A DNA stretch of 64,000 bases from positions 3,906,001-3,970,000 of the forward strand of contig NZ_CP116942.1 in NCBI RefSeq assembly GCF_028532485.1. The letters are read 5' to 3'. Source of the stretch: Iamia majanohamensis. GTDB lineage: Bacteria > Actinomycetota > Acidimicrobiia > Acidimicrobiales > Iamiaceae. The notes beneath the pieces were generated by a model. That model saw nothing but the letters and a program-made list of their open reading frames with translations, was not told the origin of the DNA and searched no databases. The position numbers and the translations under genes were made by a program. How positions within the stretch are numbered: position 1 is the first letter of the stretch; the number at the start of each line of letters is the position of its first letter. This document shows, piece after piece, positions 1 through 64,000 of this stretch.

Positions 1-287
1 GCGGAGTCGAGGTCGCCGGACCGGACGGCCTCGACGAAGCGGTCGCTGCGGGCCAGCCAGATGGGCTCGTCGGCGGTGAGGGTGGTCGGGCCCGGGGCCC
101 ACAGCCCGACCAGGGCCACGACCAGGGCGAGGACCCAGGGCGCCCACCAGCGACCCGAAGGGTCGAGCTCCGGCGCCGTCGACGGCGGGGGTCGTGGACG
201 GATGGCCCGCCCGGGGCCGCCGGGAGCCGGTCCGTCGTCGGCCCCGGGTGGGGCGGCCGACTGGCGCGGGCGGATGAGCCGGCTCAT
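1..287 (-). CDS. Partial N-terminus of a PMT/ArnT-like membrane glycosyltransferase
   Basis: Only the first 95 codons are inside the window; the gene runs off the left edge. The frame opens with ATG at 285-287. Residues 1-50 are a Pro/Ala-rich leader, residues about 51-63 (WVLALVVALVGLW) begin a membrane helix, and residues 71-84 read TADEPIWLARSDRF. An acidic DEP/DE motif straight after the first helix is characteristic of polyprenyl-phosphate-sugar glycosyltransferases of the PMT/ArnT group, which glycosylate lipids or proteins outside the membrane. The gene lies 26 bases downstream of the molybdoprotein gene on the same strand. The assignment rests on this short stretch, so it is tentative; another polytopic membrane protein is possible. 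Confidence 0.6.
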   Translation of the reverse strand, partial: MSRLIRPRQSAAPPGADDGPAPGGPGRAIRPRPPPSTAPELDPSGRWWAPWVLALVVALVGLWAPGPTTLTADEPIWLARSDRFVEAVRSGDLDS

Positions 288-313
288 CCCCGGATGCTAG
301 GTGGCACGTGGTG

Positions 314-2614
314 TCAGGTCGGCTCGAACCGCACCACGAGCGACTTGGAGGTCGGGGTGCCGCTGACCTCGGCGGTGCTCTCGAGGGGCACCAGCACGTT
401 CGCCTCGGGGAAGTAGGCCGCCGCCGTGCCCCGGGCCACCGGGTAGGCCACCAGCCGGAAGGCCGGGGCCCGGCGCTCGCCGTCGTCCCAGACCGACACC
501 ACGTCGACCACGTCGCCGTCGGCCCGGCCCAGGTCGGACAGGTCGGCGGGGTGGACGAACACCACCCGGCGCCCCTGGTGGATGCCCCGGTAGCGGTCGT
601 CGAGGCCGTAGATCGTGGTGTTGTACTGGTCGTGGCTGCGGAGGGTCTGCAGCAGCAGGTGCCCCTCGGGCACCGCCACCCACGTGAGGTCGTTCACCGT
701 GAACCGAGCCCGCCCGGTCTCGGTGCGGAAGGTGCGGCTGTCGCGCGCCGGGTTGGGCAGGGTGAAGCCGTCGCCGACCCGGGCGTCGTAGTCCTCGAAG
801 CCGGGCACCACGTGGCCGATGTGGTCGCGGATGCGGCCGTAGTCGGCCTGGAGCCCCTCCCAGTCGACGGCCGCCCGGTCGGCCACCAGGCGGCGCGCCA
901 CCTGGCTGATGACCTCGACCTCGCTGGGCAGGTCGGGCGCCGGGGGCTCGAGGTGGCCCCGGGAGGCGTGGACCTCGCCCATGGAGTCCTCCACGCTCAC
1001 CTGCTGGAGGCCCCCGGCCTGGACGTCGAGGTCGGTGCGGCCCTTGCACGGCAGGATCACGCCCACCTCCCCGGGCACCGTGTGGGAGCGGTTGAGCTTG
1101 GTCGACACCTGGACGGTGAGCCGGCAGCCGGCGAGGGCGGCGGCGGTGGCCTCGGTGTCGGGGCCGGCGGCGACGATGTTGCCGCCCATGCCGACGAACG
1201 CCCGGGCCTCCCCCGCGGCCATGGCCCGGATGCTGGCCACGGTGTCGTGGCCGTGGTGGCGGGGCGGCGAGAACGAGAACTCCTCGGCGAGACGGTCGAG
1301 GAAGGCGTCGGGCATCTTCTCCCAGATGCCCATGGTGCGGTCGCCCTGCACGTTGCTGTGGCCCCGCACCGGGCAGGCCCCGGCGCCCTGGCGGCCGATG
1401 TTGCCCCGGAGCAGCAGGAAGTTGACCACCTCCCGGATGGTGGCCACCGAGTTGCGGTGCTGGGTGAGGCCCATGGCCCAGCACACGATGATGCGGTCGG
1501 CGGCGACGACCTCGTCGACGAGGCCGTCGATCTCGCCCGGGGTGAGCCCGGTGGCGGCGGCCACCTCGTCGGGGTCGAGGGCGGCCAGGTGGGCGGCGTA
1601 GTCCTCGAAGCCGTCGGTGTGGGTGGCGATGAAGTCGTGGTCGAGCACGGGCTCCGCCGCGGTCGCGCCCCCCGCGGCCTCGTCGGCGGCGAGCAGCCGA
1701 GCCCCCAGCGCCTGGAAGAGGGCCAGGTCGCCGTTGACCCGGATCTGCAGGAGCCGGTCGGCCAGGTCGGTGCCGGGGCCCACCACGCCCGACGGGCGCT
1801 GGGGGTTCTTGAACCGGCGGAGCCCGGCCTCGGGCAGCGGGTTCACGGCCACGATGCGCGCCCCGCCCTCCTTGGCCTTCTCGAGCGAGGTGAGCATCCG
1901 GGGGTGGTTCGTCCCCGGGTTCTGGCCCACGATGATGATGAGGTCGGTGTCCTCGACGTCGTCGAGCAGCACCGTGCCCTTGCCGACGCCGATGGTCTCG
2001 TTCAGCGCCGCCCCGCTCGACTCGTGGCACATGTTGGAGCAGTCGGGCAGGTTGTTGGTGCCGAAGGCCCGGGCCAGCAGCTGGTAGGCGAAGGCGGCCT
2101 CGTTGCTGGTGCGCCCCGACGTGTAGAAGATCGCCTCGTCGGGGTCGGCCAGGGCGGCCAGCTCGGCGGCCACCACGTCGTAGGCCTCGTCCCAGCCCAC
2201 CGCCTCGTAGCGGTCGGACCCGGGGCGGCGCACGGCCGGGGTGGTGAGGCGGCCCTGCTGGCCCAGCCAGTGGTCGCTGCGCCCGGCCAGGTCGGACAGG
2301 GGGTGGCGGGCGAGGAAGTCGGCGCCGACGGTGCGCCGGGTCGCCTCCTCGGCCACCGCCTTGGCCCCGTTCTCGCAGAACTCGGCGGGCGACCGGTGGC
2401 CGGGGGCGGGGTCGGGCCAGGCGCACCCCGGGCAGTCGAAGCCGTCGTGCTGGTTGAGGCGGCGGAGGCTCGACACCGTGCGCCCCACGCCCATCTGGCG
2501 CACCGAGTCCCGCAGCGAGACGAGCACGGCCGGCACGCCCGCGGCGTGGTCGTCGGGCTGGCGGACCTCGAGGTCCTCGTCGCCCTGGTCGTGCGCAGGA
2601 GCCGCCTTGTGCAC
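314..2614 (-). CDS. FdhF/YdeP-family molybdopterin oxidoreductase
   Basis: This 766-residue protein has the usual size of the FdhF/YdeP family of molybdopterin-guanine-dinucleotide enzymes, relatives of formate dehydrogenase alpha subunits that act in the cytoplasm. The N-terminus carries CPGCAWPDP (Cys61, Cys64) and Cys80, the family's reduced cysteine set. It is followed by a central domain with GQNPGTNHPR, which suits cofactor binding, and a C-terminal molydopterin dinucleotide-binding barrel (SHDQYNTTIYGLDDRYRG). No accessory diaphorase or iron-sulfur subunit lies beside it, as is usual for this family, and the true substrate is not known. The GTG start at 2612-2614 is preceded by a GAGAGGAC ribosome site about 8 bases away. 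Its neighbours on the same strand are folE upstream (90-base gap) and the partial glycosyltransferase downstream. Confidence 0.87.
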   Translation of the reverse strand: MHKAAPAHDQGDEDLEVRQPDDHAAGVPAVLVSLRDSVRQMGVGRTVSSLRRLNQHDGFDCPGCAWPDPAPGHRSPAEFCENGAKAVAEEATRRTVGADFLARHPLSDLAGRSDHWLGQQGRLTTPAVRRPGSDRYEAVGWDEAYDVVAAELAALADPDEAIFYTSGRTSNEAAFAYQLLARAFGTNNLPDCSNMCHESSGAALNETIGVGKGTVLLDDVEDTDLIIIVGQNPGTNHPRMLTSLEKAKEGGARIVAVNPLPEAGLRRFKNPQRPSGVVGPGTDLADRLLQIRVNGDLALFQALGARLLAADEAAGGATAAEPVLDHDFIATHTDGFEDYAAHLAALDPDEVAAATGLTPGEIDGLVDEVVAADRIIVCWAMGLTQHRNSVATIREVVNFLLLRGNIGRQGAGACPVRGHSNVQGDRTMGIWEKMPDAFLDRLAEEFSFSPPRHHGHDTVASIRAMAAGEARAFVGMGGNIVAAGPDTEATAAALAGCRLTVQVSTKLNRSHTVPGEVGVILPCKGRTDLDVQAGGLQQVSVEDSMGEVHASRGHLEPPAPDLPSEVEVISQVARRLVADRAAVDWEGLQADYGRIRDHIGHVVPGFEDYDARVGDGFTLPNPARDSRTFRTETGRARFTVNDLTWVAVPEGHLLLQTLRSHDQYNTTIYGLDDRYRGIHQGRRVVFVHPADLSDLGRADGDVVDVVSVWDDGERRAPAFRLVAYPVARGTAAAYFPEANVLVPLESTAEVSGTPTSKSLVVRFEPT

Positions 2615-2704
2615 CGGGGTCGTCCTCTCTCGGGGGTGGGCCCAGTCAACCGGCTGGCGCCGGGCCCCGCACCTCGCGCCGCGCCCCCCGCCGTCCCCCG
2701 ACGC

Positions 2705-3340
2705 TCAGCGGGCGCCGCGGGTGATGAACCGCATGGCCTCCTGGCGGGTGGCCACGCTGGAGCGGAACAGGCCCCGCACCGCGGAGGTCACCGTGGTGGT
2801 CCCCGCCTTCTGCACGCCCCGCATCGACATGCAGAGGTGCTCGGCCTCGACCACCACCATGACGCCCCGGGGGTCGAGGGTCTCGGAGAGGGCGTCGGCC
2901 ACCTGGGCGGTGAGCCGCTCCTGGACCTGGGGACGCCGGGCGTAGCCGTCGACCAGGCGGGCCACCTTCGACAGCCCGATCACCCGGCCGTCGTCGTTGG
3001 GGATGTAGGCCACGTGGGCCTGGCCCGTGAACGGCACCAGGTGGTGCTCGCACATGGAGTAGAGGGGGATGTCGCGCACCATGACCATCTCGTCGTGGTC
3101 GGCCTCGAAGGTGACCTTCAGGTGGCGGCGCGGGTCCTCGTGCAGCCCGGCCGCGACCTCGGTCCACATCCGGGCCACCCGGGCGGGGGTGTCGGCCAGG
3201 CCGTCGCGGTCGGTGTCCTCCCCGATGGCGGCCAGCAGCTCGGCCACGGCGGCGGCCACGCGGGCCTCGTCGACACCGGCGCCGGGGCCGGCCAGCGGGA
3301 CGTCGGGGTCGGGCTCGGCGTCGTCGTCGGTGGCGGGCAC
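2705..3340 (-). CDS. folE: GTP cyclohydrolase I
   Basis: The 211-residue enzyme converts GTP to 7,8-dihydroneopterin triphosphate, the first step of tetrahydrofolate synthesis, in the cytoplasm. The family signatures are clear: [20 protein letters not shown] holds the zinc Cys and catalytic His residues, and [12 protein letters not shown] holds the second zinc Cys. The N-terminal 35 residues are a variable acidic extension. The GTG start at 3338-3340 shares one base with the TAG stop of hpt, so the two genes are very probably translated in a coupled way. In Streptomyces and Mycobacterium ftsH sits between hpt and folE; here it is absent. Downstream folate genes such as folP do not follow; the next gene is the molybdoprotein. 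Confidence 0.95.
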
Positions 3341-3894
3341 TAGGGCGCTCCTCGGTAGGTCCGGACGTCCGGCAGGTTGCGGTACCGCTCGGCCACGTCG
3401 AGCCCGTAGCCGAGCACGAAGTCGGGCGGGATGCTGAAGCCGACGTAGCGGAGGCCCAGCTCCCCCTGCTGCTGGCCCTGGCGCACCAGCAGGGCGCAGA
3501 CCTCGAGGCTGGCGGGGTTCCGGGCCTGGAGGTTGCGGCGGAGGTACTGGAGGGTCAGCCCGCTGTCGATGATGTCCTCGACGATGAGGACGTCGCGGCC
3601 CGAGAGGTCGAGGTCGAGGTCCTTGACGATGCGGACCACGCCGCTGGTCTTGGTGGCCGCCCCGTAGGAGGAGATGGCCATGAAGTCGAACTCGACGGGC
3701 AGGTCGATGGCGCGGGCCAGGTCGGCCATGAACACGAAGGCGCCCTTCAGCACCCCGACCAGCAGCGGGGCCCGACCGGCGTAGTCGGCGGTGATCTGCG
3801 CGCCCAGGTCGGCCACCCGCTCGGCGATCTGGTCCCGGCTGACGACGACGTCGCCCAGGTCGGGGTCGTCCTGCGGGCCCGGGGCGCTGCTCAT
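3340..3894 (-). CDS. hpt: Hypoxanthine phosphoribosyltransferase
   Basis: The 184-residue enzyme salvages hypoxanthine and guanine with PRPP to give IMP and GMP. Residues 102-114 ([13 protein letters not shown]) are the PRPP-binding loop typical of type I phosphoribosyltransferases, and [13 protein letters not shown] (49-61) and [11 protein letters not shown] are the other conserved stretches of bacterial HPRT. I chose the ATG at 3892-3894, in line with family length; a GTG nine bases further out is in frame. tilS lies upstream on the same strand, separated by two copies of a palindromic repeat, and folE overlaps by one base downstream. Close linkage of tilS, hpt and folE is the rule in actinobacteria, though normally with ftsH included. 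Confidence 0.95.
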
Positions 3895-3952
3895 CGCCCG
3901 CACGGTACCGGGTGCCCACGACCCCGCCGCCCGGCGCCCGGCCACCCCCCCA

Positions 3953-4003
3953 CGAACCTTGGACGATTGGTCGCGCCAGGCAACGACACCCGTCCAAGGT
4001 CCG
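3953..4003. repeat. 51-bp palindromic repeat, copy A
   Basis: The ends form an inverted repeat (CGAACCTTGGACG at 3953-3965 against CGTCCAAGGTCCG at 3991-4003, one mismatch) around a 25-base loop that contains the core TGGTCGCGCCAG. It lies between tilS and hpt and could fold into a hairpin in the transcript. The same element recurs at 4025-4075 and 44795-44845, and related 52-bp forms occur at 53560-53611, 57565-57616 and 57628-57679. Confidence 0.85.
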
Positions 4004-4024
4004 CCGCGCGATCCTCCCCGCCCC

Positions 4025-4075
4025 CGGACCTCGGACGATCGGGCGCGCCAGGCGACGACACCCGTTCGAGGCCCC
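4025..4075. repeat. 51-bp palindromic repeat, copy B
   Basis: This copy sits 21 bases after copy A and ends directly against the TGA stop of tilS (4076-4078). The arms are CGGACCTCGGACG and CGTTCGAGGCCCC, and the loop reads like copy A with several substitutions (GGGCGCGCCAGGCGACGACA in place of TGGTCGCGCCAGGCAACGACA). It is less symmetrical than copies A and C, which suggests decay. Confidence 0.75.
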
Positions 4076-4978
4076 TCAGGACGGTGCGGACGGGGGGTCG
4101 AGGTGGAGCCGGCCGCGGGAGCGGCGCACGCGCCAGCCGCCGGGCACCTCGGTGGCGACGGCGTCGCCCGCGGCCACCGCCCGCACCCGCTCGACGGCGG
4201 CGGCCGAGGGCGGCTGGCCGTCGGCCGTGGGCCGGAGCCAGGCCCGGACCGCGGCCCGGGCGAGGGGGGCGGGCGCGGCGTCCAGGGCCGAGGCGTCGGT
4301 GGGGTCGACCTCGGCCGCGAGGGTGCCGAGCAGGTCGGCGTCGTCGGCGAGGAGGCCGGCCTGGCGGGCCAGCACCGGCACCAGGTCCCGGCCGGCCACC
4401 TCCGCCAGCAGGGGCAGGACCTCGTGGCGGACCCGGTTGCGGACGAAGCGGGCGTCGGTGTTGGAGGGGTCCTCCACCGGCGCCAGCCCCCGGGCGGCGC
4501 ACAGCGCAGCGGTCTCGGACCGGCGCAGGGCGAGGATCGGGTGGCGGGTGCCCGGGCGCAGGGCGGCCAGGCCGGTCGTGCCCGCCCCCCGCAGCAGGTT
4601 GACCAGCACCGTCTCGGCCCGGTCGTCGAGGGTGTGGCCGGTGCAGGCGTCGTCGGGCAGGACCGCCCGGCGGGCCGCCCGGGCCCGGGCCTCCAAGTTC
4701 GGGCCCGGGGCCACGACGACGTGCTCGGCCCGCCACGCCGCACCCAGTGCCTCGGCGGCGGCGGCCACCACGTCGGCCTCGCGCGCCGAGCCCGCCCGCA
4801 GGCCGTGGTCGACGTGGACGGCGGTGACCTCGCAGCCCGAGGCCACGGCCAGCACCAGGAGGGCGAGGGAGTCCGGCCCGCCCGAGACCGCGGCGGTGAC
4901 CGCCGTCCCCGGCGCCGGGAAGGTGCAGCGGGCGAGCAGCGCGTCGAGGTCCACCGGGGCGGTGTCGCCGCGCGTCAC
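4076..4978 (-). CDS. tilS: tRNA(Ile)-lysidine synthetase
   Basis: The 300-residue enzyme joins lysine to C34 of the CAU-anticodon isoleucine tRNA so that it reads AUA, using ATP. The PP-loop SGGPDS lies at residues 32-37 in the expected N-terminal place, followed by HVDHGLRAGSAREAD and the GHTLDDRAETVLVNLLRG block that is conserved in TilS. The protein is of the short actinobacterial type, with a brief C-terminal domain (VPGGWRVRRSRGRLHL). The GTG start at 4976-4978 gives the correct N-terminus, and lies 32 bases after the stop of the metallopeptidase gene, so both are probably in one operon. The 3' end abuts palindromic repeat copy B. Confidence 0.93.
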   Translation of the reverse strand: MTRGDTAPVDLDALLARCTFPAPGTAVTAAVSGGPDSLALLVLAVASGCEVTAVHVDHGLRAGSAREADVVAAAAEALGAAWRAEHVVVAPGPNLEARARAARRAVLPDDACTGHTLDDRAETVLVNLLRGAGTTGLAALRPGTRHPILALRRSETAALCAARGLAPVEDPSNTDARFVRNRVRHEVLPLLAEVAGRDLVPVLARQAGLLADDADLLGTLAAEVDPTDASALDAAPAPLARAAVRAWLRPTADGQPPSAAAVERVRAVAAGDAVATEVPGGWRVRRSRGRLHLDPPSAPS

Positions 4979-5010
4979 CGCCCCATCGTCGCGCCGGGGC
5001 GGGGGTGGGG

Positions 5011-6084
5011 TCAGGCGGCGGGGGCGGCGACGCCGAGCCGGGCGATCCAGGCGTCGGGGTCGCGGATCTCGGCCATGGTGGGCAGGTGGGAGGGGTCCTC
5101 CCAGGCCCGGTCGATGACGTCGGGGCCGCCGACCTCCTCGACCGCCTCGATGAAGCGCTCGCCCTGCTCGTACTGCTTGAGCTTGGCCTCCAGGCCGATG
5201 AGCTTCTGCACGACCCGGATGACGGGGTTGGCCTGCCGGCGGCGCTGGCGGAGCACCTGGGCGAAGCGCACGGCGTTGGGGATCTGGTCGGCCCCGGCCC
5301 GGTCCATGGTGACGTCGCCGTGGCCCTCGAGCAGGCTCATGAGCCCGCCGATCTGCTCCATGAGCTCCTTCTGGGCCGGCGTGCTGAGCAGCGCCGCGAC
5401 CCCGCCCTCGTCGAGCGGGTTGCGCCCCTGCCGGACCTCCTCGGCGGCCCGGGTGAGGGCCCCGAGCAGCTCGCTGGGGTCCTGGTCGACCGCGGACACC
5501 ATGCCGTCGACCAGCCCGAGGAAGTGCTCGCGCATCCAGGGCACGCCGGTGAACTGCATCCGGTGGGTGACCTCGTGGAGGGCCAGCCACTGGCGGAACT
5601 CGCGGGGAGGGAAGGCGTACTTCTTCTCCAGGGCCAGCACGTTGGTGCCCACGTAGTGGACGAGGTCCTGCTCCTCGGGGTCCTCGTCCTCGATGACGAG
5701 CAGGTCGTACTGGCCGAGGACCCGGCCCGACATCCAGCCCAGCAGGGCCCCCACCTCGGCGCCGGCGGCCCGGCGGGCCACGGGGGCGAGGAGGCCGTCG
5801 CCGACCTTCTCGTCGAGGCGGTTGGTGACGGGGCGCAGCAGGCGCTGGAAGGAGGCGATGTTGGCCCGGATCCACGCGGCCCGGTCGTCGACCCGCGCCC
5901 GGGCCGGACCGGCGAGGCTGTGGAGCCCGGTGGCCGCCGCGACCTGCTCCTCGGCCCGCGCCGTCAGCTCGTCGAAGTCGGCGATCAGGGAGTCGGCGTG
6001 GTACGAGCGGGAGAAGGGGTCGGAGCCCGCGGCCCGGATCGCGACGCGCTCGGCGAGGCCCCAGTCGACGGCGGAGGGGGCCAC
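5011..6084 (-). CDS. Zinc-dependent metallopeptidase-like protein of the DUF2342 family
   Basis: This 357-residue protein belongs to the actinobacterial family of zincin-like proteins (DUF2342, sometimes noted as linked to coenzyme F420 genes). The zinc motif HExxH is visible as LHEVTHRMQF in the middle of the chain, preceded by YVGTNVLALEKKYAFP and followed by a helical C-terminal half. Its substrate is not established. Position next to tilS and hpt is conserved in actinobacteria and supports orthology. The GTG start at 6082-6084 is 7 bases after the stop of the 48-residue membrane microprotein, so the two are probably co-transcribed. Confidence 0.85.
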   Translation of the reverse strand: MAPSAVDWGLAERVAIRAAGSDPFSRSYHADSLIADFDELTARAEEQVAAATGLHSLAGPARARVDDRAAWIRANIASFQRLLRPVTNRLDEKVGDGLLAPVARRAAGAEVGALLGWMSGRVLGQYDLLVIEDEDPEEQDLVHYVGTNVLALEKKYAFPPREFRQWLALHEVTHRMQFTGVPWMREHFLGLVDGMVSAVDQDPSELLGALTRAAEEVRQGRNPLDEGGVAALLSTPAQKELMEQIGGLMSLLEGHGDVTMDRAGADQIPNAVRFAQVLRQRRRQANPVIRVVQKLIGLEAKLKQYEQGERFIEAVEEVGGPDVIDRAWEDPSHLPTMAEIRDPDAWIARLGVAAPAA

Positions 6085-6091
6085 GGCGGGC

Positions 6092-6238
6092 TCAGCCCTG
6101 GCGCGTGTCGCGGGGCGGGTACTTGGCCCGGACGACGGAGCGGAAGTAGCCGATGACCAGGGCGATGGTGGCGAGGACCACGCCGATGGCGAGGCCCACG
6201 GCCATCCACTGGGTCCACACGACGGCGGCGAGCAGCAT
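6092..6238 (-). CDS. 48-residue single-span membrane microprotein
   Basis: An intact frame from ATG at 6236-6238 to TGA at 6092-6094 encodes 48 residues. It starts MLLAAVVWTQWMAVGLAIGV, continues with more hydrophobic residues to about position 31, and then turns basic (FRSVVRAKYPPRDTRQG), which predicts one membrane helix with a cytoplasmic tail. It lies 7 bases before the metallopeptidase start on the same strand, and codon use matches its neighbours. I do not recognise the family; it could be an operon leader or a small membrane anchor. Confidence 0.65.
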   Translation of the reverse strand: MLLAAVVWTQWMAVGLAIGVVLATIALVIGYFRSVVRAKYPPRDTRQG

Positions 6239-6300
6239 GGGGCGATCCTAGGGGCGCCCGGAGAGGGTGCCGAATCGGGGCGGCCGGTGGGCGCCGGGCC

Positions 6301-6468
6301 TCACGCGATGTGCCGGCCGCGGGTGCGGAGCAGCACGGCCGGGTTGTGCAGCGAGCAGTGCTCGGCGTCGTTGTAGACCGACAGCCGGGTCTCGCACCCG
6401 GGCTCGGCGCAGGTCCGAGGACCGTCCTTGGCGGCCTTCGCCGCGGAGGAGGCCCGGGACCGGGGCAC
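6301..6468 (-). CDS. Small zinc-finger-like protein, 55 residues
   Basis: The frame begins with GTG at 6466-6468, only 2 bases after the stop of rsrA, and ends with TGA at 6301. After a basic, Ala-rich start comes TCAEPGCETRLSVYNDAEHC, then SLH, giving a C-x4-C and C-x2-H pattern that could bind zinc. Proteins of this size with a CxxPGC...YNxxxxCxxH pattern occur in actinobacteria next to redox regulators, but no function is known to me. Close coupling to sigR-rsrA suggests it belongs to the same thiol-stress operon. A longer in-frame start would have to lie inside rsrA and is unlikely. Confidence 0.7.
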   Translation of the reverse strand: MPRSRASSAAKAAKDGPRTCAEPGCETRLSVYNDAEHCSLHNPAVLLRTRGRHIA

Positions 6469-6470
6469 GG

Positions 6471-6698
6471 TCAGGCCTCGCCCTCGATCAGGTGGGCGAT
6501 CCGGTCCTTGAGCCCGTCGGGCACCTCGTCGCGGCACTTGTGGGCCACCACCTGGCGGAGCTCGGCCTGGAAGTCGAAGGCCTCGAAGCACTCGCCGCAG
6601 GCGTTGAGGTGCTGGGTGATGACCTCGCGCTTGCCGTCGGTGAGCTCACCGTCGATGTAGGTGTAGAGCTCGTGGAGGGCGTCCTGGCAGTCATCCAT
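6471..6698 (-). CDS. rsrA: Zinc-binding redox-sensing anti-sigma factor
   Basis: The 75-residue protein has the ZAS motif H-x3-C-x2-C (His30, Cys34, Cys37 in QHLNACGECF) and an additional cysteine at position 4 (MDDC) plus one near the C-terminus (HKCRDEVP), as in RsrA of Streptomyces. In that family, zinc-bound reduced protein holds its sigma factor inactive and disulfide formation releases it. The ATG at 6696-6698 is 10 bases after the stop of the ECF sigma gene, which is the usual partner order. Longer in-frame starts reach back into the sigma gene and were rejected. Confidence 0.92.
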   Translation of the reverse strand: MDDCQDALHELYTYIDGELTDGKREVITQHLNACGECFEAFDFQAELRQVVAHKCRDEVPDGLKDRIAHLIEGEA

Positions 6699-6708
6699 GG
6701 CGGCGGTC

Positions 6709-7320
6709 TCAGGGGGTGCGTTCGGGCTGGCGGCGGGGTGGGGCGTCCGGGTCGGTGTCCTCGTCGGCGAGGCCACGCTTCCGGGCAAAGTCGTACAACG
6801 ACTTCTGCAGCCGACTTCTTCCCCGGTGCAGCCGGCTCATCACCGTGCCGATGGGGATGTCGAGGATCTCGGCGATCTCCTTGTACGCGAAGCCCTCCAC
6901 GTCGGCGAGCAGGACGGCCACCCGGAACTGCTCGGGGAGGTCCTCCACCGCCTGCTTGATCTCGTCCTCGGTGAACCAGTCCATGAGCTCGTCCTCGGCG
7001 CTGCGGCCGACCTGGGCGGCCTCGAGGCCGCCGAGGCGCCGGTAGAGGTAGAGGTCCTCGACCTCGTCGAGCTCGGTCTCGTCCGGGCGCCGCTTCTTGG
7101 CCCGGTAGGTGTTGATGTAGGTGTTGGTGAGGATGCGGTAGAGCCAGGCCTTGAGGTTCGTCCCCTCCTCGAAGCCGCCGTAGCCCCGGTAGGCCTTGAG
7201 GTAGGTCTCCTGCACCAGGTCCTCGGCGTCGGCCGGGTTCCGGGTCATCCGCATGGCTGCGGAGTACAGCGACCCCATGAGGGGCATGGCCGCGTCGGCG
7301 AAGGTGGCCTGGTCAGCCAT
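6709..7320 (-). CDS. sigR: ECF sigma factor, SigR/RpoE type
   Basis: This 203-residue protein carries a complete ECF sigma-2 region ([17 protein letters not shown], then [18 protein letters not shown]) and sigma-4 region ([20 protein letters not shown], then [15 protein letters not shown]). This group responds to thiol oxidation and directs genes for thioredoxin, mycothiol and protein quality control. The next gene codes for its likely anti-sigma factor RsrA. The ATG at 7318-7320 gives the normal family length. I looked for a SigR-type GGAAT promoter just upstream and did not find a clear one, so autoregulation is not shown by the sequence. Confidence 0.92.
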
Positions 7321-7385
7321 GGGTCACCCGGGCGGCGCGCATCGCGCGTCACCGTAGCGGTCCGCACCGGGCCGGGGGCCGGGGC

Positions 7386-7592
7386 CTACAGGTCGAAGTC
7401 CTCGCCCAGGCCCTCCACGAAGCGGTGGAAGGCGATGTGGTCCGAGGCGAAGGTGCGCCGCTCCCCGCCCGGCCCCTCGACCTCGACGCTGTCGCCGTCG
7501 GTCGAGTCGGTGACCGCCACGGGGCGCCAGCCCTCCTCGTAGACGAGCGTGCGCAGCTCCGCCAGCACCGGGTCGTCGCCCCATCCGGCCAC
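7386..7592 (-). CDS. Hypothetical protein, 68 residues
   Basis: An intact frame runs from GTG at 7590-7592 to TAG at 7386. The product is small, acidic and without membrane segments, with a pattern that suggests a compact alpha/beta fold (LAELRTLVYEEGWRPVAVTD, then ERRTFASDHIAFHRFVEG). I do not recognise the family. It lies between the kinase and sigR on the same strand, with gaps of 81 and 65 bases. Codon usage with G or C at third positions supports real coding. Confidence 0.6.
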   Translation of the reverse strand: MAGWGDDPVLAELRTLVYEEGWRPVAVTDSTDGDSVEVEGPGGERRTFASDHIAFHRFVEGLGEDFDL

Positions 7593-7673
7593 CAGGGTCC
7601 TCCTCGTCGGGTCCTCCGCCCCGGGGGGCGAGGGTAGGCCCTCCCGGGCGCGGGGACCGGGGGCCGGCCACGG

Positions 7674-9254
7674 TCACGCCTCGGCGGCGACGGCCACCCC
7701 GTCGCAGCCGCCGTCGCCCCCCTCGTCGAGCGTCGCCCTCCCGTCGGTCACGCCGGTGTCCTCGGTCCGGGCCTCGACCTCGCCCCCCTCCCGCTCGGGC
7801 ACCTCGGCGAAGTAGGCGACCCGCCCGGTGCCGGGTTGGTAGAAGGCCGGGGTGTCGGCCCCGTCGCAGTCCCAGTCGCCCATGACCAGCTGGCCGGGAC
7901 CCCCGTCGGCGTCGAGCTGGTACGCCCGGGGCCGCTCCTCGTCGGGGTCCACCCGGAACCGCATGGTGCGCCCGTCCCACACGACCTGGGTCGGGCAGCC
8001 GTCGCCCCGCAGGTCGGCGGTGAGCTCCCGGCTGCCGGGGGGGACGTCGAGGGGGGCCAGGTCGGGGCACTCGACGCCCAGGGGCGCGGGGCGGCCGTCG
8101 ACCGCGACGGTGGTGGGGTCCTGCTCGGCGCCGAGGCGGGCCCGCAGCCACAGGCCACCCGCCACCGCGCCGGCGAGGAGGACGACCACGACGAGCCCGG
8201 CCACCAGGGGCCGCTCCCGGGCCTCGGCCACCTCCGGCCGCGGGGGACGGGGGCCGAACGCCCGCGTGCCCCGGGCGACCTCGGCGTCTCCAGCCCCGCC
8301 GCCCGCGTCGGACGGCGGGTCCACGCCGTCCTCGTCGCCCTCCTCGTCGGGGGGCACGGGCACCACCGCGGCGGTGCCGGGCAGGGCCACCGACCCCGGG
8401 GCGACCGCGGCGCGGAGCCCGGCGGCCAGGGCGGCGGCCGTCTCGGGGCGGTCGGCCGGGTCGCGCGCCAGGGCGGCCTCGACCAGGTCGGCGAGCGGGG
8501 TCGGGACGTCGGGCTCGTCGTGCAGGGCGGGGTGGGCCCCGGCGTCGGCGGCCGCCAGCACGTCGCGCACCTCCCCGCCCCCGTGGGGGAGGCGGCCGGT
8601 GAGGCACAGGTAGGCGACCACGGCCACGCCGTACACGTCGTTGCGGGGGTCGGGGCGACCGGTCTCGACCAGCGCCGGGTCGACGTAGCCCACGGTGCCC
8701 TCGACCATCGCCCGGGGCGCGCCCTCGTCGCCCCCCAGCCCGCCGATGCCGTCGAGCCCGCCGATGCCGTCGAGCCCGGCCCGCCCGGGGGTGAGGGTCT
8801 GGGCCACCCCGAAGTCGCCGAGGAGGGGCTCGCCGTCGGTGGTGAACAGGATGTTGGCCGGCTTCACGTCGCCGTGGAACACGCCCCTCCGGTGGGCCGA
8901 GGCCAGGGCGTCGGCCACCCGGGCCAGGATCGCCACCGTCGCGCCGGGGTCCAGCCGGCCCCGCTCCGCGAGCAGGTCGTGGAGCGACCCGCCCCGGGCG
9001 AACGACATGACGATGGCCAGGCCGTCCCCGTCGTCGAGCACGTCGAGGACCCGCACGATGTGGGGGTGGTCGAGGTCGGCGAGCAGGGCCGCCTCGCGTC
9101 GCAGCCTGTCGGCCGCGTCGGCGCCCGCACCGGCGCGGGCCCGCTTCACGGCCACGACGGGGGCGACGGGGCCGGGCCGGCGGGCCCGCCACACCGACCC
9201 GGCGGTGCCCCGGCCCACCAGGGCCTCGAGGCGGTAGGGGCCGACGGTGTCCAT
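7674..9254 (-). CDS. Membrane Ser/Thr protein kinase with extracellular C-terminal domain
   Basis: The 526-residue protein has a Hanks-type kinase domain (about residues 6-270): glycine loop GRGTAGSVW, lysine in VAVK (Lys37), catalytic HGDVKPAN (127-134) and DFG (147-149). The common RD pair is replaced by GD, which occurs in some kinases that need no loop phosphorylation. An acidic Pro-rich linker leads to one membrane helix (LVAGLVVVVLLAGAVAGGLW) and an outside domain of about 160 residues. This ends in LVMGDWDCDGADTPAFYQPG, which resembles an FG-GAP/VCBS calcium-binding repeat and may sense a ligand. An 18-base direct duplication in the activation-segment region encodes GLDGIG twice. Start is ATG at 9252-9254. 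Confidence 0.9.
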   Translation of the reverse strand: MDTVGPYRLEALVGRGTAGSVWRARRPGPVAPVVAVKRARAGAGADAADRLRREAALLADLDHPHIVRVLDVLDDGDGLAIVMSFARGGSLHDLLAERGRLDPGATVAILARVADALASAHRRGVFHGDVKPANILFTTDGEPLLGDFGVAQTLTPGRAGLDGIGGLDGIGGLGGDEGAPRAMVEGTVGYVDPALVETGRPDPRNDVYGVAVVAYLCLTGRLPHGGGEVRDVLAAADAGAHPALHDEPDVPTPLADLVEAALARDPADRPETAAALAAGLRAAVAPGSVALPGTAAVVPVPPDEEGDEDGVDPPSDAGGGAGDAEVARGTRAFGPRPPRPEVAEARERPLVAGLVVVVLLAGAVAGGLWLRARLGAEQDPTTVAVDGRPAPLGVECPDLAPLDVPPGSRELTADLRGDGCPTQVVWDGRTMRFRVDPDEERPRAYQLDADGGPGQLVMGDWDCDGADTPAFYQPGTGRVAYFAEVPEREGGEVEARTEDTGVTDGRATLDEGGDGGCDGVAVAAEA

Positions 9255-9307
9255 GCCCGGGCCGCGGTACCCGGGCCCCGGGTGGGGGAAACGGTGGGGC
9301 CGCCCCG

Positions 9308-10585
9308 TCAGGCGGCCGGGCACCCGTCGGTCGGCGAGCCGCCCTCGGCCAGGTCGAAGAGCCAGGCCAGCCCCTGGCGGTAGGCCTCGGGGGCGGCGCC
9401 CACGTGGGAGCCCTCGGGCAGGACCCGCCGCTCCACCACCTGGCCCTCCTCGCACATGCGTCCGTAGAGGATCCCGCTCAGGGCCACGGGCACGGTCTCG
9501 TCCTGGGCGCTGTGGATGATCAGGATCGGGGCCTCGGTGACCACCTGGCCCGGGTTCTGGGCGCGCGCCAGCTCGGGCCAGGGCTCCGTCGACGGGCCGT
9601 CGGGCCGGACCAGGTCGGAGGCCGGCACCCCGGCCACGGCGGCGAAGATCTCCCGGGCACAGCCCTCGTCGACCGCGTCGAGGCGGCTCACGCCCTCGGG
9701 GGTGAGGATCTGGTCGGGCTCGGCCTCGGGGTAGGCCGCCGCGATCCCGGCCACGATCATGTAGGCGAACCCGGCCTGGGGCAGGCGGGGCGCGGCCTGG
9801 AGGATGACGTCGACCTCGGTGGCCGGGGCCCCGGCGAAGGTGCCGACCACCTCCATGTCGGGCGCCCAGTCGGGGGCGACCTCGCCCGCCCACAGCGCGC
9901 CGTGGCCACCCTGGGAGTAGCCGGCGACGGCGAGCTGGTCGCCCTGGTCGGCGCCGGGGAGCATCCCGGCCGCCAGCACCGAGTCGACCACGCTGCGGCC
10001 CTCGCTCTCGCCCACCAGGTAGGGGTGGCGGCCGGGGGTGCCGAGGCCCTCGTAGTCGGTGGAGGTCGTGATCCAGCCCCGCTCGGCCGCCGGGCCGGCC
10101 AGGGCGAGCTCCCGGCCGCCCTCGGCGCGCGACGGAGCGCACTCGTCCGCGATGCCGGTGGTGCCGTGGGCCAGGGCCAGGGTGGTGCGGCCCTCCTCCG
10201 GCGCCGGACCGGTGGGGAGCACCACCGTCCCGGTGACCACGATGGGGTCCCCGGCCAGCGACTCCGAGGTGTACATGACCCGGTAGGTGGTGGCGCCGTC
10301 GGTAAGCGAGGGGGTGATCTCCTGGTACCTGAGCAACGTGCCGTGGTCCACGTCGGGGATGGGGTCGGGGACCGCGTAGAGCTCCTCGGCCGAGCCGACC
10401 TCCTCGGGCTCGAGGGGAGCGTCGGCCTCCGTCGTCGAGGTGGGGCCGGCCGCCTCCGTGGTCGTCGTCGCGGCCTCGCCGGACCCGCCGTCGTCGCCGG
10501 AGGAGCAGGCCGCCCCCGCCACCAAGGCGACCACGGTGAGGAGGACGGCGACCAGCCGGCCGGGCCGGTGGCGGAGGCCGTTCAC
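9308..10585 (-). CDS. Secreted lipase/alpha-beta hydrolase, probable lipoprotein
   Basis: The 425-residue protein resembles the secretory lipase family (LIP type). An N-terminal signal ([20 protein letters not shown]) ends at a cysteine followed by a Gly/Ser/Thr-rich linker, so it may be a lipoprotein although the lipobox is not ideal. The nucleophile elbow is [14 protein letters not shown], and near the C-terminus [13 protein letters not shown] gives the aspartate and GSHVGA the histidine of a catalytic triad. It probably hydrolyses lipids or esters outside the cell. The GTG start (10583-10585) overlaps the hisS stop as GTGA. That makes translation coupled to hisS, an unusual pairing of a secreted enzyme with a synthetase gene. 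Confidence 0.85.
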
Positions 10586-12045
10586 GCGCCCGCCAGGATC
10601 TCGGACACGGCGCCGACCAGCTCGGACCGACCGACCGAGCGCTGCGCGGTGCGGTCGGTGCGCCACTCGTCCCGGTCGGTGATCTCCCGGGACCGCTCGG
10701 CCCCGAGGACCAGGTCCTTGAGCTGCACCTCGCCGGCGTCGAACTCCCGCTCCCCGGCGATCACGGCCACGGGGGCCCGTCGCTTGTCGGCGTAGGAGAG
10801 CTGCTTCTGCAGCTTCTGGGTGCCCATGTAGACCTCGGCCCGGATGCCGGCGGACCGCAGCTCGGCGGCCATGGCGTGGTAGTCGGCCAGCCGGTCGCGA
10901 TCCATCACGGTGACCACCACGGGGCCGTCGGCGGGGGCGTCGACCTCGGCTCGCCGGGTCCGGAGGGCGGCGAGCAGCCGGTCGACGCCGACGCTGGCCC
11001 CGCAGGCGGGCACGGCCTGGCCGGTGAAGCGCTGCACCAGGTCGTCGTAGCGACCCCCGCCGGCCACGGACCCGAACTCGCGGGGGCGGCCCTTCTCGTC
11101 GAGGGTCTCGAAGGTGAGGGCGGCCTCGAACACGGGTCCGGTGTAGTACGCCAGGCCCCGCACCACGCTGGGGTCGAAGACCACCTCGGGGCCGACGCCC
11201 ATGGCGTCGAGGGCGGCGGCGATGGCGGCCAGCTCCTCGACCCCCTCGCGCCCGGTCGGGTCGTCGCCCACCAGGTCCGCGAGCGTGTCGAGGACGGCCG
11301 TGCGGGACGGGTCCCCGGCGGCGACGAACGCCAGCACCGGCTCGGCCTGGTCGTCGCGCAGCCCGGCCCCGGCGGTGAAGTCGCCGGAGCGGTCGCGCCG
11401 GCCCTCCCCCAGCAGCTGGCGCACCCCGTCGATCCCGAGGCGGTCGAGCTTGTCGATGGCCCGCAGCACCTCGAGCTGGCGGTCCGGCTCGGTGACCCCG
11501 GCCCGGGCGAGCACCCCGTTGAGCACCTTGCGGTCGTTGACCCGGACCTCGTAGTCGCCCGGGGCGATGCCGGCCGCCTCCAGGGAGGCCCCCAGGAGGG
11601 CGCACGCCTCGGCGTCGACGGCCATCGACCCGCTCCCGACGGTGTCGAAGTCGCACTGGGTGAACTGGCGGAAGCGCCCGGGCCCGGGCTTCTCCCGGCG
11701 CCACACCGGCCCGGCCTGGTAGCGCCGGAAGGGGGTGGGGAGCTCCTGGCGGTGCTGGGCGACGTAGCGGGCGAGCGGCGCGGTGAGGTCGTAGCGCAGG
11801 GCGATCCACTGCTCGTCGTCGTCGCGCAGGGCGAACACGCCCTGGTCGGGGGCGTCCTCGTCGGGGAGGTTCTTGCCCAGGGCGTCGAGGTACTCGACCG
11901 CCGGCGTCTCCAGCGGGGCGAAGCCGTGGAGCCGGTAGGTCGCGAGCAGGGCGTCGAGCATCGCCTGGCGCTCCTCCACGTCGCCGGCGGCCACGTCGGC
12001 GAGGCCGCCGGGCAGGCGGGCCTTGGGGCGGGCGTCTGCTGCCAT
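10582..12045 (-). CDS. hisS: Histidyl-tRNA synthetase, alphaproteobacterial type
   Basis: The 487-residue enzyme charges tRNA-His. Class II features are present: [12 protein letters not shown] and the arginine-rich motif 2 ([19 protein letters not shown]), the histidine-binding stretch [13 protein letters not shown], and motif 3 ([14 protein letters not shown]). It is about 60 residues longer than the usual bacterial enzyme (near 420) and reads like the enzyme of alphaproteobacteria such as Caulobacter ([19 protein letters not shown] and [19 protein letters not shown]). This matters because the tRNA-His gene 52 bases upstream lacks the normal identity bases. Start is ATG at 12043-12045 with GAGGAGG six bases ahead. 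The lipase gene overlaps its stop by four bases. Confidence 0.93.
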
Positions 12046-12097
12046 CAGGGCCTCCTCGACGGTCGGTGGTCGGCGCGGCGCAGGACCCGGGCCCGAG

Positions 12098-12171
12098 TAC
12101 TGCCGATGGGACTCGAACCCATGACCTCCTGGTCCACAACCAGGCGCTCTAACCAACTGAGCTACGGCAGC
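12098..12171 (-). tRNA. tRNA-His (GTG) without G-1, with G1:U72 and A73
   Basis: A complete cloverleaf can be drawn: acceptor GCTGCCG (12171-12165) with CGGCAGT, D arm from GCTC, anticodon stem CCTGG/CCAGG around a loop with anticodon GTG, and T arm ATGGG-TTCGAGT-CCCAT. The base before G1 is C, position 72 is U (12099), and the discriminator is A (12098); CCA is not encoded. Nearly all bacterial tRNA-His have an extra G-1 opposite C73. The form seen here is that known from alphaproteobacteria. It sits 52 bases ahead of hisS, on the same strand. Confidence 0.93.
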
Positions 12172-12297
12172 GCAAGGGGGCCGATCGTGTCAGCAGGGCC
12201 GCCTCCACCGCAACACCGATGCCCGCCGCTGGGCGCCCGGTGGGCCGGGCTCGTAGGCTCCGGCGACCCGGCGGGGAGAGCGGCGAGAGGAGCCACC

Positions 12298-13077
12298 GTG
12301 CGAGCGCGCATGACCACGGTCGCAGCCGTCGTCGCCCTCGTGGCCCTGGTCGCGTGCCAGCCCACCCGACTGCCGCTGTGGAGCGGCGTGCCCGACGGCA
12401 CCGGTGCCGCGGTGCTCACGCCGGACGGCACCGACCGCGACACCATCACCTCCACCGACGACGGCCTGCGGGCCCAGGCGCTGCCGACCAACGCCGGCAC
12501 CAACCTGCGGCTCGTGTTCTGGCCCAAGGGCGTGGACCGCGTCACCGACGGCGAGTCCTGCGCCCGCTGGTCGGGCCGGACCGGGGCGCTCACCCAGCAG
12601 GGCGCCGCCCTCCGGGTGGTGCGCAGCGGCACCCGGGTGCGGGCCGTGACGATCACCCAGAACATCCTCTACGGGGCCCGCTGGAACTTCAACGTCCACG
12701 TGTGGGACACGGCCGCCGACCCGCCGCTGCGGAAGGTCGGCGACGTCTCGCTCACCGAGCTCTTCCGGGAGACGGGCATCGAGGGCGACGTGGAGGTGTG
12801 CGCCCGCACCCTGGGCGACCGGGCCGAGGTCAAGGTGTGGCGGCCGTGGCAGGCCGAGCCGACGTGGGGCGACCCGCACCACGGCGGGGCCGTCGCCCTC
12901 CCGCGCGCCTTCCGGTTCGCGGGCCAGGCCGGGTGGTACGTGGGCCACCTCGGGGCCGAGGAGCACGCCGACTTCAGCGACCTGTCCACCTGGACCTACG
13001 ACGCCCGGGACGCCTCGCGCGGGGCGACCGCCAAGGTCCCCGGCCCCGACGCAGTCGTCGTGCGCCCCGCGGCCTGA
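12298..13077 (+). CDS. Predicted lipoprotein of unknown function
   Basis: The 259-residue product starts with a short basic tip and a hydrophobic segment ending in VALVAC, a good lipobox with the cysteine near residue 20. The rest has no membrane segment and shows alternating hydrophobic strands and several tryptophans (RWNFNVHVWD, WRPWQAEPTW, AGWYVGHLG), which suggests a beta-sandwich of the jelly-roll or lectin-like kind. I do not recognise the family. The GTG at 12298 has AGGAG five bases ahead; an ATG at 12310 is a second possibility. It is transcribed away from hisS/tRNA-His and converges on another lipoprotein gene. Confidence 0.75.
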   Translation: MRARMTTVAAVVALVALVACQPTRLPLWSGVPDGTGAAVLTPDGTDRDTITSTDDGLRAQALPTNAGTNLRLVFWPKGVDRVTDGESCARWSGRTGALTQQGAALRVVRSGTRVRAVTITQNILYGARWNFNVHVWDTAADPPLRKVGDVSLTELFRETGIEGDVEVCARTLGDRAEVKVWRPWQAEPTWGDPHHGGAVALPRAFRFAGQAGWYVGHLGAEEHADFSDLSTWTYDARDASRGATAKVPGPDAVVVRPAA

Positions 13078-13078
13078 C

Positions 13079-13094
13079 GGCTGCGGGATCAGCC
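13079..13094. terminator. Small hairpin between convergent lipoprotein genes
   Basis: GGCTG (13079-13083) pairs with CAGCC (13090-13094) around a six-base loop, starting two bases after the stop of the plus-strand lipoprotein. There is no T run, so it is a weak terminator candidate only. Confidence 0.3.
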
Positions 13095-13163
13095 GGCCAG
13101 GGTCAGCACCGCCACGGAGGGAGGGCTGAGGAACCGCACCTGCAGCGCCGGGCCGCCGGGGGG

Positions 13164-13757
13164 TCAGACCACGGGCTGGTTGAAGTAGTTGATGCTGTCC
13201 TGGGTCGCTCGCAGGCGGGGCATCTGGCTGTTCAGCTGCGACGCCGGCAGGGCCCGGATCCGGTGGATGTAGGCGCAGCCGAACCCGAAGCCGGTGAACT
13301 TGATGTCCAGGTTCGCCTCGCCCCGGTAGGGGGTGCCCCCGCCGTTGCCGGAGAAGGTCATGTCCTGGCGCCAGTGGTCCCGGGCGATCTGGCGGGGCGT
13401 CGTCGCGCTCAGCGTCCGCCAGCCGGAGAACCCGAAGGAGTCCCTGATGCGGGCCCGGGCGCCGTTGAAGTAGTCCGTGGCCGACTGGAGCTGGGTCGAC
13501 CCCCGCCCGCAGGTGATGGGGGCGAAGGAGAGGCTCACCACCTGGGTGCCGATGTTGTTCGTGGCCGTCAGGCCCCCCTGGCTCGGGCTGCCGATCCAGC
13601 TGCGCGGGGCGAACCAGGTGAAGTTGCCGTCGGTGTGCTTGACGAAGTCCGAGGGCACGCAGGCCCCGATGACCATGACCGCGGCGGCCACCACGGCGAG
13701 CAGCGCCATGCGCCGGGGCAGGCGTCGGCGGGGCGGGGCGGGGGGTGCGGCGGTCAT
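13164..13757 (-). CDS. Predicted lipoprotein of unknown function
   Basis: The 197-residue product has a Pro/Arg-rich N-terminus (PPAPPRRRLPRRM), a hydrophobic helix and a lipobox VIGAC, so it is probably anchored to the outer face of the membrane. The mature part contains FTWFAPRSWIG, SFGFSGWRTL and a C-terminal stretch with two cysteines (CGRG and GCAYIHRIR) that could form a disulfide. The pattern recalls secreted proteins that carry one small alpha/beta domain, but I cannot name a family. The ATG is at 13755-13757. It lies just downstream of the SARP regulator on the same strand, 137 bases apart, and may be a target or partner of it. Confidence 0.75.
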   Translation of the reverse strand: MTAAPPAPPRRRLPRRMALLAVVAAAVMVIGACVPSDFVKHTDGNFTWFAPRSWIGSPSQGGLTATNNIGTQVVSLSFAPITCGRGSTQLQSATDYFNGARARIRDSFGFSGWRTLSATTPRQIARDHWRQDMTFSGNGGGTPYRGEANLDIKFTGFGFGCAYIHRIRALPASQLNSQMPRLRATQDSINYFNQPVV

Positions 13758-13894
13758 GGCGGGTCCTCGCAGGAGCGGTCGTGTCGCCGGCCACGGCGTG
13801 GTCGGCCCGGGTGACGCGGGGCGCGGGTCCCACCCCCCGTTCGCCCCCGGACGGTACGGAGGGGCGGTAACACCGAGGTAACAGCGACGGCTCC

Positions 13895-16800
13895 TCAGCG
13901 CCCCCGCTCGCGCGCCGCCGCGGCCGCCAGCCGCGGGACGCCCATGCGGCGACCCAGCGCCTCCGCCGCAGCCAGGCTGCGGCGGGCCGCGTCCTCGTGG
14001 CCGAGCAGGCGCTCGGCCCGGCCGGCGACCAGGTCGATCGACCCCATCGTGGTCGTCCCGGTCCAGCTCATGCGCCCGCGCCACCCGTCGAGGAGCGGCA
14101 GGCTGCGCCGGGTCCGCTCCGGGTCGCCGACGGCCGTGACCGCCTCGACCACGAGCAGGGCCGCGGCGCTCCGCGTGTAGTCGTCGGGCAGGCCGGCGTG
14201 GTGGTCGGCCGCGAGGCGGTCGTGCTCGGCCGCCACCCGGTCCCGGTCCCCGGCCGCGGCCGCGGTGGCCAGGGCCACCGCCCGCCAGCCCCGCACCTCG
14301 GGCTGCTCGCGCGCCAGGCGGGCGACGTCGTCGGCCAGCTCCGCCAGGCGGCCCTGGTCGCGTCGGAGGGCCACCAGCTGCACGCCGTAGATCGCCAGGC
14401 GGCGCGACGGGGCGATGCCCTCCTCGGCCAGGGCCTCGGCTGCGGCCGCCTCGGCCGCGTCCAGGTCGCCCTCGAGCTGGTGCACCGCCGCCGCGTTGTA
14501 GGCCACCGTCCACCGGTGGCTGGGGGTGCCCATGCGCCGGCCGAGGCGGGCCATCTCCTCGTGGGTGGCCCGGAAGCCGGGCCGACCCCGCTGCACCTCG
14601 ACGCTGAAGCGCTGGTGCAGGCCGGAGAACCCCGCTGCCGGTCCGTCGGCCACCCGCACGAGCTCCTCGGCCACCCGCTCCCGCCGGTCGAGGAGGTCGG
14701 GGTGGCCCAGGCCGAGGAAGGCGTAGGGCAGCACCCGCGGCAGTGCCTCGGGTGCGGCAGCGCGAGCCGTGGCCTCCGCCGCCTCGTAGAGGTCGCGGCA
14801 CCGGCTGGGGTCGGCGTCGAGCGAGTGGAGCAGGCTCGCCCCCCCGGCCAGCTCCGCCCGGATGTCGGGCCGGAGGTCCTCCTGCAGGGCCCGCTCGATG
14901 CGCTCGGCCAGCTCCGGGTCGGGGGCGCCGGCGTCGGTCCCCGGGCCGAGGCGACAGAGGCACAGGAGGGCACGTCCCCAGCGGTCGAGGTCCCCGTCGG
15001 CCTCGGCCTCCTCGGCGGCGCGCAGCAGCACCTCGCCCCCCGCCTCGTCGCCGGCCAGCTGGAGCGCCTCACCCCGGTCGATCACCGCGTCGCGGACCTC
15101 GGCACCCTCGTCGCGGCCTGTGCGGCGGAGGAGCGCGACCCGGGTGGCGTGGTGCTCCGCCGCCTCCCGGAAGGCGAACTGGGCGACGGCCTCGTCGGCC
15201 GCCCGCCGGGAGGCGTCGAGGGCGCCGTGGGGATCGGTCCCCGCTGCGACCAGGTGGTGGGCGATGCGGTCCCACGACCCCGAGCGGGCGTCGAGGAGGG
15301 CTGCGGCCGCAGCGGCGTGGACCTCGGCCTGGGTGCCAGGGCTGGTCCCGGCGTGGATGGCGTCGCGGATGAGCTGGTGCCGGAAGGCCACCTGTTCGGG
15401 CAGGGCCGAGGCCACGAGGAGCCCGGCGGTCGCAGCCTCCTGGACCTGGGGCGCGCAGGGGCCGACCACGGCCTGGAGCAGCTCGGAGGGGACCGAGGCG
15501 CCGAGGACCGACGCCGCCTCCACCACCCGGACCGTGCCTGCGGCCAGGTCGTCCAGGCGCTGGCGGGCGAACGACGCCACCGAGTCGGGGAGCGACTCGA
15601 CCTCGGCGAGGGCGGCGGCGGTCGAGGCGGTGGCGAGCTGCTCGCGCACCCCCGGCACCGAGACCATCTCACCCAGCAGGAGGGGGTTGCCCCCGGTGCG
15701 ACGGTGCAGGTGGTCGACGACCTCGGGGGCGACGGGCCGGCCGACCACCTCCTGGAGGTAGGTCGCGACCGCGTCGCGGTCCAGCCCTTCCAGGTCCCGC
15801 ACGTCGGGGTCCAGGCGGGTGAAGGCGCCGGGCAGCCGTCCGGGCCGGGCGAGCAGGAGGAGCCCGGTGTCGGAGGCCGCGGCGTGGGCGGCGGCGAGGG
15901 CCCGGGCCGACGACGGGGGCACCAGGTGGGCGTCGTCCACCACGACCACGAGGGGCGCGACCTCGGCGGCACGCTCGAGGAGCCGCCCCACCACCGGCCC
16001 CACCGGCCCCGGGAGGGGATCCGGGTCCGGCGTCCCCAGCAGGTCGGGGGCCACGCGCGCCAGGGCGTCGAGGTCGTCGCCGGCCCACCCCGCCACCGCC
16101 TCGGCGCCGCAGGCGTGCACCAGCTGGGCCACCACCTGGCGGACGGGCCGCAGGGCGCCGTCGGGCGCGGTCTCCCCCTCGGTCCACAGCACCGTCGCCC
16201 CCCGGGCCCGGGCGCCCCCTGCGACCTCGGCGGCGAGGGCCGTCTTGCCGGTGCCCGCCTCGGCCACCACCAGCAGCGCCGACCCGGGCGCCAGGACGTC
16301 GCCGACCACGCGGTCGCGCTCGGCCTCGCGCCCCACGACCCGCGCCGGCCGGGGCCCGGGCGCGCGGGCCGTCGCCGCCCCCTCGGCCAGCGGACCGTCC
16401 GGCCCCACCAGCGGGGCACTGGTGAGCAGGGTCGGGTCGTCGGCGAGGATGGCGGCGTCGAGGCGGTGGAGCGCGGTGCCGGGGCCGATGCCGACCCCGT
16501 CGAGCAGCGCCCGACGGGCCTGCTGGAACGCGTCGAGCGCGTCGCGCCGCCGGCCCCCGCGGTGGCGGGCCAGCATCACCAGCCACCAGCGCCGCTCCCG
16601 GTAGGGCTCGGCCGCGACGAGCCGCTCGGCGTCGGCGACGGGGTCCTCGCCGGCGAGGAGCCGGGTCGCGACCAGGCGCTCCTCGGCCACGAGCCGCAGC
16701 TCGGCCAGGCGGGCCCGCTCGGCCTCCACGCCCGGGTGGTCGCCGAGGTCGGCGTAGGCCGGTCCCACCCACCGGTCGAGGACCGCCGCCAGGGCGTCGG

Positions 16801-17125
16801 CGTCGTCGTGGGAGCCGTCGGCCACCAGCGCCTCGAAGCGGTCCCGGTCCGTGGTCGTCCCCGCCCCCAGCCGGTAGCCGGTGCGTCCGGTGACGACCAC
16901 GTCGGGGTCGATCCGCCGCAGCCGGGACACGTGGTTGTGCACGGCCTTCGTCGCGGTGGCCGGCGGGGCGGTCCAGAGCAGGTCGACCAGGACGTCGACC
17001 GGCGCGGGCCCGTCGGCGTGGACGAGGGCGGCGAGCACGGCTGCCTCTCGGGGCCGGAGGGCCGCCGTGGTGCCGTCGAGGGTGAGGACGGTGCGCCCGA
17101 GCACCGACACCTCGCGCTCGCCCAT
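13895..17125 (-). CDS. SARP/AfsR-type transcriptional regulator with ATPase and TPR-like domains
   Basis: The 1076-residue protein begins with an OmpR-like winged-helix domain (residues about 1-90, LRPREAAVLAALVHADGPAP and KAVHNHVSRLRRID). A bacterial transcriptional activator domain follows (about 95-235, with HRGGRRRDALDAFQQARRAL). Next comes an AAA ATPase with Walker A (AEAGTGKTAL, near residue 285) and Walker B (LVVVVDDAHLV). The last 450 residues are Ala-rich helical repeats of TPR type. This is the AfsR/large SARP architecture of actinobacteria, which integrates signals to activate secondary metabolism or stress genes. No biosynthetic cluster adjoins it here. Start is ATG at 17123-17125. 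Confidence 0.88.
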   Translation of the reverse strand: MGEREVSVLGRTVLTLDGTTAALRPREAAVLAALVHADGPAPVDVLVDLLWTAPPATATKAVHNHVSRLRRIDPDVVVTGRTGYRLGAGTTTDRDRFEALVADGSHDDADALAAVLDRWVGPAYADLGDHPGVEAERARLAELRLVAEERLVATRLLAGEDPVADAERLVAAEPYRERRWWLVMLARHRGGRRRDALDAFQQARRALLDGVGIGPGTALHRLDAAILADDPTLLTSAPLVGPDGPLAEGAATARAPGPRPARVVGREAERDRVVGDVLAPGSALLVVAEAGTGKTALAAEVAGGARARGATVLWTEGETAPDGALRPVRQVVAQLVHACGAEAVAGWAGDDLDALARVAPDLLGTPDPDPLPGPVGPVVGRLLERAAEVAPLVVVVDDAHLVPPSSARALAAAHAAASDTGLLLLARPGRLPGAFTRLDPDVRDLEGLDRDAVATYLQEVVGRPVAPEVVDHLHRRTGGNPLLLGEMVSVPGVREQLATASTAAALAEVESLPDSVASFARQRLDDLAAGTVRVVEAASVLGASVPSELLQAVVGPCAPQVQEAATAGLLVASALPEQVAFRHQLIRDAIHAGTSPGTQAEVHAAAAAALLDARSGSWDRIAHHLVAAGTDPHGALDASRRAADEAVAQFAFREAAEHHATRVALLRRTGRDEGAEVRDAVIDRGEALQLAGDEAGGEVLLRAAEEAEADGDLDRWGRALLCLCRLGPGTDAGAPDPELAERIERALQEDLRPDIRAELAGGASLLHSLDADPSRCRDLYEAAEATARAAAPEALPRVLPYAFLGLGHPDLLDRRERVAEELVRVADGPAAGFSGLHQRFSVEVQRGRPGFRATHEEMARLGRRMGTPSHRWTVAYNAAAVHQLEGDLDAAEAAAAEALAEEGIAPSRRLAIYGVQLVALRRDQGRLAELADDVARLAREQPEVRGWRAVALATAAAAGDRDRVAAEHDRLAADHHAGLPDDYTRSAAALLVVEAVTAVGDPERTRRSLPLLDGWRGRMSWTGTTTMGSIDLVAGRAERLLGHEDAARRSLAAAEALGRRMGVPRLAAAAARERGR

Positions 17126-17214
17126 GTCCGATGCCCCCCTCCCCTGCGCCCGTGACCGGAGGTCACCCCGATGGTACCGACGCCGCCCCCGGGCCCCGGA
17201 CGAGGCGACCTGCG

Positions 17215-17344
17215 GGAGCCCGAGCGGGGGACCGAACCCCGGACCTCCTCATGACGAGGTGAGACCGAGGCCGACCGATGGAGCCCGAGCGGGGGACCGA
17301 ACCCCGGACCTCCTCATGACGAGGTGAGGCCGAGGCCGACCGAT
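17215..17344 (-). repeat. Two tandem 65-bp truncated tRNA-Thr copies
   Basis: Two units of 65 bp (17215-17279 and 17280-17344) follow the 3' end of the intact tRNA-Thr in the direction of its transcription. On the minus strand each keeps the T arm and the acceptor 3' strand (CCGGGGTTCGGTCCCCCGCT, then CGGGCTCC) and a degenerate anticodon arm (CTCGTCATGAG in place of CTCGTAATGAG). Each lacks the 5' acceptor strand and most of the D arm. The two units differ from each other by about one base outside their borders, so the duplication is recent relative to the divergence from the tRNA. They cannot form functional tRNAs. Confidence 0.85.
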
Positions 17345-17419
17345 GGAGCCCGAGCGGGGAATCGAACCCCGGACCTTCTCATTACGAGTGAGACGCTCTG
17401 CCGACTGAGCTACTCGGGC
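17344..17419 (-). tRNA. tRNA-Thr (CGT)
   Basis: A standard cloverleaf is present: acceptor GCCCGAG with CTCGGGC, D arm from GCTC, anticodon stem TCTCA/TGAGA with loop CTCGTAA (anticodon CGT, reading ACG), and T arm CGGGG-TTCGATT-CCCCG. The discriminator is U (17347) and CCA is encoded (17346-17344). Two damaged tandem copies of the 3' part follow immediately downstream. Confidence 0.95.
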
Positions 17420-17488
17420 GAGGGAGGAGACCCTAGTGGCCGCCTCGCCGGGTCCGGCAGCCTCCGGGGCCCGCCGAGGGAGGAGGCG

Positions 17489-18313
17489 TCAGGCGCCCAG
17501 CAGCCGGGTGCGGAACAGCTCGAGCACGCGGTCGAGGGCGTCGCGGGTCGGCTGGCCCTCCTCGTCGACGAGGTCGAGGGTGAGCACGGAGTGGGCGCCC
17601 TTGCGGTGCCCCCACGGGTTGCCGGGCGAGGAGTCGATCTCCACGCCGACGAAGCGGTCGCCGAGGAGGCGGCGGAGGGTGGCGAAGCGCTCGGGCGGCG
17701 ACAGCGGGTCGCCGGTGAAGCGGAGGCCCAGCACCTCCAGGTCCCGGGCCGCGCAGGTGTCGAGGGCGGCCTCGAGGTCCTCGGGCGAGAGGCCCAGGTC
17801 GGCCTTTGCCTTGGCGGTGGTGCCGAACGGGAGGGAGGGCTGGGACAGGACCGGGGCCAGCACCGGGGCGTCGGCCAGCATGCCGAGGGCGAAGCCGCCG
17901 GTGAAGCACATGCCGACCACGCCGATGCCGGGGCCGCCGCACCGCTCGTGGAGGTCGCGCCCGAGCGCCCGCAGCCAGTCCATCACCGGCGAGGTGCGCC
18001 CGGTGGCGAGGACGGTGAACTCCCGCGACACGCAGGCCGGCACGATGCTGCGAGCGGCGTCGAGGGCCATGGTGCGGGGCCCGCCGCGGGCCGGGTCCTG
18101 GCCGGGCACGCCGAAGAGCTGGGGGACCGCCACCGAGCAGCCCAGGTCGACCACCCGGCGGGCGAAGGCGAGGACGTCGGGGGTGATGCCGGGCAGCTCG
18201 GCCAGCACCACGACCCCGGGTCCCTCGCCGGCGCGGTACACGGTGCGGGTGGCGCCGTCGTGGGTGAGGTCGGTCCGGGTGAACCCGTCGAGGTCGACTG
18301 CGGGGGCGGCCAT
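17489..18313 (-). CDS. Dienelactone hydrolase-family alpha/beta hydrolase
   Basis: The 274-residue cytoplasmic protein belongs to the dienelactone hydrolase group. The nucleophile motif GMCFTGGFALG carries the family's cysteine rather than serine, VVVLAELPGITPDVLAF is the conserved first strand and oxyanion region, and HRKGAHSVLTLDLVDEE near the C-terminus supplies a histidine. Such enzymes open lactones or cleave small esters; the actual substrate is unknown. The ATG at 18311-18313 gives a normal N-terminus; longer frames overlap the upstream divergent region. The gene ends 70 bases from tRNA-Thr and is transcribed toward it, on the same strand. The divergent gene is the cyclic-di-GMP protein. 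Confidence 0.85.
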   Translation of the reverse strand: MAAPAVDLDGFTRTDLTHDGATRTVYRAGEGPGVVVLAELPGITPDVLAFARRVVDLGCSVAVPQLFGVPGQDPARGGPRTMALDAARSIVPACVSREFTVLATGRTSPVMDWLRALGRDLHERCGGPGIGVVGMCFTGGFALGMLADAPVLAPVLSQPSLPFGTTAKAKADLGLSPEDLEAALDTCAARDLEVLGLRFTGDPLSPPERFATLRRLLGDRFVGVEIDSSPGNPWGHRKGAHSVLTLDLVDEEGQPTRDALDRVLELFRTRLLGA

Positions 18314-18447
18314 GGTCGGCACCCTAGGGCCGCCCCGGGGGCCGAGGGGCTGGTCAGGGGCCCGGACGGTCGGCAGGTCCTGCTCCGGGGTGCGACACTC
18401 GGGCGACGACCACCCGCCCGAGGCGCCCATGGACCGGACATCCGACG

Positions 18448-21400
18448 GTGGACCCGATGCCCGCCCCTGACCCGGCCGCCGCCGGCTCGGCGGGGCCCGT
18501 GGCGCAGGACCGCGAGCGGGTGCGGCGGGCCCAAGAGTGGGTCTTCGAGAGGGCCCCCGTCGGCCTCGCCGTCATCGACGCCGAGGGGTGCCTGGTGGCG
18601 ATCAACGACAGCCTCCTGGCGATGCTCGGCAGCCGCCGGCCGGAGGTCGTCGGCCGGCCGGTGGTCGACCTGCTCGCCCCCGACCAGCGGGCGACGGGCG
18701 AGGACTGGCTCGCCGGGGCGCTGGCCTCCTCGGAGACCTCCCACCTCCAGGGGTGGATCCGCCCCGTCGACGGCGAGCCGCGGTGGGTGGCCGTCGACAG
18801 CGACCGCCTCCTCGACGACGACGGCGAGGTGGTGGCGGTGGTCGGCGCCGTCACCGACCTGACCGAGCAGCGTCGCCTCCAGGGCGCGCTCGCATCCGCC
18901 CGCGACGACCTCTCCAGCCTCTTCCTCCTGGCGCCGGTGGCGGTGGTCCGCCTCGACGCCGGGGGCCGGGTGGTGGCCTGGAACCCGGCCGCCGAGCGCC
19001 TCCTCGGCTGGTCCGAGCCCGAGGTCCGGGGCATGGTCCCGCCGGTCGTCCCCGAGGGCCAGTCCGACCTCCACCGCACCTACCAGGAGCGGGCGCTGGC
19101 CGGCGATCCCCTCGACGGGACGCCGGTCACCTGCCGGGCCCGCGACGGCTCCCTCGTCGAGGTGCTGGCCTGGACCTACCTGGCCGACGTCGACGGCAGC
19201 GGCGAGCCCGAGGTGGTGGTGCTGCTGGCCGACGTCACCGACCAGGTGGAGGCCTCCCGGGCCCTGCGGGCGAGCGAGCACCGGTGGCGGACCCTGGTCG
19301 AGAACGTCTCGGACACGGTCACGGTGGTCGACGCCGTCGGCACCGTCCTCGCCACGACCGGCCAGACCAAGACGATCCTCGGCTACCCCACCGAGGCCTG
19401 GACCGGGTCGTCGCTGCTCGACCTCGTCCACCCCGACGACCTGGAGCGCATCCAGCCCGTCATCGCCCGGGTGCTCGCCTCGCCCGGCGAGGAGGTGCGC
19501 GACGAGGTGCGCCTCCGGCACCGCGACGGGTCCTGGGCCGAGGTCGCCGTCACCGCCGTCAACCTCCTCGACGACCCCGAGGTCGGCGGGGTGGTCCTCA
19601 CCACCCGGAACACCACCGAGGCGAACCGGACCGAGCGGCTCGTGGCCAGCCAGGCCCGGATCCTCGAGCTCATCGCCCGCGACGCGTCGGTGGACGACGT
19701 CCTCGACGAGGTCGCGGCCATGGTGGAGGACCACGACGACGGGGCCCGGGCCGCCGTCGTCCTCGTCGACGACGACCGCCTCCGCCCCCGTGCTGCGCCC
19801 GACCGGGGCCCGGGGCCCGAGGTCCGGGCCGCCCTCAGCCGCATGGTGCTCCCCCGCGGCGCCCGGGAGGCCCTGCGGGGCGAGCCCGGCGAGCCGGTGC
19901 TCGTGCGCGACGCCCTCACCGACCCCCGCACCGCGGCGCTGGCCCCGGCCCTGGCCGCCGAGGGGCTGGGCTCGCTGTGGTGGGCGTCGGCCCGGGTGCC
20001 CGACGGGCAGGCCTACGGCGGGATCCTCGCCCTCCACCCGGGCGACCACGTCCCCGATGCCCACGCCGTGCGGGCGTCGGAGGTGGCCTGCACGCTGCTG
20101 TCCATCGCCCTGGAGCGCCACGCCACCCTGGCGGCGCTGGCCCACCGGGAGCTGCACGACGACCTCACCGGCCTCCCCAACCGCACGCTCCTGATCGACC
20201 GCATCGAGACGGGCCTGGAGCGGGCCCGCCGGGCCGACGGCGAGGTGGCCCTGCTCTACGTCGACCTCGACCGCTTCAAGCGGATCAACGACAGCGGTGG
20301 CCTCACCGAGGGCGACACCGTGCTCACCACGGTCGCCCGCCAGCTGCAGGAGGTCACCCGTCCCGGCGACACCGTCGCCCGGGTCGGGGCCGACGAGTTC
20401 GTGGTCCTCTGCGACCAGCCGGGCAGCCTCTCGACGGTCCTGGCCGTGGCCGACCGGCTCACCGAGGCCCTCCGGGAGCCCTTCTCGCTCCGGGGCCACG
20501 ACGTGTTCGTCACCGCCAGCACGGGCGTGGCCCTCAGCCACCCCGACGTCGACGCGGTCACCCTGCTGGGCCAGGCCGACGCGGCCATGGACCGGGCCAA
20601 GCAGCGCGGGCGCGACCGCCTCGAGGTCTACGACCCGGCCATGCAGGCGACGGCCCACGACCGCCTCACCCTCGGCTCCGACCTCCGTCGCGCCCTGGCA
20701 CGCGGCGAGATGCGGGTCGTGTACCAGCCCATCGTCGACCTCGACACCGGGACGGCGGTGGGGGCCGAGGCCCTGCTGCGGTGGCGCCACCCCGAGCGGG
20801 GCGACGTGCCCCCCGACGTCTTCGTCCCCGTGGCCGAGGAGTCCGGGGCCATCGTGGAGATCGGCGCCTGGGTGCTCGAGACGGCCCTGGCCGAGGTGGC
20901 CCCCCACGTCCCGACCGACCGGGCCGCGCCCTTCACCCTGGCGGTCAACCTCTCGCCCCGCCAGCTGGAGGACCCCACGCTGGTCACCCGCCTCCAGGGG
21001 GCGCTGCGCCGTCACGGGTGGCCGGCCGAGCAGCTCTGCCTGGAGCTGACCGAGACGGCGCTCACCGACGACCTCGACCTGGCCCTCGGCGTGCTGGTCC
21101 GCCTTCGGGCCACCGGCGCCCGCATCGCGGTGGACGACTTCGGCACCGGCTACTCCTCGCTCACGCACCTCCAGGCCCTGCCCATCGACTCCATCAAGAT
21201 CGACCGCTCCTTCGTGCAGGGCCTGGGCGACCACCGCGGGTCCGAGAGGTCGACCATCGCCCGCTGCGTGCTCGGCATCGCCGGGGCCATGGACCTGGAG
21301 GCGGTGGCCGAGGGGGTGGAGACCCAGGCCCAGCTCGAGGCCCTCCGGCGCCTGGGGTGCCGGCGGGGCCAGGGCTACCTGTTCTCGGTCCCCGTCCCTG

Positions 21401-21453
21401 CCGACGTGCTCGAGGCCACGGTCCTCGGCGGGCCCCGCCCGCCGAGGGGCTGA
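18448..21453 (+). CDS. PAS/GAF sensor with GGDEF and EAL domains (cyclic-di-GMP turnover)
   Basis: The 1001-residue soluble protein has three PAS domains (about 28-145, 150-275 and 280-395), a GAF-like domain (about 405-560), a GGDEF domain and an EAL domain. The GGDEF signature reads GADEF (647-651), so cyclase activity is uncertain. The EAL domain keeps all recognised catalytic pieces (EAL at 774-776, NLSPRQL, ELTETAL, DDFGTGYSSL, IKIDRSFV, EGVETQ), so phosphodiesterase activity is likely. No membrane helix is visible; signals are presumably cytoplasmic (redox, light or small ligands). Start is GTG at 18448 or ATG at 18457. It stands alone, divergent from the hydrolase gene and convergent with holB. 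Confidence 0.92.
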   Translation: MDPMPAPDPAAAGSAGPVAQDRERVRRAQEWVFERAPVGLAVIDAEGCLVAINDSLLAMLGSRRPEVVGRPVVDLLAPDQRATGEDWLAGALASSETSHLQGWIRPVDGEPRWVAVDSDRLLDDDGEVVAVVGAVTDLTEQRRLQGALASARDDLSSLFLLAPVAVVRLDAGGRVVAWNPAAERLLGWSEPEVRGMVPPVVPEGQSDLHRTYQERALAGDPLDGTPVTCRARDGSLVEVLAWTYLADVDGSGEPEVVVLLADVTDQVEASRALRASEHRWRTLVENVSDTVTVVDAVGTVLATTGQTKTILGYPTEAWTGSSLLDLVHPDDLERIQPVIARVLASPGEEVRDEVRLRHRDGSWAEVAVTAVNLLDDPEVGGVVLTTRNTTEANRTERLVASQARILELIARDASVDDVLDEVAAMVEDHDDGARAAVVLVDDDRLRPRAAPDRGPGPEVRAALSRMVLPRGAREALRGEPGEPVLVRDALTDPRTAALAPALAAEGLGSLWWASARVPDGQAYGGILALHPGDHVPDAHAVRASEVACTLLSIALERHATLAALAHRELHDDLTGLPNRTLLIDRIETGLERARRADGEVALLYVDLDRFKRINDSGGLTEGDTVLTTVARQLQEVTRPGDTVARVGADEFVVLCDQPGSLSTVLAVADRLTEALREPFSLRGHDVFVTASTGVALSHPDVDAVTLLGQADAAMDRAKQRGRDRLEVYDPAMQATAHDRLTLGSDLRRALARGEMRVVYQPIVDLDTGTAVGAEALLRWRHPERGDVPPDVFVPVAEESGAIVEIGAWVLETALAEVAPHVPTDRAAPFTLAVNLSPRQLEDPTLVTRLQGALRRHGWPAEQLCLELTETALTDDLDLALGVLVRLRATGARIAVDDFGTGYSSLTHLQALPIDSIKIDRSFVQGLGDHRGSERSTIARCVLGIAGAMDLEAVAEGVETQAQLEALRRLGCRRGQGYLFSVPVPADVLEATVLGGPRPPRG

Positions 21454-21481
21454 GCCCGGGGACGCTCGCCGTCCGACCCCG

Positions 21482-22585
21482 TCAGCGGCCGGGCGGGAGG
21501 CGGAGCAGCAGGGCCTGGAGGAGCAGCTCCTCGTTGGGGTTGCGCACCAGTGCGTCGAGGGCCTCGTTGATGGCGGTCAGGGCCCCGGCGGCGGCCTCGG
21601 CCCGGGCCGGCCCGTCGGCCCCGGCGTCGGCCGCCGCAAGGAGGGCGTCGCGGTAGGCGTGGGCCAGCTCGCCCAGGCCCATGCGGACCTCGTCGGTGCG
21701 GAGCCGCCGGAGCTGGCGCTTGTGCGACTCGGCCAGGCGCCGGGCGCCGGCACCCCGCTGGCCGTAGCGCTCGATGCGCTCCTCGACCTCGGCCACCTCG
21801 GCCTCGTGGCGCGCCTGGAGGGCGGCGGAGGCGTCGTCGATCGCGGCCCGCAGCTCGGCCACGGTCCGGGCCACCACCGCCCCGGTGCCGTCGAGGCGGC
21901 CCGGCACCTCCCGCCACGCCGCCACCCGCAGGGCGAAGCGCTCGTCGGCGGCGAGGAGGCGGGCCCGGTCGACGTCGCCGTGGGCGGCGGCGGCCACCTC
22001 GGCCGCCCGCGCCGGGTCGAGCCCGTCGTCCTCCAGGACCCGGGCCACGACCTCGGTGGTGATGGCCGGGAACTCGACCCGGACGCAGCGCGAGGCGATG
22101 GTCACCAGCTCGTCGGGCACGTCCTCGGCCAGGATGACGAACACCGTGCCGCCGGGCGGCTCCTCCACCGTCTTCAGCAGCTTGGCCGCGGTGGCGTCGG
22201 CCACCAGGTGGAACTCCTCGAGGATCAGCACCTTGCGGTCGCCCTCGACCGGACGCATGGACGCCAGGCGGACGATCTCGGTGGCCTGCCCGACGAAAAT
22301 GCTGGCGCCCTCCCGCCGGACGACGTTGACGTCGGGGTGCTGGTCCTCGGCCGCCAGGGTGCGGTGACGCCGGGCCCCGGCCTCGTCGGTGGCGGTGGCG
22401 GCGAGGACCTCGCCGGCGAACACGCGCGCCGCGGTGGTGGCGCCGCTGCCGGGCGGGCCGAGGAAGAGGTAGGCGTGCACGGGGTCGGCGGCCGAGGCCC
22501 GCAGCTGGGCGACGGCGCGCTCCTGGCCGGGGACCGCGGCCCAGGGGTCGTCGAGCCCGGGGGCGAGGGCGGGCTCGGGGGTCAC
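21482..22585 (-). CDS. holB: DNA polymerase III, delta prime subunit
   Basis: The 367-residue protein is part of the clamp loader. The N-terminal AAA-like domain has PVHAYLFLGPPGSGATTAAR in the P-loop position, without the lysine, which agrees with delta prime being a non-hydrolysing subunit. LILEEFHLVADATAAKLLKT and EEPPGGTVFVILAE are the family's characteristic following blocks. The C-terminal part is helical and charged. The zinc-binding cysteines typical of gamma/tau are absent. It starts with GTG (22583-22585), 4 bases after tmk, and tmk follows topA; the order topA-tmk-holB is conserved in actinobacteria. Confidence 0.9.
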   Translation of the reverse strand: MTPEPALAPGLDDPWAAVPGQERAVAQLRASAADPVHAYLFLGPPGSGATTAARVFAGEVLAATATDEAGARRHRTLAAEDQHPDVNVVRREGASIFVGQATEIVRLASMRPVEGDRKVLILEEFHLVADATAAKLLKTVEEPPGGTVFVILAEDVPDELVTIASRCVRVEFPAITTEVVARVLEDDGLDPARAAEVAAAAHGDVDRARLLAADERFALRVAAWREVPGRLDGTGAVVARTVAELRAAIDDASAALQARHEAEVAEVEERIERYGQRGAGARRLAESHKRQLRRLRTDEVRMGLGELAHAYRDALLAAADAGADGPARAEAAAGALTAINEALDALVRNPNEELLLQALLLRLPPGR

Positions 22586-22589
22586 CGCC

Positions 22590-23201
22590 TCACCCTGCCA
22601 GATCGAGCCTCGCCCCGACCACGGCCCGGACCCGCTCGGCCACCTCGGCCACCGTGCCGCCCCCGTCGACCACCACCCACCGCTCGGGGTCGGCGGCGGC
22701 GAGGGAGTGGAAGCCGGCCACGACGGCCTCGTGGAAGGCGTCGCCGGCGGCCTCCAACCGGTCGCGGGCCCCGCCGATGCGGGCCCGGGCCTCGGCGTGG
22801 TCGACGTCGAGCAGCAGCGACAGGTCGGGCCGGAGCCCGCCCGTCGCCCACAGCGACAGCCGCTCGACCTCGGCGGTGGGCAGGCCCCGGCCGTACCCCT
22901 GGTAGGCGACCGAGGAGCCGAGGAAGCGGTCGGTCACCACGTGGCGACCGGCGTCGAGGGCGGGGGCGACGACCTCGGCCACGTGCTGGGCCCGGTCGGC
23001 CGCCATCAGCAGGGCCTCGGCCCGGTCGACGAGGCCGTTCTCCTCCGCGGCCAGCACGATGTCGCGCACGCGGGCGCCGATGGGGGTGCCCCCGGGCTCC
23101 CGGGTCAGCACCGCCCCCAGGTGCTCGGCGAGGAGGCGGGCCTGGGTCGACTTGCCCGTCCCCTCCCCGCCCTCGAAGGCGAGGAACCGCCCCCTGGCCA
23201 C
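22590..23201 (-). CDS. tmk: Thymidylate kinase
   Basis: The 203-residue enzyme phosphorylates dTMP to dTDP with ATP. The P-loop FEGGEGTGKST lies at residues 9-19, followed by LTREPGGTPIG (the dTMP-binding DR/REP motif) and VVTDRFLGSSVAYQGYGRGL, which are diagnostic for Tmk. The start is GTG at 23199-23201, which gives MARGRFLAFEG as in homologues. It lies 13 bases after topA and 4 bases before holB, so all three replication-linked genes are likely in one operon. Confidence 0.95.
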   Translation of the reverse strand: MARGRFLAFEGGEGTGKSTQARLLAEHLGAVLTREPGGTPIGARVRDIVLAAEENGLVDRAEALLMAADRAQHVAEVVAPALDAGRHVVTDRFLGSSVAYQGYGRGLPTAEVERLSLWATGGLRPDLSLLLDVDHAEARARIGGARDRLEAAGDAFHEAVVAGFHSLAAADPERWVVVDGGGTVAEVAERVRAVVGARLDLAG

Positions 23202-23214
23202 GGCCGCGTCCCGC

Positions 23215-25944
23215 TCAGCCGTCGGAGCTGCCGGGGGAGGCCTTCTTCGCCGCCGCCCCCTTGGCCGGGGCCTTCTTCTTCGCAGCCGCCTTCTTCTTGG
23301 CCGCCTTCTTCTTGGCCGGCGCCTTCTTCCCCGCCGCCTTCTTCTTGGCCGGCGCCTTCTTCTTGGCCGCCTTCTTCTTGGCGCCCCGCTTCTTGGACGG
23401 GCCGCGGTCGCGCCGGTCCTGGAGCAGCTCGGCGGCCCGCTCGGGGGTGATGGACTCCACGGTGTCGCCCTTGCGGAGGCTGGCGTTGACGTCGCCGTCG
23501 GTGACGTAGGGCCCGAAGCGGCCGTCCTTGACCACGATGGGCTGGCCCGACACCGGGTCGGTGCCCGGGAGCTCGCGCAGCGGCGGGGCCGGGGCCCGCT
23601 GGCCGCGCCCCCGCTTGGGCTGGGCGAAGATGCGCTGGGCCTCCTCGAGGGTGACCGTGAACATCTGCTCCTCGGTCTCCAGGCTGCGGCTGTCGGTGCC
23701 CTTCTTCAGGTAGGGCCCGTAGCGGCCGTTCTGGGCGGTGATGTCCTCGCCCGTCTCGGGGTCCTGGCCCACGACGCGGGGCAGCGACAGGAGCCGCAGG
23801 GCGTCGTCGAGGGTGATGTCGTCGAGGGTCATGGTGGACAGCAGCGACGACGTCTTGGGCTTCTCGGCCCCGTCGACCAGCTCGCCCAGCTGCACGTAGG
23901 GCCCGAAGCGGCCCGCCCGGGCCAGCACCTCGAGGCCGGTGTCGGGGTCGGTGCCGAGGGGCTTGTCGCCCTTGGGGGCGGCCAGCAGCTCGAGCGCCTT
24001 GGCCACGTCGAGCTCGTCGGGCGGGAGGTCCTCGGGGACCGACGCGGTGTCGTCGCCCCGACGGACGTAGGGGCCGAACTTGCCCGGCTTCACCACGATG
24101 GGCTGGCCGTCCTCGTCGGCGCCGATGAGGGTGGAGTTGATCGCCGCCGCGTCGATGGCCTCGGGGGCCTCGTCGACCAGGCGCTTCAGGCCGGGGCTGA
24201 CCTCGCCGGCGCCCTCGTCCTCGCCGAACCAGAACCGCTTGAGCCACGGCTCCCGCTCCAGGGACCGGGCCGCGATCTGGTCGAGCTCGTCCTCCATGCG
24301 GGCCGTGTAGGCGTAGTCGACCAGGTCGGTGAAGTGCTCCTCGAGCAGCTTGACCACGGCGAAGGCCGTCCACGACGGCACCAGGGCGGTGCCCTTCTTC
24401 CAGACGTAGCCCCGGTCCTGGATCACCTGCATGATCGAGGCGTAGGTGGAGGGCCGGCCGATGCCGAGCTCCTCGAGCCGCTTCACCAGGGAGGCCTCGG
24501 TGTAGCGGGCCGGCGGCGAGGTGGTGTGGCCCCGGGCCTCGACCTCGGTGGCCGTGAGGGTCTGGCCCTCGGTCAGCGGCGGCAGCAGGCTCTCGCGGTC
24601 GTCGAGCTGGGCGTCGGGGTCGTCGGCGCCCTCGACGTAGGCCCGCATGTAGCCGGGGAAGGTGATGGTGCGCCCCGAGGCGGTCCACTCGGTGGGCGTG
24701 GCCTCCGTCGACCCCGCCTCGGTGGCGTCGGCCGCCAGGCGGACCGAGAGGCTCCGGCCCCGGGCGTCAGCCATCTGGCTGGCCACGGTGCGCTTCCACA
24801 CCAGGTCGTAGAGGGCGAGGGAGTCGCCGCGCAGCTCGCCCCGGAGCGACTCGGGGGTGCGGAAGGTCTCCCCCGCGGGACGGATGGCCTCGTGGGCCTC
24901 CTGGGCGCCCTTCGACCTCTTGGCGTAGACCCGCGGCCCGTCGGGCACGTACTCCCGGCCGTAGAGCGACTGGATCTGGCTGCGGGCGGCGCGGACGGCG
25001 GTCTCGGACAGGTTGGTCGAGTCCGTCCGCATGTAGGTGATGTAGCCGCCCTGGTAGAGCTCCTGGGCCACGCGCATCACCTGCGACGACGACATGCGCA
25101 GCTTGCGCCCGCCCTCCTGCTGGAGGGTCGAGGTCATGAACGGGGGCTTGGGGCGGGAGGTGAAGGGCTTCTCCTCCACCGAGGTGACGGTGAAGGTGGC
25201 CTGGTCGAGCCCGTCGCGGAGGGCCTCGGCCCGGGCCTGGTCGAGGACCACCACCCCGTCGCGGGTGACGGTGCCGGTGGCGTCGAAGTCGCGGCCCTGG
25301 GCCACCTTGTCCCCGGCCACGCCGACCAGGCCGCACGAGAAGGCGGGGTCGGTGGCGAAGCCGGCGGAGAGGTCCCAGTGGTCGGCCGACACGAAGGCCA
25401 TGCGCTCGCGCTCGCGCACCACCACCAGGCGGATCGCCGGGCTCTGCACCCGGCCGGCGGAGAGGCCCTGGTTGACCTTGCGCCACAGGACGCTGGAGAC
25501 GGGGTAGCCGAAGAGGCGGTCGACGATGCGGCGCGACTCCTGGGCGTCGACCATGCCCTCGTCGATGTCGCGGCCCTCGTCGACGGCCCGGCGGATGGCG
25601 CCCGGGGTGATCTCGTGGAAGACCATCCGCTTGTAGGGGATGGTGGGCTTGAGCTCCTCGAGCAGGTGCCAGCTGATGGCCTCGCCCTCGCGGTCCTCAT
25701 CCGTCGCGAGGTAGAGCTCGTCGGCGTCCTTGAGCGCGGCCCGCAGGCGGCGGAGCACGTCCTTCTTGCCCGCGTACACCTCGTAGGTGGGGGTGAAGCC
25801 GTCCTCCACGTCGACGCCCAGGCCCTTGGCCGGGAGGTCGCGGATGTGGCCGATCGAGGACTCCACGACGTAGTCGTCGCCGAGGATCCCCTCGATGGTG
25901 CGCGCCTTCGCGGGCGACTCGACGATCACGAGAGACCTGGCCAT
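23215..25944 (-). CDS. topA: DNA topoisomerase I with Lys-rich tail
   Basis: The 909-residue type IA enzyme relaxes negative supercoils. The N-terminal Toprim domain starts SLVIVESPAKARTIEGILG, the acidic residues appear in YLATDEDREGEAISWH, and the active tyrosine lies in YITYMRTDSTNLS (near residue 305). Four topoisomerase C-terminal repeats without zinc cysteines follow (for example GRYGPYLKKGTDSR). The last 60 residues are an Ala/Lys tail of KKKAA-type repeats resembling histone H1, as in other actinobacterial TopA, which helps processive DNA binding. The ATG at 25942-25944 is chosen because homologues start MA(R)xLVIVESPAKA; the frame is open further upstream but without similarity. Confidence 0.96.
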   Translation of the reverse strand: MARSLVIVESPAKARTIEGILGDDYVVESSIGHIRDLPAKGLGVDVEDGFTPTYEVYAGKKDVLRRLRAALKDADELYLATDEDREGEAISWHLLEELKPTIPYKRMVFHEITPGAIRRAVDEGRDIDEGMVDAQESRRIVDRLFGYPVSSVLWRKVNQGLSAGRVQSPAIRLVVVRERERMAFVSADHWDLSAGFATDPAFSCGLVGVAGDKVAQGRDFDATGTVTRDGVVVLDQARAEALRDGLDQATFTVTSVEEKPFTSRPKPPFMTSTLQQEGGRKLRMSSSQVMRVAQELYQGGYITYMRTDSTNLSETAVRAARSQIQSLYGREYVPDGPRVYAKRSKGAQEAHEAIRPAGETFRTPESLRGELRGDSLALYDLVWKRTVASQMADARGRSLSVRLAADATEAGSTEATPTEWTASGRTITFPGYMRAYVEGADDPDAQLDDRESLLPPLTEGQTLTATEVEARGHTTSPPARYTEASLVKRLEELGIGRPSTYASIMQVIQDRGYVWKKGTALVPSWTAFAVVKLLEEHFTDLVDYAYTARMEDELDQIAARSLEREPWLKRFWFGEDEGAGEVSPGLKRLVDEAPEAIDAAAINSTLIGADEDGQPIVVKPGKFGPYVRRGDDTASVPEDLPPDELDVAKALELLAAPKGDKPLGTDPDTGLEVLARAGRFGPYVQLGELVDGAEKPKTSSLLSTMTLDDITLDDALRLLSLPRVVGQDPETGEDITAQNGRYGPYLKKGTDSRSLETEEQMFTVTLEEAQRIFAQPKRGRGQRAPAPPLRELPGTDPVSGQPIVVKDGRFGPYVTDGDVNASLRKGDTVESITPERAAELLQDRRDRGPSKKRGAKKKAAKKKAPAKKKAAGKKAPAKKKAAKKKAAAKKKAPAKGAAAKKASPGSSDG

Positions 25945-26042
25945 CGCGGGGAAGGGTACGGGTCGCCGCGTCCACCCTGTCAAGCAGAGGGCGGGAGGGC
26001 CCTCGGGTGCGCGCGGCCGGGGCCGTGCGGTAGGAAGCACGG

Positions 26043-26579
26043 GTGCCGGCCCCCCGCCCCCACCCCGACGAGGTCGTCGTGGGCACCGATCGCGCCGTCC
26101 GCCGACGCCACGAGGCGAAGATGCTGGTGCTCTTCGTGGTCGCCGCCCTGCCCCTCGCCCTCATCCTCTGGCTGATCCTCAGCAGCGTGGCCGTGGCCGT
26201 CCTGTTCGTGGCCGCCTGGACGCTGTTCTTCTGGTTCGGGATCCGGCGGCGCCAGTCCCCCCTGCTGCGGCTCTCGCCCGACGGGATCTCCTACGAGCCC
26301 GGCACGTTCCACCTGCGGTGCGACTGGGCCGACGTCGACGCCCTGGGCACCGTCTCGCTGCCCGACGGCGACGTCGAGGCCCTGGTCCTGGCCGAGGGCC
26401 AGCTCCACTGGGCCACCGACCAGGCCACGCGGCGTCGGGTGCAGGCCCGGGGCTGGGACCGCATCATCCCCATCGGCTCCTTCGAGCCGGAGTGGGAGTG
26501 GGGCGTGATCGGCCAGGCCTTCCGCGACTGGGCGCCGTGGGTCTTCGAGCTGCCCGAGCCCGACGACGACCTCCTCTGA
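26043..26579 (+). CDS. Two-helix membrane protein of unknown function
   Basis: The 178-residue protein has a short basic N-terminus, two closely spaced membrane helices (about residues 27-62, LVLFVVAALPLALILWLILS and VAVLFVAAWTLFFWFGI), and a C-terminal cytoplasmic domain of about 110 residues. That domain (LLRLSPDGISYEPGTFHLRC, later RIIPIGSFEPEWEWGVI) reads like the PH-like domain found in bacterial membrane proteins of the YdbT/DUF kind. I do not know its role. The GTG start at 26043 is close to the divergent topA start (98 bases apart), so a shared promoter region is likely. Confidence 0.7.
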   Translation: MPAPRPHPDEVVVGTDRAVRRRHEAKMLVLFVVAALPLALILWLILSSVAVAVLFVAAWTLFFWFGIRRRQSPLLRLSPDGISYEPGTFHLRCDWADVDALGTVSLPDGDVEALVLAEGQLHWATDQATRRRVQARGWDRIIPIGSFEPEWEWGVIGQAFRDWAPWVFELPEPDDDLL

Positions 26580-26699
26580 GGCGGCGCCCAGCGCTCTGAC
26601 CAGGGACCACGCGTCCCGTGGACCGACCCTGCTTCGAGGCCGGCCGGGAGGGCAGCACCAGGTGCGGGCATCCCCCCACACCACAGGACGGACCACACC

Positions 26700-26864
26700 A
26701 TGAGCATCCTCAACCGCATCTTCCGGGGCGCCGCACGGGGCGCCGCCTCCGAGGCCAGCCGGGGTGGACGCCGGGGCGCGGGGCGGGCCCCCGCCGCCCG
26801 TGGCCGCCGCGGCGGCACCGGCGGGCTCATGAGCACCGCCAAGCGCTTCCTCCGCCGCGCCTGA
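26700..26864 (+). CDS. Possible 54-residue Arg/Gly-rich peptide
   Basis: An ATG frame at 26700 runs 54 codons to TGA at 26862-26864. It begins MSILNRIFRGAARGAASEAS, continues with Gly/Arg/Ala-rich sequence and ends MSTAKRFLRRA. The two ends look like amphipathic basic helices, so it could bind membrane or nucleic acid. An AGGA stands about 12 bases ahead of the ATG, which is loose. The region 26580-26895 otherwise holds nothing recognisable, and a perfect hairpin follows the stop after 3 bases, which supports a transcribed unit. Confidence 0.4.
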   Translation: MSILNRIFRGAARGAASEASRGGRRGAGRAPAARGRRGGTGGLMSTAKRFLRRA

Positions 26865-26867
26865 GCA

Positions 26868-26886
26868 GACGGGGACCGGCCCCGTC
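26868..26886. terminator. Hairpin between convergent genes
   Basis: GACGGGG (26868-26874) and CCCCGTC (26880-26886) form a perfect seven-pair stem around a five-base loop. It sits between the plus-strand small frame and the minus-strand arfB gene and could end transcription in both directions. There is no T run. Confidence 0.5.
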
Positions 26887-26895
26887 CGGGGGGAC

Positions 26896-27312
26896 CTACT
26901 CGTCCAGGCGGGGACGGCGACGCTGCTGCTTGCGCTCGGAGTTCTCCCTCTTGGCCTGGAGGCGGCGGCGCTCACTGCCCCGCGAGGGGCGGGTGGGCAC
27001 CCGCCGCCGGGGCGGGACCAGGGCCTCCCGCAGGCCCTCGGCCAGGCGCTGACGGGCGATCTCCCGGTTGCGGGCCTGGCTGCGCTCGTCGTCGGCCACC
27101 ACCCGCAGCACCGCGCCCACCCGGCCCCGCACCCGCTGCTTCTGGGCCCGGCTCAGCACCGAGGAGCTGTCGACGTCGAAGCGCAGCTCCACCCGGGTGC
27201 TGGCCTTGTTGGCGTGCTGGCCGCCGGGACCGCCGGAGGTCGAGAACGTCTCCACCAGCTCCCAGCCGGGCACGGTCAGGCGCCCGCTGACGGGGAGGTC
27301 GTCGGAGGCCAC
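26896..27312 (-). CDS. arfB: Peptidyl-tRNA hydrolase of the ArfB/ICT1 class
   Basis: The 138-residue protein carries the release-factor catalytic motif GGQ (residues 30-32, in STSGGPGGQHANKAST) but no codon-recognition domains. That is the layout of ArfB (YaeJ), which frees ribosomes stalled on mRNA without a stop codon. The C-terminal tail is very basic (GSERRRLQAKRENSERKQQ), which in the family enters the empty mRNA channel. The GTG start at 27310-27312 gives a normal N-terminus. It lies downstream of the anti-sigma gene on the same strand, 124 bases apart, and is probably transcribed separately. Confidence 0.9.
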   Translation of the reverse strand: MASDDLPVSGRLTVPGWELVETFSTSGGPGGQHANKASTRVELRFDVDSSSVLSRAQKQRVRGRVGAVLRVVADDERSQARNREIARQRLAEGLREALVPPRRRVPTRPSRGSERRRLQAKRENSERKQQRRRPRLDE

Positions 27313-27436
27313 GCCCCATGGTCGCGCCCCGCGTCGCGTCCCTCCCGGCTCCGGGAGGCCAGGCGAACAGGTGTACGATCCGGCAGGTGACCCGGCCGCT
27401 GCTCTCCCACCTCTCGTGCGGCGGGCGACGGTCGCG

Positions 27437-27937
27437 TCAGGGCACGCCCGGGGGCACGGGGGCGGCGGCGTACAGCGCCACCCGCACCCGGGTGCCGTCG
27501 GGGCCGGAGCGGATCTCGGCCTCGTCGGAGAGGGCCCGGATGAGCGGGATGCCGAGGCCCCGCTCGATGCGCATGCGGGCCGGGTCGGTGACCGGGGGCA
27601 GCACGTCGAGCTGGTCGGGGTCGAAGCCGCCGCCGACGTCGTCGATCACCACCTCCACCCGCGACGGGGTGAGCCGGACCTGCACCTCGATGGTCGAGGC
27701 GTCCTCGCCCCGCCGGGCCGAGGCCTCGATGGCGTTGGTGCACGCCTCGGAGACGATCACCCGGAGGTCGTCGACCCGCTCGTCGTCGAGCAGCGGGTCG
27801 ATGCGGGCCGTGCCCGCCACCACCATGCGCACCAGGGCGAGGTACTCGGGCTCGGCCGGCACCCGGAGGCGCACGGCGTCGACCCGTTGCCCGACCCCGT
27901 CGGGCAGTCCCGGACCCGGGGGGGTCGACGCGGTCAC
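27437..27937 (-). CDS. Anti-sigma factor/serine kinase of the RsbW type
   Basis: The 166-residue protein has a GHKL ATPase fold: N box EACTNAIEASAR, G1 box DDVGGGFDP and G2 box ERGLGIPLIRAL. Proteins of this kind bind a sigma factor and inactivate it, and phosphorylate the partner STAS antagonist. The GTG start at 27935-27937 is 15 bases after the stop of the STAS gene, as in the bldG region of Streptomyces where an anti-sigma gene follows bldG. Its sigma target is not evident; the group-2 sigma factor at 41976-42920 is one candidate, but this is inference only. Confidence 0.88.
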   Translation of the reverse strand: MTASTPPGPGLPDGVGQRVDAVRLRVPAEPEYLALVRMVVAGTARIDPLLDDERVDDLRVIVSEACTNAIEASARRGEDASTIEVQVRLTPSRVEVVIDDVGGGFDPDQLDVLPPVTDPARMRIERGLGIPLIRALSDEAEIRSGPDGTRVRVALYAAAPVPPGVP

Positions 27938-27952
27938 CGGCAGGGCGACGGC

Positions 27953-28294
27953 TCAGCCCCTCACCGTGGCCTCGTCGACCGAGCGGTGGATGGCGAACAC
28001 CTTGGTGAGGCCCGTGATCTCGAAGACCTTGAGGATCCGGGGACCGGTGCAGACGAGGGCGAGGTCGCCGTCGTTGGTGCGGACGCGCTTGAGCGCCCCC
28101 ACCAGCACGCCCAGCCCGGTGGAGTCGATGAAGTCGACCTTCTCCAGGTCGACGACGATCCGGGTGCGGCCCTCCCCCACGAGGCCCACCAGCCGCTCCC
28201 GCAGGCGCGGGGCGGTGGCGACGTCGACCTCTCCGGAGACGGCGAGCACGGCCCAGCCATCCCTCTCGGAGAGCTCCAAGCCCAGTTCGATCAC
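27953..28294 (-). CDS. bldG: STAS-domain anti-sigma factor antagonist, BldG-like
   Basis: The 113-residue protein is a full STAS domain. The phosphorylatable serine is at position 58 in [15 protein letters not shown], and strands [12 protein letters not shown] and [11 protein letters not shown] precede it. Unphosphorylated antagonist would bind the RsbW-like partner and release a sigma factor. In Streptomyces BldG sits in the same neighbourhood, between topA and a DUF1998 helicase, so orthology is likely. The GTG start at 28292-28294 has GGAGGAG eight bases ahead. The gap to the divergent helicase start contains the promoters of both. Confidence 0.9.
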
Positions 28295-28450
28295 GTCGTC
28301 ACTCCTCCGGGTCGACCGGCGACGGTGGTCAACAGGGGCACGGTACACCGCCGGGCGGCGATCCCCTGCCCGACACAGGTGTAGTTACGGGGCTGTCGTT
28401 AGGCTCGCGGGCACCGCGCCCGGGTGCCCGCCGACCTCGCGACCGTCGCC

Positions 28451-30751
28451 ATGACCCTGCTCACCACCGACCAGACCGACAGCCTCCTCCAGGTGCTCGA
28501 CGGGCGCGCCGAGGGCCTGGTCCACGTCGAGCACCTGGCGCCCCGCCCCGCCCGCCACGCCGCCCCCGCCCGGCCCCTCCCCGACCGGCTGGCCGCCCTC
28601 GTCCCGCCCGAGGGGCTCTGGGCCCACCAGGCCGAGGCCGTCGACCTGGCCCGGTCCGGCACCCACGTGGCCGTGGCCACCGGCACCGCCTCGGGCAAGT
28701 CGCTCTGCTTCCAGCTCCCCATCGCCGAGGCCGTCACCGAGCCGGTCCGGGGCGGCACCGCCCTGCTCGTCGGGCCCACCAAGGCCCTGGCCCAGGACCA
28801 GCTGCGCGCCGTGGGCGCCCTCGGGGTCGACGGCCTGGTGGCCGCCACCTACGACGGCGACTCCACCCCCGAGCAGCGCACCTGGGCCCGGGCCCACGCC
28901 AACGTGGTGCTCACCAACCCCGAGATGCTCCACTGCGGGCTGCTCCCCCACCACGAGCGCTGGGCCACCTTCCTGCACCGCCTCCGCTACGTCGTGGTCG
29001 ACGAGCTGCACATGTTCCGCGGCGTGTTCGGCAGCCACGTGGCCCACGTGCTGCGGCGCCTGCGCCGGCTGTGCGCCCGCTACGGCGCCGACCCCACCTT
29101 CGTCTTCGCCTCGGCCACCATCGGCGAGCCCGAGGCCCTGGCCGGGGCCCTCTGCGGCTCGCCCGTGCAGGCCGTCACCGACGACGCCTCGCCCCGCGGC
29201 GAGCGGGTCGTCGCCCTCTGGAACCCCCCGCTGGTGGAGGCGGCCACCGGCTCCCGGGTCTCGACCCACCGCGTCACCGCCGCCCTCGTGGCCGAGCTCG
29301 TGGGCGCAGGCCACCGCACCATCGCCTTCTGCCGCAGCCGCCGGGGCACCGAGGTGGTGGCGGCCGACGCCCAGGGCCGCCTCGGCCCCGACCTGGCCGG
29401 AGCGGTGCGGCCCTACCGGGGCGGCTACCTGGCCGGCGAGCGCCGCGAGATCGAGGCCGAGCTCTTCGACGGCCGCCTCCGGGGCGTGGTGACCACCTCC
29501 GCCCTCGAGCTGGGCGTCGACGTCGGCGGCCTCGACGCCTGCGTGCTCGACGGCTTCCCCGGCACCATCGCCTCGCTCTGGCAGCAGGCCGGGCGGGCCG
29601 GACGGGCCCGGCAGCGCTCGCTCGCGGTCCTGGTCGCCGGCGACGACGCCCTCGACCAGTACCTGATGGCCCACCCCGACGAGGTCTTCACCCGGCCCCC
29701 CGAGCCCGCGGTCGTCAACCCGTCCAACCCCGACGTGGTCGACGCCCACCTGGCCTGCGCGGCCTACGAGACGCCCCTGTCGGGCGACGACGCCCGCTGG
29801 TGGGGCGACGACCTCGACGAGGGCGTGCGCCGCCTCGTGCTCGGCGACCGGATGCGGATCCGCTCCGGCGCCCGCATGCGCAAGGTCCCCGGCGACGGGC
29901 CCCGGGCGGTGTGGGCGGCCCGGGGCTACCCGTCCCGCGGCGTGGGCCTGCGCAGCGGCGGCGGGGGCGAGGTCCGCATCGCCCGGGCCGACGGCGCCCT
30001 GGTCGGCACCGTCGACCGGGGGCGCGCCCCCGAGGTCGTCCACCCCGGCGCCGTCTACCTCCACCAGGGCGTGGCCTGGCGGGTGGCCGACCTCGACCTC
30101 GACGAAGGGGTGGCCGAGGTGGCCCGCACCGACGGGGCCGAGTCCACCCAGGCCCGCTCCACGGTGCAGATCCGGGTGCTCGACGAGGAGCAGTGCCGGC
30201 CGGTGGGCCGCACGCGCCTGTCGCTCGGCACCGTGGAGGTCACCTCGCAGGTCACCGGCTACCAGCGGCGCGACGCGGCCAGCGGCGAGGTCCTGGGCAC
30301 CGAGGAGCTCGACCTGCCGCCCAACCGGCTCACCACCCGGGCCTTCTGGTACGCCGTCGACACCGGCCTGCTCCGCCGGGCCGGCCTCGCCCCCCGGGCG
30401 TGGCCCGGCACCCTGCACGCGGCCGAGCACGCGGCCATCGGCCTCCTGCCGCTGTTCACCATCTGCGACCGGTGGGACGTGGGCGGCGTCTCGACGCCGT
30501 GGTCCGAGGACGTCGGCGGCCCCGCCATCTTCGTCTACGACGGCTACGAGGGCGGCGCCGGCATCGCCGAGCTGGGCTACCAGGCCGCCCACCGCCACCT
30601 GGCCGCCACCCTCGACGTGCTCCGGCGCTGCCCGTGCGAGGCGGGCTGCCCCTCCTGCGTGCAGTCGCCCAAGTGCGGCAACCTCAACGAGCCCCTCGAC
30701 AAGGCCGGGGCCATCGCCCTGCTCGAGGTGGCCCGCCCCGACCTCACCTGA
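28451..30751 (+). CDS. DEAD/DEAH-box helicase with DUF1998 zinc domain (MrfA-like)
   Basis: The protein of about 766 residues is a superfamily 2 helicase. Motif I is ATGTASGKSLCFQLP, motif II is VVDELHMFRGVFGSH (DELH), and motif VI is QQAGRAGRARQ. The C-terminal DUF1998 region ends with a four-cysteine site (CPCEAGCPSCVQSPKCGN), which matches MrfA/YprA-type DNA repair helicases that act on crosslinked DNA, and the actinobacterial protein Rv3649. I chose ATG at 28451; a GTG at 28424 is in frame and equally possible. The place between bldG and the tad genes is conserved in Streptomyces and Mycobacterium. Confidence 0.92.
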   Translation: MTLLTTDQTDSLLQVLDGRAEGLVHVEHLAPRPARHAAPARPLPDRLAALVPPEGLWAHQAEAVDLARSGTHVAVATGTASGKSLCFQLPIAEAVTEPVRGGTALLVGPTKALAQDQLRAVGALGVDGLVAATYDGDSTPEQRTWARAHANVVLTNPEMLHCGLLPHHERWATFLHRLRYVVVDELHMFRGVFGSHVAHVLRRLRRLCARYGADPTFVFASATIGEPEALAGALCGSPVQAVTDDASPRGERVVALWNPPLVEAATGSRVSTHRVTAALVAELVGAGHRTIAFCRSRRGTEVVAADAQGRLGPDLAGAVRPYRGGYLAGERREIEAELFDGRLRGVVTTSALELGVDVGGLDACVLDGFPGTIASLWQQAGRAGRARQRSLAVLVAGDDALDQYLMAHPDEVFTRPPEPAVVNPSNPDVVDAHLACAAYETPLSGDDARWWGDDLDEGVRRLVLGDRMRIRSGARMRKVPGDGPRAVWAARGYPSRGVGLRSGGGGEVRIARADGALVGTVDRGRAPEVVHPGAVYLHQGVAWRVADLDLDEGVAEVARTDGAESTQARSTVQIRVLDEEQCRPVGRTRLSLGTVEVTSQVTGYQRRDAASGEVLGTEELDLPPNRLTTRAFWYAVDTGLLRRAGLAPRAWPGTLHAAEHAAIGLLPLFTICDRWDVGGVSTPWSEDVGGPAIFVYDGYEGGAGIAELGYQAAHRHLAATLDVLRRCPCEAGCPSCVQSPKCGNLNEPLDKAGAIALLEVARPDLT

Positions 30752-30778
30752 CCCGCGGCGGCACGGTGCCGGGCCGGG

Positions 30779-30803
30779 CCGGGCGGCGCCGCGGCCCGCC
30801 CGG
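30779..30803. terminator. GC-rich hairpin between convergent genes
   Basis: CCGGGCGG (30779-30786) pairs with CCGCCCGG (30796-30803) around a nine-base loop, in the 59-base gap between the helicase and the FN3-protein gene. No T run is present. Confidence 0.4.
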
Positions 30804-30810
30804 GGGCCGG

Positions 30811-31926
30811 TCAGCCGTCCGCTGCGGCGCGGGAGCGGCGCAGGTAGCCGGCCAGGTGGAGCGCCACGGTGAGCATCAGCAGGCCGATGGCCGCCGGCGC
30901 CACCAGACCCGGCGAGGTCGGCTCCTGCGTGGTCACCAGGCGGGCCGAGGGGGAGGTGCCGGCGGCCTCGTCGTCGCCTGGCGCGCCGGCGGCGTCGGCC
31001 CGCTCGCCGGGGACGAAGGCGTCGTCGGGGGTGCCGTAGGGCAGGTCGGTGTCGTAGCCGCCGGCCCCGGACCCCCGCCCGACGCGGGTCGGCGGGTCCA
31101 CCGTGGTGGTGGCCCGGGGCGCGGTGGGGGGCGGGGCGGGCCGCGCCGGGGTCGGGCGGGGCGGCGCCGGCGCGGCGGGCGGCTCGATCGTCCCCGACGA
31201 CGGGGGCGGGAGGACGGGGGCCGCGGTCCGCGGCACCTGGGCCCGGGCCTCGGCCGAGGGGGGCGAGGCCACCTGGGGCCCGCCGGGGCCCTCGGCGCCC
31301 CACCGACGGGCCACCAGGCGGTAGGCGTGGAGGCCGGGGGCCGCCCCCTGGGCCAGGGTGATGGCGGCCACCGGGAGCTCGGTGCTCCCGCCCCCGGTGC
31401 GGACGACGGTCCAGCCGACCACGTCGGGGGCGCGGGTGGCGGCCCAGGCCAGGGCCACGCCGTCGGCCGAGCCCACGACCCGCGGGGCCGCCGGGGCGGG
31501 GCCGGGGTCGGCCACGGCCACCGGGCGCGCCGCGTCGCCGGAGGGCCCCGCCACCGGGTTGGAGGACGTGGCCGTCACCACCACGCGGTAGGGGCCGTTG
31601 CAGACGGGGACGAGCTCGATCCGGTAGCGGTCACCGGAGGGGGCGGCCGACGCCTGCACCGGCGGGCAGGCCTCGGGCAGCGCGCCGGTGGGGGCCATGC
31701 GGGCGGTCACCCGGCTGACCGGGGTGAGCCCGCCCAGGGGCCCCCGGGCCGCCCCCGCGACCACGACGGGCCGGCTGTCCACCACCTCGGGGAAGGCGTC
31801 GATCGTCAGGGTCCAGAGGCCCTGGGGCGCGCCCGCCGCCGGTGCCGGGGTCAGGAGGAGGGCGACGACGGCGGCGAGGACGGCGGCCGTCGCCGCGGCC
31901 AGGCGGCACCGCGAGCGGGGGGTCAC
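30811..31926 (-). CDS. Secreted FN3-like protein with Pro-rich stalk and C-terminal membrane anchor
   Basis: The 371-residue protein has a signal peptide (LAAATAAVLAAVVALLLTPA), an N-terminal beta domain of about 100 residues with two cysteines, and then a fibronectin type III-like domain (PRVVGSADGVALAWAATRAP, then LHAYRLVARRW). A Pro/Ala-rich stalk follows, and last a membrane helix (LVAPAAIGLLMLTVALHLAG) with a basic tail (YLRRSRAAADG). It is probably a surface protein held in the membrane. There is no LPXTG motif. The GTG start overlaps the sortase stop as GTGA, so it belongs to the sortase operon and may assist display or act on the anchored protein. Confidence 0.8.
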   Translation of the reverse strand: MTPRSRCRLAAATAAVLAAVVALLLTPAPAAGAPQGLWTLTIDAFPEVVDSRPVVVAGAARGPLGGLTPVSRVTARMAPTGALPEACPPVQASAAPSGDRYRIELVPVCNGPYRVVVTATSSNPVAGPSGDAARPVAVADPGPAPAAPRVVGSADGVALAWAATRAPDVVGWTVVRTGGGSTELPVAAITLAQGAAPGLHAYRLVARRWGAEGPGGPQVASPPSAEARAQVPRTAAPVLPPPSSGTIEPPAAPAPPRPTPARPAPPPTAPRATTTVDPPTRVGRGSGAGGYDTDLPYGTPDDAFVPGERADAAGAPGDDEAAGTSPSARLVTTQEPTSPGLVAPAAIGLLMLTVALHLAGYLRRSRAAADG

Positions 31927-32702
31927 GTCTCGCCCCGGATGTCGGGCGGGACCCGGCCGCCGCGGTCGTCGAGCAGGGGCTCGCCGTCGAGGGTGGCGGA
32001 GAGCACGAGCCGCTGGCGGGCCGAGCCGCGGGGGTGGCAGGTCGTGAGGGTGAGGCGGGCGTCGTCGGTGGGCGCGACCAGGTGGGTGTCCTCGGGGGCG
32101 ACGACCTCGGCGGGGGCCTCCGCCCGGTAGGTGCAGGTGCCCACCGGGGTCTCGAGGCTCACCTCGGCGCCCGGGGCGAGCTCGTCGAGGCGGCTGAAGG
32201 GCTTGCCGAAGGTCGTCCGGTGCCCGGCGATGGCGACGTTGCCGGCCCCGCAGGGCAGGGCCGTCTCGGGGTAGTGGCCGGCGCCGGCGCGCAGGGCGTC
32301 CTGGGTGGTGCCCTCGACCACCACCACGTCGACGTCGAGGGAGGGGATGCGGAGCCGGGTGAGGCTCTCTCCCGACGCGACCTCCCCGGCGGCGAAGGCC
32401 TCCTGGGCCTCGGGGCTGGCGACCTGCTCCTCCAGCTGGCGGTCGAGGCGCACCTGGAGCCGGGACTGGTACTGGTCGGTCCGAAAGGGCCAGCTGGCGC
32501 TGATGCCCGCGCCGACCACCAGGAGGACGGCGAGGAGGCCGAGCGAGCGCCGCACGGCCCGGGACCGGCCCAGGCGCGCCGACCACGGGAGGCCATCGGG
32601 GGCGGACGCCGCCGGCTGCGCACGGGGCCGCAGGGCGAGGCCGACAACGAGGGCGGCCACCAGGCCGGCGCCGACGACCAGGAGCACGGACGGGCCGGTC
32701 AC
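31923..32702 (-). CDS. Sortase, class D/E type
   Basis: The 259-residue protein has two N-terminal hydrophobic segments (about 5-24 and 54-68) and a sortase barrel. The catalytic residues are His161 (IAGHRTTF), Cys222 (LTLTTCHPRG) and Arg231 (SARQR), in the TLxTC pattern. Class D and E sortases of high-GC actinobacteria look like this; they cut sorting motifs and link proteins to peptidoglycan. The gene directly upstream, 102 bases away, encodes a protein ending in LPRTG plus helix plus arginines, its probable substrate. The start is GTG at 32700-32702. Confidence 0.92.
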   Translation of the reverse strand: MTGPSVLLVVGAGLVAALVVGLALRPRAQPAASAPDGLPWSARLGRSRAVRRSLGLLAVLLVVGAGISASWPFRTDQYQSRLQVRLDRQLEEQVASPEAQEAFAAGEVASGESLTRLRIPSLDVDVVVVEGTTQDALRAGAGHYPETALPCGAGNVAIAGHRTTFGKPFSRLDELAPGAEVSLETPVGTCTYRAEAPAEVVAPEDTHLVAPTDDARLTLTTCHPRGSARQRLVLSATLDGEPLLDDRGGRVPPDIRGET

Positions 32703-32804
32703 GGTCGGCGGCCCCCGTGCCGGCCGACCCGGGCCGCACCCACCCGGCCGGGGCCGGGCGGTGGGGAGGGCGGGGCGGTCACGGTCGGCGGGGTCCCGCT
32801 CGGC

Positions 32805-34067
32805 TCAGGCGTCGGCGCGCCGGGTGCGGCGCAGGCCGACGACCACCACGCCGGCGCCGAGCAGCAGCAGGGCGGTGACGGGGACCCAGCCCCCGTCGCC
32901 GCCGGTGCGGGGCAGCGCGTTGCGCTCCGGGGTGGGCGCGGGGGCGGGGGGCGGCTCGGCCGCGGGCGGGGCCGCCGGCGGGGTCTCCTCGACCACGGCG
33001 GGCGGGCCCTCGACCGCGGCGGCGGCGTCGGCCACGGCCACCACCACCCCGCCGCCGGGGAGGCCGGTGCCGAGGTCGAGGCGGATGTTCGACGAGGTGG
33101 ACCGGGCGGTGGTCTCGCCCACCTCGTCCTGGCCCCCGGCGACGGTGATGCGGCTGGTGAGCGGGGCGGGGAGGGGGAGGTCGACGGTCTGGCCCTCGGG
33201 CACGGGGATCGGCGTGGTGGGGGCGCCGAGCACCGCGGCCACGTCGGCCCCGAGCTGGAAGCTCACCGGGGCGGTGACGTGGTCCGCGGCCAGGGTGCCG
33301 TCCTCGTAGGTGGCGGTGGCCTCGGAGCGACCGACGGTGATGGTGAGCACGGGGCCGAGGACGGACCGGTCGAGCACGGTCACGACCAGGCCCTCGGCCG
33401 CGCTGGTGGCCGACGACGACCCGGTGGCGGCGGTGGAGGTGGAGGTGGTGGCGCCCGCCTCCAGGGCCAGGACGGTGACGTCGCCCTCGAGCGCCTGCTG
33501 GAGGAGGGCGGTGAGGCCGGTGAGCTGCTCGGGCAGCGGAGCCTGGCCGCCGAGCAGGGCGAGGAGGGGCGTCACGACCGTGTCGGTGACCTCCTCGACC
33601 GGCACGGGCGAGTCGGCCGTGCTCAGCACCGAGATGTCGGCGGCCAGGCCCGAGGCCGTGCCGGTGGCCGCGTCGGCGCCGGCGTCGGCCCGGGCCGTGC
33701 TGCAGGCGGTGACGGCGTCGACGGGCAGGGGGACGTCGGCCGGGAGCGACAGCGGGCTGCACACCGGCTCGTCGCCGCCGGCGGTCGGTGTGGTCGGCCC
33801 GGCCTGGGCCGAGGTCTGGCCGAAGCCCTGGGTGCCGAGGAAGGCCCCGGTGCCGTCGGCGGTGGCCGAGGGGACGGCGTCGGCCGAGGACGCGGCCGAG
33901 CTCACCACCAGCTCGTTGCCGAACAGGCTGACCCGCAGGGCGGTGGCCTCGGCCTCGGCGCGCGGCACCACCGGGCCCTCGGCCTCCTGGGCCCCGCCGG
34001 GGCCGCCCCCCAGCACCAGGGCGACCCCCAGGGCGGTGGCGGTGAGGGCACGGGGGATCGCTCGCAT
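32805..34067 (-). CDS. LPXTG-anchored surface protein, probable sortase substrate
   Basis: The 420-residue protein has a signal peptide (MRAIPRALTATALGVALVLG), a long Ala/Thr/Ser-rich region with two cysteines, and a beta-rich central part (VLTITVGRSEATATYEDGTL). A Pro-rich wall-spanning stretch precedes a complete cell-wall sorting signal: LPRTG at about 385-389, a hydrophobic helix and the tail LRRTRR. The sortase follows downstream. The ATG at 34065-34067 has AAAGGAGG six bases ahead, one of the strongest ribosome sites in the window, which suggests high expression. It lies 49 bases after tadE, so it may be co-transcribed with the pilus genes. Confidence 0.88.
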   Translation of the reverse strand: MRAIPRALTATALGVALVLGGGPGGAQEAEGPVVPRAEAEATALRVSLFGNELVVSSAASSADAVPSATADGTGAFLGTQGFGQTSAQAGPTTPTAGGDEPVCSPLSLPADVPLPVDAVTACSTARADAGADAATGTASGLAADISVLSTADSPVPVEEVTDTVVTPLLALLGGQAPLPEQLTGLTALLQQALEGDVTVLALEAGATTSTSTAATGSSSATSAAEGLVVTVLDRSVLGPVLTITVGRSEATATYEDGTLAADHVTAPVSFQLGADVAAVLGAPTTPIPVPEGQTVDLPLPAPLTSRITVAGGQDEVGETTARSTSSNIRLDLGTGLPGGGVVVAVADAAAAVEGPPAVVEETPPAAPPAAEPPPAPAPTPERNALPRTGGDGGWVPVTALLLLGAGVVVVGLRRTRRADA

Positions 34068-34116
34068 GGCGCCTCCTTTCGCCGCAGGGACGGGGTCTCC
34101 TGCCCCGGCGGGGCCC

Positions 34117-34506
34117 TCACCGCTCGACCCGCATGGAGGCGGAGGCCTCCACCGTGGGGTCGGGCAGCAACGGCCCCACCAGGGCCACGTCGGTGGGGGC
34201 GGGACAGGCCAGGGTGACGGTGAGGACGGCGCCGGGCTGGGCCGGGCGCCGCACGGTGGTGCGGCACCCGGGCCGGCCGGCGTCGGCCGCGGCCCGCTCC
34301 GCCACCCCGGGGCGACCGTCGACGGCCACCGCCCGGGCCGCCTCCCGGGCGGCGTGGACGGTGGCCACGTGGGCGGCGACGACGAGGCCGGCCTGGACCA
34401 CCAGGAGGAGCCCGACGAGCACCACCGGCAGCGCCAGGGCCAGCTCGACGGTGGCCTGGCCGCCCTGGCGGGCCACCCGCCCCGCCCGTCGCGGCCGGCG
34501 GGTCAC
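34117..34506 (-). CDS. TadE-like pseudopilin
   Basis: The 129-residue protein begins with a basic stretch and RQGGQATVELALALPVVLVG, the prepilin-like G-Q-A-T-V-E pattern of TadE proteins, followed by one long hydrophobic helix. The outside domain contains two cysteines (GRPGCRTT and LACPAP). TadE-like pseudopilins are processed like pilins and help to assemble or stabilise Flp pili. The GTG start overlaps the stop of the Flp-like gene by four bases (GTGA). A TadF partner is not present as a separate gene. Confidence 0.87.
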   Translation of the reverse strand: MTRRPRRAGRVARQGGQATVELALALPVVLVGLLLVVQAGLVVAAHVATVHAAREAARAVAVDGRPGVAERAAADAGRPGCRTTVRRPAQPGAVLTVTLACPAPTDVALVGPLLPDPTVEASASMRVER

Positions 34507-34721
34507 AGGCGGCTCTGGAGCTCGTCGAACACCCGGTCGAAGAGGTCGCCGATGCGACCCGACGAGGTGGCCCAGGTGACCAGGGCGATGGCGACGACGG
34601 CGGCGCCCAGCAGGACGAGGGCGTACTCCGCGGTGGCCTGCCCCGCCTCCGGGCGGCGGCGCAGGCGCCCGACGGCGATGCCGAGGGCGGACAGGACGGT
34701 GAGGGCGATGCGGGTGGGCAT
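34503..34721 (-). CDS. Flp-type pilin (DUF4244-like)
   Basis: The 72-residue protein has the Flp prepilin layout: a basic leader (MPTRIALTVLSALGIAVGRL, then RRRP), the processing site EAGQATAEYA, and a hydrophobic helix (ALVLLGAAVVAIALVTW) with a short C-terminal part. It is the likely major subunit of the fibre built by the TadA-TadB-TadC machine encoded just upstream. The ATG at 34719-34721 lies 103 bases after tadC, a gap large enough for its own promoter, as is common for pilin genes. It overlaps tadE by four bases. Confidence 0.9.
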   Translation of the reverse strand: MPTRIALTVLSALGIAVGRLRRRPEAGQATAEYALVLLGAAVVAIALVTWATSSGRIGDLFDRVFDELQSRL

Positions 34722-34824
34722 GGGGTCTCCTGGAGTCGGGCGCGGGCCGGGTGCCTGCGCCGTGCGGTGCGGTGGCCGGGGCCACGAGCCGGCGGGGCCG
34801 GGGACGGCGGCGGGGGCCGCGATG

Positions 34825-35586
34825 TCAGCTGCGGAGGTCGCGCAGGGCGACGACCACCGGGGGCACCACGGTGAGGAGCCCGAAGGCGGGCAGGGTGCAG
34901 CAGACGAGGGGGAACAGGAGGCGGACCGGCACCTGCCGGGCCTCGGCCTCGGCCGCCCGGCGCCGGGCCGTGCGCTGCTCCTCGGCCAGGCGGGCGAGGG
35001 GCTCGGCCACGGCCACGCCGTCGCGGTGGGCGGCCACCAGCAGGCCCACCAGCGGCCGCGTGGCCGGGCGGGCGGCGCCGACGCGGGCCAGGGCCTCGGC
35101 CAGGGGCTCGCCGTGGCGGGCCCGCAGGTCGGCCTCCACCAGGTCGGCCCCGAGGGGGGCGGCGACCCGGGGCCCGACCACCGGGAGGGCGGCGGGGACG
35201 GTGAGCCCGGCCGCCAGGGCCAGGCCGAAGAGGTCGACGGCGTCGGGGACGGCGGCCGCAGTGGCGTCGGCCGCGACCCGGGCCCGGCGTCGGCGCTGGA
35301 GGCGGGGCGCCAGGGCGGCGGCGAGCAGGGGGACGGGGACGAGGGGCGGCACCAGGGGCACGAGGGCCAGGGCCACGACGACGAGGCCACCCACGGCGCG
35401 GTCGGCGTCGGCGTCGGGGGACCCGGTGAGGCGGCGCAGGGCGGCACCGATGCGGGTGAGCGGCCCGCGCCGGGTCGCGGCCGGCGCCGCCCGGGGACGG
35501 AGCGCCCGCCGGGGCCGTCGGGGCCACAGGGCCAGGGCGGCGAGCACGACCCACGCCACCGCCAGCGGGTGCAGCGGCGCCGTCAC
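34825..35586 (-). CDS. tadC: TadC-like type II secretion F domain protein
   Basis: The 253-residue membrane protein has hydrophobic helices near the N-terminus (LAVAWVVLAALALW and LVVVALALVPLVPPLVPVPL) and at the C-terminus (LLFPLVCCTLPAFGLLTVVP). These flank a T2SSF domain (PDAVDLFGLALAAGLTVPAA, later LVGLLVAAHRDGVAVAEPLA). Together with TadB it forms the inner-membrane platform of the Tad pilus. The GTG start overlaps the tadB stop (GTGA at 35586-35583). Confidence 0.88.
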   Translation of the reverse strand: MTAPLHPLAVAWVVLAALALWPRRPRRALRPRAAPAATRRGPLTRIGAALRRLTGSPDADADRAVGGLVVVALALVPLVPPLVPVPLLAAALAPRLQRRRRARVAADATAAAVPDAVDLFGLALAAGLTVPAALPVVGPRVAAPLGADLVEADLRARHGEPLAEALARVGAARPATRPLVGLLVAAHRDGVAVAEPLARLAEEQRTARRRAAEAEARQVPVRLLFPLVCCTLPAFGLLTVVPPVVVALRDLRS

Positions 35587-36452
35587 CGGACCGCCGCCCC
35601 GTCGACGACCCGGTGCATCCACCAGGCGCCGACGCCGTCGAGCACGCCCGCCACGGCGACGCAGGCCAGCCCGACCGGGGTGCCCAGCAGGGTGCGGGCC
35701 AGGCGGGGGTCGGCCGCGCTGCCCAGGGCGGCCACGACCACGGGGAGGGCCACCATGACCGCGGCGGAGGCCCGGGCCTGGGTGGCGAGGGCCCGGGTCT
35801 CGTCGGCGACCACGGCGCGGGCCCGGAGGGTGGCGGCGATGCCGTCGAGGGCGCGGGCCCGGGCGCCACCAGCCTCGGCCGCCACCTCGAGGCCGGCCAC
35901 GGCCAGCCCCACCGCGGCACGGGGGTGGGCCTCGGGCCAGGGGCGGAGGGCGGCCACGAGCGTGGCGCCGCGCTCCACCCGCGCCACCACCGCGGCGGCC
36001 TCGTGGCCGTGGGCCCCGCCGACGGTGGCGCCGGCCTCGCCGAGGGCCCCCGGGAGGTCCCGTCCGCTGCGGAGGGCCCGGGCCACGTGCTCGAGCAGGT
36101 CGGGCAGCAGGGCGTCGGCCCGCCGCGGCCCCCGGCCCCGCCCCACCCGGAGGGCGAGGGCGAACGACGCCGTCACGACCAGGGCCACCGCGGCGGCGCC
36201 GAGGGGACCCCCGCGCACCCCGGCGAGGAGGGCGGCCAGCACCACGGACCCGACCGCGGCCCGGCCCCACCGCCGCGGGTCGCCCTCGACGCCCGCCGAC
36301 GCCAGGGCCCGGGCCCACGGCCCGCCCGAATGCCGCAGGTGTCGGTCGGGCCCCGGGCGCGGGTCGGCCGCGGGGTGCGGAGCCCGGCCGGCCGCCGCGC
36401 ACGCGACGGCGAGCACCGCGGCGAGCCCGGCCCCGAGCGCCGACGCGCTCAC
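35583..36452 (-). CDS. tadB: TadB-like type II secretion F domain protein
   Basis: The 289-residue protein has N-terminal hydrophobic helices (LGAGLAAVLAVACAAAG and LAALLAGVRGGPLGAAAVAL), a T2SSF core (LLPDLLEHVARALRSGRDLP, later EAGGARARALDGIAATLRAR) and a C-terminal helix pair. It is the second platform protein of the Tad system. The GTG start at 36450-36452 overlaps the tadA stop, and its stop overlaps tadC, so A-B-C are translated as a coupled unit. Confidence 0.88.
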   Translation of the reverse strand: MSASALGAGLAAVLAVACAAAGRAPHPAADPRPGPDRHLRHSGGPWARALASAGVEGDPRRWGRAAVGSVVLAALLAGVRGGPLGAAAVALVVTASFALALRVGRGRGPRRADALLPDLLEHVARALRSGRDLPGALGEAGATVGGAHGHEAAAVVARVERGATLVAALRPWPEAHPRAAVGLAVAGLEVAAEAGGARARALDGIAATLRARAVVADETRALATQARASAAVMVALPVVVAALGSAADPRLARTLLGTPVGLACVAVAGVLDGVGAWWMHRVVDGAAVR

Positions 36453-37666
36453 GTCGCCCCGCCCCGGGTGTGGGCCACGGCCCGGCGCGGCGGGCGGGAG
36501 GGGGCCGACCGCGTGTGCCGGCCGTCGGCGAGGGCCGCGACCCGCACCGGCGCGTCGGGGTCGGCGCTGACCTCGGCCACCTCGACCACCCGGCGGTGGC
36601 CGTCGACCCCGCGGGCGACCTGGACCACGAGGTCGACGGCGCTGGCGACCTGCTCGCGGACGGCCCGGAGGGGCAGGTCGGCGCCCATCAGCACCATGGT
36701 CTCCAGGCGGCGGAGGGCGTCGGCGGGGCCGTTGGCGTGGCAGGTGCTGAGCGAGCCGTCGTGGCCGGTGGTCATGGCCTGGAGCATGTCGAGGGCCTCG
36801 GGGCCCCGGACCTCGCCGACGACGATGCGGTCGGGACGCATGCGCAGCGCGGCCCGGACCAGGTCGCGGATGGTGACCGCCCCGGTGCCCTCCACGCCGG
36901 CCGGCCGGGCCTCCAGGCGCACCACGTGGTCGCCGGGCAGGCGGAGCTCGGCCGCGTCCTCCACGGTGACGATGCGCTCACCCGGGGGGACCAGGCCGGC
37001 CAGGGCGTTGAGGAGGGTGGTCTTGCCCGCGCCGGCGCCGCCGCTCACCACCACCTGGCGGCGCTCCTCGACGGCACGGGCCAGGAGGGCGACGACCTCG
37101 GGGCCGGCGAAGGCATCGAGGGGCACGGCCCGGGCCCCGAAGCGGCGGATGGTGATGCAGGCCCCGTCGACCGCGAGCGGGGGGACCACGACGTGGACGC
37201 GCGACCCGTCGGGCAGGCGGGCGTCGGCCAGGGGGCTGGCCCGGTCGGCCCGGGCCCCGACGGGGGCCAGCACCCGCGCCACCAGGCGGTCGACGGTGGG
37301 CCCGTCGACCTCGACGCCGCCCGGGGCCAGGCGGCCGTGGCGCTCGACCCACACCGGCCCGGGGCCGTTCACCATGACCTCGGTGACGGCCGGGTCGGCG
37401 AGGAGGGGCTCGAGGGGGCCCAGGCCGGTTGCCCGGTCGCGCACCCGGGCCACCACCGCGCCCACCGCCGCCGGGGCCAGCAGCGGGGCCTCGTCGCGCA
37501 CCAGGTCGGCCAGGGCCGCGGGCTCGAGGGCGGCGGGGATGGACGGCGCGGCCAGCACCCGGCCGTGCACCGCCTCCACGACCTCGCCGAGCTCGACCGC
37601 CACCGTCTCCCCTGCTCCGCCACCCGCTGCGGGCGGTTCGAGGGCCACGTCGCGGTGCCCGTTCAC
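36449..37666 (-). CDS. tadA: Tad pilus assembly ATPase TadA (CpaF-like)
   Basis: The 405-residue ATPase powers pilus assembly. Walker A is SGGAGAGKTTLLNALAGL, the aspartate box IVTVEDAAELRLPG, Walker B RPDRIVVGEVRGPEALDML, and the histidine box TGHDGSLSTCHANGP; all are intact. The N-terminal region (LEPLLADPAVTEVMVNGPGP) is typical of CpaF/TadA. I chose GTG at 37664-37666 because it overlaps the stop of the upstream TadZ-like gene as GTGA; the frame is open further but would cover that gene. Confidence 0.93.
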   Translation of the reverse strand: MNGHRDVALEPPAAGGGAGETVAVELGEVVEAVHGRVLAAPSIPAALEPAALADLVRDEAPLLAPAAVGAVVARVRDRATGLGPLEPLLADPAVTEVMVNGPGPVWVERHGRLAPGGVEVDGPTVDRLVARVLAPVGARADRASPLADARLPDGSRVHVVVPPLAVDGACITIRRFGARAVPLDAFAGPEVVALLARAVEERRQVVVSGGAGAGKTTLLNALAGLVPPGERIVTVEDAAELRLPGDHVVRLEARPAGVEGTGAVTIRDLVRAALRMRPDRIVVGEVRGPEALDMLQAMTTGHDGSLSTCHANGPADALRRLETMVLMGADLPLRAVREQVASAVDLVVQVARGVDGHRRVVEVAEVSADPDAPVRVAALADGRHTRSAPSRPPRRAVAHTRGGAT

Positions 37667-38322
37667 GCCGCGGGCCGGAGCGAGCGCTCCAGGGTGCGGG
37701 GCAGGCGCCGGGCCAGCAGGCCGGAGTCGGCCGCCCGGGCCACCCGCTCGTCGAGGGCCACCTCGGCCACCACCGGCGCGCCGACCACGGCCTCGACGTC
37801 GGACCGGGCCAGGGCCCGGCCCGGCTCGGTCACCAGCACCACCCCGTCGGGGCGCACCGGGGCGTCGACCGCCCGCCGGAGACCGAGGTAGCAGGCCCGG
37901 GCCACCAGCAGGGACCGGTCGGCCTGGGCCACCACGGGCAGGACCGGGCTGCCCGCGGTGACCACGCCGGCGTCGACCACCACCGGACGGGGGTCGGCGG
38001 CGAGGAGCCGGGCGAGCACGTGGTGGCGCTCGGCGGGGCCGTGGTCGCCGCGCCCCCGCGGGAGCAGGGCGAGCGACGGGCCGGCGGAGAGCTCGAGGCG
38101 GGCCAGGGCGTCGCCGGCGACCTCGGCGCCGGCCGTGGTCCACCCCGTGAGCCCCGGGTCGCGGGGATCGGGCAGGCCGAGGGCCGCGGGCAGGTCGCCG
38201 GCCAGGTCGGCGGCGACGGCGCCGCCCCGGTCGGAGTGGACGTGGGCGAGGGTGGTGGCGAGCGCCGCCGACACGACGGTGGTGCCGACACCGCCCTTCA
38301 CCGACCAGCAGGTGAGGAGCAC
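37663..38322 (-). CDS. TadZ/CpaE-like ParA-family ATPase
   Basis: The 219-residue protein is a reduced MinD/ParA-type ATPase that in Tad systems places the assembly machine in the cell; mycobacteria have a related protein (Rv3660c, called Ssd) at this place. The deviant P-loop is WSVKGGVGTTVVSAALA, where threonine replaces the second lysine, so nucleotide binding may be altered. PVVVDAGVVTAGSPVLPVV and ADRSLLVARACYLGLRRA are the following conserved blocks. The GTG at 38320-38322 has GGGAGG six bases ahead. It is the first gene of the tad operon and is divergent from the HAD phosphatase. Confidence 0.85.
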   Translation of the reverse strand: MLLTCWSVKGGVGTTVVSAALATTLAHVHSDRGGAVAADLAGDLPAALGLPDPRDPGLTGWTTAGAEVAGDALARLELSAGPSLALLPRGRGDHGPAERHHVLARLLAADPRPVVVDAGVVTAGSPVLPVVAQADRSLLVARACYLGLRRAVDAPVRPDGVVLVTEPGRALARSDVEAVVGAPVVAEVALDERVARAADSGLLARRLPRTLERSLRPAA

Positions 38323-38471
38323 GGGTGCCTCCCGAGCGCGAGAAGGGTGTCTCAGCGGGGGAAGCGAGGAGCACACGGTCGCGCGGCCCGGGGCCGGGCG
38401 CAAGGGGCTCCTCGGCCCCGTGTGCCCGATGGCCGCCGCACCGACGGGTGCGGCATCCGTAGGGTGGCGGC

Positions 38472-39404
38472 GTGGAGGCCGCCTTCTTCGATCTCGACAA
38501 GACGGTCATCGCCAAGGCGTCGATGGTCGCCTTCGGGAGGCCGCTGTACCGCGCCGGGCTGCTCAACCGGTGGCTGCTGCTGCGCGCCCTCTACGGCCAG
38601 CTGGTCTACCTCTACCTCGGGGCCGACGCCGAGCGCATGGCCCGGATGCGCACCAAGGTCCTGGCCCTCACCGCGGGCTGGGACCAGGCCCACGTGCGCG
38701 ACATCGTGGCCGAGACCCTCGAGGAGGTCATCGAGCCGATCGTCTTCGACGAGGCCGTCGAGCTCATCCGGGGCCACCAGGCCGCGGGCCGGCGGGTGTA
38801 CATCATCTCCGCCTCGCCGGAGGAGATCGTGCTGCCCCTGGCCCGGTACCTCGGCGTCGACGAGGCCATCGCCACCCGGGCCCACCTCGACGCCCACGGC
38901 CGCTACACCGGCGAGGTCGCCTTCTACGCCTACGGGCCGGCCAAGGCCGAGCGGATGCGGGAGGTGGCCGCGGCGCGGGGCATCGACCTGGACGGCTCCT
39001 ACGCCTACTCCGACTCGGTGACCGACGAGCCCATGCTCGCGGTCGTGGGCCACCCGGTGGCCGTGAACCCCGACCGCGACCTGGCCAAGGTGGCCGCCGA
39101 GCGGGGGTGGGAGGTGCGGTGGTTCACCCACAAGGTCCCCCTGCGGGAGCGGGTGGGCATGCCCCCGCCGGGGCCCACCGCCATGGTGGGCGGCGGGCTG
39201 GCCGCCACCGCCGCGGCGGGGGCCGCCACCTGGTGGTGGCTGCACCGCGACCGCTCGGTGCGGGGCACCGCCCACCAGGTCGGGGCGCTGGCCCGCACGG
39301 TGGCCGAGTGGGGCGAGCCGGTGCGCCGGGCCGTGGTCGAGCCGACCCTCCGGGCCGCGGGCCGGCCCCCGGCGCGACGGCGCCCGCGACGGGGCCGCCG
39401 GTAG
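38472..39404 (+). CDS. HAD-IB family phosphatase (SerB-like)
   Basis: The 310-residue protein has HAD motif I in FFDLDKTVIAKAS (Asp nucleophile), motif II in VYIISASPEEIV and motif IV in YAYSDSVTDEPML, with a helical cap of the SerB type. A hydrophobic segment near residues 238-256 and an Arg-rich C-terminus suggest membrane association, as in actinobacterial homologues of Rv3661. The substrate is unknown; phosphoserine or a phospholipid are possibilities. Divergent position to the TadZ/Ssd gene is conserved in actinobacteria. The GTG at 38472 is the only sensible start. Confidence 0.88.
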   Translation: MEAAFFDLDKTVIAKASMVAFGRPLYRAGLLNRWLLLRALYGQLVYLYLGADAERMARMRTKVLALTAGWDQAHVRDIVAETLEEVIEPIVFDEAVELIRGHQAAGRRVYIISASPEEIVLPLARYLGVDEAIATRAHLDAHGRYTGEVAFYAYGPAKAERMREVAAARGIDLDGSYAYSDSVTDEPMLAVVGHPVAVNPDRDLAKVAAERGWEVRWFTHKVPLRERVGMPPPGPTAMVGGGLAATAAAGAATWWWLHRDRSVRGTAHQVGALARTVAEWGEPVRRAVVEPTLRAAGRPPARRRPRRGRR

Positions 39405-39445
39405 GCGACCCGGCGCGGGCGCGGGTCAGGTGGTGTGCGGGTGGC

Positions 39446-39523
39446 TCAGACGGCGCGGAGCTTCTTGAAGGCCAGGCCCCCGAGGGCGGCGACGACGAGC
39501 AGGATGAGGATCTTCTTGGCCAT
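39446..39523 (-). CDS. 25-residue membrane micropeptide
   Basis: An intact frame from ATG at 39521-39523 to TGA at 39446 codes for MAKKILILLVVAALGGLAFK plus KLRAV: a hydrophobic helix flanked by lysines at both ends. The layout recalls the start of the actinobacterial DLW-39 microproteins, but without their acidic tail. An AGGGTG lies about eight bases ahead of the ATG. It is too short to prove from sequence alone. Confidence 0.5.
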   Translation of the reverse strand: MAKKILILLVVAALGGLAFKKLRAV

Positions 39524-39609
39524 GGCGGCACCCTAGCCACCCCTCGGGGTGAGGGTGCCGGACCTGCGGCCCGGGCCGGACCCGGGCCCGCCACCGCCGG
39601 CGGGACGTC

Positions 39610-40044
39610 TCAGTCGGCGATGCCGGCCTCGGCCACGACCCTCGTGGGCCGCACCCGCACCAGCAGCTCACCGGGGACGGCGTTGCGGCGCCCGTAGGCC
39701 TCGGCCTGGTCCTCGCCCATGTAGCGGGCCGCGATGCGGGTGCCCCAGCGGAGCAGCTCGTCGGGGTCGGAGGACGTGGTCGCCACGCCGTGGACGGTGA
39801 CGAAGCTGAACGGCGGGCGCTCGTCGTCGAGGCACAGGCTCACCCGCCCGTCCCGGAGGATGGCCCGGCCCTTCACCGTCTCGGCCCCGGTCATGAAGAC
39901 GACATCGTCGCCGTCGAGGTCGACCCACACCGGCGCCACGTGCGGGCTCCCGTCGGCGCGGACGGTGGCCAGCTTGGCGGTGCGGGCGGGCAGGGCGGTG
40001 ACGAACTCCTGCCACCAGCCCTCGGGGGCGCGGCGGTGGGCCAT
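39610..40044 (-). CDS. PPOX-class F420- or flavin-dependent oxidoreductase
   Basis: The 144-residue protein has the split-barrel fold of the pyridoxamine-5'-phosphate oxidase class. TAKLATVRADGSPHVAPVWV is the typical second-strand motif, followed by TGAETVKGRAILRDGRVSLC and FSFVTVHGVATT. In actinobacteria this group often uses coenzyme F420 or a flavin to reduce small molecules; the particular cofactor cannot be told here. The ATG at 40042-40044 gives a standard length. It is divergent from the histidine phosphatase gene with 72 bases between. Confidence 0.88.
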   Translation of the reverse strand: MAHRRAPEGWWQEFVTALPARTAKLATVRADGSPHVAPVWVDLDGDDVVFMTGAETVKGRAILRDGRVSLCLDDERPPFSFVTVHGVATTSSDPDELLRWGTRIAARYMGEDQAEAYGRRNAVPGELLVRVRPTRVVAEAGIAD

Positions 40045-40116
40045 GGGCGCGGCAACCGGCGGCGGGGGCCGGGCATTCCGCGCCGCGTCCCGGCCGGGGC
40101 CGCCTACGGTCGCCGG

Positions 40117-40818
40117 ATGGAGCTCGTGCTGATCCGCCACGGCCAACCCGAGTGGGTGGTCGACGGCCACAACCGCAACGACCCGGCCCTCACCGCCCGG
40201 GGACGCGCCCAGGCCGACCGGGCCGCGGCCCGCATCGCCGACCCCACTGCGGAGCCGGCCGACGGACCCGTCGACCACCTGCTCGTGTCGCCCGCCCGGC
40301 GGGCCCGGGAGACCGCGGCGCCGGTGGCCGCGGCGCTCGGCCTGGAGGCGGTGGTGCACGACTGGCTGCTCGAGCTGCAGATGCCCGACGACTGGGACGA
40401 CAGCCCCATCGAGGTGGTGGAGCAGGCCTTCGCGGCCCAGAGGGACTGGCCCCGGGAGCGCTGGTGGGACGGGCTGGAGGGGGCCGAGTCGCTCCGGGAC
40501 TTCCACGACCGGATCGTCACCGGGGCCGAGGCGACCCTCGCCGCCATGGGCGTCACGCCCGCGGCCGAGCCCGGCCTGTGGGACGTGGCCGACGACGCGC
40601 CGGGCCGGGTGGTGGCGGTGGCCCACGGCGGCACCAACAGCACGCTGGTGGCCCACCTGCTCGGCGTGGAGAAGGAGCCGTGGGACTGGGAGCGGTTCCG
40701 CATGGGCCACGCCTCGGTGGCGGTGCTCCAGACCACGCCGCTGGCCGGCGCCGCCATCTGGTCCCTCCGGGGCCTGGGCGACGCCGCCCACCTCCCCCGC
40801 GACGAGCGCACCGCCTGA
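40117..40818 (+). CDS. Histidine phosphatase family protein
   Basis: The 233-residue protein belongs to the phosphoglycerate-mutase-like histidine phosphatases. The catalytic RHG appears at the start (MELVLIRHGQPEW), a SPARRARETA block follows, and the second histidine is in VVAVAHGGTNSTLVAHLLG. Such enzymes remove phosphate from sugars, nucleotides or proteins; the substrate is not evident. Start is ATG at 40117. A strong hairpin lies just after the stop. Confidence 0.9.
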   Translation: MELVLIRHGQPEWVVDGHNRNDPALTARGRAQADRAAARIADPTAEPADGPVDHLLVSPARRARETAAPVAAALGLEAVVHDWLLELQMPDDWDDSPIEVVEQAFAAQRDWPRERWWDGLEGAESLRDFHDRIVTGAEATLAAMGVTPAAEPGLWDVADDAPGRVVAVAHGGTNSTLVAHLLGVEKEPWDWERFRMGHASVAVLQTTPLAGAAIWSLRGLGDAAHLPRDERTA

Positions 40819-40836
40819 TCCGCCGGGGACGGCTGC

Positions 40837-40875
40837 CCGGGGGCGCCCGACACCCGCCGGGTGGCGCTCCCCCGG
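40837..40875. terminator. Long hairpin between convergent genes
   Basis: CCGGGGGCGCC (40837-40847) pairs with GGCGCTCCCCCGG (40863-40875) with a small bulge, and the inner part holds a second stem (CACCCG with CGGGTG). It lies between the histidine phosphatase and the endonuclease/phosphatase-family gene, which converge. It is the best bidirectional terminator candidate in the window, although it lacks a T run. Confidence 0.5.
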
Positions 40876-40878
40876 AGG

Positions 40879-41895
40879 TCAGGCCGACGGCCGCCAGCGC
40901 AGGGTGGCGACCACGGGGTCGTGGTCGCTCAGGGGCTCGCCGGCGGCGTCGGTGAAGCGGTCGGCCGGTGACTCCCACGCCTCGGTGGTGAGCTCGACGT
41001 CACCGCCGCTGCGGACGGCGATCTTGTCGATGATCCCGGGGTCGTCGCAGTCGGTGGCCGCGCAGGTGTCGGTGAGGCCGGTCTCGGCCAGGAAGTCGGC
41101 CCAGATCTCGGCGTCGGCCCCGTCGCCGGCGTCCTCGTGGTCGTCGATGTGGAGGTTGGTGTCGCCGCCGACGACCACCGCCCGCCCCTCGCTGTGCTCG
41201 GCGATGAACGCAGCCAGCTGGGCGAAGTCCTCGGGCTGGAGGGCCTGGTCCTGCTCGGTGCCGCCGGCCTCGCCGTGGAGCGAGTAGACGTCGACCTCGG
41301 CGCCACCGCCCAGGTCCATGGTCGCGACCCGGAAGCCCTTCATGGCCAGGCAGTCGCTGGCCCCCTCGGTGAACCCGCCGAAGCAGTCGTCCCACGCCTC
41401 CACCTCGAAGCCCGAGAGCGGGAAGCGCGACATGATGCCGATGCCGTCACCGATGGCCATCTCGGGCCGGTCGGCCAGGTCGACCCCGGCCGCCTCGGGC
41501 CCCGGGTGGACGGGCGTGGCGTGCTCGAAGCCGGCCTCGGCCCGGAGGCGCTCGTGGTACTGGTTGAAGTCGAGGCCGTCGGCCAGCCCGCCGGGCACCC
41601 ACCAGTCGAAGTCCTCCTGGGTGAGGACCACGTCGTGGTCGGCCAGCAGGGGGCTGATCAGGGGGATGTCCTCCGCCGGGGTGACCTCGGAGATCTCCTG
41701 GGGCAGGCCGGCCACGTTGTAGGTGAGGACGGTGAAGGTGCCCCCGGCGTCGGCCTCGCCCGCGGCGGTCGACGCGGTGGTGGTGCCGGCGTCGTCACCG
41801 GCGTCGCCGTCGCTGCAGGCCGCCCCCAGCACGAGCAGCAGCGTGGCGAGCAGGGCGCAGGTGGACGCGCGGTGGCCGTGACGTGGATCCCCCAT
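40879..41895 (-). CDS. Secreted endonuclease/exonuclease/phosphatase-family protein
   Basis: The 338-residue protein has a signal sequence (CALLATLLLVLGAACSDGDA) ending at a cysteine with a Gly/Asp/Thr linker, so it is probably a lipoprotein. The catalytic domain has the EEP landmarks: TFTVLTYNVAGLP, VVLTQEDFDWW, VDVYSLHGEAGG, VVVGGDTNLHIDDH and LSDHDPVVATLRW. This superfamily includes sphingomyelinase-like phosphodiesterases and nucleases; the secreted location and the DxWW-like block suggest a phosphodiesterase acting on lipids. Four cysteines in the last third may form disulfides. Start is ATG at 41893-41895. Confidence 0.87.
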   Translation of the reverse strand: MGDPRHGHRASTCALLATLLLVLGAACSDGDAGDDAGTTTASTAAGEADAGGTFTVLTYNVAGLPQEISEVTPAEDIPLISPLLADHDVVLTQEDFDWWVPGGLADGLDFNQYHERLRAEAGFEHATPVHPGPEAAGVDLADRPEMAIGDGIGIMSRFPLSGFEVEAWDDCFGGFTEGASDCLAMKGFRVATMDLGGGAEVDVYSLHGEAGGTEQDQALQPEDFAQLAAFIAEHSEGRAVVVGGDTNLHIDDHEDAGDGADAEIWADFLAETGLTDTCAATDCDDPGIIDKIAVRSGGDVELTTEAWESPADRFTDAAGEPLSDHDPVVATLRWRPSA

Positions 41896-41975
41896 GGACG
41901 GGGACCGTAGGCGCGGGGCGCCGGAGCGGACGACCGCGCCGGGCGGGGGTGGGGGTGGCCGCGGCGGCCCCGGGC

Positions 41976-42920
41976 TCAGACGGCCAGCAGGTCGCGGGCG
42001 CCGGTGTCCGAGGACGGGTGGCGCAGCTTCGACATGGCCCGGGCCTCGATCTGGCGGATGCGCTCCCGGGTGAGGTTGAAGTGCTCCCCCACCTCCTCGA
42101 GGGTGCGGGGCTCGCCGCGGTCGAGGCCGAAGCGCAGCTTCAGGATCTCGCGCTCGCGGTCGTCGAGCGGGCCCAGGAGACGGTTGATCTCCTCGGGCAG
42201 CAGGGCGGTGGCGGCCACCTCGAAGGGCGACTCGGCCGAGCGGTCCTCGACCACGTCGCCCAGCTCGGCGTCGCCGTCCTCGCGCAGCGGCTCGGAGAGC
42301 GAGAGGGGCTCGGCCGCGAAGCGCAGGGCCTCGGTGACCTTGTCCTCGGGCATCTCCACCTCGGCCGACAGCTCGGCGAGGGTGGCCGGGCGGCCCAGCT
42401 TCAGCTCGAGGCGGGCCCGGGCCTTCTGGAGGCGGGCCAGGGTGTCGCCGGCGTGGACCGGGAGGCGGATGGTGCGGCCGGTGTTGGCGATGCCGCGGGT
42501 GATGGCCTGGCGGATCCACCAGGTGGCGTAGGTGGAGAACTTGAAGCCCTTGCGCCAGTCGAACTTCTCGACCGCGTGCATGAGCCCGAGGTTCCCCTCC
42601 TGGATGAGGTCGAGCAGGGGCAGGCCCGAGGCCTGGTACTTCTTGGCGATGGAGACGACCAGCCGCAGGTTGGACTGCACGAAGGTGCGCTCGGCCTGCT
42701 CGCCGTCGCGGGCGGTGCGGCGCAGCTCGCGCTTCTTGGCCGGGGTCACCTTGTCCCCCGACTCCAGCGTCGTCCTCGCCTCCGCACCGGCCTCGATGGC
42801 CTGGGCCAGGCGCACCTCGTCGTCCTTGGTGAGGAGGGGGTACTGCCCGATGTCGGTGAGGTAGAGGCGGACGAGGTCCTCCTCGTCGCGCTCGACGCGC
42901 TCCTTGGCCAACGTTGTCAT
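41976..42920 (-). CDS. RNA polymerase sigma factor, group 2 (SigB/HrdB-like)
   Basis: The 314-residue protein has sigma regions 1.2 to 4.2 and lacks the long region 1.1 of principal sigma factors. The RpoD box is GNLGLMHAVEKFDWRKGFKF and STYATWWIRQAITRGI, region 3 is ELSAEVEMPEDKVTEALRF, and the 4.2 helix-turn-helix is TLEEVGEHFNLTRERIRQIE. It should read promoters close to those of the housekeeping factor. The ATG is at 42918-42920. About 250 bases of non-coding sequence lie upstream, with one candidate promoter. The partner-switch genes at 27.4-28.3 kb could control it, which is only a guess. Confidence 0.93.
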   Translation of the reverse strand: MTTLAKERVERDEEDLVRLYLTDIGQYPLLTKDDEVRLAQAIEAGAEARTTLESGDKVTPAKKRELRRTARDGEQAERTFVQSNLRLVVSIAKKYQASGLPLLDLIQEGNLGLMHAVEKFDWRKGFKFSTYATWWIRQAITRGIANTGRTIRLPVHAGDTLARLQKARARLELKLGRPATLAELSAEVEMPEDKVTEALRFAAEPLSLSEPLREDGDAELGDVVEDRSAESPFEVAATALLPEEINRLLGPLDDREREILKLRFGLDRGEPRTLEEVGEHFNLTRERIRQIEARAMSKLRHPSSDTGARDLLAV

Positions 42921-43042
42921 CCTCTGCTTCAGCGGGGCCCGTCGTGGGCCGGTGGGTGGGGTTGCGGACCCTGTCCGAGTGGTCCGCGGCCGGGGTCCGG
43001 AGCCGCCCGCGGTGCGCCGCGGCGCGTCCCGGCCGACGATCT

Positions 43043-43071
43043 CAGATGCTTCAGGGTACCGGGCTGGTCAA
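43043..43071 (-). promoter_or_regulatory. Candidate promoter of the group 2 sigma gene
   Basis: On the minus strand a TTGACC (43071-43066) is followed after 17 bases by CATCTG (43048-43043). The -35 match is good, the -10 match is poor. It stands about 120 bases ahead of the sigma factor start, in a locally AT-richer pocket of the 42921-43171 gap. Confidence 0.3.
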
Positions 43072-43171
43072 TACCCTCCGCATCGGTCGCGAACCCCGCT
43101 CCCTGCAGTCCTTCGACCACTTTTCGTGCGATCCGACCGTGCCGCAGCCACGCAGGGCGCGTCGTCCCCGG

Positions 43172-43804
43172 TCAGGGGGTCGTCGGATCCGCCCCGGGGG
43201 GCGCTGCGGGCGGTGGGCCGACCAGACCACCGCCGCGGGCGGTCGGCCCCTCGACGGCGGTGACCGCCCCGGCCAGGGCGGCCCCGAGGTCGGGGTCGGC
43301 GTCGAGCGCGGCCTCGAGCAGGGCCTCGCCGTCGTGCCAGAGGGCGGCCAGGTCGTGGTGGGCGTGGCCGACGGTGCGGGCCACGCCCCGGTCGGCCGGG
43401 GAGGGGTCGCGCCGGTGGGCGTCCCACAGCACGAGCAGGCGGGGCACGAGGCCCCGGTGGAGGCCGGCCAGCCGGGCGGGGGTGGCCTCGAGGCCGGCCA
43501 GGGCGGCCACGGCCTCCTCCGCCCCCGCCGAGGGCGGGGCGACCCACGCCTCGGGGTCGGTCCCGGTGGGGCGGGGCAGGTGGCGGCGCAGGGCCACCCC
43601 GTGGTCGCCGACGACGCGGGAGAGCTCGGCCAGGTGGATCCGGGCCGCGGCCTCCGGGGTGGTGGGCACCCAGCCCCCGGCCACGGCGAAGACCTGGTCG
43701 CACCACCACGCCCCGGCGCCGAGGGCGGCGCCCAGGGCCAGGGCGTCGCGGGGCGGCCCGGGGGGGACGGGGCCGGGGGTGACGGCAGGCGGGTCGGCGG
43801 GCAT
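43172..43804 (-). CDS. Hypothetical protein, 210 residues, probable helical bundle
   Basis: The product has a Pro-rich first 18 residues, then long amphipathic helices with several conserved-looking His and Glu residues (LAELSRVVGDHGVALRRHLP, GHAHHDLAALWHDGEALLEA), and a Gly/Pro-rich tail. The His/Glu spacing resembles ferritin-like or DUF helical proteins but I cannot place it. The start is ATG at 43802-43804; a shorter version is possible. No linkage to the neighbouring transporter is evident (79-base gap). Confidence 0.6.
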   Translation of the reverse strand: MPADPPAVTPGPVPPGPPRDALALGAALGAGAWWCDQVFAVAGGWVPTTPEAAARIHLAELSRVVGDHGVALRRHLPRPTGTDPEAWVAPPSAGAEEAVAALAGLEATPARLAGLHRGLVPRLLVLWDAHRRDPSPADRGVARTVGHAHHDLAALWHDGEALLEAALDADPDLGAALAGAVTAVEGPTARGGGLVGPPPAAPPGADPTTP

Positions 43805-43883
43805 GGCCGGGCCAGCGTAGGAGCCGCCCCCAGGGACCGGGACGATGCCCGGCGCAGGGCGAGGTCGCGCCCGCCGGTACGCC

Positions 43884-44774
43884 TCAGCCGTGGACGGTGG
43901 GCTCGACCGCGGGGTCGTCGGTCACGTCACCCCGCAGCAGGGGGAGGACCTCGACGGTGAGGATGGCGGCCAGGATGAGCGCGGCCCCGGCCAGGCCCCG
44001 CCAGCCCAGCTCCTCGCCGGTCGCCACGCCGAGGACGGCGGCCGACACCGGCTCGACCAGGAGGATCAGCGCGGCCCGGGAGCTGGGCACCGTGCGCTGG
44101 CCGGCGACCATGCAGAGGAAGGCGACGGAGGTGGCGAGCAGGCCGGTGAAGAGGGCCGCGACCCAGGCCCCGGCGCCCAGGTCGTAGCCGCCGAGCCACA
44201 GGCCCGGGACGGCGCAGACCGCCCCCACGGTGAGGACCTGCACGAAGGTGAACCGCACGGGGTCGAGGCGCTCGGTGGTGCGGCCGACCACCACGAGGTG
44301 GCCGGCGAAGGCCACCGCGCACCCGAGGGTGAGCACCTCGCCCCAGTCGAAGGCGTCGCCCCCGCTGCCCGACAGCAGCCACAGGCCGCCGACGGCCAGG
44401 GCCACACCGACGACGAGGCGGCGGCCGGGCCAGGTGCGCTCGGTCACCCCGACCATGAGCGGGACGATCACGACCAGCAGGTAGGTGACGAACGCGGAGG
44501 TCGAGGTGGTGGTGGCCCGCAGGCCGAAGGTCTGCAGCAGGTAGGCCGAGGCCAGCACCAGCCCGGCCAGGACGCCGAGGCGGACCTCCCCGCCGCCGGA
44601 CGAGGGGCGGCGCAGGGCGAGCGGCGCCAGCGCCGCGGCGGCGATGAGGAACCGGGCCCCCAGGAACGGCACCGGCTCGGCCGTCTCGATGGCCCGCTGC
44701 ATGACGAGGAACGTGCTGCCCCAGAGCAGCCCGGCCGTCGCCAGCAGCAGCGCCCCCCGCACCTCCCGCCTCAC
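43884..44774 (-). CDS. EamA/DMT-family transporter
   Basis: The 296-residue membrane protein has ten predicted helices arranged as two five-helix EamA repeats (first from LLLATAGLLWGSTFLVMQRA, second from LTLGCAVAFAGHLVVVGRTT). It belongs to the drug/metabolite transporter superfamily, which exports or takes up amino acids, nucleotides or other small molecules by proton exchange; specificity cannot be predicted. The GTG start is at 44772-44774, and palindromic repeat copy C lies just upstream. Confidence 0.9.
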   Translation of the reverse strand: MRREVRGALLLATAGLLWGSTFLVMQRAIETAEPVPFLGARFLIAAAALAPLALRRPSSGGGEVRLGVLAGLVLASAYLLQTFGLRATTTSTSAFVTYLLVVIVPLMVGVTERTWPGRRLVVGVALAVGGLWLLSGSGGDAFDWGEVLTLGCAVAFAGHLVVVGRTTERLDPVRFTFVQVLTVGAVCAVPGLWLGGYDLGAGAWVAALFTGLLATSVAFLCMVAGQRTVPSSRAALILLVEPVSAAVLGVATGEELGWRGLAGAALILAAILTVEVLPLLRGDVTDDPAVEPTVHG

Positions 44775-44794
44775 CGGGACCTCACCTCACCCGA

Positions 44795-44845
44795 CGGACC
44801 TTGGACGCCTGGTCGCGCCAGGCAACGACACCCGTCCAAGGTCCG
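44795..44845. repeat. 51-bp palindromic repeat, copy C
   Basis: This is the most perfect copy: CGGACCTTGGACG (44795-44807) and CGTCCAAGGTCCG (44833-44845) are exact inverted repeats of 13 bases around a 25-base loop with TGGTCGCGCCAG. It differs from copy A, 40 kb away, only at a few positions. It lies in the 75-base gap between the HAD gene and the EamA gene, both on the minus strand. Confidence 0.88.
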
Positions 44846-44849
44846 TGGG

Positions 44850-45491
44850 TCAGCCGGCCACGAGGAGGGCGTCGAGGGCGGCCACGGCCTCGACCGGGTC
44901 GGCCACGAGCAGGCCGGTGAGCCCGGCCCGCTCGGCCCCGGCCACGTTGCCCGGGTGGTCGTCGAGGAACACGGCCCGGGCCGGGTCGGTGACGCCCAGG
45001 AGCCCGAGGGTGTGGAGGTAGATGCGCGGGTCGGGCTTGCGCAGGCCGACGGCGGAGGAGTCGACCACCGCGTCGAAGAGGTCCTCGGCCGGCACCAGCT
45101 CGCGCCAGGACTGCGACCCCTCCTTGACGTTGTTGGTGCAGAGGGCGGTGCGGTACCCCTCGTCGCGCAGGGAGCGGACCCGGTCGACGACCACGTCGTG
45201 GACCGTGAGGCGGCCCATCATCCCGCCGAAGGCCTCCCAGTCGATGGTGACCCCTGCGGCGGCGGCCTCCTCGCCCACCCAGGCCACCCAGTCGGTGATG
45301 GGCACCTCGCCCCGCTCGACCTGGTGCCAGAGGTGGTCGGTGTCCTCGTCGTAGGGCCCGAGGAGGAGGGCGAGGGCGGCCTCCCGGCTCTCGGCCCCGG
45401 TGACGATGTCGGCGATGGCGTCGAAGGCCGAGGTGATGACGACCCCGGAGAGGTCGAAGACCACCGCGTCGAACCGCCGGTCGGCGCTCAC
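44850..45491 (-). CDS. HAD-family hydrolase
   Basis: The 213-residue protein has HAD motif I as [14 protein letters not shown], where the second aspartate of DxD is replaced by serine as in dehalogenase-like and some phosphatase members. Motif II lies in [11 protein letters not shown], motif III in [12 protein letters not shown], and motif IV in [18 protein letters not shown]. It is of the HAD-IA group with a helical cap. The GTG start overlaps the hisG stop as GTGA, so it is the last gene of the nadE-hisE-hisG operon. A histidinol-phosphate phosphatase role would fit the position, but the family signature does not prove it. Confidence 0.85.
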
Positions 45492-46369
45492 AGGCGGGCG
45501 CTGCGCAGGTCGCTGGCCAGGATGGCCTTGGCCCCCAGGTCGGCCAGGGCGTCGATGGTGGCGTTCATGTCGGCCTTGGGCACCAGGGCCCGCACCGCCA
45601 CCCAGGCGTCGTCGCGGAGGGGGGCCACGGTGGGCGACTCGAGGCCGGGCGTGAGGGCCACGGCCTCGTCAAGCAGGGTCCGGGGGCAGTCGTAGTCGAC
45701 CATCACGTACTGCTGGGCCACGGCCACCCCCTCCAGGCGCCGGAGCAGCTGGCGACGGGCGGCCGGGGCCGCGGGGTCGGTCGGCGGCGGCGCGTCGCCC
45801 GTGGGCCCCACGACGACGGCCTCGGAGGTGCAGAGGACGGGCCCGAAGGGCGCCAGGTCGTGGGCGGCCAGGGTGCGACCGGTGCTGACGACGTCGGCCA
45901 CCACGTCGGCCACGCCCAGCTCGACGGAGATCTCGACCGCCCCCTCCAGCCGGACGACCTCGGCCTCGATGCCGCGGGCGGCCAGGTCGTCGGCCACCAG
46001 GCGGGGGTAGGACGTGGCGATGCGGCAGCCGGCCAGGTCCTCCAGGGTCCAGGGCCGACCCTCGCCGGGGCCGGCCGCCGGGCCGGCGTAGAGGAACCGG
46101 GACCCGCCGATGCCGAGGGCCAGCAGCTCGTCGACCGTGGCCCCCGAGTCGAGGGCCAGGTCCCGGCCGGTGATGCCCAGGTCGACCTGGCCACGGCCCA
46201 CGTAGACGGCCACGTCCCGGGGCCGCAGGAAGTAGAAGCGCACCCCGTTGGCCGGGTCGACCACGGTGAGGCCGCGCCCGTCGGGGCGACAGCGGTAGCC
46301 GGCCTCGCCGAGCATGGTGGTGACGCCCTCGGAGAGAGCGCCCTTGTTGGGCAGTGCGACCGTCAGCAT
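45488..46369 (-). CDS. hisG: ATP phosphoribosyltransferase
   Basis: The 293-residue enzyme catalyses the first step of histidine synthesis, joining ATP and PRPP, and is normally inhibited by histidine. It is the long form with its own C-terminal regulatory domain ([20 protein letters not shown] and [20 protein letters not shown]). The PRPP-binding stretch is [20 protein letters not shown], and the start [15 protein letters not shown] is standard. ATG is at 46367-46369, 19 bases after hisE. The rest of the his pathway is not in the window. Confidence 0.95.
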
Positions 46370-46388
46370 CGGGTCCTCGGGTGGGCGG

Positions 46389-46652
46389 TCAGAGGTGGCG
46401 GTAGACGTCGGCCGGGGTGACCCCCCGGGCGACCATCACCACCTGGAGGCGGTAGAGGAGCTGGGAGATCTCCAGGGCGAGGGCCTCGTCGTCCTCGTGC
46501 TCGGCGGCCAGCCACACCTCCCCGGCCTCCTCGAGGACCTTCTTGCCCATGGCGTGGATCCCGGCGTCGAGGGCCTCGACGGTGGCCGAGCCGTCGGGAC
46601 GCTCGGCGGCCCGGGCGAGGAGGGTCTCGTGCAGCTCGTCGAAGGTGGCCAC
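46389..46652 (-). CDS. hisE: Phosphoribosyl-ATP diphosphatase
   Basis: The 87-residue enzyme carries out the second histidine step. The MazG-like metal site is visible in [20 protein letters not shown] and [20 protein letters not shown]. The GTG start at 46650-46652 is 4 bases after nadE, and hisG follows 19 bases downstream, so the genes are co-transcribed. Pairing of hisE with hisG is common in actinobacteria. Confidence 0.95.
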
Positions 46653-46656
46653 CCGG

Positions 46657-48387
46657 TCAGCCCCGGAACCCGTTGGTGATGGGCAGGCGTCGGTCCTTGC
46701 CGAAGGCCTTGCCCGTGACCCGGGGCCCGGGGGGCGACTGGCGCCGCTTGTACTCGGCCCGGTCGACGAGGAGGGTCACCCGCCGCACCACCTCGGCGTC
46801 GTGGCCGGCGGCGATGATCTCCGAGGCGGTGTGGTCGAGCTCGATGTAGGCGTGGAGGATCGGGTCGAGCTCCTCGTAGGGCGGCAGAGTCTCGTCGTCG
46901 CGCTGGTCGGGGCGGAGCTCGGCCGACGGGGGCTTGGTGAGCACCGCGTCGGGGATCAGGTCGTGGCCGGCCCGCTCGTTGCGGCGGCGGCCGAGGGCGA
47001 AGACCCGGGTCTTGAGCACGTCGCGGATGAGGGCGTAGCCCCCCACCGTGTCGCCGTAGAGCGTGGCGTAGCCGACGGCGGCCTCGCTCTTGTTGCCGGT
47101 CGACAGCACCAGCCAGCCCATCTTGTTCGACAGGGCCATCAGCACCTGGCCCCGGATGCGGGACTGGACGTTCTCCTCGGTGAGGTCCGGGTCGAGGCCG
47201 GCGAAGGAGGGGGCGAGCATCTCGAGCATCGCCGCGTGGGCGGGCTCGATGGGGATGGTGCGGTGGTCGACGCCGAGGTTGGCCGCCAGCTTCTCGGCGT
47301 CCGACAGGGAGTGGTCCGAGGAGTAGCGCGACGGCATGGCCACGGTGTGCACCCGGTCGGGGCCGATGGCGTCGACCGCCAGCACCGCGACGATGGACGA
47401 GTCGATGCCGCCGGACAGCCCGATGACCACGTCGGAGAAGCCGTTCTTCTCGACGTAGCCGCGGGTGCCGAGCACCAGGGCCTCCCAGACCTCGTCGTCG
47501 GGGGCCATGACGGGGGCGATGTGGGCGATGGGGCCGTCGGCGTGGGCCGGGGGATCGCCCCCGGTGACCGGCGTGGAGGAGACCTCGAGGACGGGCAGCT
47601 GCTCGTCGACGGGTCGGCCCCGGGGGTCGAGCAGGCGCTTGCGGTAGACGGGACCGATGTCGATGTCGACCACGAGGAGGTCCTCGACCATCTGCGGCGA
47701 CCGGGCGAGGAGGGTGCCGTCGGCGTCGAAGGCCATGGAGCCCCCGTCGAAGACGAGCTCGTCCTGGGCGCCGACCTGGTTGACGTACACCAGCGCAGCG
47801 CTGGCGTCGGCGGCACGGGTGGCGAGCATCCGCTCCCGCCGGGCCGGCTTGCCCTCGGCGTAGGGCGAGGCGTTGATGTTGATCACGACCTCGGCGCCGC
47901 TGTCGGCCTGGTCGGCGATGGGCCCGGTGGGGCTCCAGGCGTCCTCGCAGATCGACACGCCCACGGGCACGCCCCGCACCGAGTAGAGGGTCTCGGGCTG
48001 GCGGCCGCGACCGAAGTAGCGCAGCTCGTCGAACACCGCGTAGTTGGGCAGCTCGCACTTGCGGTAGACCCCGCGCACCTCGCCGCCGGCGCACACCGCC
48101 GCCGCGTTGTGGAGGTCGCGGTCGAGGTCGACGAAGCCGATCACGGCCACGCAGTCGCCGGTGGCCGCGGCCACCTCGTGCAGGGCCTCCAGGTTGGCGG
48201 TGACGAAGCCGGGCTTCAGCAGGAGGTCGTCGGGCGGGTAGCCGGTGAGGGCCAGCTCGGGGAACGCGGCCAGGTCGGCGCCGGCCTCGGTCGCGGCCCG
48301 GTAGGCGTCGAGCACCCGCTCCACGTTGCCGTCGAGGTCGCCCACGTGGGTGTCGATCTGGCAGGCGGCGATGCGGAGGCGGGCCAC
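46657..48387 (-). CDS. nadE: Glutamine-dependent NAD+ synthetase
   Basis: The 576-residue enzyme makes NAD from deamido-NAD with glutamine as nitrogen donor. The N-terminal nitrilase-type glutaminase has the Glu ([15 protein letters not shown]), Lys ([11 protein letters not shown]) and Cys (GVSICEDAW) triad. The C-terminal synthetase has the PP-loop [18 protein letters not shown] and [22 protein letters not shown] at 48385-48387 gives the normal start ([11 protein letters not shown]). It heads the nadE-hisE-hisG-HAD operon; linking NAD and histidine synthesis may reflect shared PRPP use. Confidence 0.94.
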
Positions 48388-48474
48388 CGCCCCAGGGTAC
48401 CGACCACCGATGGCGGGCCCGGCGCCCGGGGTCGGACCGGCGGGAGCCGCGGCCCCTAGCCTGCGGCCCGTGGC

Positions 48475-48717
48475 GTGCCCGGTCCCCACCTGCTCGACGG
48501 CGGCACCCTCGCCGCGCCGGGCCCTCCGGGGGTGCGGGTGACCACCGGGGTGGCCGTCCTGCTCATCATCGTGCTGCTGGTGGCGGTGCCGGTGGTGATG
48601 GTGGGGGCCTTCCTGGCCGCCAGCGCCCGCAAGGCGCAGGCCGCCGAGGCCGCGGAGGCGGCCCGGGCGACCGACGGCGAGGGCCCCGACGACGGCGGGG
48701 GCCGGGCCTCGGCCTGA
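48475..48717 (+). CDS. Small single-span membrane protein, 80 residues or fewer
   Basis: The frame starts at GTG 48475 and could instead start at GTG 48532. One strong helix (GVAVLLIIVLLVAVPVVMVG) is followed by an Ala/Glu-rich cytoplasmic tail (ARKAQAAEAAEAARATDGEG). No family is evident. It is divergent from nadE and 22 bases ahead of glnE on the same strand. Confidence 0.5.
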   Translation: MPGPHLLDGGTLAAPGPPGVRVTTGVAVLLIIVLLVAVPVVMVGAFLAASARKAQAAEAAEAARATDGEGPDDGGGRASA

Positions 48718-48739
48718 TCTCCGGGGGGCGGGGCCGCCG

Positions 48740-51418
48740 GTGCGGCACCATGGCCCGGCCGTGGCCCCCACCTCCCCGCTCGACGACCTGGTCCGCCGCT
48801 GCGCCGACCCCGGTCGGGCCGACGCCGTGCTCGACCGCCTCGGAGCGGCTCGCCCCGAGGACCTGGCCCGGACCCGGAGCGACCCGACACTGGCCCGGCG
48901 CGTCGTCGACGTCGCCGCCGCCAGCGGCTGGCTGGGACGGCTCCTCGTGGCCGACCCCCTGGCGCTCGACGTCCTCGCCGCCCCCGACGAGGCGGTGCCG
49001 GTGGCGCCCACCGACCCCCGCTCCCTCGCCCGCTGGCGGCACCTCGAGCACCTCCGCATCGCGGCCGACGACCTGGGCGGGCGGGACCCCCTCGAGCGCA
49101 CCATGGCCCGCATCACGGCCATGGGTGCGACCGTCCTCGACCGCGCCCTCGGCCTGGCGGGGGCGGACGACCTCGCCGTGGTGGGCATGGGCAAGGCGGG
49201 TGGGACCGAGCTCAACTACGCCTCCGACGTCGACGTCGTCCTGGTCGGCCCCGGGGCGGGCGAGGCCGCCCAGCGCGCCGCCCGCCGGTTCCTCGACGTG
49301 GCCCGCACCGCCCTCCGCGTCGACGTCGACCTCCGTCCCGAGGGGCGGGACGGGCCCCTCGTGCGGACCCTCGACGGCTACGTGGCCCACTGGGAGCGGG
49401 CCGAGCCGTGGGAGCGCCAGGCGCTGCTGAAGGCCCGCCCCCTGGCCGGCGACCCGTCCCTCGGCACGGCCTTCGCCGAGGCCGCCGGCACCCAGCTCTG
49501 GGAGCGGGGGTTCGGGGCCGACGCCATCCACCAGGTGCGGGCGATGAAGGCCCGGACCGAGCGCCACGCCGCCGCCGGCATCGCCGGCGACCGGGACATC
49601 AAGCGGACGGCCGGCGGTCTGCGCGACATCGAGTTCTCGGTGCAGCTCCTCCAGCTCGTCCACGGCCCCCTCGACCCCGGCCTTCGGGTGCGGGGCACCC
49701 TCCCGGCGCTCACCGCCCTCGCCGACGGCGGCTACGTCGGCGGCGACGACGCCCTGTGGCTCCGGGCCTCCTACCGGTTCCTCCGCCGCCTCGAGCACGC
49801 CGTGCAGCTCGACGAGGACCGCCAGACCCACGCCGTGCCCGCCGGCCGGCCGGAGCGGGCCCGCCTGGCCCGGGTGCTCGGGCTCCACGACCGGCCCCGC
49901 ACCGCCGCGGTCGACGAGCTCGACGCCGAGCTCACGGCGTGTCGGGCCACGGTGCGCCGCATCCACGAGCAGGTCTACTTCCGACCCCTGCTCGACGCCT
50001 TCGCCGGCGTCGACGCGCCCCTGGGGGCCGAGGCCGCGGCCACCCGGCTGGAGGCCTTCGGCTTCGCCGACGCCACCCGCACCCGCCAGGCCGTCGGCGA
50101 GCTCACCCGGGGCCTCACCCGGGCGTCGCGGCTGATGGCCCAGACCCTCCCGCTGCTGCTCGACTGGCTCTCGGTGGGCCCCGACCCCGACCGGGGCCTG
50201 CTCGCCCTGCGCACCCTCGTCGCCTCCGACGCCCCCGCCGTGGCCGCCGCCTGCCGGGACTCGCCCGAGGCCGCCCGCCGCCTCTGCCTGGTGGCCGCCA
50301 CCAGCCCCACCCTGACCCGGTCCCTCGGCCGGGCGCCGGAGCTGCTGCGCGCCCTGGGCGAGCACCTCGAGCCCACCGGGACGGCGGCCCGGGGGCGCTT
50401 GGTGCGCTCGGCCACGTCCCGCCCCGACGTGGCGTCGGGGCGGGTCGCCCTGGCCCACGTGGTGCGCCAGGAGCAGGCCCGGGTGGGCGTGGCCGACGTC
50501 CTCGACGAGGCCGACCCCGACGCCGTGGGCCGGGCCCTCGCCGACGTCGCCCGGGGTGCGGTGGAGGCCGCCGTGGCCCTGGCCCGCCCCCAGGTGCCGT
50601 TCGCGGTGCTGGCCCTCGGCCGGCTGGCCGGGGGCAGCCTGGGCTACGCCTCGGACCTCGACCTGCTGCTGGCCCACGGGGCGACCACGGATGCGGGACG
50701 GGAGGAGGCGACCCGGGCCGCCGAGGAGGTGCGCCGGGTCCTGCTGGGCTCGGGCCCGGCCGACCGCCTCTTCGAGGTCGACCTCGACCTGCGCCCCGGC
50801 GGCCGCAGCGCGCCCCTGGTGCAGGGCCGCCACGGCATCGAGGAGCACGTCGAGCGCTGGGCCGAGCCGTGGAAGCGCCTCGCCCTCTCCCGGCTGGAGC
50901 CGCTGGCCGGCGACCTGGACCTGGCGCGCGACGTGGTCGAGGCCGTCGGGCCGACGGTGTGGCGCCCCCTCACCGAGGAGGACCGCCGGGCCGTGCGGCG
51001 CATCAAGGCCCGGGCCGAGCGCGAGCGCATCCCCGCCGGCGAGGACCCTGCGTTCCACCTCAAGCTGGGACCGGGGGCCCTGGCCGACGTCGAGCTCACA
51101 GTGGCCCTCCTCCTGCTCGACCTGGGCCGGCGAGAACCCGGCACGGTGGCGGGCATCGAGGTGCTGCGCGCCGCCGGGCGCCTCGACGACGAGGAGGCCG
51201 AGGCCCTCACCGCCGCCCACGCGTCCTGCGACCGGGCCCGGAACCGCTGGAGCCTGGTGGCGGGGCGCCCGCGCAACGCCCTGCCCGCCGGCGAGGACCT
51301 CACGACCCTCGCCCGGTCGCTCGGCACCACCGGGCCCGAGCTCCGCGACGAGTACCTCCGCCTCACCCGCCGGGCCCGCCGGGTGGTGGTCCGCCGCTTC
51401 TACGGCCAGGACGCCTGA
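48740..51418 (+). CDS. glnE: Glutamine synthetase adenylyltransferase/deadenylyltransferase
   Basis: The 892-residue bifunctional enzyme attaches and removes AMP on glutamine synthetase and so tunes nitrogen assimilation. Two nucleotidyltransferase domains are seen: VVGMGKAGGTELNYASDVDV in the N-terminal (removing) half and LALGRLAGGSLGYASDLDLL in the C-terminal (adding) half. Each is followed by its own helical domain (IKRTAGGLRDIEFSVQLLQL and RRIKARAERERIPAGEDPAF). The start is GTG at 48740, with GTG 48761 as an alternative. The glutamine synthetase gene itself is not in the window. Confidence 0.94.
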   Translation: MRHHGPAVAPTSPLDDLVRRCADPGRADAVLDRLGAARPEDLARTRSDPTLARRVVDVAAASGWLGRLLVADPLALDVLAAPDEAVPVAPTDPRSLARWRHLEHLRIAADDLGGRDPLERTMARITAMGATVLDRALGLAGADDLAVVGMGKAGGTELNYASDVDVVLVGPGAGEAAQRAARRFLDVARTALRVDVDLRPEGRDGPLVRTLDGYVAHWERAEPWERQALLKARPLAGDPSLGTAFAEAAGTQLWERGFGADAIHQVRAMKARTERHAAAGIAGDRDIKRTAGGLRDIEFSVQLLQLVHGPLDPGLRVRGTLPALTALADGGYVGGDDALWLRASYRFLRRLEHAVQLDEDRQTHAVPAGRPERARLARVLGLHDRPRTAAVDELDAELTACRATVRRIHEQVYFRPLLDAFAGVDAPLGAEAAATRLEAFGFADATRTRQAVGELTRGLTRASRLMAQTLPLLLDWLSVGPDPDRGLLALRTLVASDAPAVAAACRDSPEAARRLCLVAATSPTLTRSLGRAPELLRALGEHLEPTGTAARGRLVRSATSRPDVASGRVALAHVVRQEQARVGVADVLDEADPDAVGRALADVARGAVEAAVALARPQVPFAVLALGRLAGGSLGYASDLDLLLAHGATTDAGREEATRAAEEVRRVLLGSGPADRLFEVDLDLRPGGRSAPLVQGRHGIEEHVERWAEPWKRLALSRLEPLAGDLDLARDVVEAVGPTVWRPLTEEDRRAVRRIKARAERERIPAGEDPAFHLKLGPGALADVELTVALLLLDLGRREPGTVAGIEVLRAAGRLDDEEAEALTAAHASCDRARNRWSLVAGRPRNALPAGEDLTTLARSLGTTGPELRDEYLRLTRRARRVVVRRFYGQDA

Positions 51419-51452
51419 CCCCGGGTCGGCCCGCCGTGGCAGGCTCGGCGCC

Positions 51453-53294
51453 ATGGCCGGCACCGACCTCACCCCCGTCCCCTCCCCCCTCCAGGGCCAG
51501 GTGGTGGAGGTCCGGGTCGCGGTGGGGGACGCGGTCCACGCCGGCCAGGTGGTGGCCGTGGTCGAGTCGATGAAGATGCACCACGACGTCACCGCGCCCG
51601 AGGCCGGGGTGGTCGCGTCGCTCGCCGTCGCCGTCGACGACCAGGTGGCGCCGGGCGACCCGGTGGCGGTGCTCCGCCCCGGCGGCGAGGCGTCCGGGAC
51701 CGAGGTGGCGGGCCCCGACCTCGACCTCGACGCGCCCCGGGCCGACCTGGAGGAGGTGAGGGCCCGCCACCGGGTCGGGTCCGACGAGGGCCGGGCCGAG
51801 GCGGTGGCGAAGCGCCACGCCCGGGGCCGGCGCACGGCCCGGGAGAACGTGGCCGACCTGGTCGACGAGGGCTCGTTCGTCGAGTACGGGCCGCTGGCGA
51901 TCGCGGCCCAGCGCCGGCGGCGCGACCTCGAGGACCTCATCGCCCGCACCCCCGCCGACGGCCTGGTGGGCGGCGTGGCCCGCGTGAACGGCGACCTGGT
52001 GGACCCCGACCGCTCCCGGGCGGTGGTGGCGTCCTACGACTACACCGTCCTGGCCGGCACCCAGGGGTACCAGAACCACCGCAAGAAGGACCGCCTGTTC
52101 GCCCTGGCCGAGGAGCAGCGCCTCCCCATCGTCCTCTTCGCCGAGGGCGGCGGCGGCCGCCCCGGCGACACCGACACCACCACGGTGTCGGGCCTCGACT
52201 GCCTCGCCTTCCACCTCTTCGGCCGCCTCTCGGGCACCGTGCCCCTGGTGGGGATCGGCTCGGGCCGCTGCTTCGCCGGCAACGCCGCCCTCCTCGGCTG
52301 CTGCGACGTCGTCATCGCCACCGAGGACGCCAACATCGGGATGGGCGGACCGGCGATGATCGAGGGCGGCGGGCTCGGGACCTTCGCGCCGGAGGACATC
52401 GGCCCCATCGACGTCCAGGACGGCAACGGCGTGGTCGACGTGCGGGTGGCCGACGACGCCGCCGCGGTGGCCGCCGCCCGCCGCTACCTCTCCTACTTCC
52501 AGGGCCCGGTCGCGCCCGTCGACCCGGTCGACCCCCGGACCCTGCGCCACCTCGTGCCCGAGGACCGCCTCAAGGTCTACGACGTGCGCGCCGTCCTCGA
52601 CGCGCTCGTCGACGAGGGCTCCCGCATGGAGCTGCGCCAGGGGTTCGCCAAGGGGATGGTCACCTCCCTCGCCCGCATCGAGGGCCAACCCCTGGGCATC
52701 GTGGCCAACGACCCGGCCCACCTCGGCGGTGCCATCGACAGCGACTGCTCCGACAAGGCGGCCCGGTTCCTCCAGCTGTGCGACGCCCACGGCCTGCCCG
52801 TGCTCTTCGCCTGCGACACCCCGGGCTTCATGGTGGGACCGGCGTCGGAGGAGACCGCGTCGGTGCGGCACATGAGCCGGCTGTTCGTGACCGGCGCCAA
52901 CCTGTCGGTGCCCTGCGCCACGGTGATCCTGCGCAAGGCCTACGGCCTCGGCGCCCAGACCATGGCCGCCGGCAGCTTCAAGGCCCCGGCCTTCGTGGTG
53001 GCCTGGCCCACCGGCGAGCTGGGCGGCATGGGCCTGGAGGGCGCCGTCCGCCTCGGGTTCCGCGACGAGCTGGCCCGGGAGACCGACGACGAGGCGCGGG
53101 AGGCCCTGTTCCAGCAGATGGTGGCGGCCGCCTACGAGCACGGGAAGGGGATCAACGTGGCCGCCCAGCTCGAGATCGACGACGTCATCGACCCGGCCGA
53201 CACCCGACGCTGGATCACCACCGCCCTGCTCCCCGCCCCCCTCCCCCCCGACCGCCCCCGCCGCCCCCGCCGCCCCCACGTCGACACCTGGTAG
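51453..53294 (+). CDS. Biotinyl domain-carboxyltransferase fusion (acyl-CoA carboxylase type)
   Basis: The 613-residue protein starts with a biotin carrier domain: VESMKMHHDV places the biotin lysine at residue 41, after VPSPLQGQVVEVRVAVGDAV. From about residue 95 it is a full carboxyltransferase with the oxyanion and CoA-binding blocks (TVSGLDCLAFHLFGRLSGTV, GIGSGRCFAGNAALLG, IGMGGPAMIEGGGLG, FACDTPGFMVGPASEE, LRKAYGLGAQTMAAGSF). It should transfer carboxyl groups from biotin to an acyl-CoA. The biotin domain is normally on the biotin carboxylase or a separate protein. No biotin carboxylase gene adjoins it. Start is ATG at 51453; the C-terminus is Pro/Arg-rich. Confidence 0.9.
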   Translation: MAGTDLTPVPSPLQGQVVEVRVAVGDAVHAGQVVAVVESMKMHHDVTAPEAGVVASLAVAVDDQVAPGDPVAVLRPGGEASGTEVAGPDLDLDAPRADLEEVRARHRVGSDEGRAEAVAKRHARGRRTARENVADLVDEGSFVEYGPLAIAAQRRRRDLEDLIARTPADGLVGGVARVNGDLVDPDRSRAVVASYDYTVLAGTQGYQNHRKKDRLFALAEEQRLPIVLFAEGGGGRPGDTDTTTVSGLDCLAFHLFGRLSGTVPLVGIGSGRCFAGNAALLGCCDVVIATEDANIGMGGPAMIEGGGLGTFAPEDIGPIDVQDGNGVVDVRVADDAAAVAAARRYLSYFQGPVAPVDPVDPRTLRHLVPEDRLKVYDVRAVLDALVDEGSRMELRQGFAKGMVTSLARIEGQPLGIVANDPAHLGGAIDSDCSDKAARFLQLCDAHGLPVLFACDTPGFMVGPASEETASVRHMSRLFVTGANLSVPCATVILRKAYGLGAQTMAAGSFKAPAFVVAWPTGELGGMGLEGAVRLGFRDELARETDDEAREALFQQMVAAAYEHGKGINVAAQLEIDDVIDPADTRRWITTALLPAPLPPDRPRRPRRPHVDTW

Positions 53295-53308
53295 CGGGGT
53301 TTCGTCAT

Positions 53309-53812
53309 CACTCGGTCGCTGGCGCTCCCTCCGTTCCGACGAGCTGAGAGGGCTCACGTCCTCCGACCCCGCCCTCCACCCTGAGGGAGTTGGCTGCGCC
53401 GACGCCGACCTGTGGTGCTCGCACCGAACGATCCCGGCAGGGGGCGGCTCGTCCCTCGCAGCCCCCTGCCTCTCCCCGGGGGAGACCCCCGGACCCCCAG
53501 CGGCAGAGCCGGCCCTCACGTCAGACGGTGGCCTACGCCCCAGGTCGGCCCACCGGTCCCGAAGTGGCACGCGAGCACGACGGTTCCCGGTACCGAACGC
53601 GTGCCAGTACGGCAGGGAGAGACGCAGGGACCCTCGGATCGGACGACGGGTGGCTCCCGCGAGGCGCTCCGGTCCGGCGCAGCCGCTGGGGGTCTGGGGC
53701 GGGAGCCCCCAGGGGAACGGGAGCCGATCCAGCTTGCTGGTCGGCGACCTGGGTGTGAGCGGAGCGAGCCCGTTCAGCTCGTCGGAACGGAGGGAGCGCC
53801 AGCGACCGAGTG
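53309..53812. repeat. 504-bp non-coding element with 39-bp terminal inverted repeats
   Basis: The first 39 bases (53309-53347) are an exact inverted copy of the last 39 (53774-53812). Further in, ACCCCCGGACCCCCAGCGGC near 53485-53505 faces GCCGCTGGGGGTCTGGGG near 53683-53700, and a 52-bp palindrome (53560-53611) lies at the centre, so almost the whole element can fold on itself. Local hairpins (GGCAGGGGGC with GCCCCCTGCC, and TCTCCCCGGGGGAGA) add to this. No convincing gene is inside. The right end overlaps the last codons of the DDN gene. It resembles a MITE or a large intergenic palindrome; no target-site duplication is clear. Confidence 0.85.
53560..53611. repeat. 52-bp palindromic repeat, copy F
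   Basis: Arms CGAAGTGGCACGCG (53560-53573) and CGCGTGCCAGTACG (53598-53611) pair over 12 of 14 positions around a 24-base loop. It shares its ends and length with copies D and E in the CoxE-like gene, but its loop lacks the GGTCGC-CCAG core. It lies close to the symmetry centre of the 504-bp element. Confidence 0.7.
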
Positions 53813-54274
53813 ACGACGACGGAGTCGGAAGACGCCGATGTCCCTGGTCGTGCGGGCCTCGTAGGTGGTCATCTGGGGGATGGTCTGCTTCACCGCGGGC
53901 CAGACAGCGGCCTTCTCCTCGGCGGTGAGCAAGGTGGCGACCACGTCGCGCTCCTCGCCGCGGAGCAGCACGTGGGCGTGGGGGTCGGCCTCCAGGTTGA
54001 GCCGCCAGGCCGGGTGGTGCTCCTGGCCCATGGCGCTGGCCACCACGAGGAGGTCGTCGCCGTCGCGGTGGTAGGCCAGCTGCACGGTGCGAGGCGCGCC
54101 CGTCCGCCGGCCGGTCGTGGTGAGGGCCAGCATGGGCAGGGTCGGGACCCCGGTGACGGTGACGCGCCCCCCGGTGGCGCGGAAGAGGACCGGGTCGACC
54201 TTGGCCGCCACGTGCCTCACCACCCAGGAGCCCGCCCGGGTGGCCGAGAACCGGTTGACCAGCCGGGCGTACAC
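53774..54274 (-). CDS. DDN-like deazaflavin (F420)-dependent nitroreductase family protein
   Basis: The 166-residue protein has the Ddn-type split barrel: LALTTTGRRTGAPRTVQLAY, then DDLLVVASAMGQEHHPAWRL and the NLEADPHAHVLLRGEERDVV block. Members use reduced F420 to act on quinones or nitro compounds at the membrane. The family normally stops shortly after TYEARTTRDIGVFRL; here 15 extra residues (RRRHSVAGAPSVPTS) and the TGA are supplied by the end of the 504-bp inverted element. The GTG start at 54272-54274 is 10 bases after the CoxG-like gene, so it may be the last gene of the cox operon. Confidence 0.85.
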   Translation of the reverse strand: MYARLVNRFSATRAGSWVVRHVAAKVDPVLFRATGGRVTVTGVPTLPMLALTTTGRRTGAPRTVQLAYHRDGDDLLVVASAMGQEHHPAWRLNLEADPHAHVLLRGEERDVVATLLTAEEKAAVWPAVKQTIPQMTTYEARTTRDIGVFRLRRRHSVAGAPSVPTS

Positions 54275-54284
54275 CCGGGCGACG

Positions 54285-55193
54285 CTACCCCCGACGCCGC
54301 CACCACCAGATGACGAAGAACACGGCCATGACGGCGGCGACGGGGCCGGCCGCCTTCCTGGCCGCGTCGGCGCCGCCGGTGGCGTCGAGGAGGTCGATGG
54401 GCTCGGCCTCCGGTCCGTCGATCTTGCGGGGGCCGGCGCTGGCCGAGCTCGCCGCCGCGGCGGAGGAGCCCGACCCCTCCGACGCCGACGACGTCGCCGC
54501 CGATGCGCCCGGGGTCCCGGCCGCGGCCTCGCCCCCGGTGGCGGCGCTGCCCGCCGGCATGCCTCCCGGGGGTGGCGCCGGCGCGGTGGCGACGGGACTG
54601 CCCGCCCCGGCGGTGGCCGGGGCCGGCTGAGGCGTCGACCCGTCGGCGCCCGCAGGCCCCCCGTCGGTCGCGTCCCCGCCCTCCGTGGACCCGTCGGTGG
54701 GCGAGGAGGTCGCATCCTCCTCGTCGGCGCCGTCGTCGCCCGCGGCGTCACCGGCCAGCACGTTCGTCTCCAGGCAGTCGACGAACTGGCCCAGCAGCTT
54801 GGTGCTGATGTCGTCGAGCGCGCCCCGTCCGAACTGGGCCACCTTGCCGGTGATGCTCAGGTCGGTGGCGATGGTGACCCGGGTGCCGTCGCCGTCGGGC
54901 TCGGCGGTGGCCGTGATGGTGGCGTTGGCGTTGCCCTTGCCCCCGGTGTCCTTGCCCTTGGCCTTCAGCACCGCCCGGTGGGCGTCGTCGTCGCGCTCGA
55001 CCATCTCCGCGGTGCCCTTGAAGCGGGCGTTGATGGGGCCCACCTTCAGCTTCACCTCGCCGGAGAAGACCTCGCCGTCGACCTCGGTGAGCTGCGCCCC
55101 GGGCATGCACGGCGCGATGCGCTCGATGTCGCACAGGACCGGCCAGGTGACGTCGATCGGCTCGCCGACGGTGAAGGTGTTGCTCAGCTCCAT
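54285..55193 (-). CDS. coxG: CoxG-like SRPBCC protein with C-terminal membrane anchor
   Basis: The 302-residue protein has an N-terminal SRPBCC domain of the CO dehydrogenase subunit G type (TWPVLCDIERIAPCMPGAQL, then VGPINARFKGTAEMVERDDD) over about 150 residues. A low-complexity Ala/Gly/Ser/Thr linker of about 115 residues follows, then one membrane helix (GPVAAVMAVFFVIWWW) with an RRRG end. In Oligotropha CoxG recruits the CO dehydrogenase to the membrane, and this anchor layout agrees with such a role. Start is ATG at 55191-55193. It follows the XdhC-like gene by 27 bases. Confidence 0.88.
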   Translation of the reverse strand: MELSNTFTVGEPIDVTWPVLCDIERIAPCMPGAQLTEVDGEVFSGEVKLKVGPINARFKGTAEMVERDDDAHRAVLKAKGKDTGGKGNANATITATAEPDGDGTRVTIATDLSITGKVAQFGRGALDDISTKLLGQFVDCLETNVLAGDAAGDDGADEEDATSSPTDGSTEGGDATDGGPAGADGSTPQPAPATAGAGSPVATAPAPPPGGMPAGSAATGGEAAAGTPGASAATSSASEGSGSSAAAASSASAGPRKIDGPEAEPIDLLDATGGADAARKAAGPVAAVMAVFFVIWWWRRRG

Positions 55194-55220
55194 GGGGATC
55201 TCCTCGGGGGGACGGGTGGG

Positions 55221-56390
55221 TCAGCCGTGGATCGGGCCACGGGTGTCGCGCAGGTGGGGGGCGGGGCGCCCGGAGCGCAGGGCGATGATCTCGGCCACGA
55301 TCGCCACCGCCGTCTCCTCGGGGGTGCGGGCCCCGATGTCGAGGCCGATGGGCGAGTGCAGGCGGGCCAGGTCGTCGGGGTCGGTGACGCCCTCCTCGGC
55401 GAGGCGGGCGAGGCGCCGGTCGTGGGTGCGCCGGCTGCCCATGACGCCGATGTAGCCGACCCCGGTGGCCAGGGCGGCCCGGATGGCGGGCACGTCGAAC
55501 TTGGCGTCGTGGGTGAGCACGCACACCGCGTCGGCCGGCCCCAGCCGGTCGCCCACCGCGTCGAGCAGGCGGTGGGGCCAGTCGACGACGACCTCGTGGG
55601 CCTCCGGGAAGCGCTCGGCGGTGGCGAACACCTCCCGCGCGTCGCACACGGTGACCCGGTAGCCGAGGGTGCGGGCCACCCGGGCCAGGGCGGCGGTGAA
55701 GTCGACGGCGCCGAACACCAGCATCTCCGGCGGTGGGGCGAAGGACTCGACGAACACGGTCACCTCGGCCTCGTCGGCCTCGCCCCGGGCGCCGTAGTGG
55801 CGCAGGCCGCTGCGGGCCACGCCCAGCTCGCCGAGGGCGTCGCGGGCCACGGCGTGGTCGCGGCCCTCGTCGCCGAGGGTGCCCGACACCTCGCCGTCGG
55901 GGCCGACCACCAGGGTGCAGCCCAGGCCGGGGCCGTCGACCACCGTGGCCACGGCGACGGGGCGTCGGGCGGCGAGGTCGTCGCCGACGCGGTCGAGCCG
56001 GGACCCCAGCCCGCCGGGGTGGTCGAGGGGCTCGAGGAAGAGGTGCACCGTGCCCCCGCAGGTGAGGCCCACGGCGAAGGCGTCGTCGTCGGAGTAGCCG
56101 AAGGTGACGAGGCGGGGACGCCCCACGGGGTGGTCCTCCGCCGTGCCCTGGCCGGGGGGGAGCAGGCCCAGGTCGGGGCGGTCGACGCCGAGGAGGTCGA
56201 GGGCCTCGGCCACCACCGCCCCCTCCACGCAGCCGCCCGACACGGAGCCGGCGACCTCGCCCTCGTCGTTGACGGCCATGGCCGCCCCGGCGTCGCGCGG
56301 CCCCGAGCCCTCGAGATCGACGACGCGGCCCAGCGCCACCCGTCGGCCCGCGGCGCGCCAGCGCGCGACCGTGCCCAGCACGTCCCTCAC
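55221..56390 (-). CDS. coxF: XdhC/CoxF-family molybdenum cofactor maturation protein
   Basis: The 389-residue protein has an N-terminal XdhC/CoxI domain (AAMAVNDEGEVAGSVSGGCV, with the conserved SGGCVE block) and a C-terminal XdhC Rossmann domain (EMLVFGAVDFTAALARVART, then YIGVMGSRRTHDRRLARL and LHSPIGLDIGARTPEETAVA). Such proteins bind molybdenum cofactor, help its sulfuration and insert it into xanthine or CO dehydrogenases. The GTG start is at 56388-56390, 22 bases after the VWA gene. It belongs to the D-E-F-G accessory block. Confidence 0.9.
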   Translation of the reverse strand: MRDVLGTVARWRAAGRRVALGRVVDLEGSGPRDAGAAMAVNDEGEVAGSVSGGCVEGAVVAEALDLLGVDRPDLGLLPPGQGTAEDHPVGRPRLVTFGYSDDDAFAVGLTCGGTVHLFLEPLDHPGGLGSRLDRVGDDLAARRPVAVATVVDGPGLGCTLVVGPDGEVSGTLGDEGRDHAVARDALGELGVARSGLRHYGARGEADEAEVTVFVESFAPPPEMLVFGAVDFTAALARVARTLGYRVTVCDAREVFATAERFPEAHEVVVDWPHRLLDAVGDRLGPADAVCVLTHDAKFDVPAIRAALATGVGYIGVMGSRRTHDRRLARLAEEGVTDPDDLARLHSPIGLDIGARTPEETAVAIVAEIIALRSGRPAPHLRDTRGPIHG

Positions 56391-56412
56391 GCTGCGGGCC
56401 TCGACGGCGGGG

Positions 56413-57723
56413 TCATGCTGCGCTCCTCCTGGCGGGACGGTCCGCCGTCCCCAGTGTGGCGAGCAGGGCGGCCAGGTCCTCCAGGCTGGCCAGCGAGTGG
56501 CCGGTGACGAAGGTGTCGACGTGGGGCAGGGCCGCGGCCATGCCCCGGGCGAGGGGCTCGTAGCCGGGTGCGGCCTTCAGGGGGTTGACCCAGACGACGT
56601 GGTGGGCGACCCGGTGGAGACGGGCCATGGCCTCGGCCACCGCCTCGGGATCGCCGCGGTCCCAGCCGTCGGACAGCACCACGACCACGGCGCCCCGGGC
56701 CAGGCCCCGAGCCCCCCACCGGTCGACGAACAGGGCCAGGGCGTCGCCGAGGCGCGTGCCCCCCGACCAGTCGGCCACCTCCCCGGCCGCCCGCTCCAGG
56801 GCCAGGTCCGGGTCGCGGGTGGTGAGGGCACGGGTGATCCGGGTGAGGCGGGTGCCGAGGGTGAAGGCCTCGACCCGCCCGGCCCCGCGGGAGGCGACCG
56901 CGGCGTGGGCGAAGCGCAGCAGGGCCCGGGCGTAGGGCTCCATCGAGCCGCTGACGTCGACGAGCAGCACCAGGCGCCGGGGACGGACCGACGGGGCCCG
57001 GCGGTGCAGGACGAGGGGCTCGCCGCCGGTGGCCAGGGCGGCGGTGACCGTGGCCCCCAGGTCGAGCTCGTCGCCGCCCCGGGCCGGGCGACGACGCCGG
57101 GAGCGTCGGGTGGCCACGCCCACCCGCAGGCGGGCGATGGCCCGGTGCAGCTCGGCCCGCTCCTCGACCGAGCAGGTGCCGAGGTCGGCGTGGCGGAGCG
57201 CCTCGTGGGCGCTCTGGCGAAGGACGGCCGCGGGGTCGTCGTGCGCCTGGTCGGGGACGGCGTCGTCGTCGCCGTCGGCGGCCGCGTCGACCAGCAGCGC
57301 GGTGGGCGACGGCCGCGACGGCGCCGACCAGGTGACCGCCTCGTCCACCACGGCGGCGAAGGCGGCGTCGTAGGCCGCGATGTCCTCGGGGCGGTGCACG
57401 AGGGTCGCCCGGCCCGCCCAGTAGAGGTCGGCGCGGGTGGCGGCGCCGAGCGCGGCGACCGCCTCGGCGCAGGCGACGGCCGAGCGCACCGCCACCGCCA
57501 CGTCGTGGCGGCGCAGGGCGTGGGCCAGCGCCGCCACCAGCGCGGCCCCGACCGGGCCCCCCTGCGTACTGGGACGGGATGTGGTCGCCCCAGCCACCGC
57601 ATCCCGCGCCACCTCGCCATCACCCTCCGAACCGGGACGGGAGGTGGTCGCCCCAGGGACCCGATCCCGCGCCACTTCGGGGGTCGAGCGGCGACGCCGG
57701 GCGGGGGGCGGGTCAGGAGGCAC
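56413..57723 (-). CDS. coxE: CoxE-like von Willebrand factor A protein
   Basis: The 436-residue protein carries a VWA domain with an intact metal site: RLVLLVDVSGSMEPYARALL (DxSxS) and WSGGTRLGDALALF and VVVVLSDGWDRGDPEAVAEA. In the CO dehydrogenase clusters CoxE works with the MoxR ATPase CoxD to mature the active site. Residues 15-53 are unusual: they repeat EVARDRVPGATTSRPGSEGD and EVARDAVAGATTSRPSTQGG, because two 52-bp palindromic repeats lie in frame there. The GTG at 57721-57723 overlaps the MoxR gene by 11 bases; a later start after the repeats cannot be excluded. Confidence 0.88.
   Translation of the reverse strand: MPPDPPPARRRRSTPEVARDRVPGATTSRPGSEGDGEVARDAVAGATTSRPSTQGGPVGAALVAALAHALRRHDVAVAVRSAVACAEAVAALGAATRADLYWAGRATLVHRPEDIAAYDAAFAAVVDEAVTWSAPSRPSPTALLVDAAADGDDDAVPDQAHDDPAAVLRQSAHEALRHADLGTCSVEERAELHRAIARLRVGVATRRSRRRRPARGGDELDLGATVTAALATGGEPLVLHRRAPSVRPRRLVLLVDVSGSMEPYARALLRFAHAAVASRGAGRVEAFTLGTRLTRITRALTTRDPDLALERAAGEVADWSGGTRLGDALALFVDRWGARGLARGAVVVVLSDGWDRGDPEAVAEAMARLHRVAHHVVWVNPLKAAPGYEPLARGMAAALPHVDTFVTGHSLASLEDLAALLATLGTADRPARRSAA
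57565..57616. repeat. 52-bp palindromic repeat, copy D (inside coxE)
   Basis: The ends CGTACTGGGACGGGATG and CATCCCGCGCCACCTCG form an imperfect inverted repeat; the inner CGGGATG/CATCCCG arms are exact. The loop has TGGTCGCCCCAG, matching the core of copies A and C. It lies within the coding frame of the VWA gene and is 63 bases from copy E. Confidence 0.8.
57628..57679. repeat. 52-bp palindromic repeat, copy E (inside coxE)
   Basis: Arms begin CGAACCGGGACGGGA and end TCCCGCGCCACTTCG, with TGGTCGCCCCAG in the loop. Copies D and E share most positions and both keep the VWA reading frame because the period of 63 bases is a multiple of three. Confidence 0.8.
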
Positions 57724-58669
57724 GGGACCGGAGGGCGTCGACCAGGCCGTCGAGGCCGAAGGTGCGGGTGCGCTCGGCGTCCTCCCGGTACTTGAGCACG
57801 GCGCCGAGGGTGGCGTCGACGGTCGCGGCGTCGAGGCGGCGGGTGCCTAGGGCGGCCAGCGCCGCGGTCCAGTCGATCGACTCGGCCACGCCCGGCGGCT
57901 TGTAGAGGCCGAGGTCGCGGAGCACGGCGGTGGCCGCAGCCACCTCCCGGGCCAGGACGTCGTCGACCTCGGGGACCCGGAGGCGGATGACCGCGACCTC
58001 CCGGTCGAAGTCCGGGTGCTCGACCCAGTGGTAGAGGCAGCGCCGCTTGAGGGCGTCGTGCACGTCGCGGGTGCGGTTGGAGGTGATGACCACCACCGGC
58101 GGCACCTCGGCGGTGACCGTCCCCAGCTCGGGCACCGTCACCGACCAGTCCGAGAGGACCTCCAGCAGCAGGGCCTCGAACTCGTCGTCGGCCCGGTCGA
58201 CCTCGTCGATGAGCAGCACCGGCGGCGGGCCGGCGCCGCGGTGGCCCAGGGCCTCGAGCACCGGGCGGCGGACCAGGAAGCGCTCGTCGTGGAGCTCGTC
58301 CTCCACCGCCGCGGTGCCCCGCCCGGCCAGGTCGCCGGCGGCCTCGGCGGCGCGCAGGTGCAGCAGCTGGCGGGCGTGGTCCCACTGGTAGAGGGCCTGG
58401 GCCGCGTCGATGCCCTCGAAGCACTGGAGGCGGAGGAGCCGGGACCCCTGCCAGCGGGCCAGCACCTTGGCCACCTCGGTCTTGCCCACCCCGGCCTCCC
58501 CCTCCAGCAGCAGCGGCCGCCGGAGGCGGAGGGCGAGGTAGACGACGGTGGCCAGGCCCTCGTCGGCCAGGTAGCCGTGGTCGGCCAGGGCCGCTCGCAG
58601 CCCGGCCGGGTCGTCGGGGACGTCGCCGGCCGGGAGGGGTGCGAGCGGCTCGGGGGCGGCCTCAGCCAC
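57713..58669 (-). CDS. coxD: CoxD-like MoxR-family AAA ATPase
   Basis: The 318-residue protein has Walker A LLLEGEAGVGKTEVAKVLAR, Walker B PVLLIDEVDRADDEFEALLL and the sensor stretch PPVVVITSNRTRDVHDALKR. In Oligotropha CoxD is the chaperone-like ATPase needed to install copper and sulfur at the CO dehydrogenase site, working with CoxE. Its GTG start overlaps the coxM-like stop by eight bases, and its end overlaps the coxE-like start by eleven, so translation is coupled all along. Confidence 0.9.
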   Translation of the reverse strand: MAEAAPEPLAPLPAGDVPDDPAGLRAALADHGYLADEGLATVVYLALRLRRPLLLEGEAGVGKTEVAKVLARWQGSRLLRLQCFEGIDAAQALYQWDHARQLLHLRAAEAAGDLAGRGTAAVEDELHDERFLVRRPVLEALGHRGAGPPPVLLIDEVDRADDEFEALLLEVLSDWSVTVPELGTVTAEVPPVVVITSNRTRDVHDALKRRCLYHWVEHPDFDREVAVIRLRVPEVDDVLAREVAAATAVLRDLGLYKPPGVAESIDWTAALAALGTRRLDAATVDATLGAVLKYREDAERTRTFGLDGLVDALRSRAS

Positions 58670-59489
58670 CCGCCTCCTCCAGGGCCCTCCGGACCAGGAC
58701 CTTGGCCAGGTGGGTGCGGTACTCGACCGTCGCGTTCATGTCGGCCTGGGGCTCGGCCCCGTCGACGGCGTGCTCGGCCGCGTCGGCGACCGAGGCGCCC
58801 TGGCCCAGGGCATCGGTGACCCCCGAGGCCAGCAGCGGGGTGGAGCCCATGTTCACCAGGCCCACGCCGCTCGCGCCGTTGCGGCTCACCGCGGCCACGC
58901 CGACGATGGCCCAGTCGAGGGCCCGCCGGTTGAACTTCTGGAACGACCAGCCCGCGCCGGGCACGGCCGGCACCCGGACCTCGACGAGCAGCTCGTCGGG
59001 CTCCATGGCGCTCTCCAGGAAGCCGGTGAAGAACTCCGACGCCGGGATCTCCCGCTCGCCGCGGGCCTGGGAGCGGACCAGGAACGAGCCGCCCAGGGCG
59101 AGCACGACGGCCGGGAGGTCCGACGCCGGGTCGGCGTGGGCGATGGAGCCGCCGATGGTGCCCCGGTGGCGCACCTGCGGGTCGCCCACCTGCCCGGCGA
59201 CGTGGGCCAGGATCGGCACCTGCTCCCGCAGGACCGACGACCCGTGCACGTCGTGGTGGGTGGTGAGGGCGCCGACGGCGACGGTGTCGCCGTCGTGGCG
59301 GACGTAGGACAGGTCCGCCAGGCGACCGACGTCGACGAGGACCTCGGGCGAGGCCAGGCGCAGCTTCATCAGCGGCAGCAGCGAGTGGCCGCCGGCGAGG
59401 AGCTTGGCGTCGTCGCCGTGCTCGGCCAGGGCGGCCAGGGCGGCGTCGGCGGAGTCGGCCCGCTGGTAGGAGAAGGCGGCGGGGATCAC
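58662..59489 (-). CDS. coxM: FAD-binding medium subunit of a CO dehydrogenase-like hydroxylase
   Basis: The 275-residue protein has the FAD-binding motifs of the xanthine/CO dehydrogenase medium subunit: KLLAGGHSLLPLMKLRL and HRGTIGGSIAHADPASDLPA. A C-terminal domain (MNATVEYRTHLAKVLVRRAL) completes it. It passes electrons from the iron-sulfur subunit to an acceptor. The GTG start at 59487-59489 overlaps the coxL-like stop as GTGA. Confidence 0.92.
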   Translation of the reverse strand: MIPAAFSYQRADSADAALAALAEHGDDAKLLAGGHSLLPLMKLRLASPEVLVDVGRLADLSYVRHDGDTVAVGALTTHHDVHGSSVLREQVPILAHVAGQVGDPQVRHRGTIGGSIAHADPASDLPAVVLALGGSFLVRSQARGEREIPASEFFTGFLESAMEPDELLVEVRVPAVPGAGWSFQKFNRRALDWAIVGVAAVSRNGASGVGLVNMGSTPLLASGVTDALGQGASVADAAEHAVDGAEPQADMNATVEYRTHLAKVLVRRALEEAGG

Positions 59490-61969
59490 GAGGCACCTCC
59501 CTGGTCGGCCTGCAGAGAGTCGGACGGCGCGTCGCGGTCGGCGCCGGCGGTGTCCGTCGCGCCCTCGGCGGTGAGGCCCTCGCCGTCGCCGCCCCGGGCG
59601 GCCTGGAGGGCCTCCCAGACGTGCAACGGCGACGCCGGCATCCGCATCTCGGTGACGCCCTTGTGGCTGAGGGCGTCGACCACGGCGTTGATCACCGTGG
59701 AGGCGGCCCCGATGGTGCCGGCCTCGCCCACCCCCTTGACCCCGAGGCTGTTGGTGGGGCTGGGGGTGACCGAGTGACCCAGGCGCATCGGCGGCACGTC
59801 GGGCGCCGCGGGCACGAGGTACTCGGCCAGGCTGCCGGCCTGGAGGTTGCCGTCGGCGTCGTAGACGGCCTCCTCGAACAGGGCCTGGGCCAGGCCCTGG
59901 ACGATGCCCCCGTGGACCTGCCCCTCGACGATCATCGGGTTGATCTGGGTGCCGCAGTCGTCGACCGCGACGTAGTCGCGGACCTCGACCGCGCCGGTCT
60001 CCTCGTCGACCTCGACCGCGCACACGTGGGTGCCGAAGGGCCAGGAGAAGTTGGGCGGGTCGTAGGTGACCTGGGCGGTGAGGTTGGGCTCGACGCCGTC
60101 GGGCAGGTCGTGGGCGGTGAAGGCCTCGAAGGCCACCGCCGCCATCGGCATCTCCTTGTCGGGCGAGCCCCGCACCGTGAAGACGCCGCCGGACAGCTCG
60201 AGGTCGTCGGCCGACGCCTCCATCTGGTGGGCCGCGATCTGCTTGGCCTTGTCGATGACCTGGTCGCAGGCCAGGGCGACGGCCACGCCGCCGACGGGCA
60301 GGGAGCGGGACCCGTAGGTGTCCATGCCGTGGGGGCTGGTGTTGGTGTCGGAGTGGAGGACCTCGACGTCGTCGGGGCTGACGCCGAGCTTGTCGGCCAC
60401 GATCATCGACCAGCTGGTCTCGTGGCCCTGGCCGTGGGGCGTGGCCCCGGACACGACCTGGACCTTGCCGGTGGGCATCATCCGCACCGTCGCCGACTCC
60501 CAGCCGCCGGCCGAGTAGTTGAGCGACGCCAGCACCCGGCTGGGGGCCAGGCCGCACATCTCGAAGTACGACGACATGCCGATGCCGAGGTGCCTGGTGC
60601 CGCCCTCCTCCCGGCGCTTGGCCTGCTCGGCCCGGAGGTCGTCGTAGCCGGCCATGTCGAGGGCGATCTGGGCCGCCGACTCGTGGTTGCCGGAGTCGTA
60701 CTCCAGCCCGGTGACGGCGGTGTAGGGGAACTGGTCGTGGGTGATGTAGTTCCGGCGGCGGATCTCGGCCGGGTCGACGCCGACCTCTCGGGCCAGGAGG
60801 TCCATCCCCCGCTCGATGGCGTAGGTGGCCTCGGGGCGACCGGCGCCGCGGTAGGCGTCGGTGGGGGTCATGGTGGTGAACACCCCCGTGCAGGTGAACG
60901 AGAACGCCGGGATGTCGTAGACGCCGCAGTAGAGGAACGACCCCAGCAGCGGGATGCCGGGGGTGATCAGCTGCAGGTAGGCGCCCATGTCGGCCAGCAG
61001 GCGGACCCGGACGCCGGTGACCTTGCCGTCGGCGTCGGCGGCCAGGTCGATCTCCTGGATCTGGCCCCGGCCGTGGATGGTGGCCTGGGCGTTCTCGCTG
61101 CGCTCCTCGAGCCACCGCACCGGCCGCCGCAGCTTGTGCGCCAGCGCGGTGCAGAGCATCTCCTCGGCGTAGACCTCGAGCTTGGACCCGAAGCCGCCGC
61201 CGACCGACGGGGCCACCACCCGGATGTCGGCCTCGGACATCCCGAGGGTCACCGCCGTCATGACCTTGAGGATGTGGGGGATCTGGGTGGCCGAGTAGAG
61301 CGTGAGGCCGCCGCCGAAGGGCTCGGGCACGCAGGCCACGGCCCGGGGCTCCATGGGCATGGGCAGCAGGCGCTGCTGCACGAAGTGGCCGGTGACGGTG
61401 TGGGCGGCCTCGTCGAACGCCTTGGCCACCGCGGCCTCGTCGATCTCGAGGTCCCACGTGTAGGCCTTGTTGGTGCCGGCGGACTCGTGGATCACGACCT
61501 CGTCGGTGAGGGCGGCCTCGAGGTCGACCACCGCGGGGAGCGGGTCGTAGTCGACGTCGACCAGGTCGACCGCGTCGCGGGCGGCGACGCTGGACTCGGC
61601 CAGGACCACGGCGACCGCGTCGCCCACGTAGCGGGCCGTGTCCTGGGTGACCGGGAAGTGCGGGGGGTTGTGCATGTCCTCGGTGACCTGCCAGGCCATG
61701 GGCATCTGGTCGGCCCACAGGTCGGCCAGGTCGGCACCGGTGTAGACGGCCACGACGCCGGGGGACGCCAGGGCGTCGGCCGTGTCGATGGAGGTGATGC
61801 GGGCGTGGGCGAAGGGGCTGCGGACCACGGACATGTGGAGCGCGCCGGGGATCTGGAGGTCGTCGGTGTAGCGGCCCTCGCCGGTGAGCAGGGCCGGGTC
61901 CTCCTTGCGGAGGAGCCGGGTGCCGGTGACCTTGGTGGCCTCGTCGGTGCGGGGCTCGGTGGCGGTCAT
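59486..61969 (-). CDS. coxL: Large molybdopterin subunit of a form II CO dehydrogenase-like hydroxylase
   Basis: The 827-residue subunit carries the molybdenum cytosine dinucleotide site. Recognised parts are [35 protein letters not shown], and [20 protein letters not shown] with the catalytic glutamate. The active-site loop reads AYRGAGR (residues 372-378), the form II signature, and not AYXCSFR of the proven CO-oxidising form I with its copper-binding cysteine. CO oxidation is therefore doubtful; another aldehyde, purine or aromatic substrate is possible. ATG at 61967-61969 overlaps the small-subunit stop (ATGA). The extra C-terminal tail is acidic. Confidence 0.94.
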
Positions 61970-62487
61970 GCCGGCACCTCCTGGCGGTCGCGCACCTGGA
62001 CCCCGGTGCCGTCGCCCAGCTCGCCGCGGGCGCAGGCCAGGACGGCGGACACGATGTTCTGGTAGCCGGTGCAGCGGCAGAGGTTGCCCTCCAGCCCCTC
62101 GCGCACGGCCGCCTCGTCGAGGGTGCGCCCCTCGGCCTCGACCTCGGAGATGAGGGCGGAGGCCGCCATCACCATGCCGGGGGTGCAGTAGCCGCACTGG
62201 AGGCCGTGGTTCTCCATGAAGGCCTGCTGCATCGGGTGCATCTCGCCGTCGTGGGCCATGCCCTCGATGGTCGTGACCGAGGAGCCGTCGGCCTGGACGG
62301 CGAGGACGGTGCAGGACTTCACCGACTGCCCGTCGAGGTGCACGGTGCAGGCGCCGCACGACGTGGTGTCGCAGCCCACGTTGGTGCCCGTGAGGCCGAG
62401 CACCTCGCGCAGCAGGTGGACGAGGAGCAGGCGGGGTTCGACGTCGGCCGAGCGCTCGACGCCGTTGACGGTGACCGTCACCAACAT
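61966..62487 (-). CDS. coxS: Iron-sulfur small subunit of a CO dehydrogenase-like hydroxylase
   Basis: The 173-residue subunit binds two [2Fe-2S] clusters. Cys39, Cys44, Cys47 and Cys59 ([20 protein letters not shown], then SC) hold the plant-ferredoxin-type cluster, and Cys98, Cys101, Cys137 and Cys139 (QCGYCTPGM and LCRC) the second. It is the first gene of the S-L-M-D-E-F-G operon; its ATG is at 62485-62487. The 153-base gap to the divergent reductase gene must contain the promoters of both; I saw no clear operator in it. Confidence 0.94.
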
Positions 62488-62640
62488 GGGGGACCTCCGG
62501 GGAGAGGGGGGCGAGGTGTGGTGTCGGTCACACGGTACCGAGGGTCCGGTCGTCTCGCTCGGGGTGCCGCACGTCGGCGGCGGTGCGAGCGACTAGGACA
62601 GGGGCGCCGCAGCCGACGACGACGAGGGACGGGCGACAGA

Positions 62641-64000
62641 TGGCCGAGCGCAGCAGTGCCGCGAGCTACGACCTGGTGGTCATCGGGGCCAACGCCGGCG
62701 GGTTCTCCGCAGCCACCGCGGGACTGGGGCGGGTGAAGGTCCTGGAGCCGGGCTCGACCATCCCGTTCGGCTCGATCGTCGGGCCCGAGGCCCTCGACAT
62801 CTCCTTCGGCGAGACGGTGACGTCGGTCGACGTCGACGGCGAGGGCCTGGTGGTGACCACCGCCAAGGGCACCTACGGCTGCAGGGTGTGCCTGGTCGCC
62901 CAGCGCCTCGACTCCGCGGGCTGGGAGCCGCCGATCCCGGTGACCGCCCGCGACCGGGTCCACGTCGACCGGCTGCCGGACCGCGTCGCGGATGCCGACG
63001 TGCTCGTGGTGGGCCACACCGACCACGCGGTGGAGCTCGCGTCCCGGGCGGTGGAGGGGGGCGCGAACGCGGTGCTCGCCGCCGGGGGCATGGACCCCAC
63101 CCTCGTCTCGCCCACCGCGGCCGAGGCCCTGCGGGTGCTGGAGAAGGGCCGTCGCCTCACGGGGCTGTTCCGGTCGGTCCCCGAGCAGGTCGGCGAGGTC
63201 GACGGCTACCCCATGGCCTTCTTCGGCGACCGGCGCACGCCGGACCTCCAGTTCGACCACGTGGTGTTCGCCTCGGGCCGCACCACCGTGGGCCCCGACG
63301 CCCTGGGCGTCACCGACGCCGCCCTCGCCTCGGGCCAGGTCTGGTTCCTGGGTGAGGAGGAGGTCGCCCCGGGCGCCCCCACCTCGCCCGGCTGGCGGGT
63401 CGCCAGCGACATCGCCGCGGCCTGCTTCCCCGACCGGGAGGTGGCCCCCTCCCCGTCACCGGCCGAGCGCCGGCGGGGCGTGCCGGGGGTCGCCGAGGAG
63501 CTCCGCGACGAGCACTACAACGCCACCATCACCTACTTCGAGCCCACCCACTCGGACCTCTGGATCCTGCGGGTGCGCCCCGACGAGGGGACCATCTCGC
63601 ACCTGCCCGGCCAGTACGCCTCGCTCGGGCTGGGGTACTGGGAGGAGCGCATCGACGACGCCGTCGACCCCGGCCTCGACGGCCGCTGGGACAAGCTGGT
63701 GCGCCGCTCGTACTCGATCTCCAACCGCATGCTCGAGCCCAACGGGTACCTGGTGGGCGAGCGGGGCGAGGACGAGCTCGAGTTCTACATCGTGCTGGTG
63801 CCGCCGACCGACGCGAACGTGCCCGGTCTCACCCCCCGCCTGGCCCTCAAGCGGGCCGGCGACCGCATCTACCTCGGGCCCAAGGTGGCGGGGCGCTACA
63901 CCCTGGCGCCGGTCGACGACCCCGACCTCTCGGTGCTGTTCCTCTCCACCGGCACCGGCGAGGCGCCCCACAACAACATGCTGGTGGAGCTGCTGCGGAA
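62641..64000 (+). CDS. Partial Rossmann-type flavoprotein/ferredoxin-NADP reductase fusion
   Basis: The frame is open from ATG at 62641 to the right edge (453 codons), without a stop, so the C-terminus is missing. The N-terminal part starts YDLVVIGANAGGFSAATAGL, a nucleotide-binding fold, but is shorter than a full disulfide-reductase domain. It contains a second Rossmann-like motif (ADVLVVGHTDHAVELASRAV) and an FAD-like end block (VFASGRTTVGPDALGVTDAA, then GWRVASDIAAACF). From about residue 290 a ferredoxin-NADP reductase follows: HLPGQYASLGLG, RRSYSISN for the flavin, and LFLSTGTGEAPHNN for NADP. It lies divergent from coxS and might pass electrons to or from that enzyme, which is inference. 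Confidence 0.8.

Follow-up and report, generated by a model that had tools for sequence, protein, structure and literature searches.

The window, by which we mean the whole 64,000-nucleotide stretch of DNA analysed here, carries a histidine tRNA gene, the gene for a histidyl-tRNA synthetase (HisRS), and a lipase gene in immediate succession on its minus strand:

12098..12171, minus strand: tRNA-His(GUG), called by ARAGORN (12097-12171) and inspected base by base
12046..12097, minus strand: 52-base spacer from A73 to the hisS start, read from the sequence
10582..12045, minus strand: hisS, encoding a 487-residue HisRS of the alphaproteobacterial A73 type (TIGR00442, PF13393, HGTP_anticodon)
9308..10585, minus strand: secretory lipase gene (PF03583, 97.1 bits), overlapping the hisS stop

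The tRNA lacks the G-1:C73 pair of the canonical type. Its first base, G1 (12171), is preceded by C at −1 (12172) and pairs with U72 (12099), C2:G71 follows in the acceptor stem, and the discriminator base is A73 (12098), which bears out the original prediction of C-1, G1:U72, and A73. CCA is not encoded, which is not odd in itself because about half of this genome's tRNA genes also lack it. The hisS product contains the sequence block that had been quoted as its alphaproteobacterial signature and is an A73-type enzyme. It scores 383.1 bits against TIGR00442 (hisS; cut-off 286.75) and 179 bits against TIGR00443, the model for the HisRS-like regulatory subunit HisZ (below the cut-off of 271.65); it has PF13393 and an HGTP anticodon domain, and its motif-2 loop, EKPGPGR, has the alphaproteobacterial form. 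The names relA, rarA, aspS, PfpI-like, and aldehyde dehydrogenase-like, and the motif 1, 2, and 3 labels, were all assigned by eye here and below and are presumptive.

The distance between tRNA-His and hisS is the 52 bases first reported. Because this spacer leaves little space for a usual promoter, the two genes are probably made from one transcript; a Shine-Dalgarno-like GAGGAGG (12051-12057) lies five bases ahead of the hisS ATG. At its other end, hisS shares a GTGA (10582-10585) with the GTG start of the lipase gene. The proposed coupling of lipase to hisS thus exists in the window but is local: In a congener (G210), hisS is followed instead by an aldehyde dehydrogenase-like gene on the opposite strand.

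The window lies inside a genome assembled as a single 4.58-Mb contig with 99.44% completeness (G000). A whole-genome search for a second histidine system, suggested with the original prediction, found neither a second hisS nor a second tRNA-His. A protein search with a HisRS query recovered one HisRS, and the native HisRS of a congener matched that same gene alone at E values up to 1. An RF00005 scan gave 47 tRNA matches, among which ARAGORN, run on all 47, found one His anticodon; the weakest match received no tRNA call. A genome search for hisZ was also negative.

The A73-type family and its tRNA

To place the window enzyme, we used two short peptide patterns to scan 84,980 species, each represented by one genome, and kept the best 80 of 168 relatives. 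By record titles, 67 of these 80 are Alphaproteobacteria and 13 are others: Planctomycetota (five), Actinomycetota, Acidobacteriota, Zixibacteria, and Electryoneota (one each), and unclassified bacteria (four). Pairwise identity between the window HisRS and the 67 alphaproteobacterial enzymes is 49-62%. The A73-type pair thus extends beyond Alphaproteobacteria to Actinomycetota and to metagenome-assembled genomes (MAGs) from three further phyla, which suggests that lateral spread occurs as well.

Enzyme and tRNA covary across these relatives. We sought tRNA-His in 26 further carriers from the best 80 of 168, searching with the pattern TTGTGR first and then with a second pattern that admits tRNAs with C32, and found G1:U72, C2:G71, and A73 in 24. 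G stands at −1 in three of the 24, never opposite C73. The motif-2 glycine is present in 23 of these 24 carriers, the other (L208) having glutamate. The exception among the 26 is an Acidobacteria MAG (L178) with the loop EKTDVGR and a G-1/C73 tRNA-His, whose bin is possibly contaminated; the search yielded no tRNA-His for an alphaproteobacterial MAG (L203).

Distribution in the family and remnants of the native system

Our family survey covered 24 genomes, including four congeners: the window genome, G210, G211, and G212. The A73-type HisRS occurs in three, all of one genus—the window genome, G210 (76% identity), and G211 (73%). G212, the remaining congener, encodes a canonical HisRS (TIGR00442, 414 bits), as do G199, G213, G216, G218, and G219 by alignment; weak split matches suggest a canonical enzyme in the remaining family genomes (G203 gave no match). 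tRNA-His was readable in 18 of the 24 (all except G198, G201, G203, G204, G214, and G216): Fifteen have G-1/C73 and three have C-1/G1:U72/A73. These three are exactly the genomes with the foreign HisRS, and C-1 is common to all of them. The comparison with relatives thus agrees with the expectation that G-1/C73 tRNAs would be served by a different enzyme, as aligned for G199, G212, G213, G218, and G219. The canonical bacterial pair, represented by G212 and the other G-1/C73 genomes of the family, shares with the window pair the anticodon, the cloverleaf, and the PF13393 and HGTP_anticodon domains. It differs in a HisRS only 29% identical (the figure for the native enzyme of the same genus), in a motif-2 loop reading EQPQSGR (G212) rather than EKPGPGR, with Gln in place of Gly in an alignment by eye, and in G-1/C73 rather than C-1/A73. 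No homologue of Thg1 (PF04446), a potential G-1 adder, was found in any of the four congeners by a search that was positive in 3 of 14 control genomes.

In a sample drawn from the whole class, some match was recorded in 188 of 198 genomes, the best beyond the window genome being G117 (260 bits, 44% identity). The A73 tRNA-His pattern matched five times in a draw of 395 class genomes that left out G210 and G211; ARAGORN called a tRNA for the window genome's match alone and none for the other four, so chance does not account for the A73 form seen in the window. As a contrast set, we took eight class members with other divergent HisRSs, and all six of the tRNA-His genes readable in them are G-1/C73.

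An assembly artefact, with alphaproteobacterial contigs placed in actinobacterial bins, is highly improbable, and we reject contamination as an explanation. Estimated contamination is 5% for G210, itself a MAG, and 4% for G211; against this, the window lies within the single, nearly complete contig described above, and three assemblies agree. The lipase/tRNA neighborhood recurs in G211, and hisS does not stand out in GC content (0.757 vs. 0.765 for the window), a resemblance that also makes a very recent arrival improbable. The contig of G210 is identical to JAAYBP010000017.1 (L147), the record of an Acidimicrobiales bacterium MAG, in keeping with the initial description of the chromosome as otherwise actinobacterial.

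Comparison with G212, which retains the native hisS and native tRNA-His, indicates what the window genome would have lost. Gene order in G212 is PfpI-like gene, hisS, aspS, rarA; in the window genome rarA comes directly after the PfpI-like gene, aligned blocks stop and restart 56 bases apart, and no native hisS is present at this syntenic site. Likewise, the native tRNA-His of G212 lies upstream of tRNA-Lys(CTT) and is absent from the corresponding site of the window genome, where the upstream gene and tRNA-Lys are conserved. The loss of both genes from their syntenic sites is what a replaced ancestral system, as first proposed, would leave behind.

G211 carries the foreign HisRS and an A73 tRNA-His, but its native hisS also persists at the original site, flanked by the PfpI-like gene and rarA. 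The native ORF is uninterrupted and can be aligned with the HisRS of G212 through 407 codons without a frameshift, with lesions in its catalytic part: Motif 2 has changed from FRYEQPQSGRLRQHHQ to LVPGADGLVQRNE, losing three residues in the process, LVRGLDYYTHTTFE has given way to VTGGSPHAVHVAFE, and the arginine of motif 3 is gone. The product scores 184 bits against TIGR00442, under the cut-off. Its catalytic domain scores 47 bits vs. 137 in G212, and its anticodon-binding domain 48 bits vs. 45. Substitution rates divide along the same line. Relative to G212, dN is 0.43 in the N-terminal part (0.16-0.28 for three native pairs) and 0.25 in the C-terminal domain (0.21-0.28 for native pairs); dN/dS is ~0.78 (native pairs, 0.27-0.66) and ~0.47 (0.33-0.88), respectively, values obtained by a simple counting method from one gene of a GC-rich genome, with 97 C-terminal codons. 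The N-terminal part thus appears relaxed, with the C-terminal part inside the range of the native pairs. Since uniform decay would be expected of an unconstrained pseudogene, the C-terminal domain seems to have been kept.

With the native pair in G212, the foreign pair plus a decayed hisS in G211, and empty native sites in the window genome, replacement of the native histidine system appears to be caught at several stages within one genus. Since this genus includes a native-only species, a foreign-plus-decayed-native species, and species where searches found the foreign pair alone, the order of events is testable.

Phylogeny, gene linkage, and route of entry

The HisRS tree has 73 rows, 27 of an initial 100 having been dropped by hand (mostly near-duplicates, with some canonical or weak class rows). 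The genus forms one clade (100/100) that groups with alphaproteobacterial rows (97/92; 43 of the 44 alphaproteobacterial rows, the MAG L203 falling just outside), the placement the original prediction had called for. The A73-type clade as a whole comprises 59 rows (100/99). In approximately unbiased (AU) tests, grouping the genus with the divergent class HisRSs (L048-L052) is disfavored (P = 0.03; 26 rows). AU does not reject a tree in which the genus branches first within the A73-type clade (P = 0.26) or one in which it is constrained to group with native enzymes (P = 0.25; 26 rows, long outgroups), and the donor tests—genus with L203, genus with Rhodobacterales, and alphaproteobacteria alone without the genus—gave P = 0.24-0.28. 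Because these trees do not fix the root of the A73 type, the direction of transfer rests on distribution, native remnants, and the operon of G211. The distribution is that of three species in one genus vs. 67 alphaproteobacterial genomes from many families among the best 80 of 168 relatives.

Branching order inside the genus is less settled. HisRS trees join the window genome with G210 (99/83 in the 73-row tree, 88/75 in a second), a third, 26-row analysis left the order open, and AU does not reject the HisRS of G210 with that of G211 (P = 0.21). Marker genes give a tentative preference for pairing G210 with G211: Protein and DNA trees of rarA disagree on the order, rpoC leaves it open, and a larger marker set joins G210 and G211 at 100/99 but is rough, with overlapping out-of-frame ORFs and G210 filling 13% of the columns.

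Gene arrangement provides the remaining evidence on direction. In G211 the foreign hisS heads an alphaproteobacterial-type hisS-hisZ-hisG operon whose HisG passes TIGR00070 and whose HisZ fits best with PRK12295 models, below their cut-offs. Among the best 80 of 168 relatives, 25 of 67 alphaproteobacterial loci have a hisZ homologue after hisS, 23 of them with hisG as well, as against none of the 13 nonalphaproteobacterial loci, 11 of which include at least 2.5 kb of downstream sequence. The A73 tRNA-His of G211 lies >600 kb from this operon and adjoins the same lipase gene as in the window, with no hisS in between. G210 shows the window's linkage of tRNA-His to hisS, at a spacing of 51 bases, and co-transcription of the two genes is probable there as well.

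The original prediction held that the pair had moved as a unit. That claim is not established, given that the hisS of G211 sits in an operon >600 kb from its tRNA and that the body of the window tRNA is ambiguous (below). A single linked tRNA-His/hisS cassette, split later in G211, is in our judgment unlikely. A tRNA-His followed on the same strand by hisS, ~50-140 bases away, recurs in the window genome, G210, L148-L150, and Candidatus Hatepunaea (L218), which is what common descent of a cassette would produce. L148-L150 are three near-identical unclassified MAGs. Among the best 80 of 168 relatives, 5 of the 13 nonalphaproteobacterial loci have tRNA-His immediately ahead of hisS (three lineages, the near-identical L148-L150 counting as one; 3 of the 13 extend <300 bases upstream of hisS), compared with 0 of 67 alphaproteobacterial loci, 66 of them with at least 300 bases of upstream sequence. 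We reject a cassette common to the genus, L149, and Hatepunaea, because AU excludes their enzymes as a single clade (P = 1e-8), so tRNA-His/hisS adjacency probably arose more than once; for the genus with L149 alone, P = 0.07. The alphaproteobacterial-like operon of G211 is a further point against the cassette.

A broader idea sees linked tRNA-His/hisS genes as self-contained units of replacement: Bringing their own identity rule, they would avoid cross-charging on entry and would have displaced native systems independently in several phyla, and the native HisRS of G211 would have been kept as a noncatalytic protein built on its anticodon-binding domain. We consider it a doubtful speculation, improbable in this full form.

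The tRNA itself gives mixed signals on its origin. A73 carriers share C2:G71 (24 of 24) and A38 (23 of 24), both of which the window tRNA-His has, whereas in a comparison set of eight C73 tRNAs the corresponding bases are U2:A71 and either U38 or C38. Over the tRNA body, the window tRNA-His resembles certain G-1/C73 tRNAs from its own class (0.87 identity to G117; 0.86 to G190 and G094) more than any A73 tRNA beyond the genus (at most 0.84; 0.81 for that of Methyloligella). For the A73 tRNA-His of G211, Methyloligella is nearest (0.86) and the native tRNA far (0.74).

These signals bear on whether the enzyme alone is foreign, the A73 tRNA having arisen from a native tRNA-His by duplication or relocation followed by adaptation to the imported HisRS. 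Such a change of the native tRNA-His was reportedly proposed by Ardell and Andersson (2006) for the alphaproteobacteria themselves. The class-like body of the window tRNA favors this course, as do the distance between hisS and tRNA-His in G211 and the alphaproteobacterial loci, 67 of 67 of which (among the best 80 of 168 relatives, mostly with 4 kb read on each side) contain no tRNA-His. Yet the A73 tRNA occupies another locus than the native tRNA-His, whose site is empty, it shares C2:G71 and A38 with A73 carriers rather than with C73 tRNAs, and its G211 counterpart is nearest in body to the tRNA of Methyloligella. On balance we think a native origin of the tRNA rather unlikely.

These sequence comparisons give good support to the core claim, namely displacement of the native histidine identity system by a foreign one. 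Very probably, the window pair is a working histidine system of the alphaproteobacterial kind and the only one in this acidimicrobial genome, with hisS of foreign origin and the native pair displaced. As we reconstruct it, hisS would have been acquired horizontally. The donor would have been of the A73 type and was most likely an alphaproteobacterium; the persistence of a hisS-hisZ-hisG operon in G211 suggests that the gene probably arrived in that form. In the presence of an A73 tRNA-His, neither the native HisRS nor its G-1/C73 tRNA would still have been needed; the native tRNA gene would then have been lost, and the native hisS would have decayed in place (G211) or been deleted (the window genome), an order of events that we infer. 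One scan of viral contigs, made with viral carriage of the pair in mind, found no relative. In the cell, RNase P would cut tRNA-His normally, without G-1, and CCA would be added later; the HisRS would be expected to recognize G1:U72 and A73, with the anticodon contributing somewhat, and not G-1:C73.

Relation to known systems

The closest described system is that of the alphaproteobacterial clade, for which the cited work describes tRNA-His with A73 and no G-1, recognition through G1:U72 and A73, and orthogonality of the Caulobacter and Escherichia coli HisRS/tRNA-His pairs (PMC9976931, PMC3937112, PMC7590224, PMC5370408, PMC3875453). As presented there, the studies differ on the weight of the anticodon; according to PMC5370408, A73 proved a minor element in one biochemical study and a eukaryotic origin of alphaproteobacterial HisRS is contested, and glycine for glutamine in the motif IIb loop is described as covarying with tRNA-His (PMC3937112). 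The pair of the RRCH clade (e.g., Caulobacter crescentus), as characterized in PMC9976931, PMC3937112, and PMC7590224, matches the window in its absent G-1, its G1:U72, its A73, and its motif IIb glycine, and it matches G211 in its hisS-hisZ-hisG operon. The window differs in having an acidimicrobial host with a displaced native system, in the adjacency of tRNA-His and hisS with no hisZ found, and in its unencoded CCA, which is encoded in the alphaproteobacterial tRNA-His genes read.

Movement of both partners together has a precedent as an idea: Cotransfer of tRNA-His and HisRS into SAR11 was proposed by Wang et al. (2007), as cited in PMC3937112, whose authors doubt it. Both lineages in that proposal are alphaproteobacterial, whereas the recipient here belongs to another phylum and native remnants are visible. 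Titles and abstract openings from a literature search of partial coverage contained no report of the pair in Actinomycetota or Planctomycetota.

The window holds a system of a known kind whose host is unexpected and for which the course of the swap can be traced unusually well. What was exchanged is an essential enzyme and its tRNA, for a pair with a different identity rule, a route often thought nearly closed because enzyme and tRNA must change together. By analogy with the Caulobacter pair, the window HisRS/tRNA-His may be orthogonal to the usual one, which would put a GC-rich actinobacterial pair on offer.

Native HisRS gene of a congener

G211, a congener with the A73-type pair (alphaproteobacterial-kind HisRS and tRNA-His with G1:U72 and A73), also carries its native gene.

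L141:5097-6341 (= C1:2893096-2894340), native HisRS gene of G211

Its reading frame is still open and its active-site motifs are gone; constraint appears to persist in the anticodon-binding domain. The product is a candidate for a displaced synthetase that has taken on another function; alternatively, the gene may be a pseudogene at an early stage.

Enzyme and tRNA-His in other genomes

Outside the window genus, A73 tRNA-His and A73-type hisS adjoin in several records, with the tRNA gene immediately upstream, as in the window.

L148:1626-3243, unclassified MAG
L149:3859-5485, unclassified MAG
L150:3859-5485, unclassified MAG
L218:2292-4111, Electryoneota MAG

The Amaricoccus MAG that includes L151 has two differing A73 tRNA-His genes (L318 and L323, same bin). 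An Acidobacteria MAG (L178, L308) has G-1/C73 tRNA-His despite a related HisRS, representing either an exception to enzyme–tRNA covariation or a contaminating contig.

L178:22-1506, related HisRS, loop EKTDVGR

Further divergent HisRS types are scattered across the class Acidimicrobiia.

L048-L057, genomes G117, G094, G074, G034, G172, G180, G169, G130, G014, G190

Eight of these ten genomes were examined for tRNA-His; it was readable in six, each time with G-1/C73.

A second tRNA-Thr call

57168-57255, + strand, second tRNA-Thr(CGU) call in the window (ARAGORN, 88 bases)

This call is absent among the genome's RF00005 (tRNA model) matches and is probably false.
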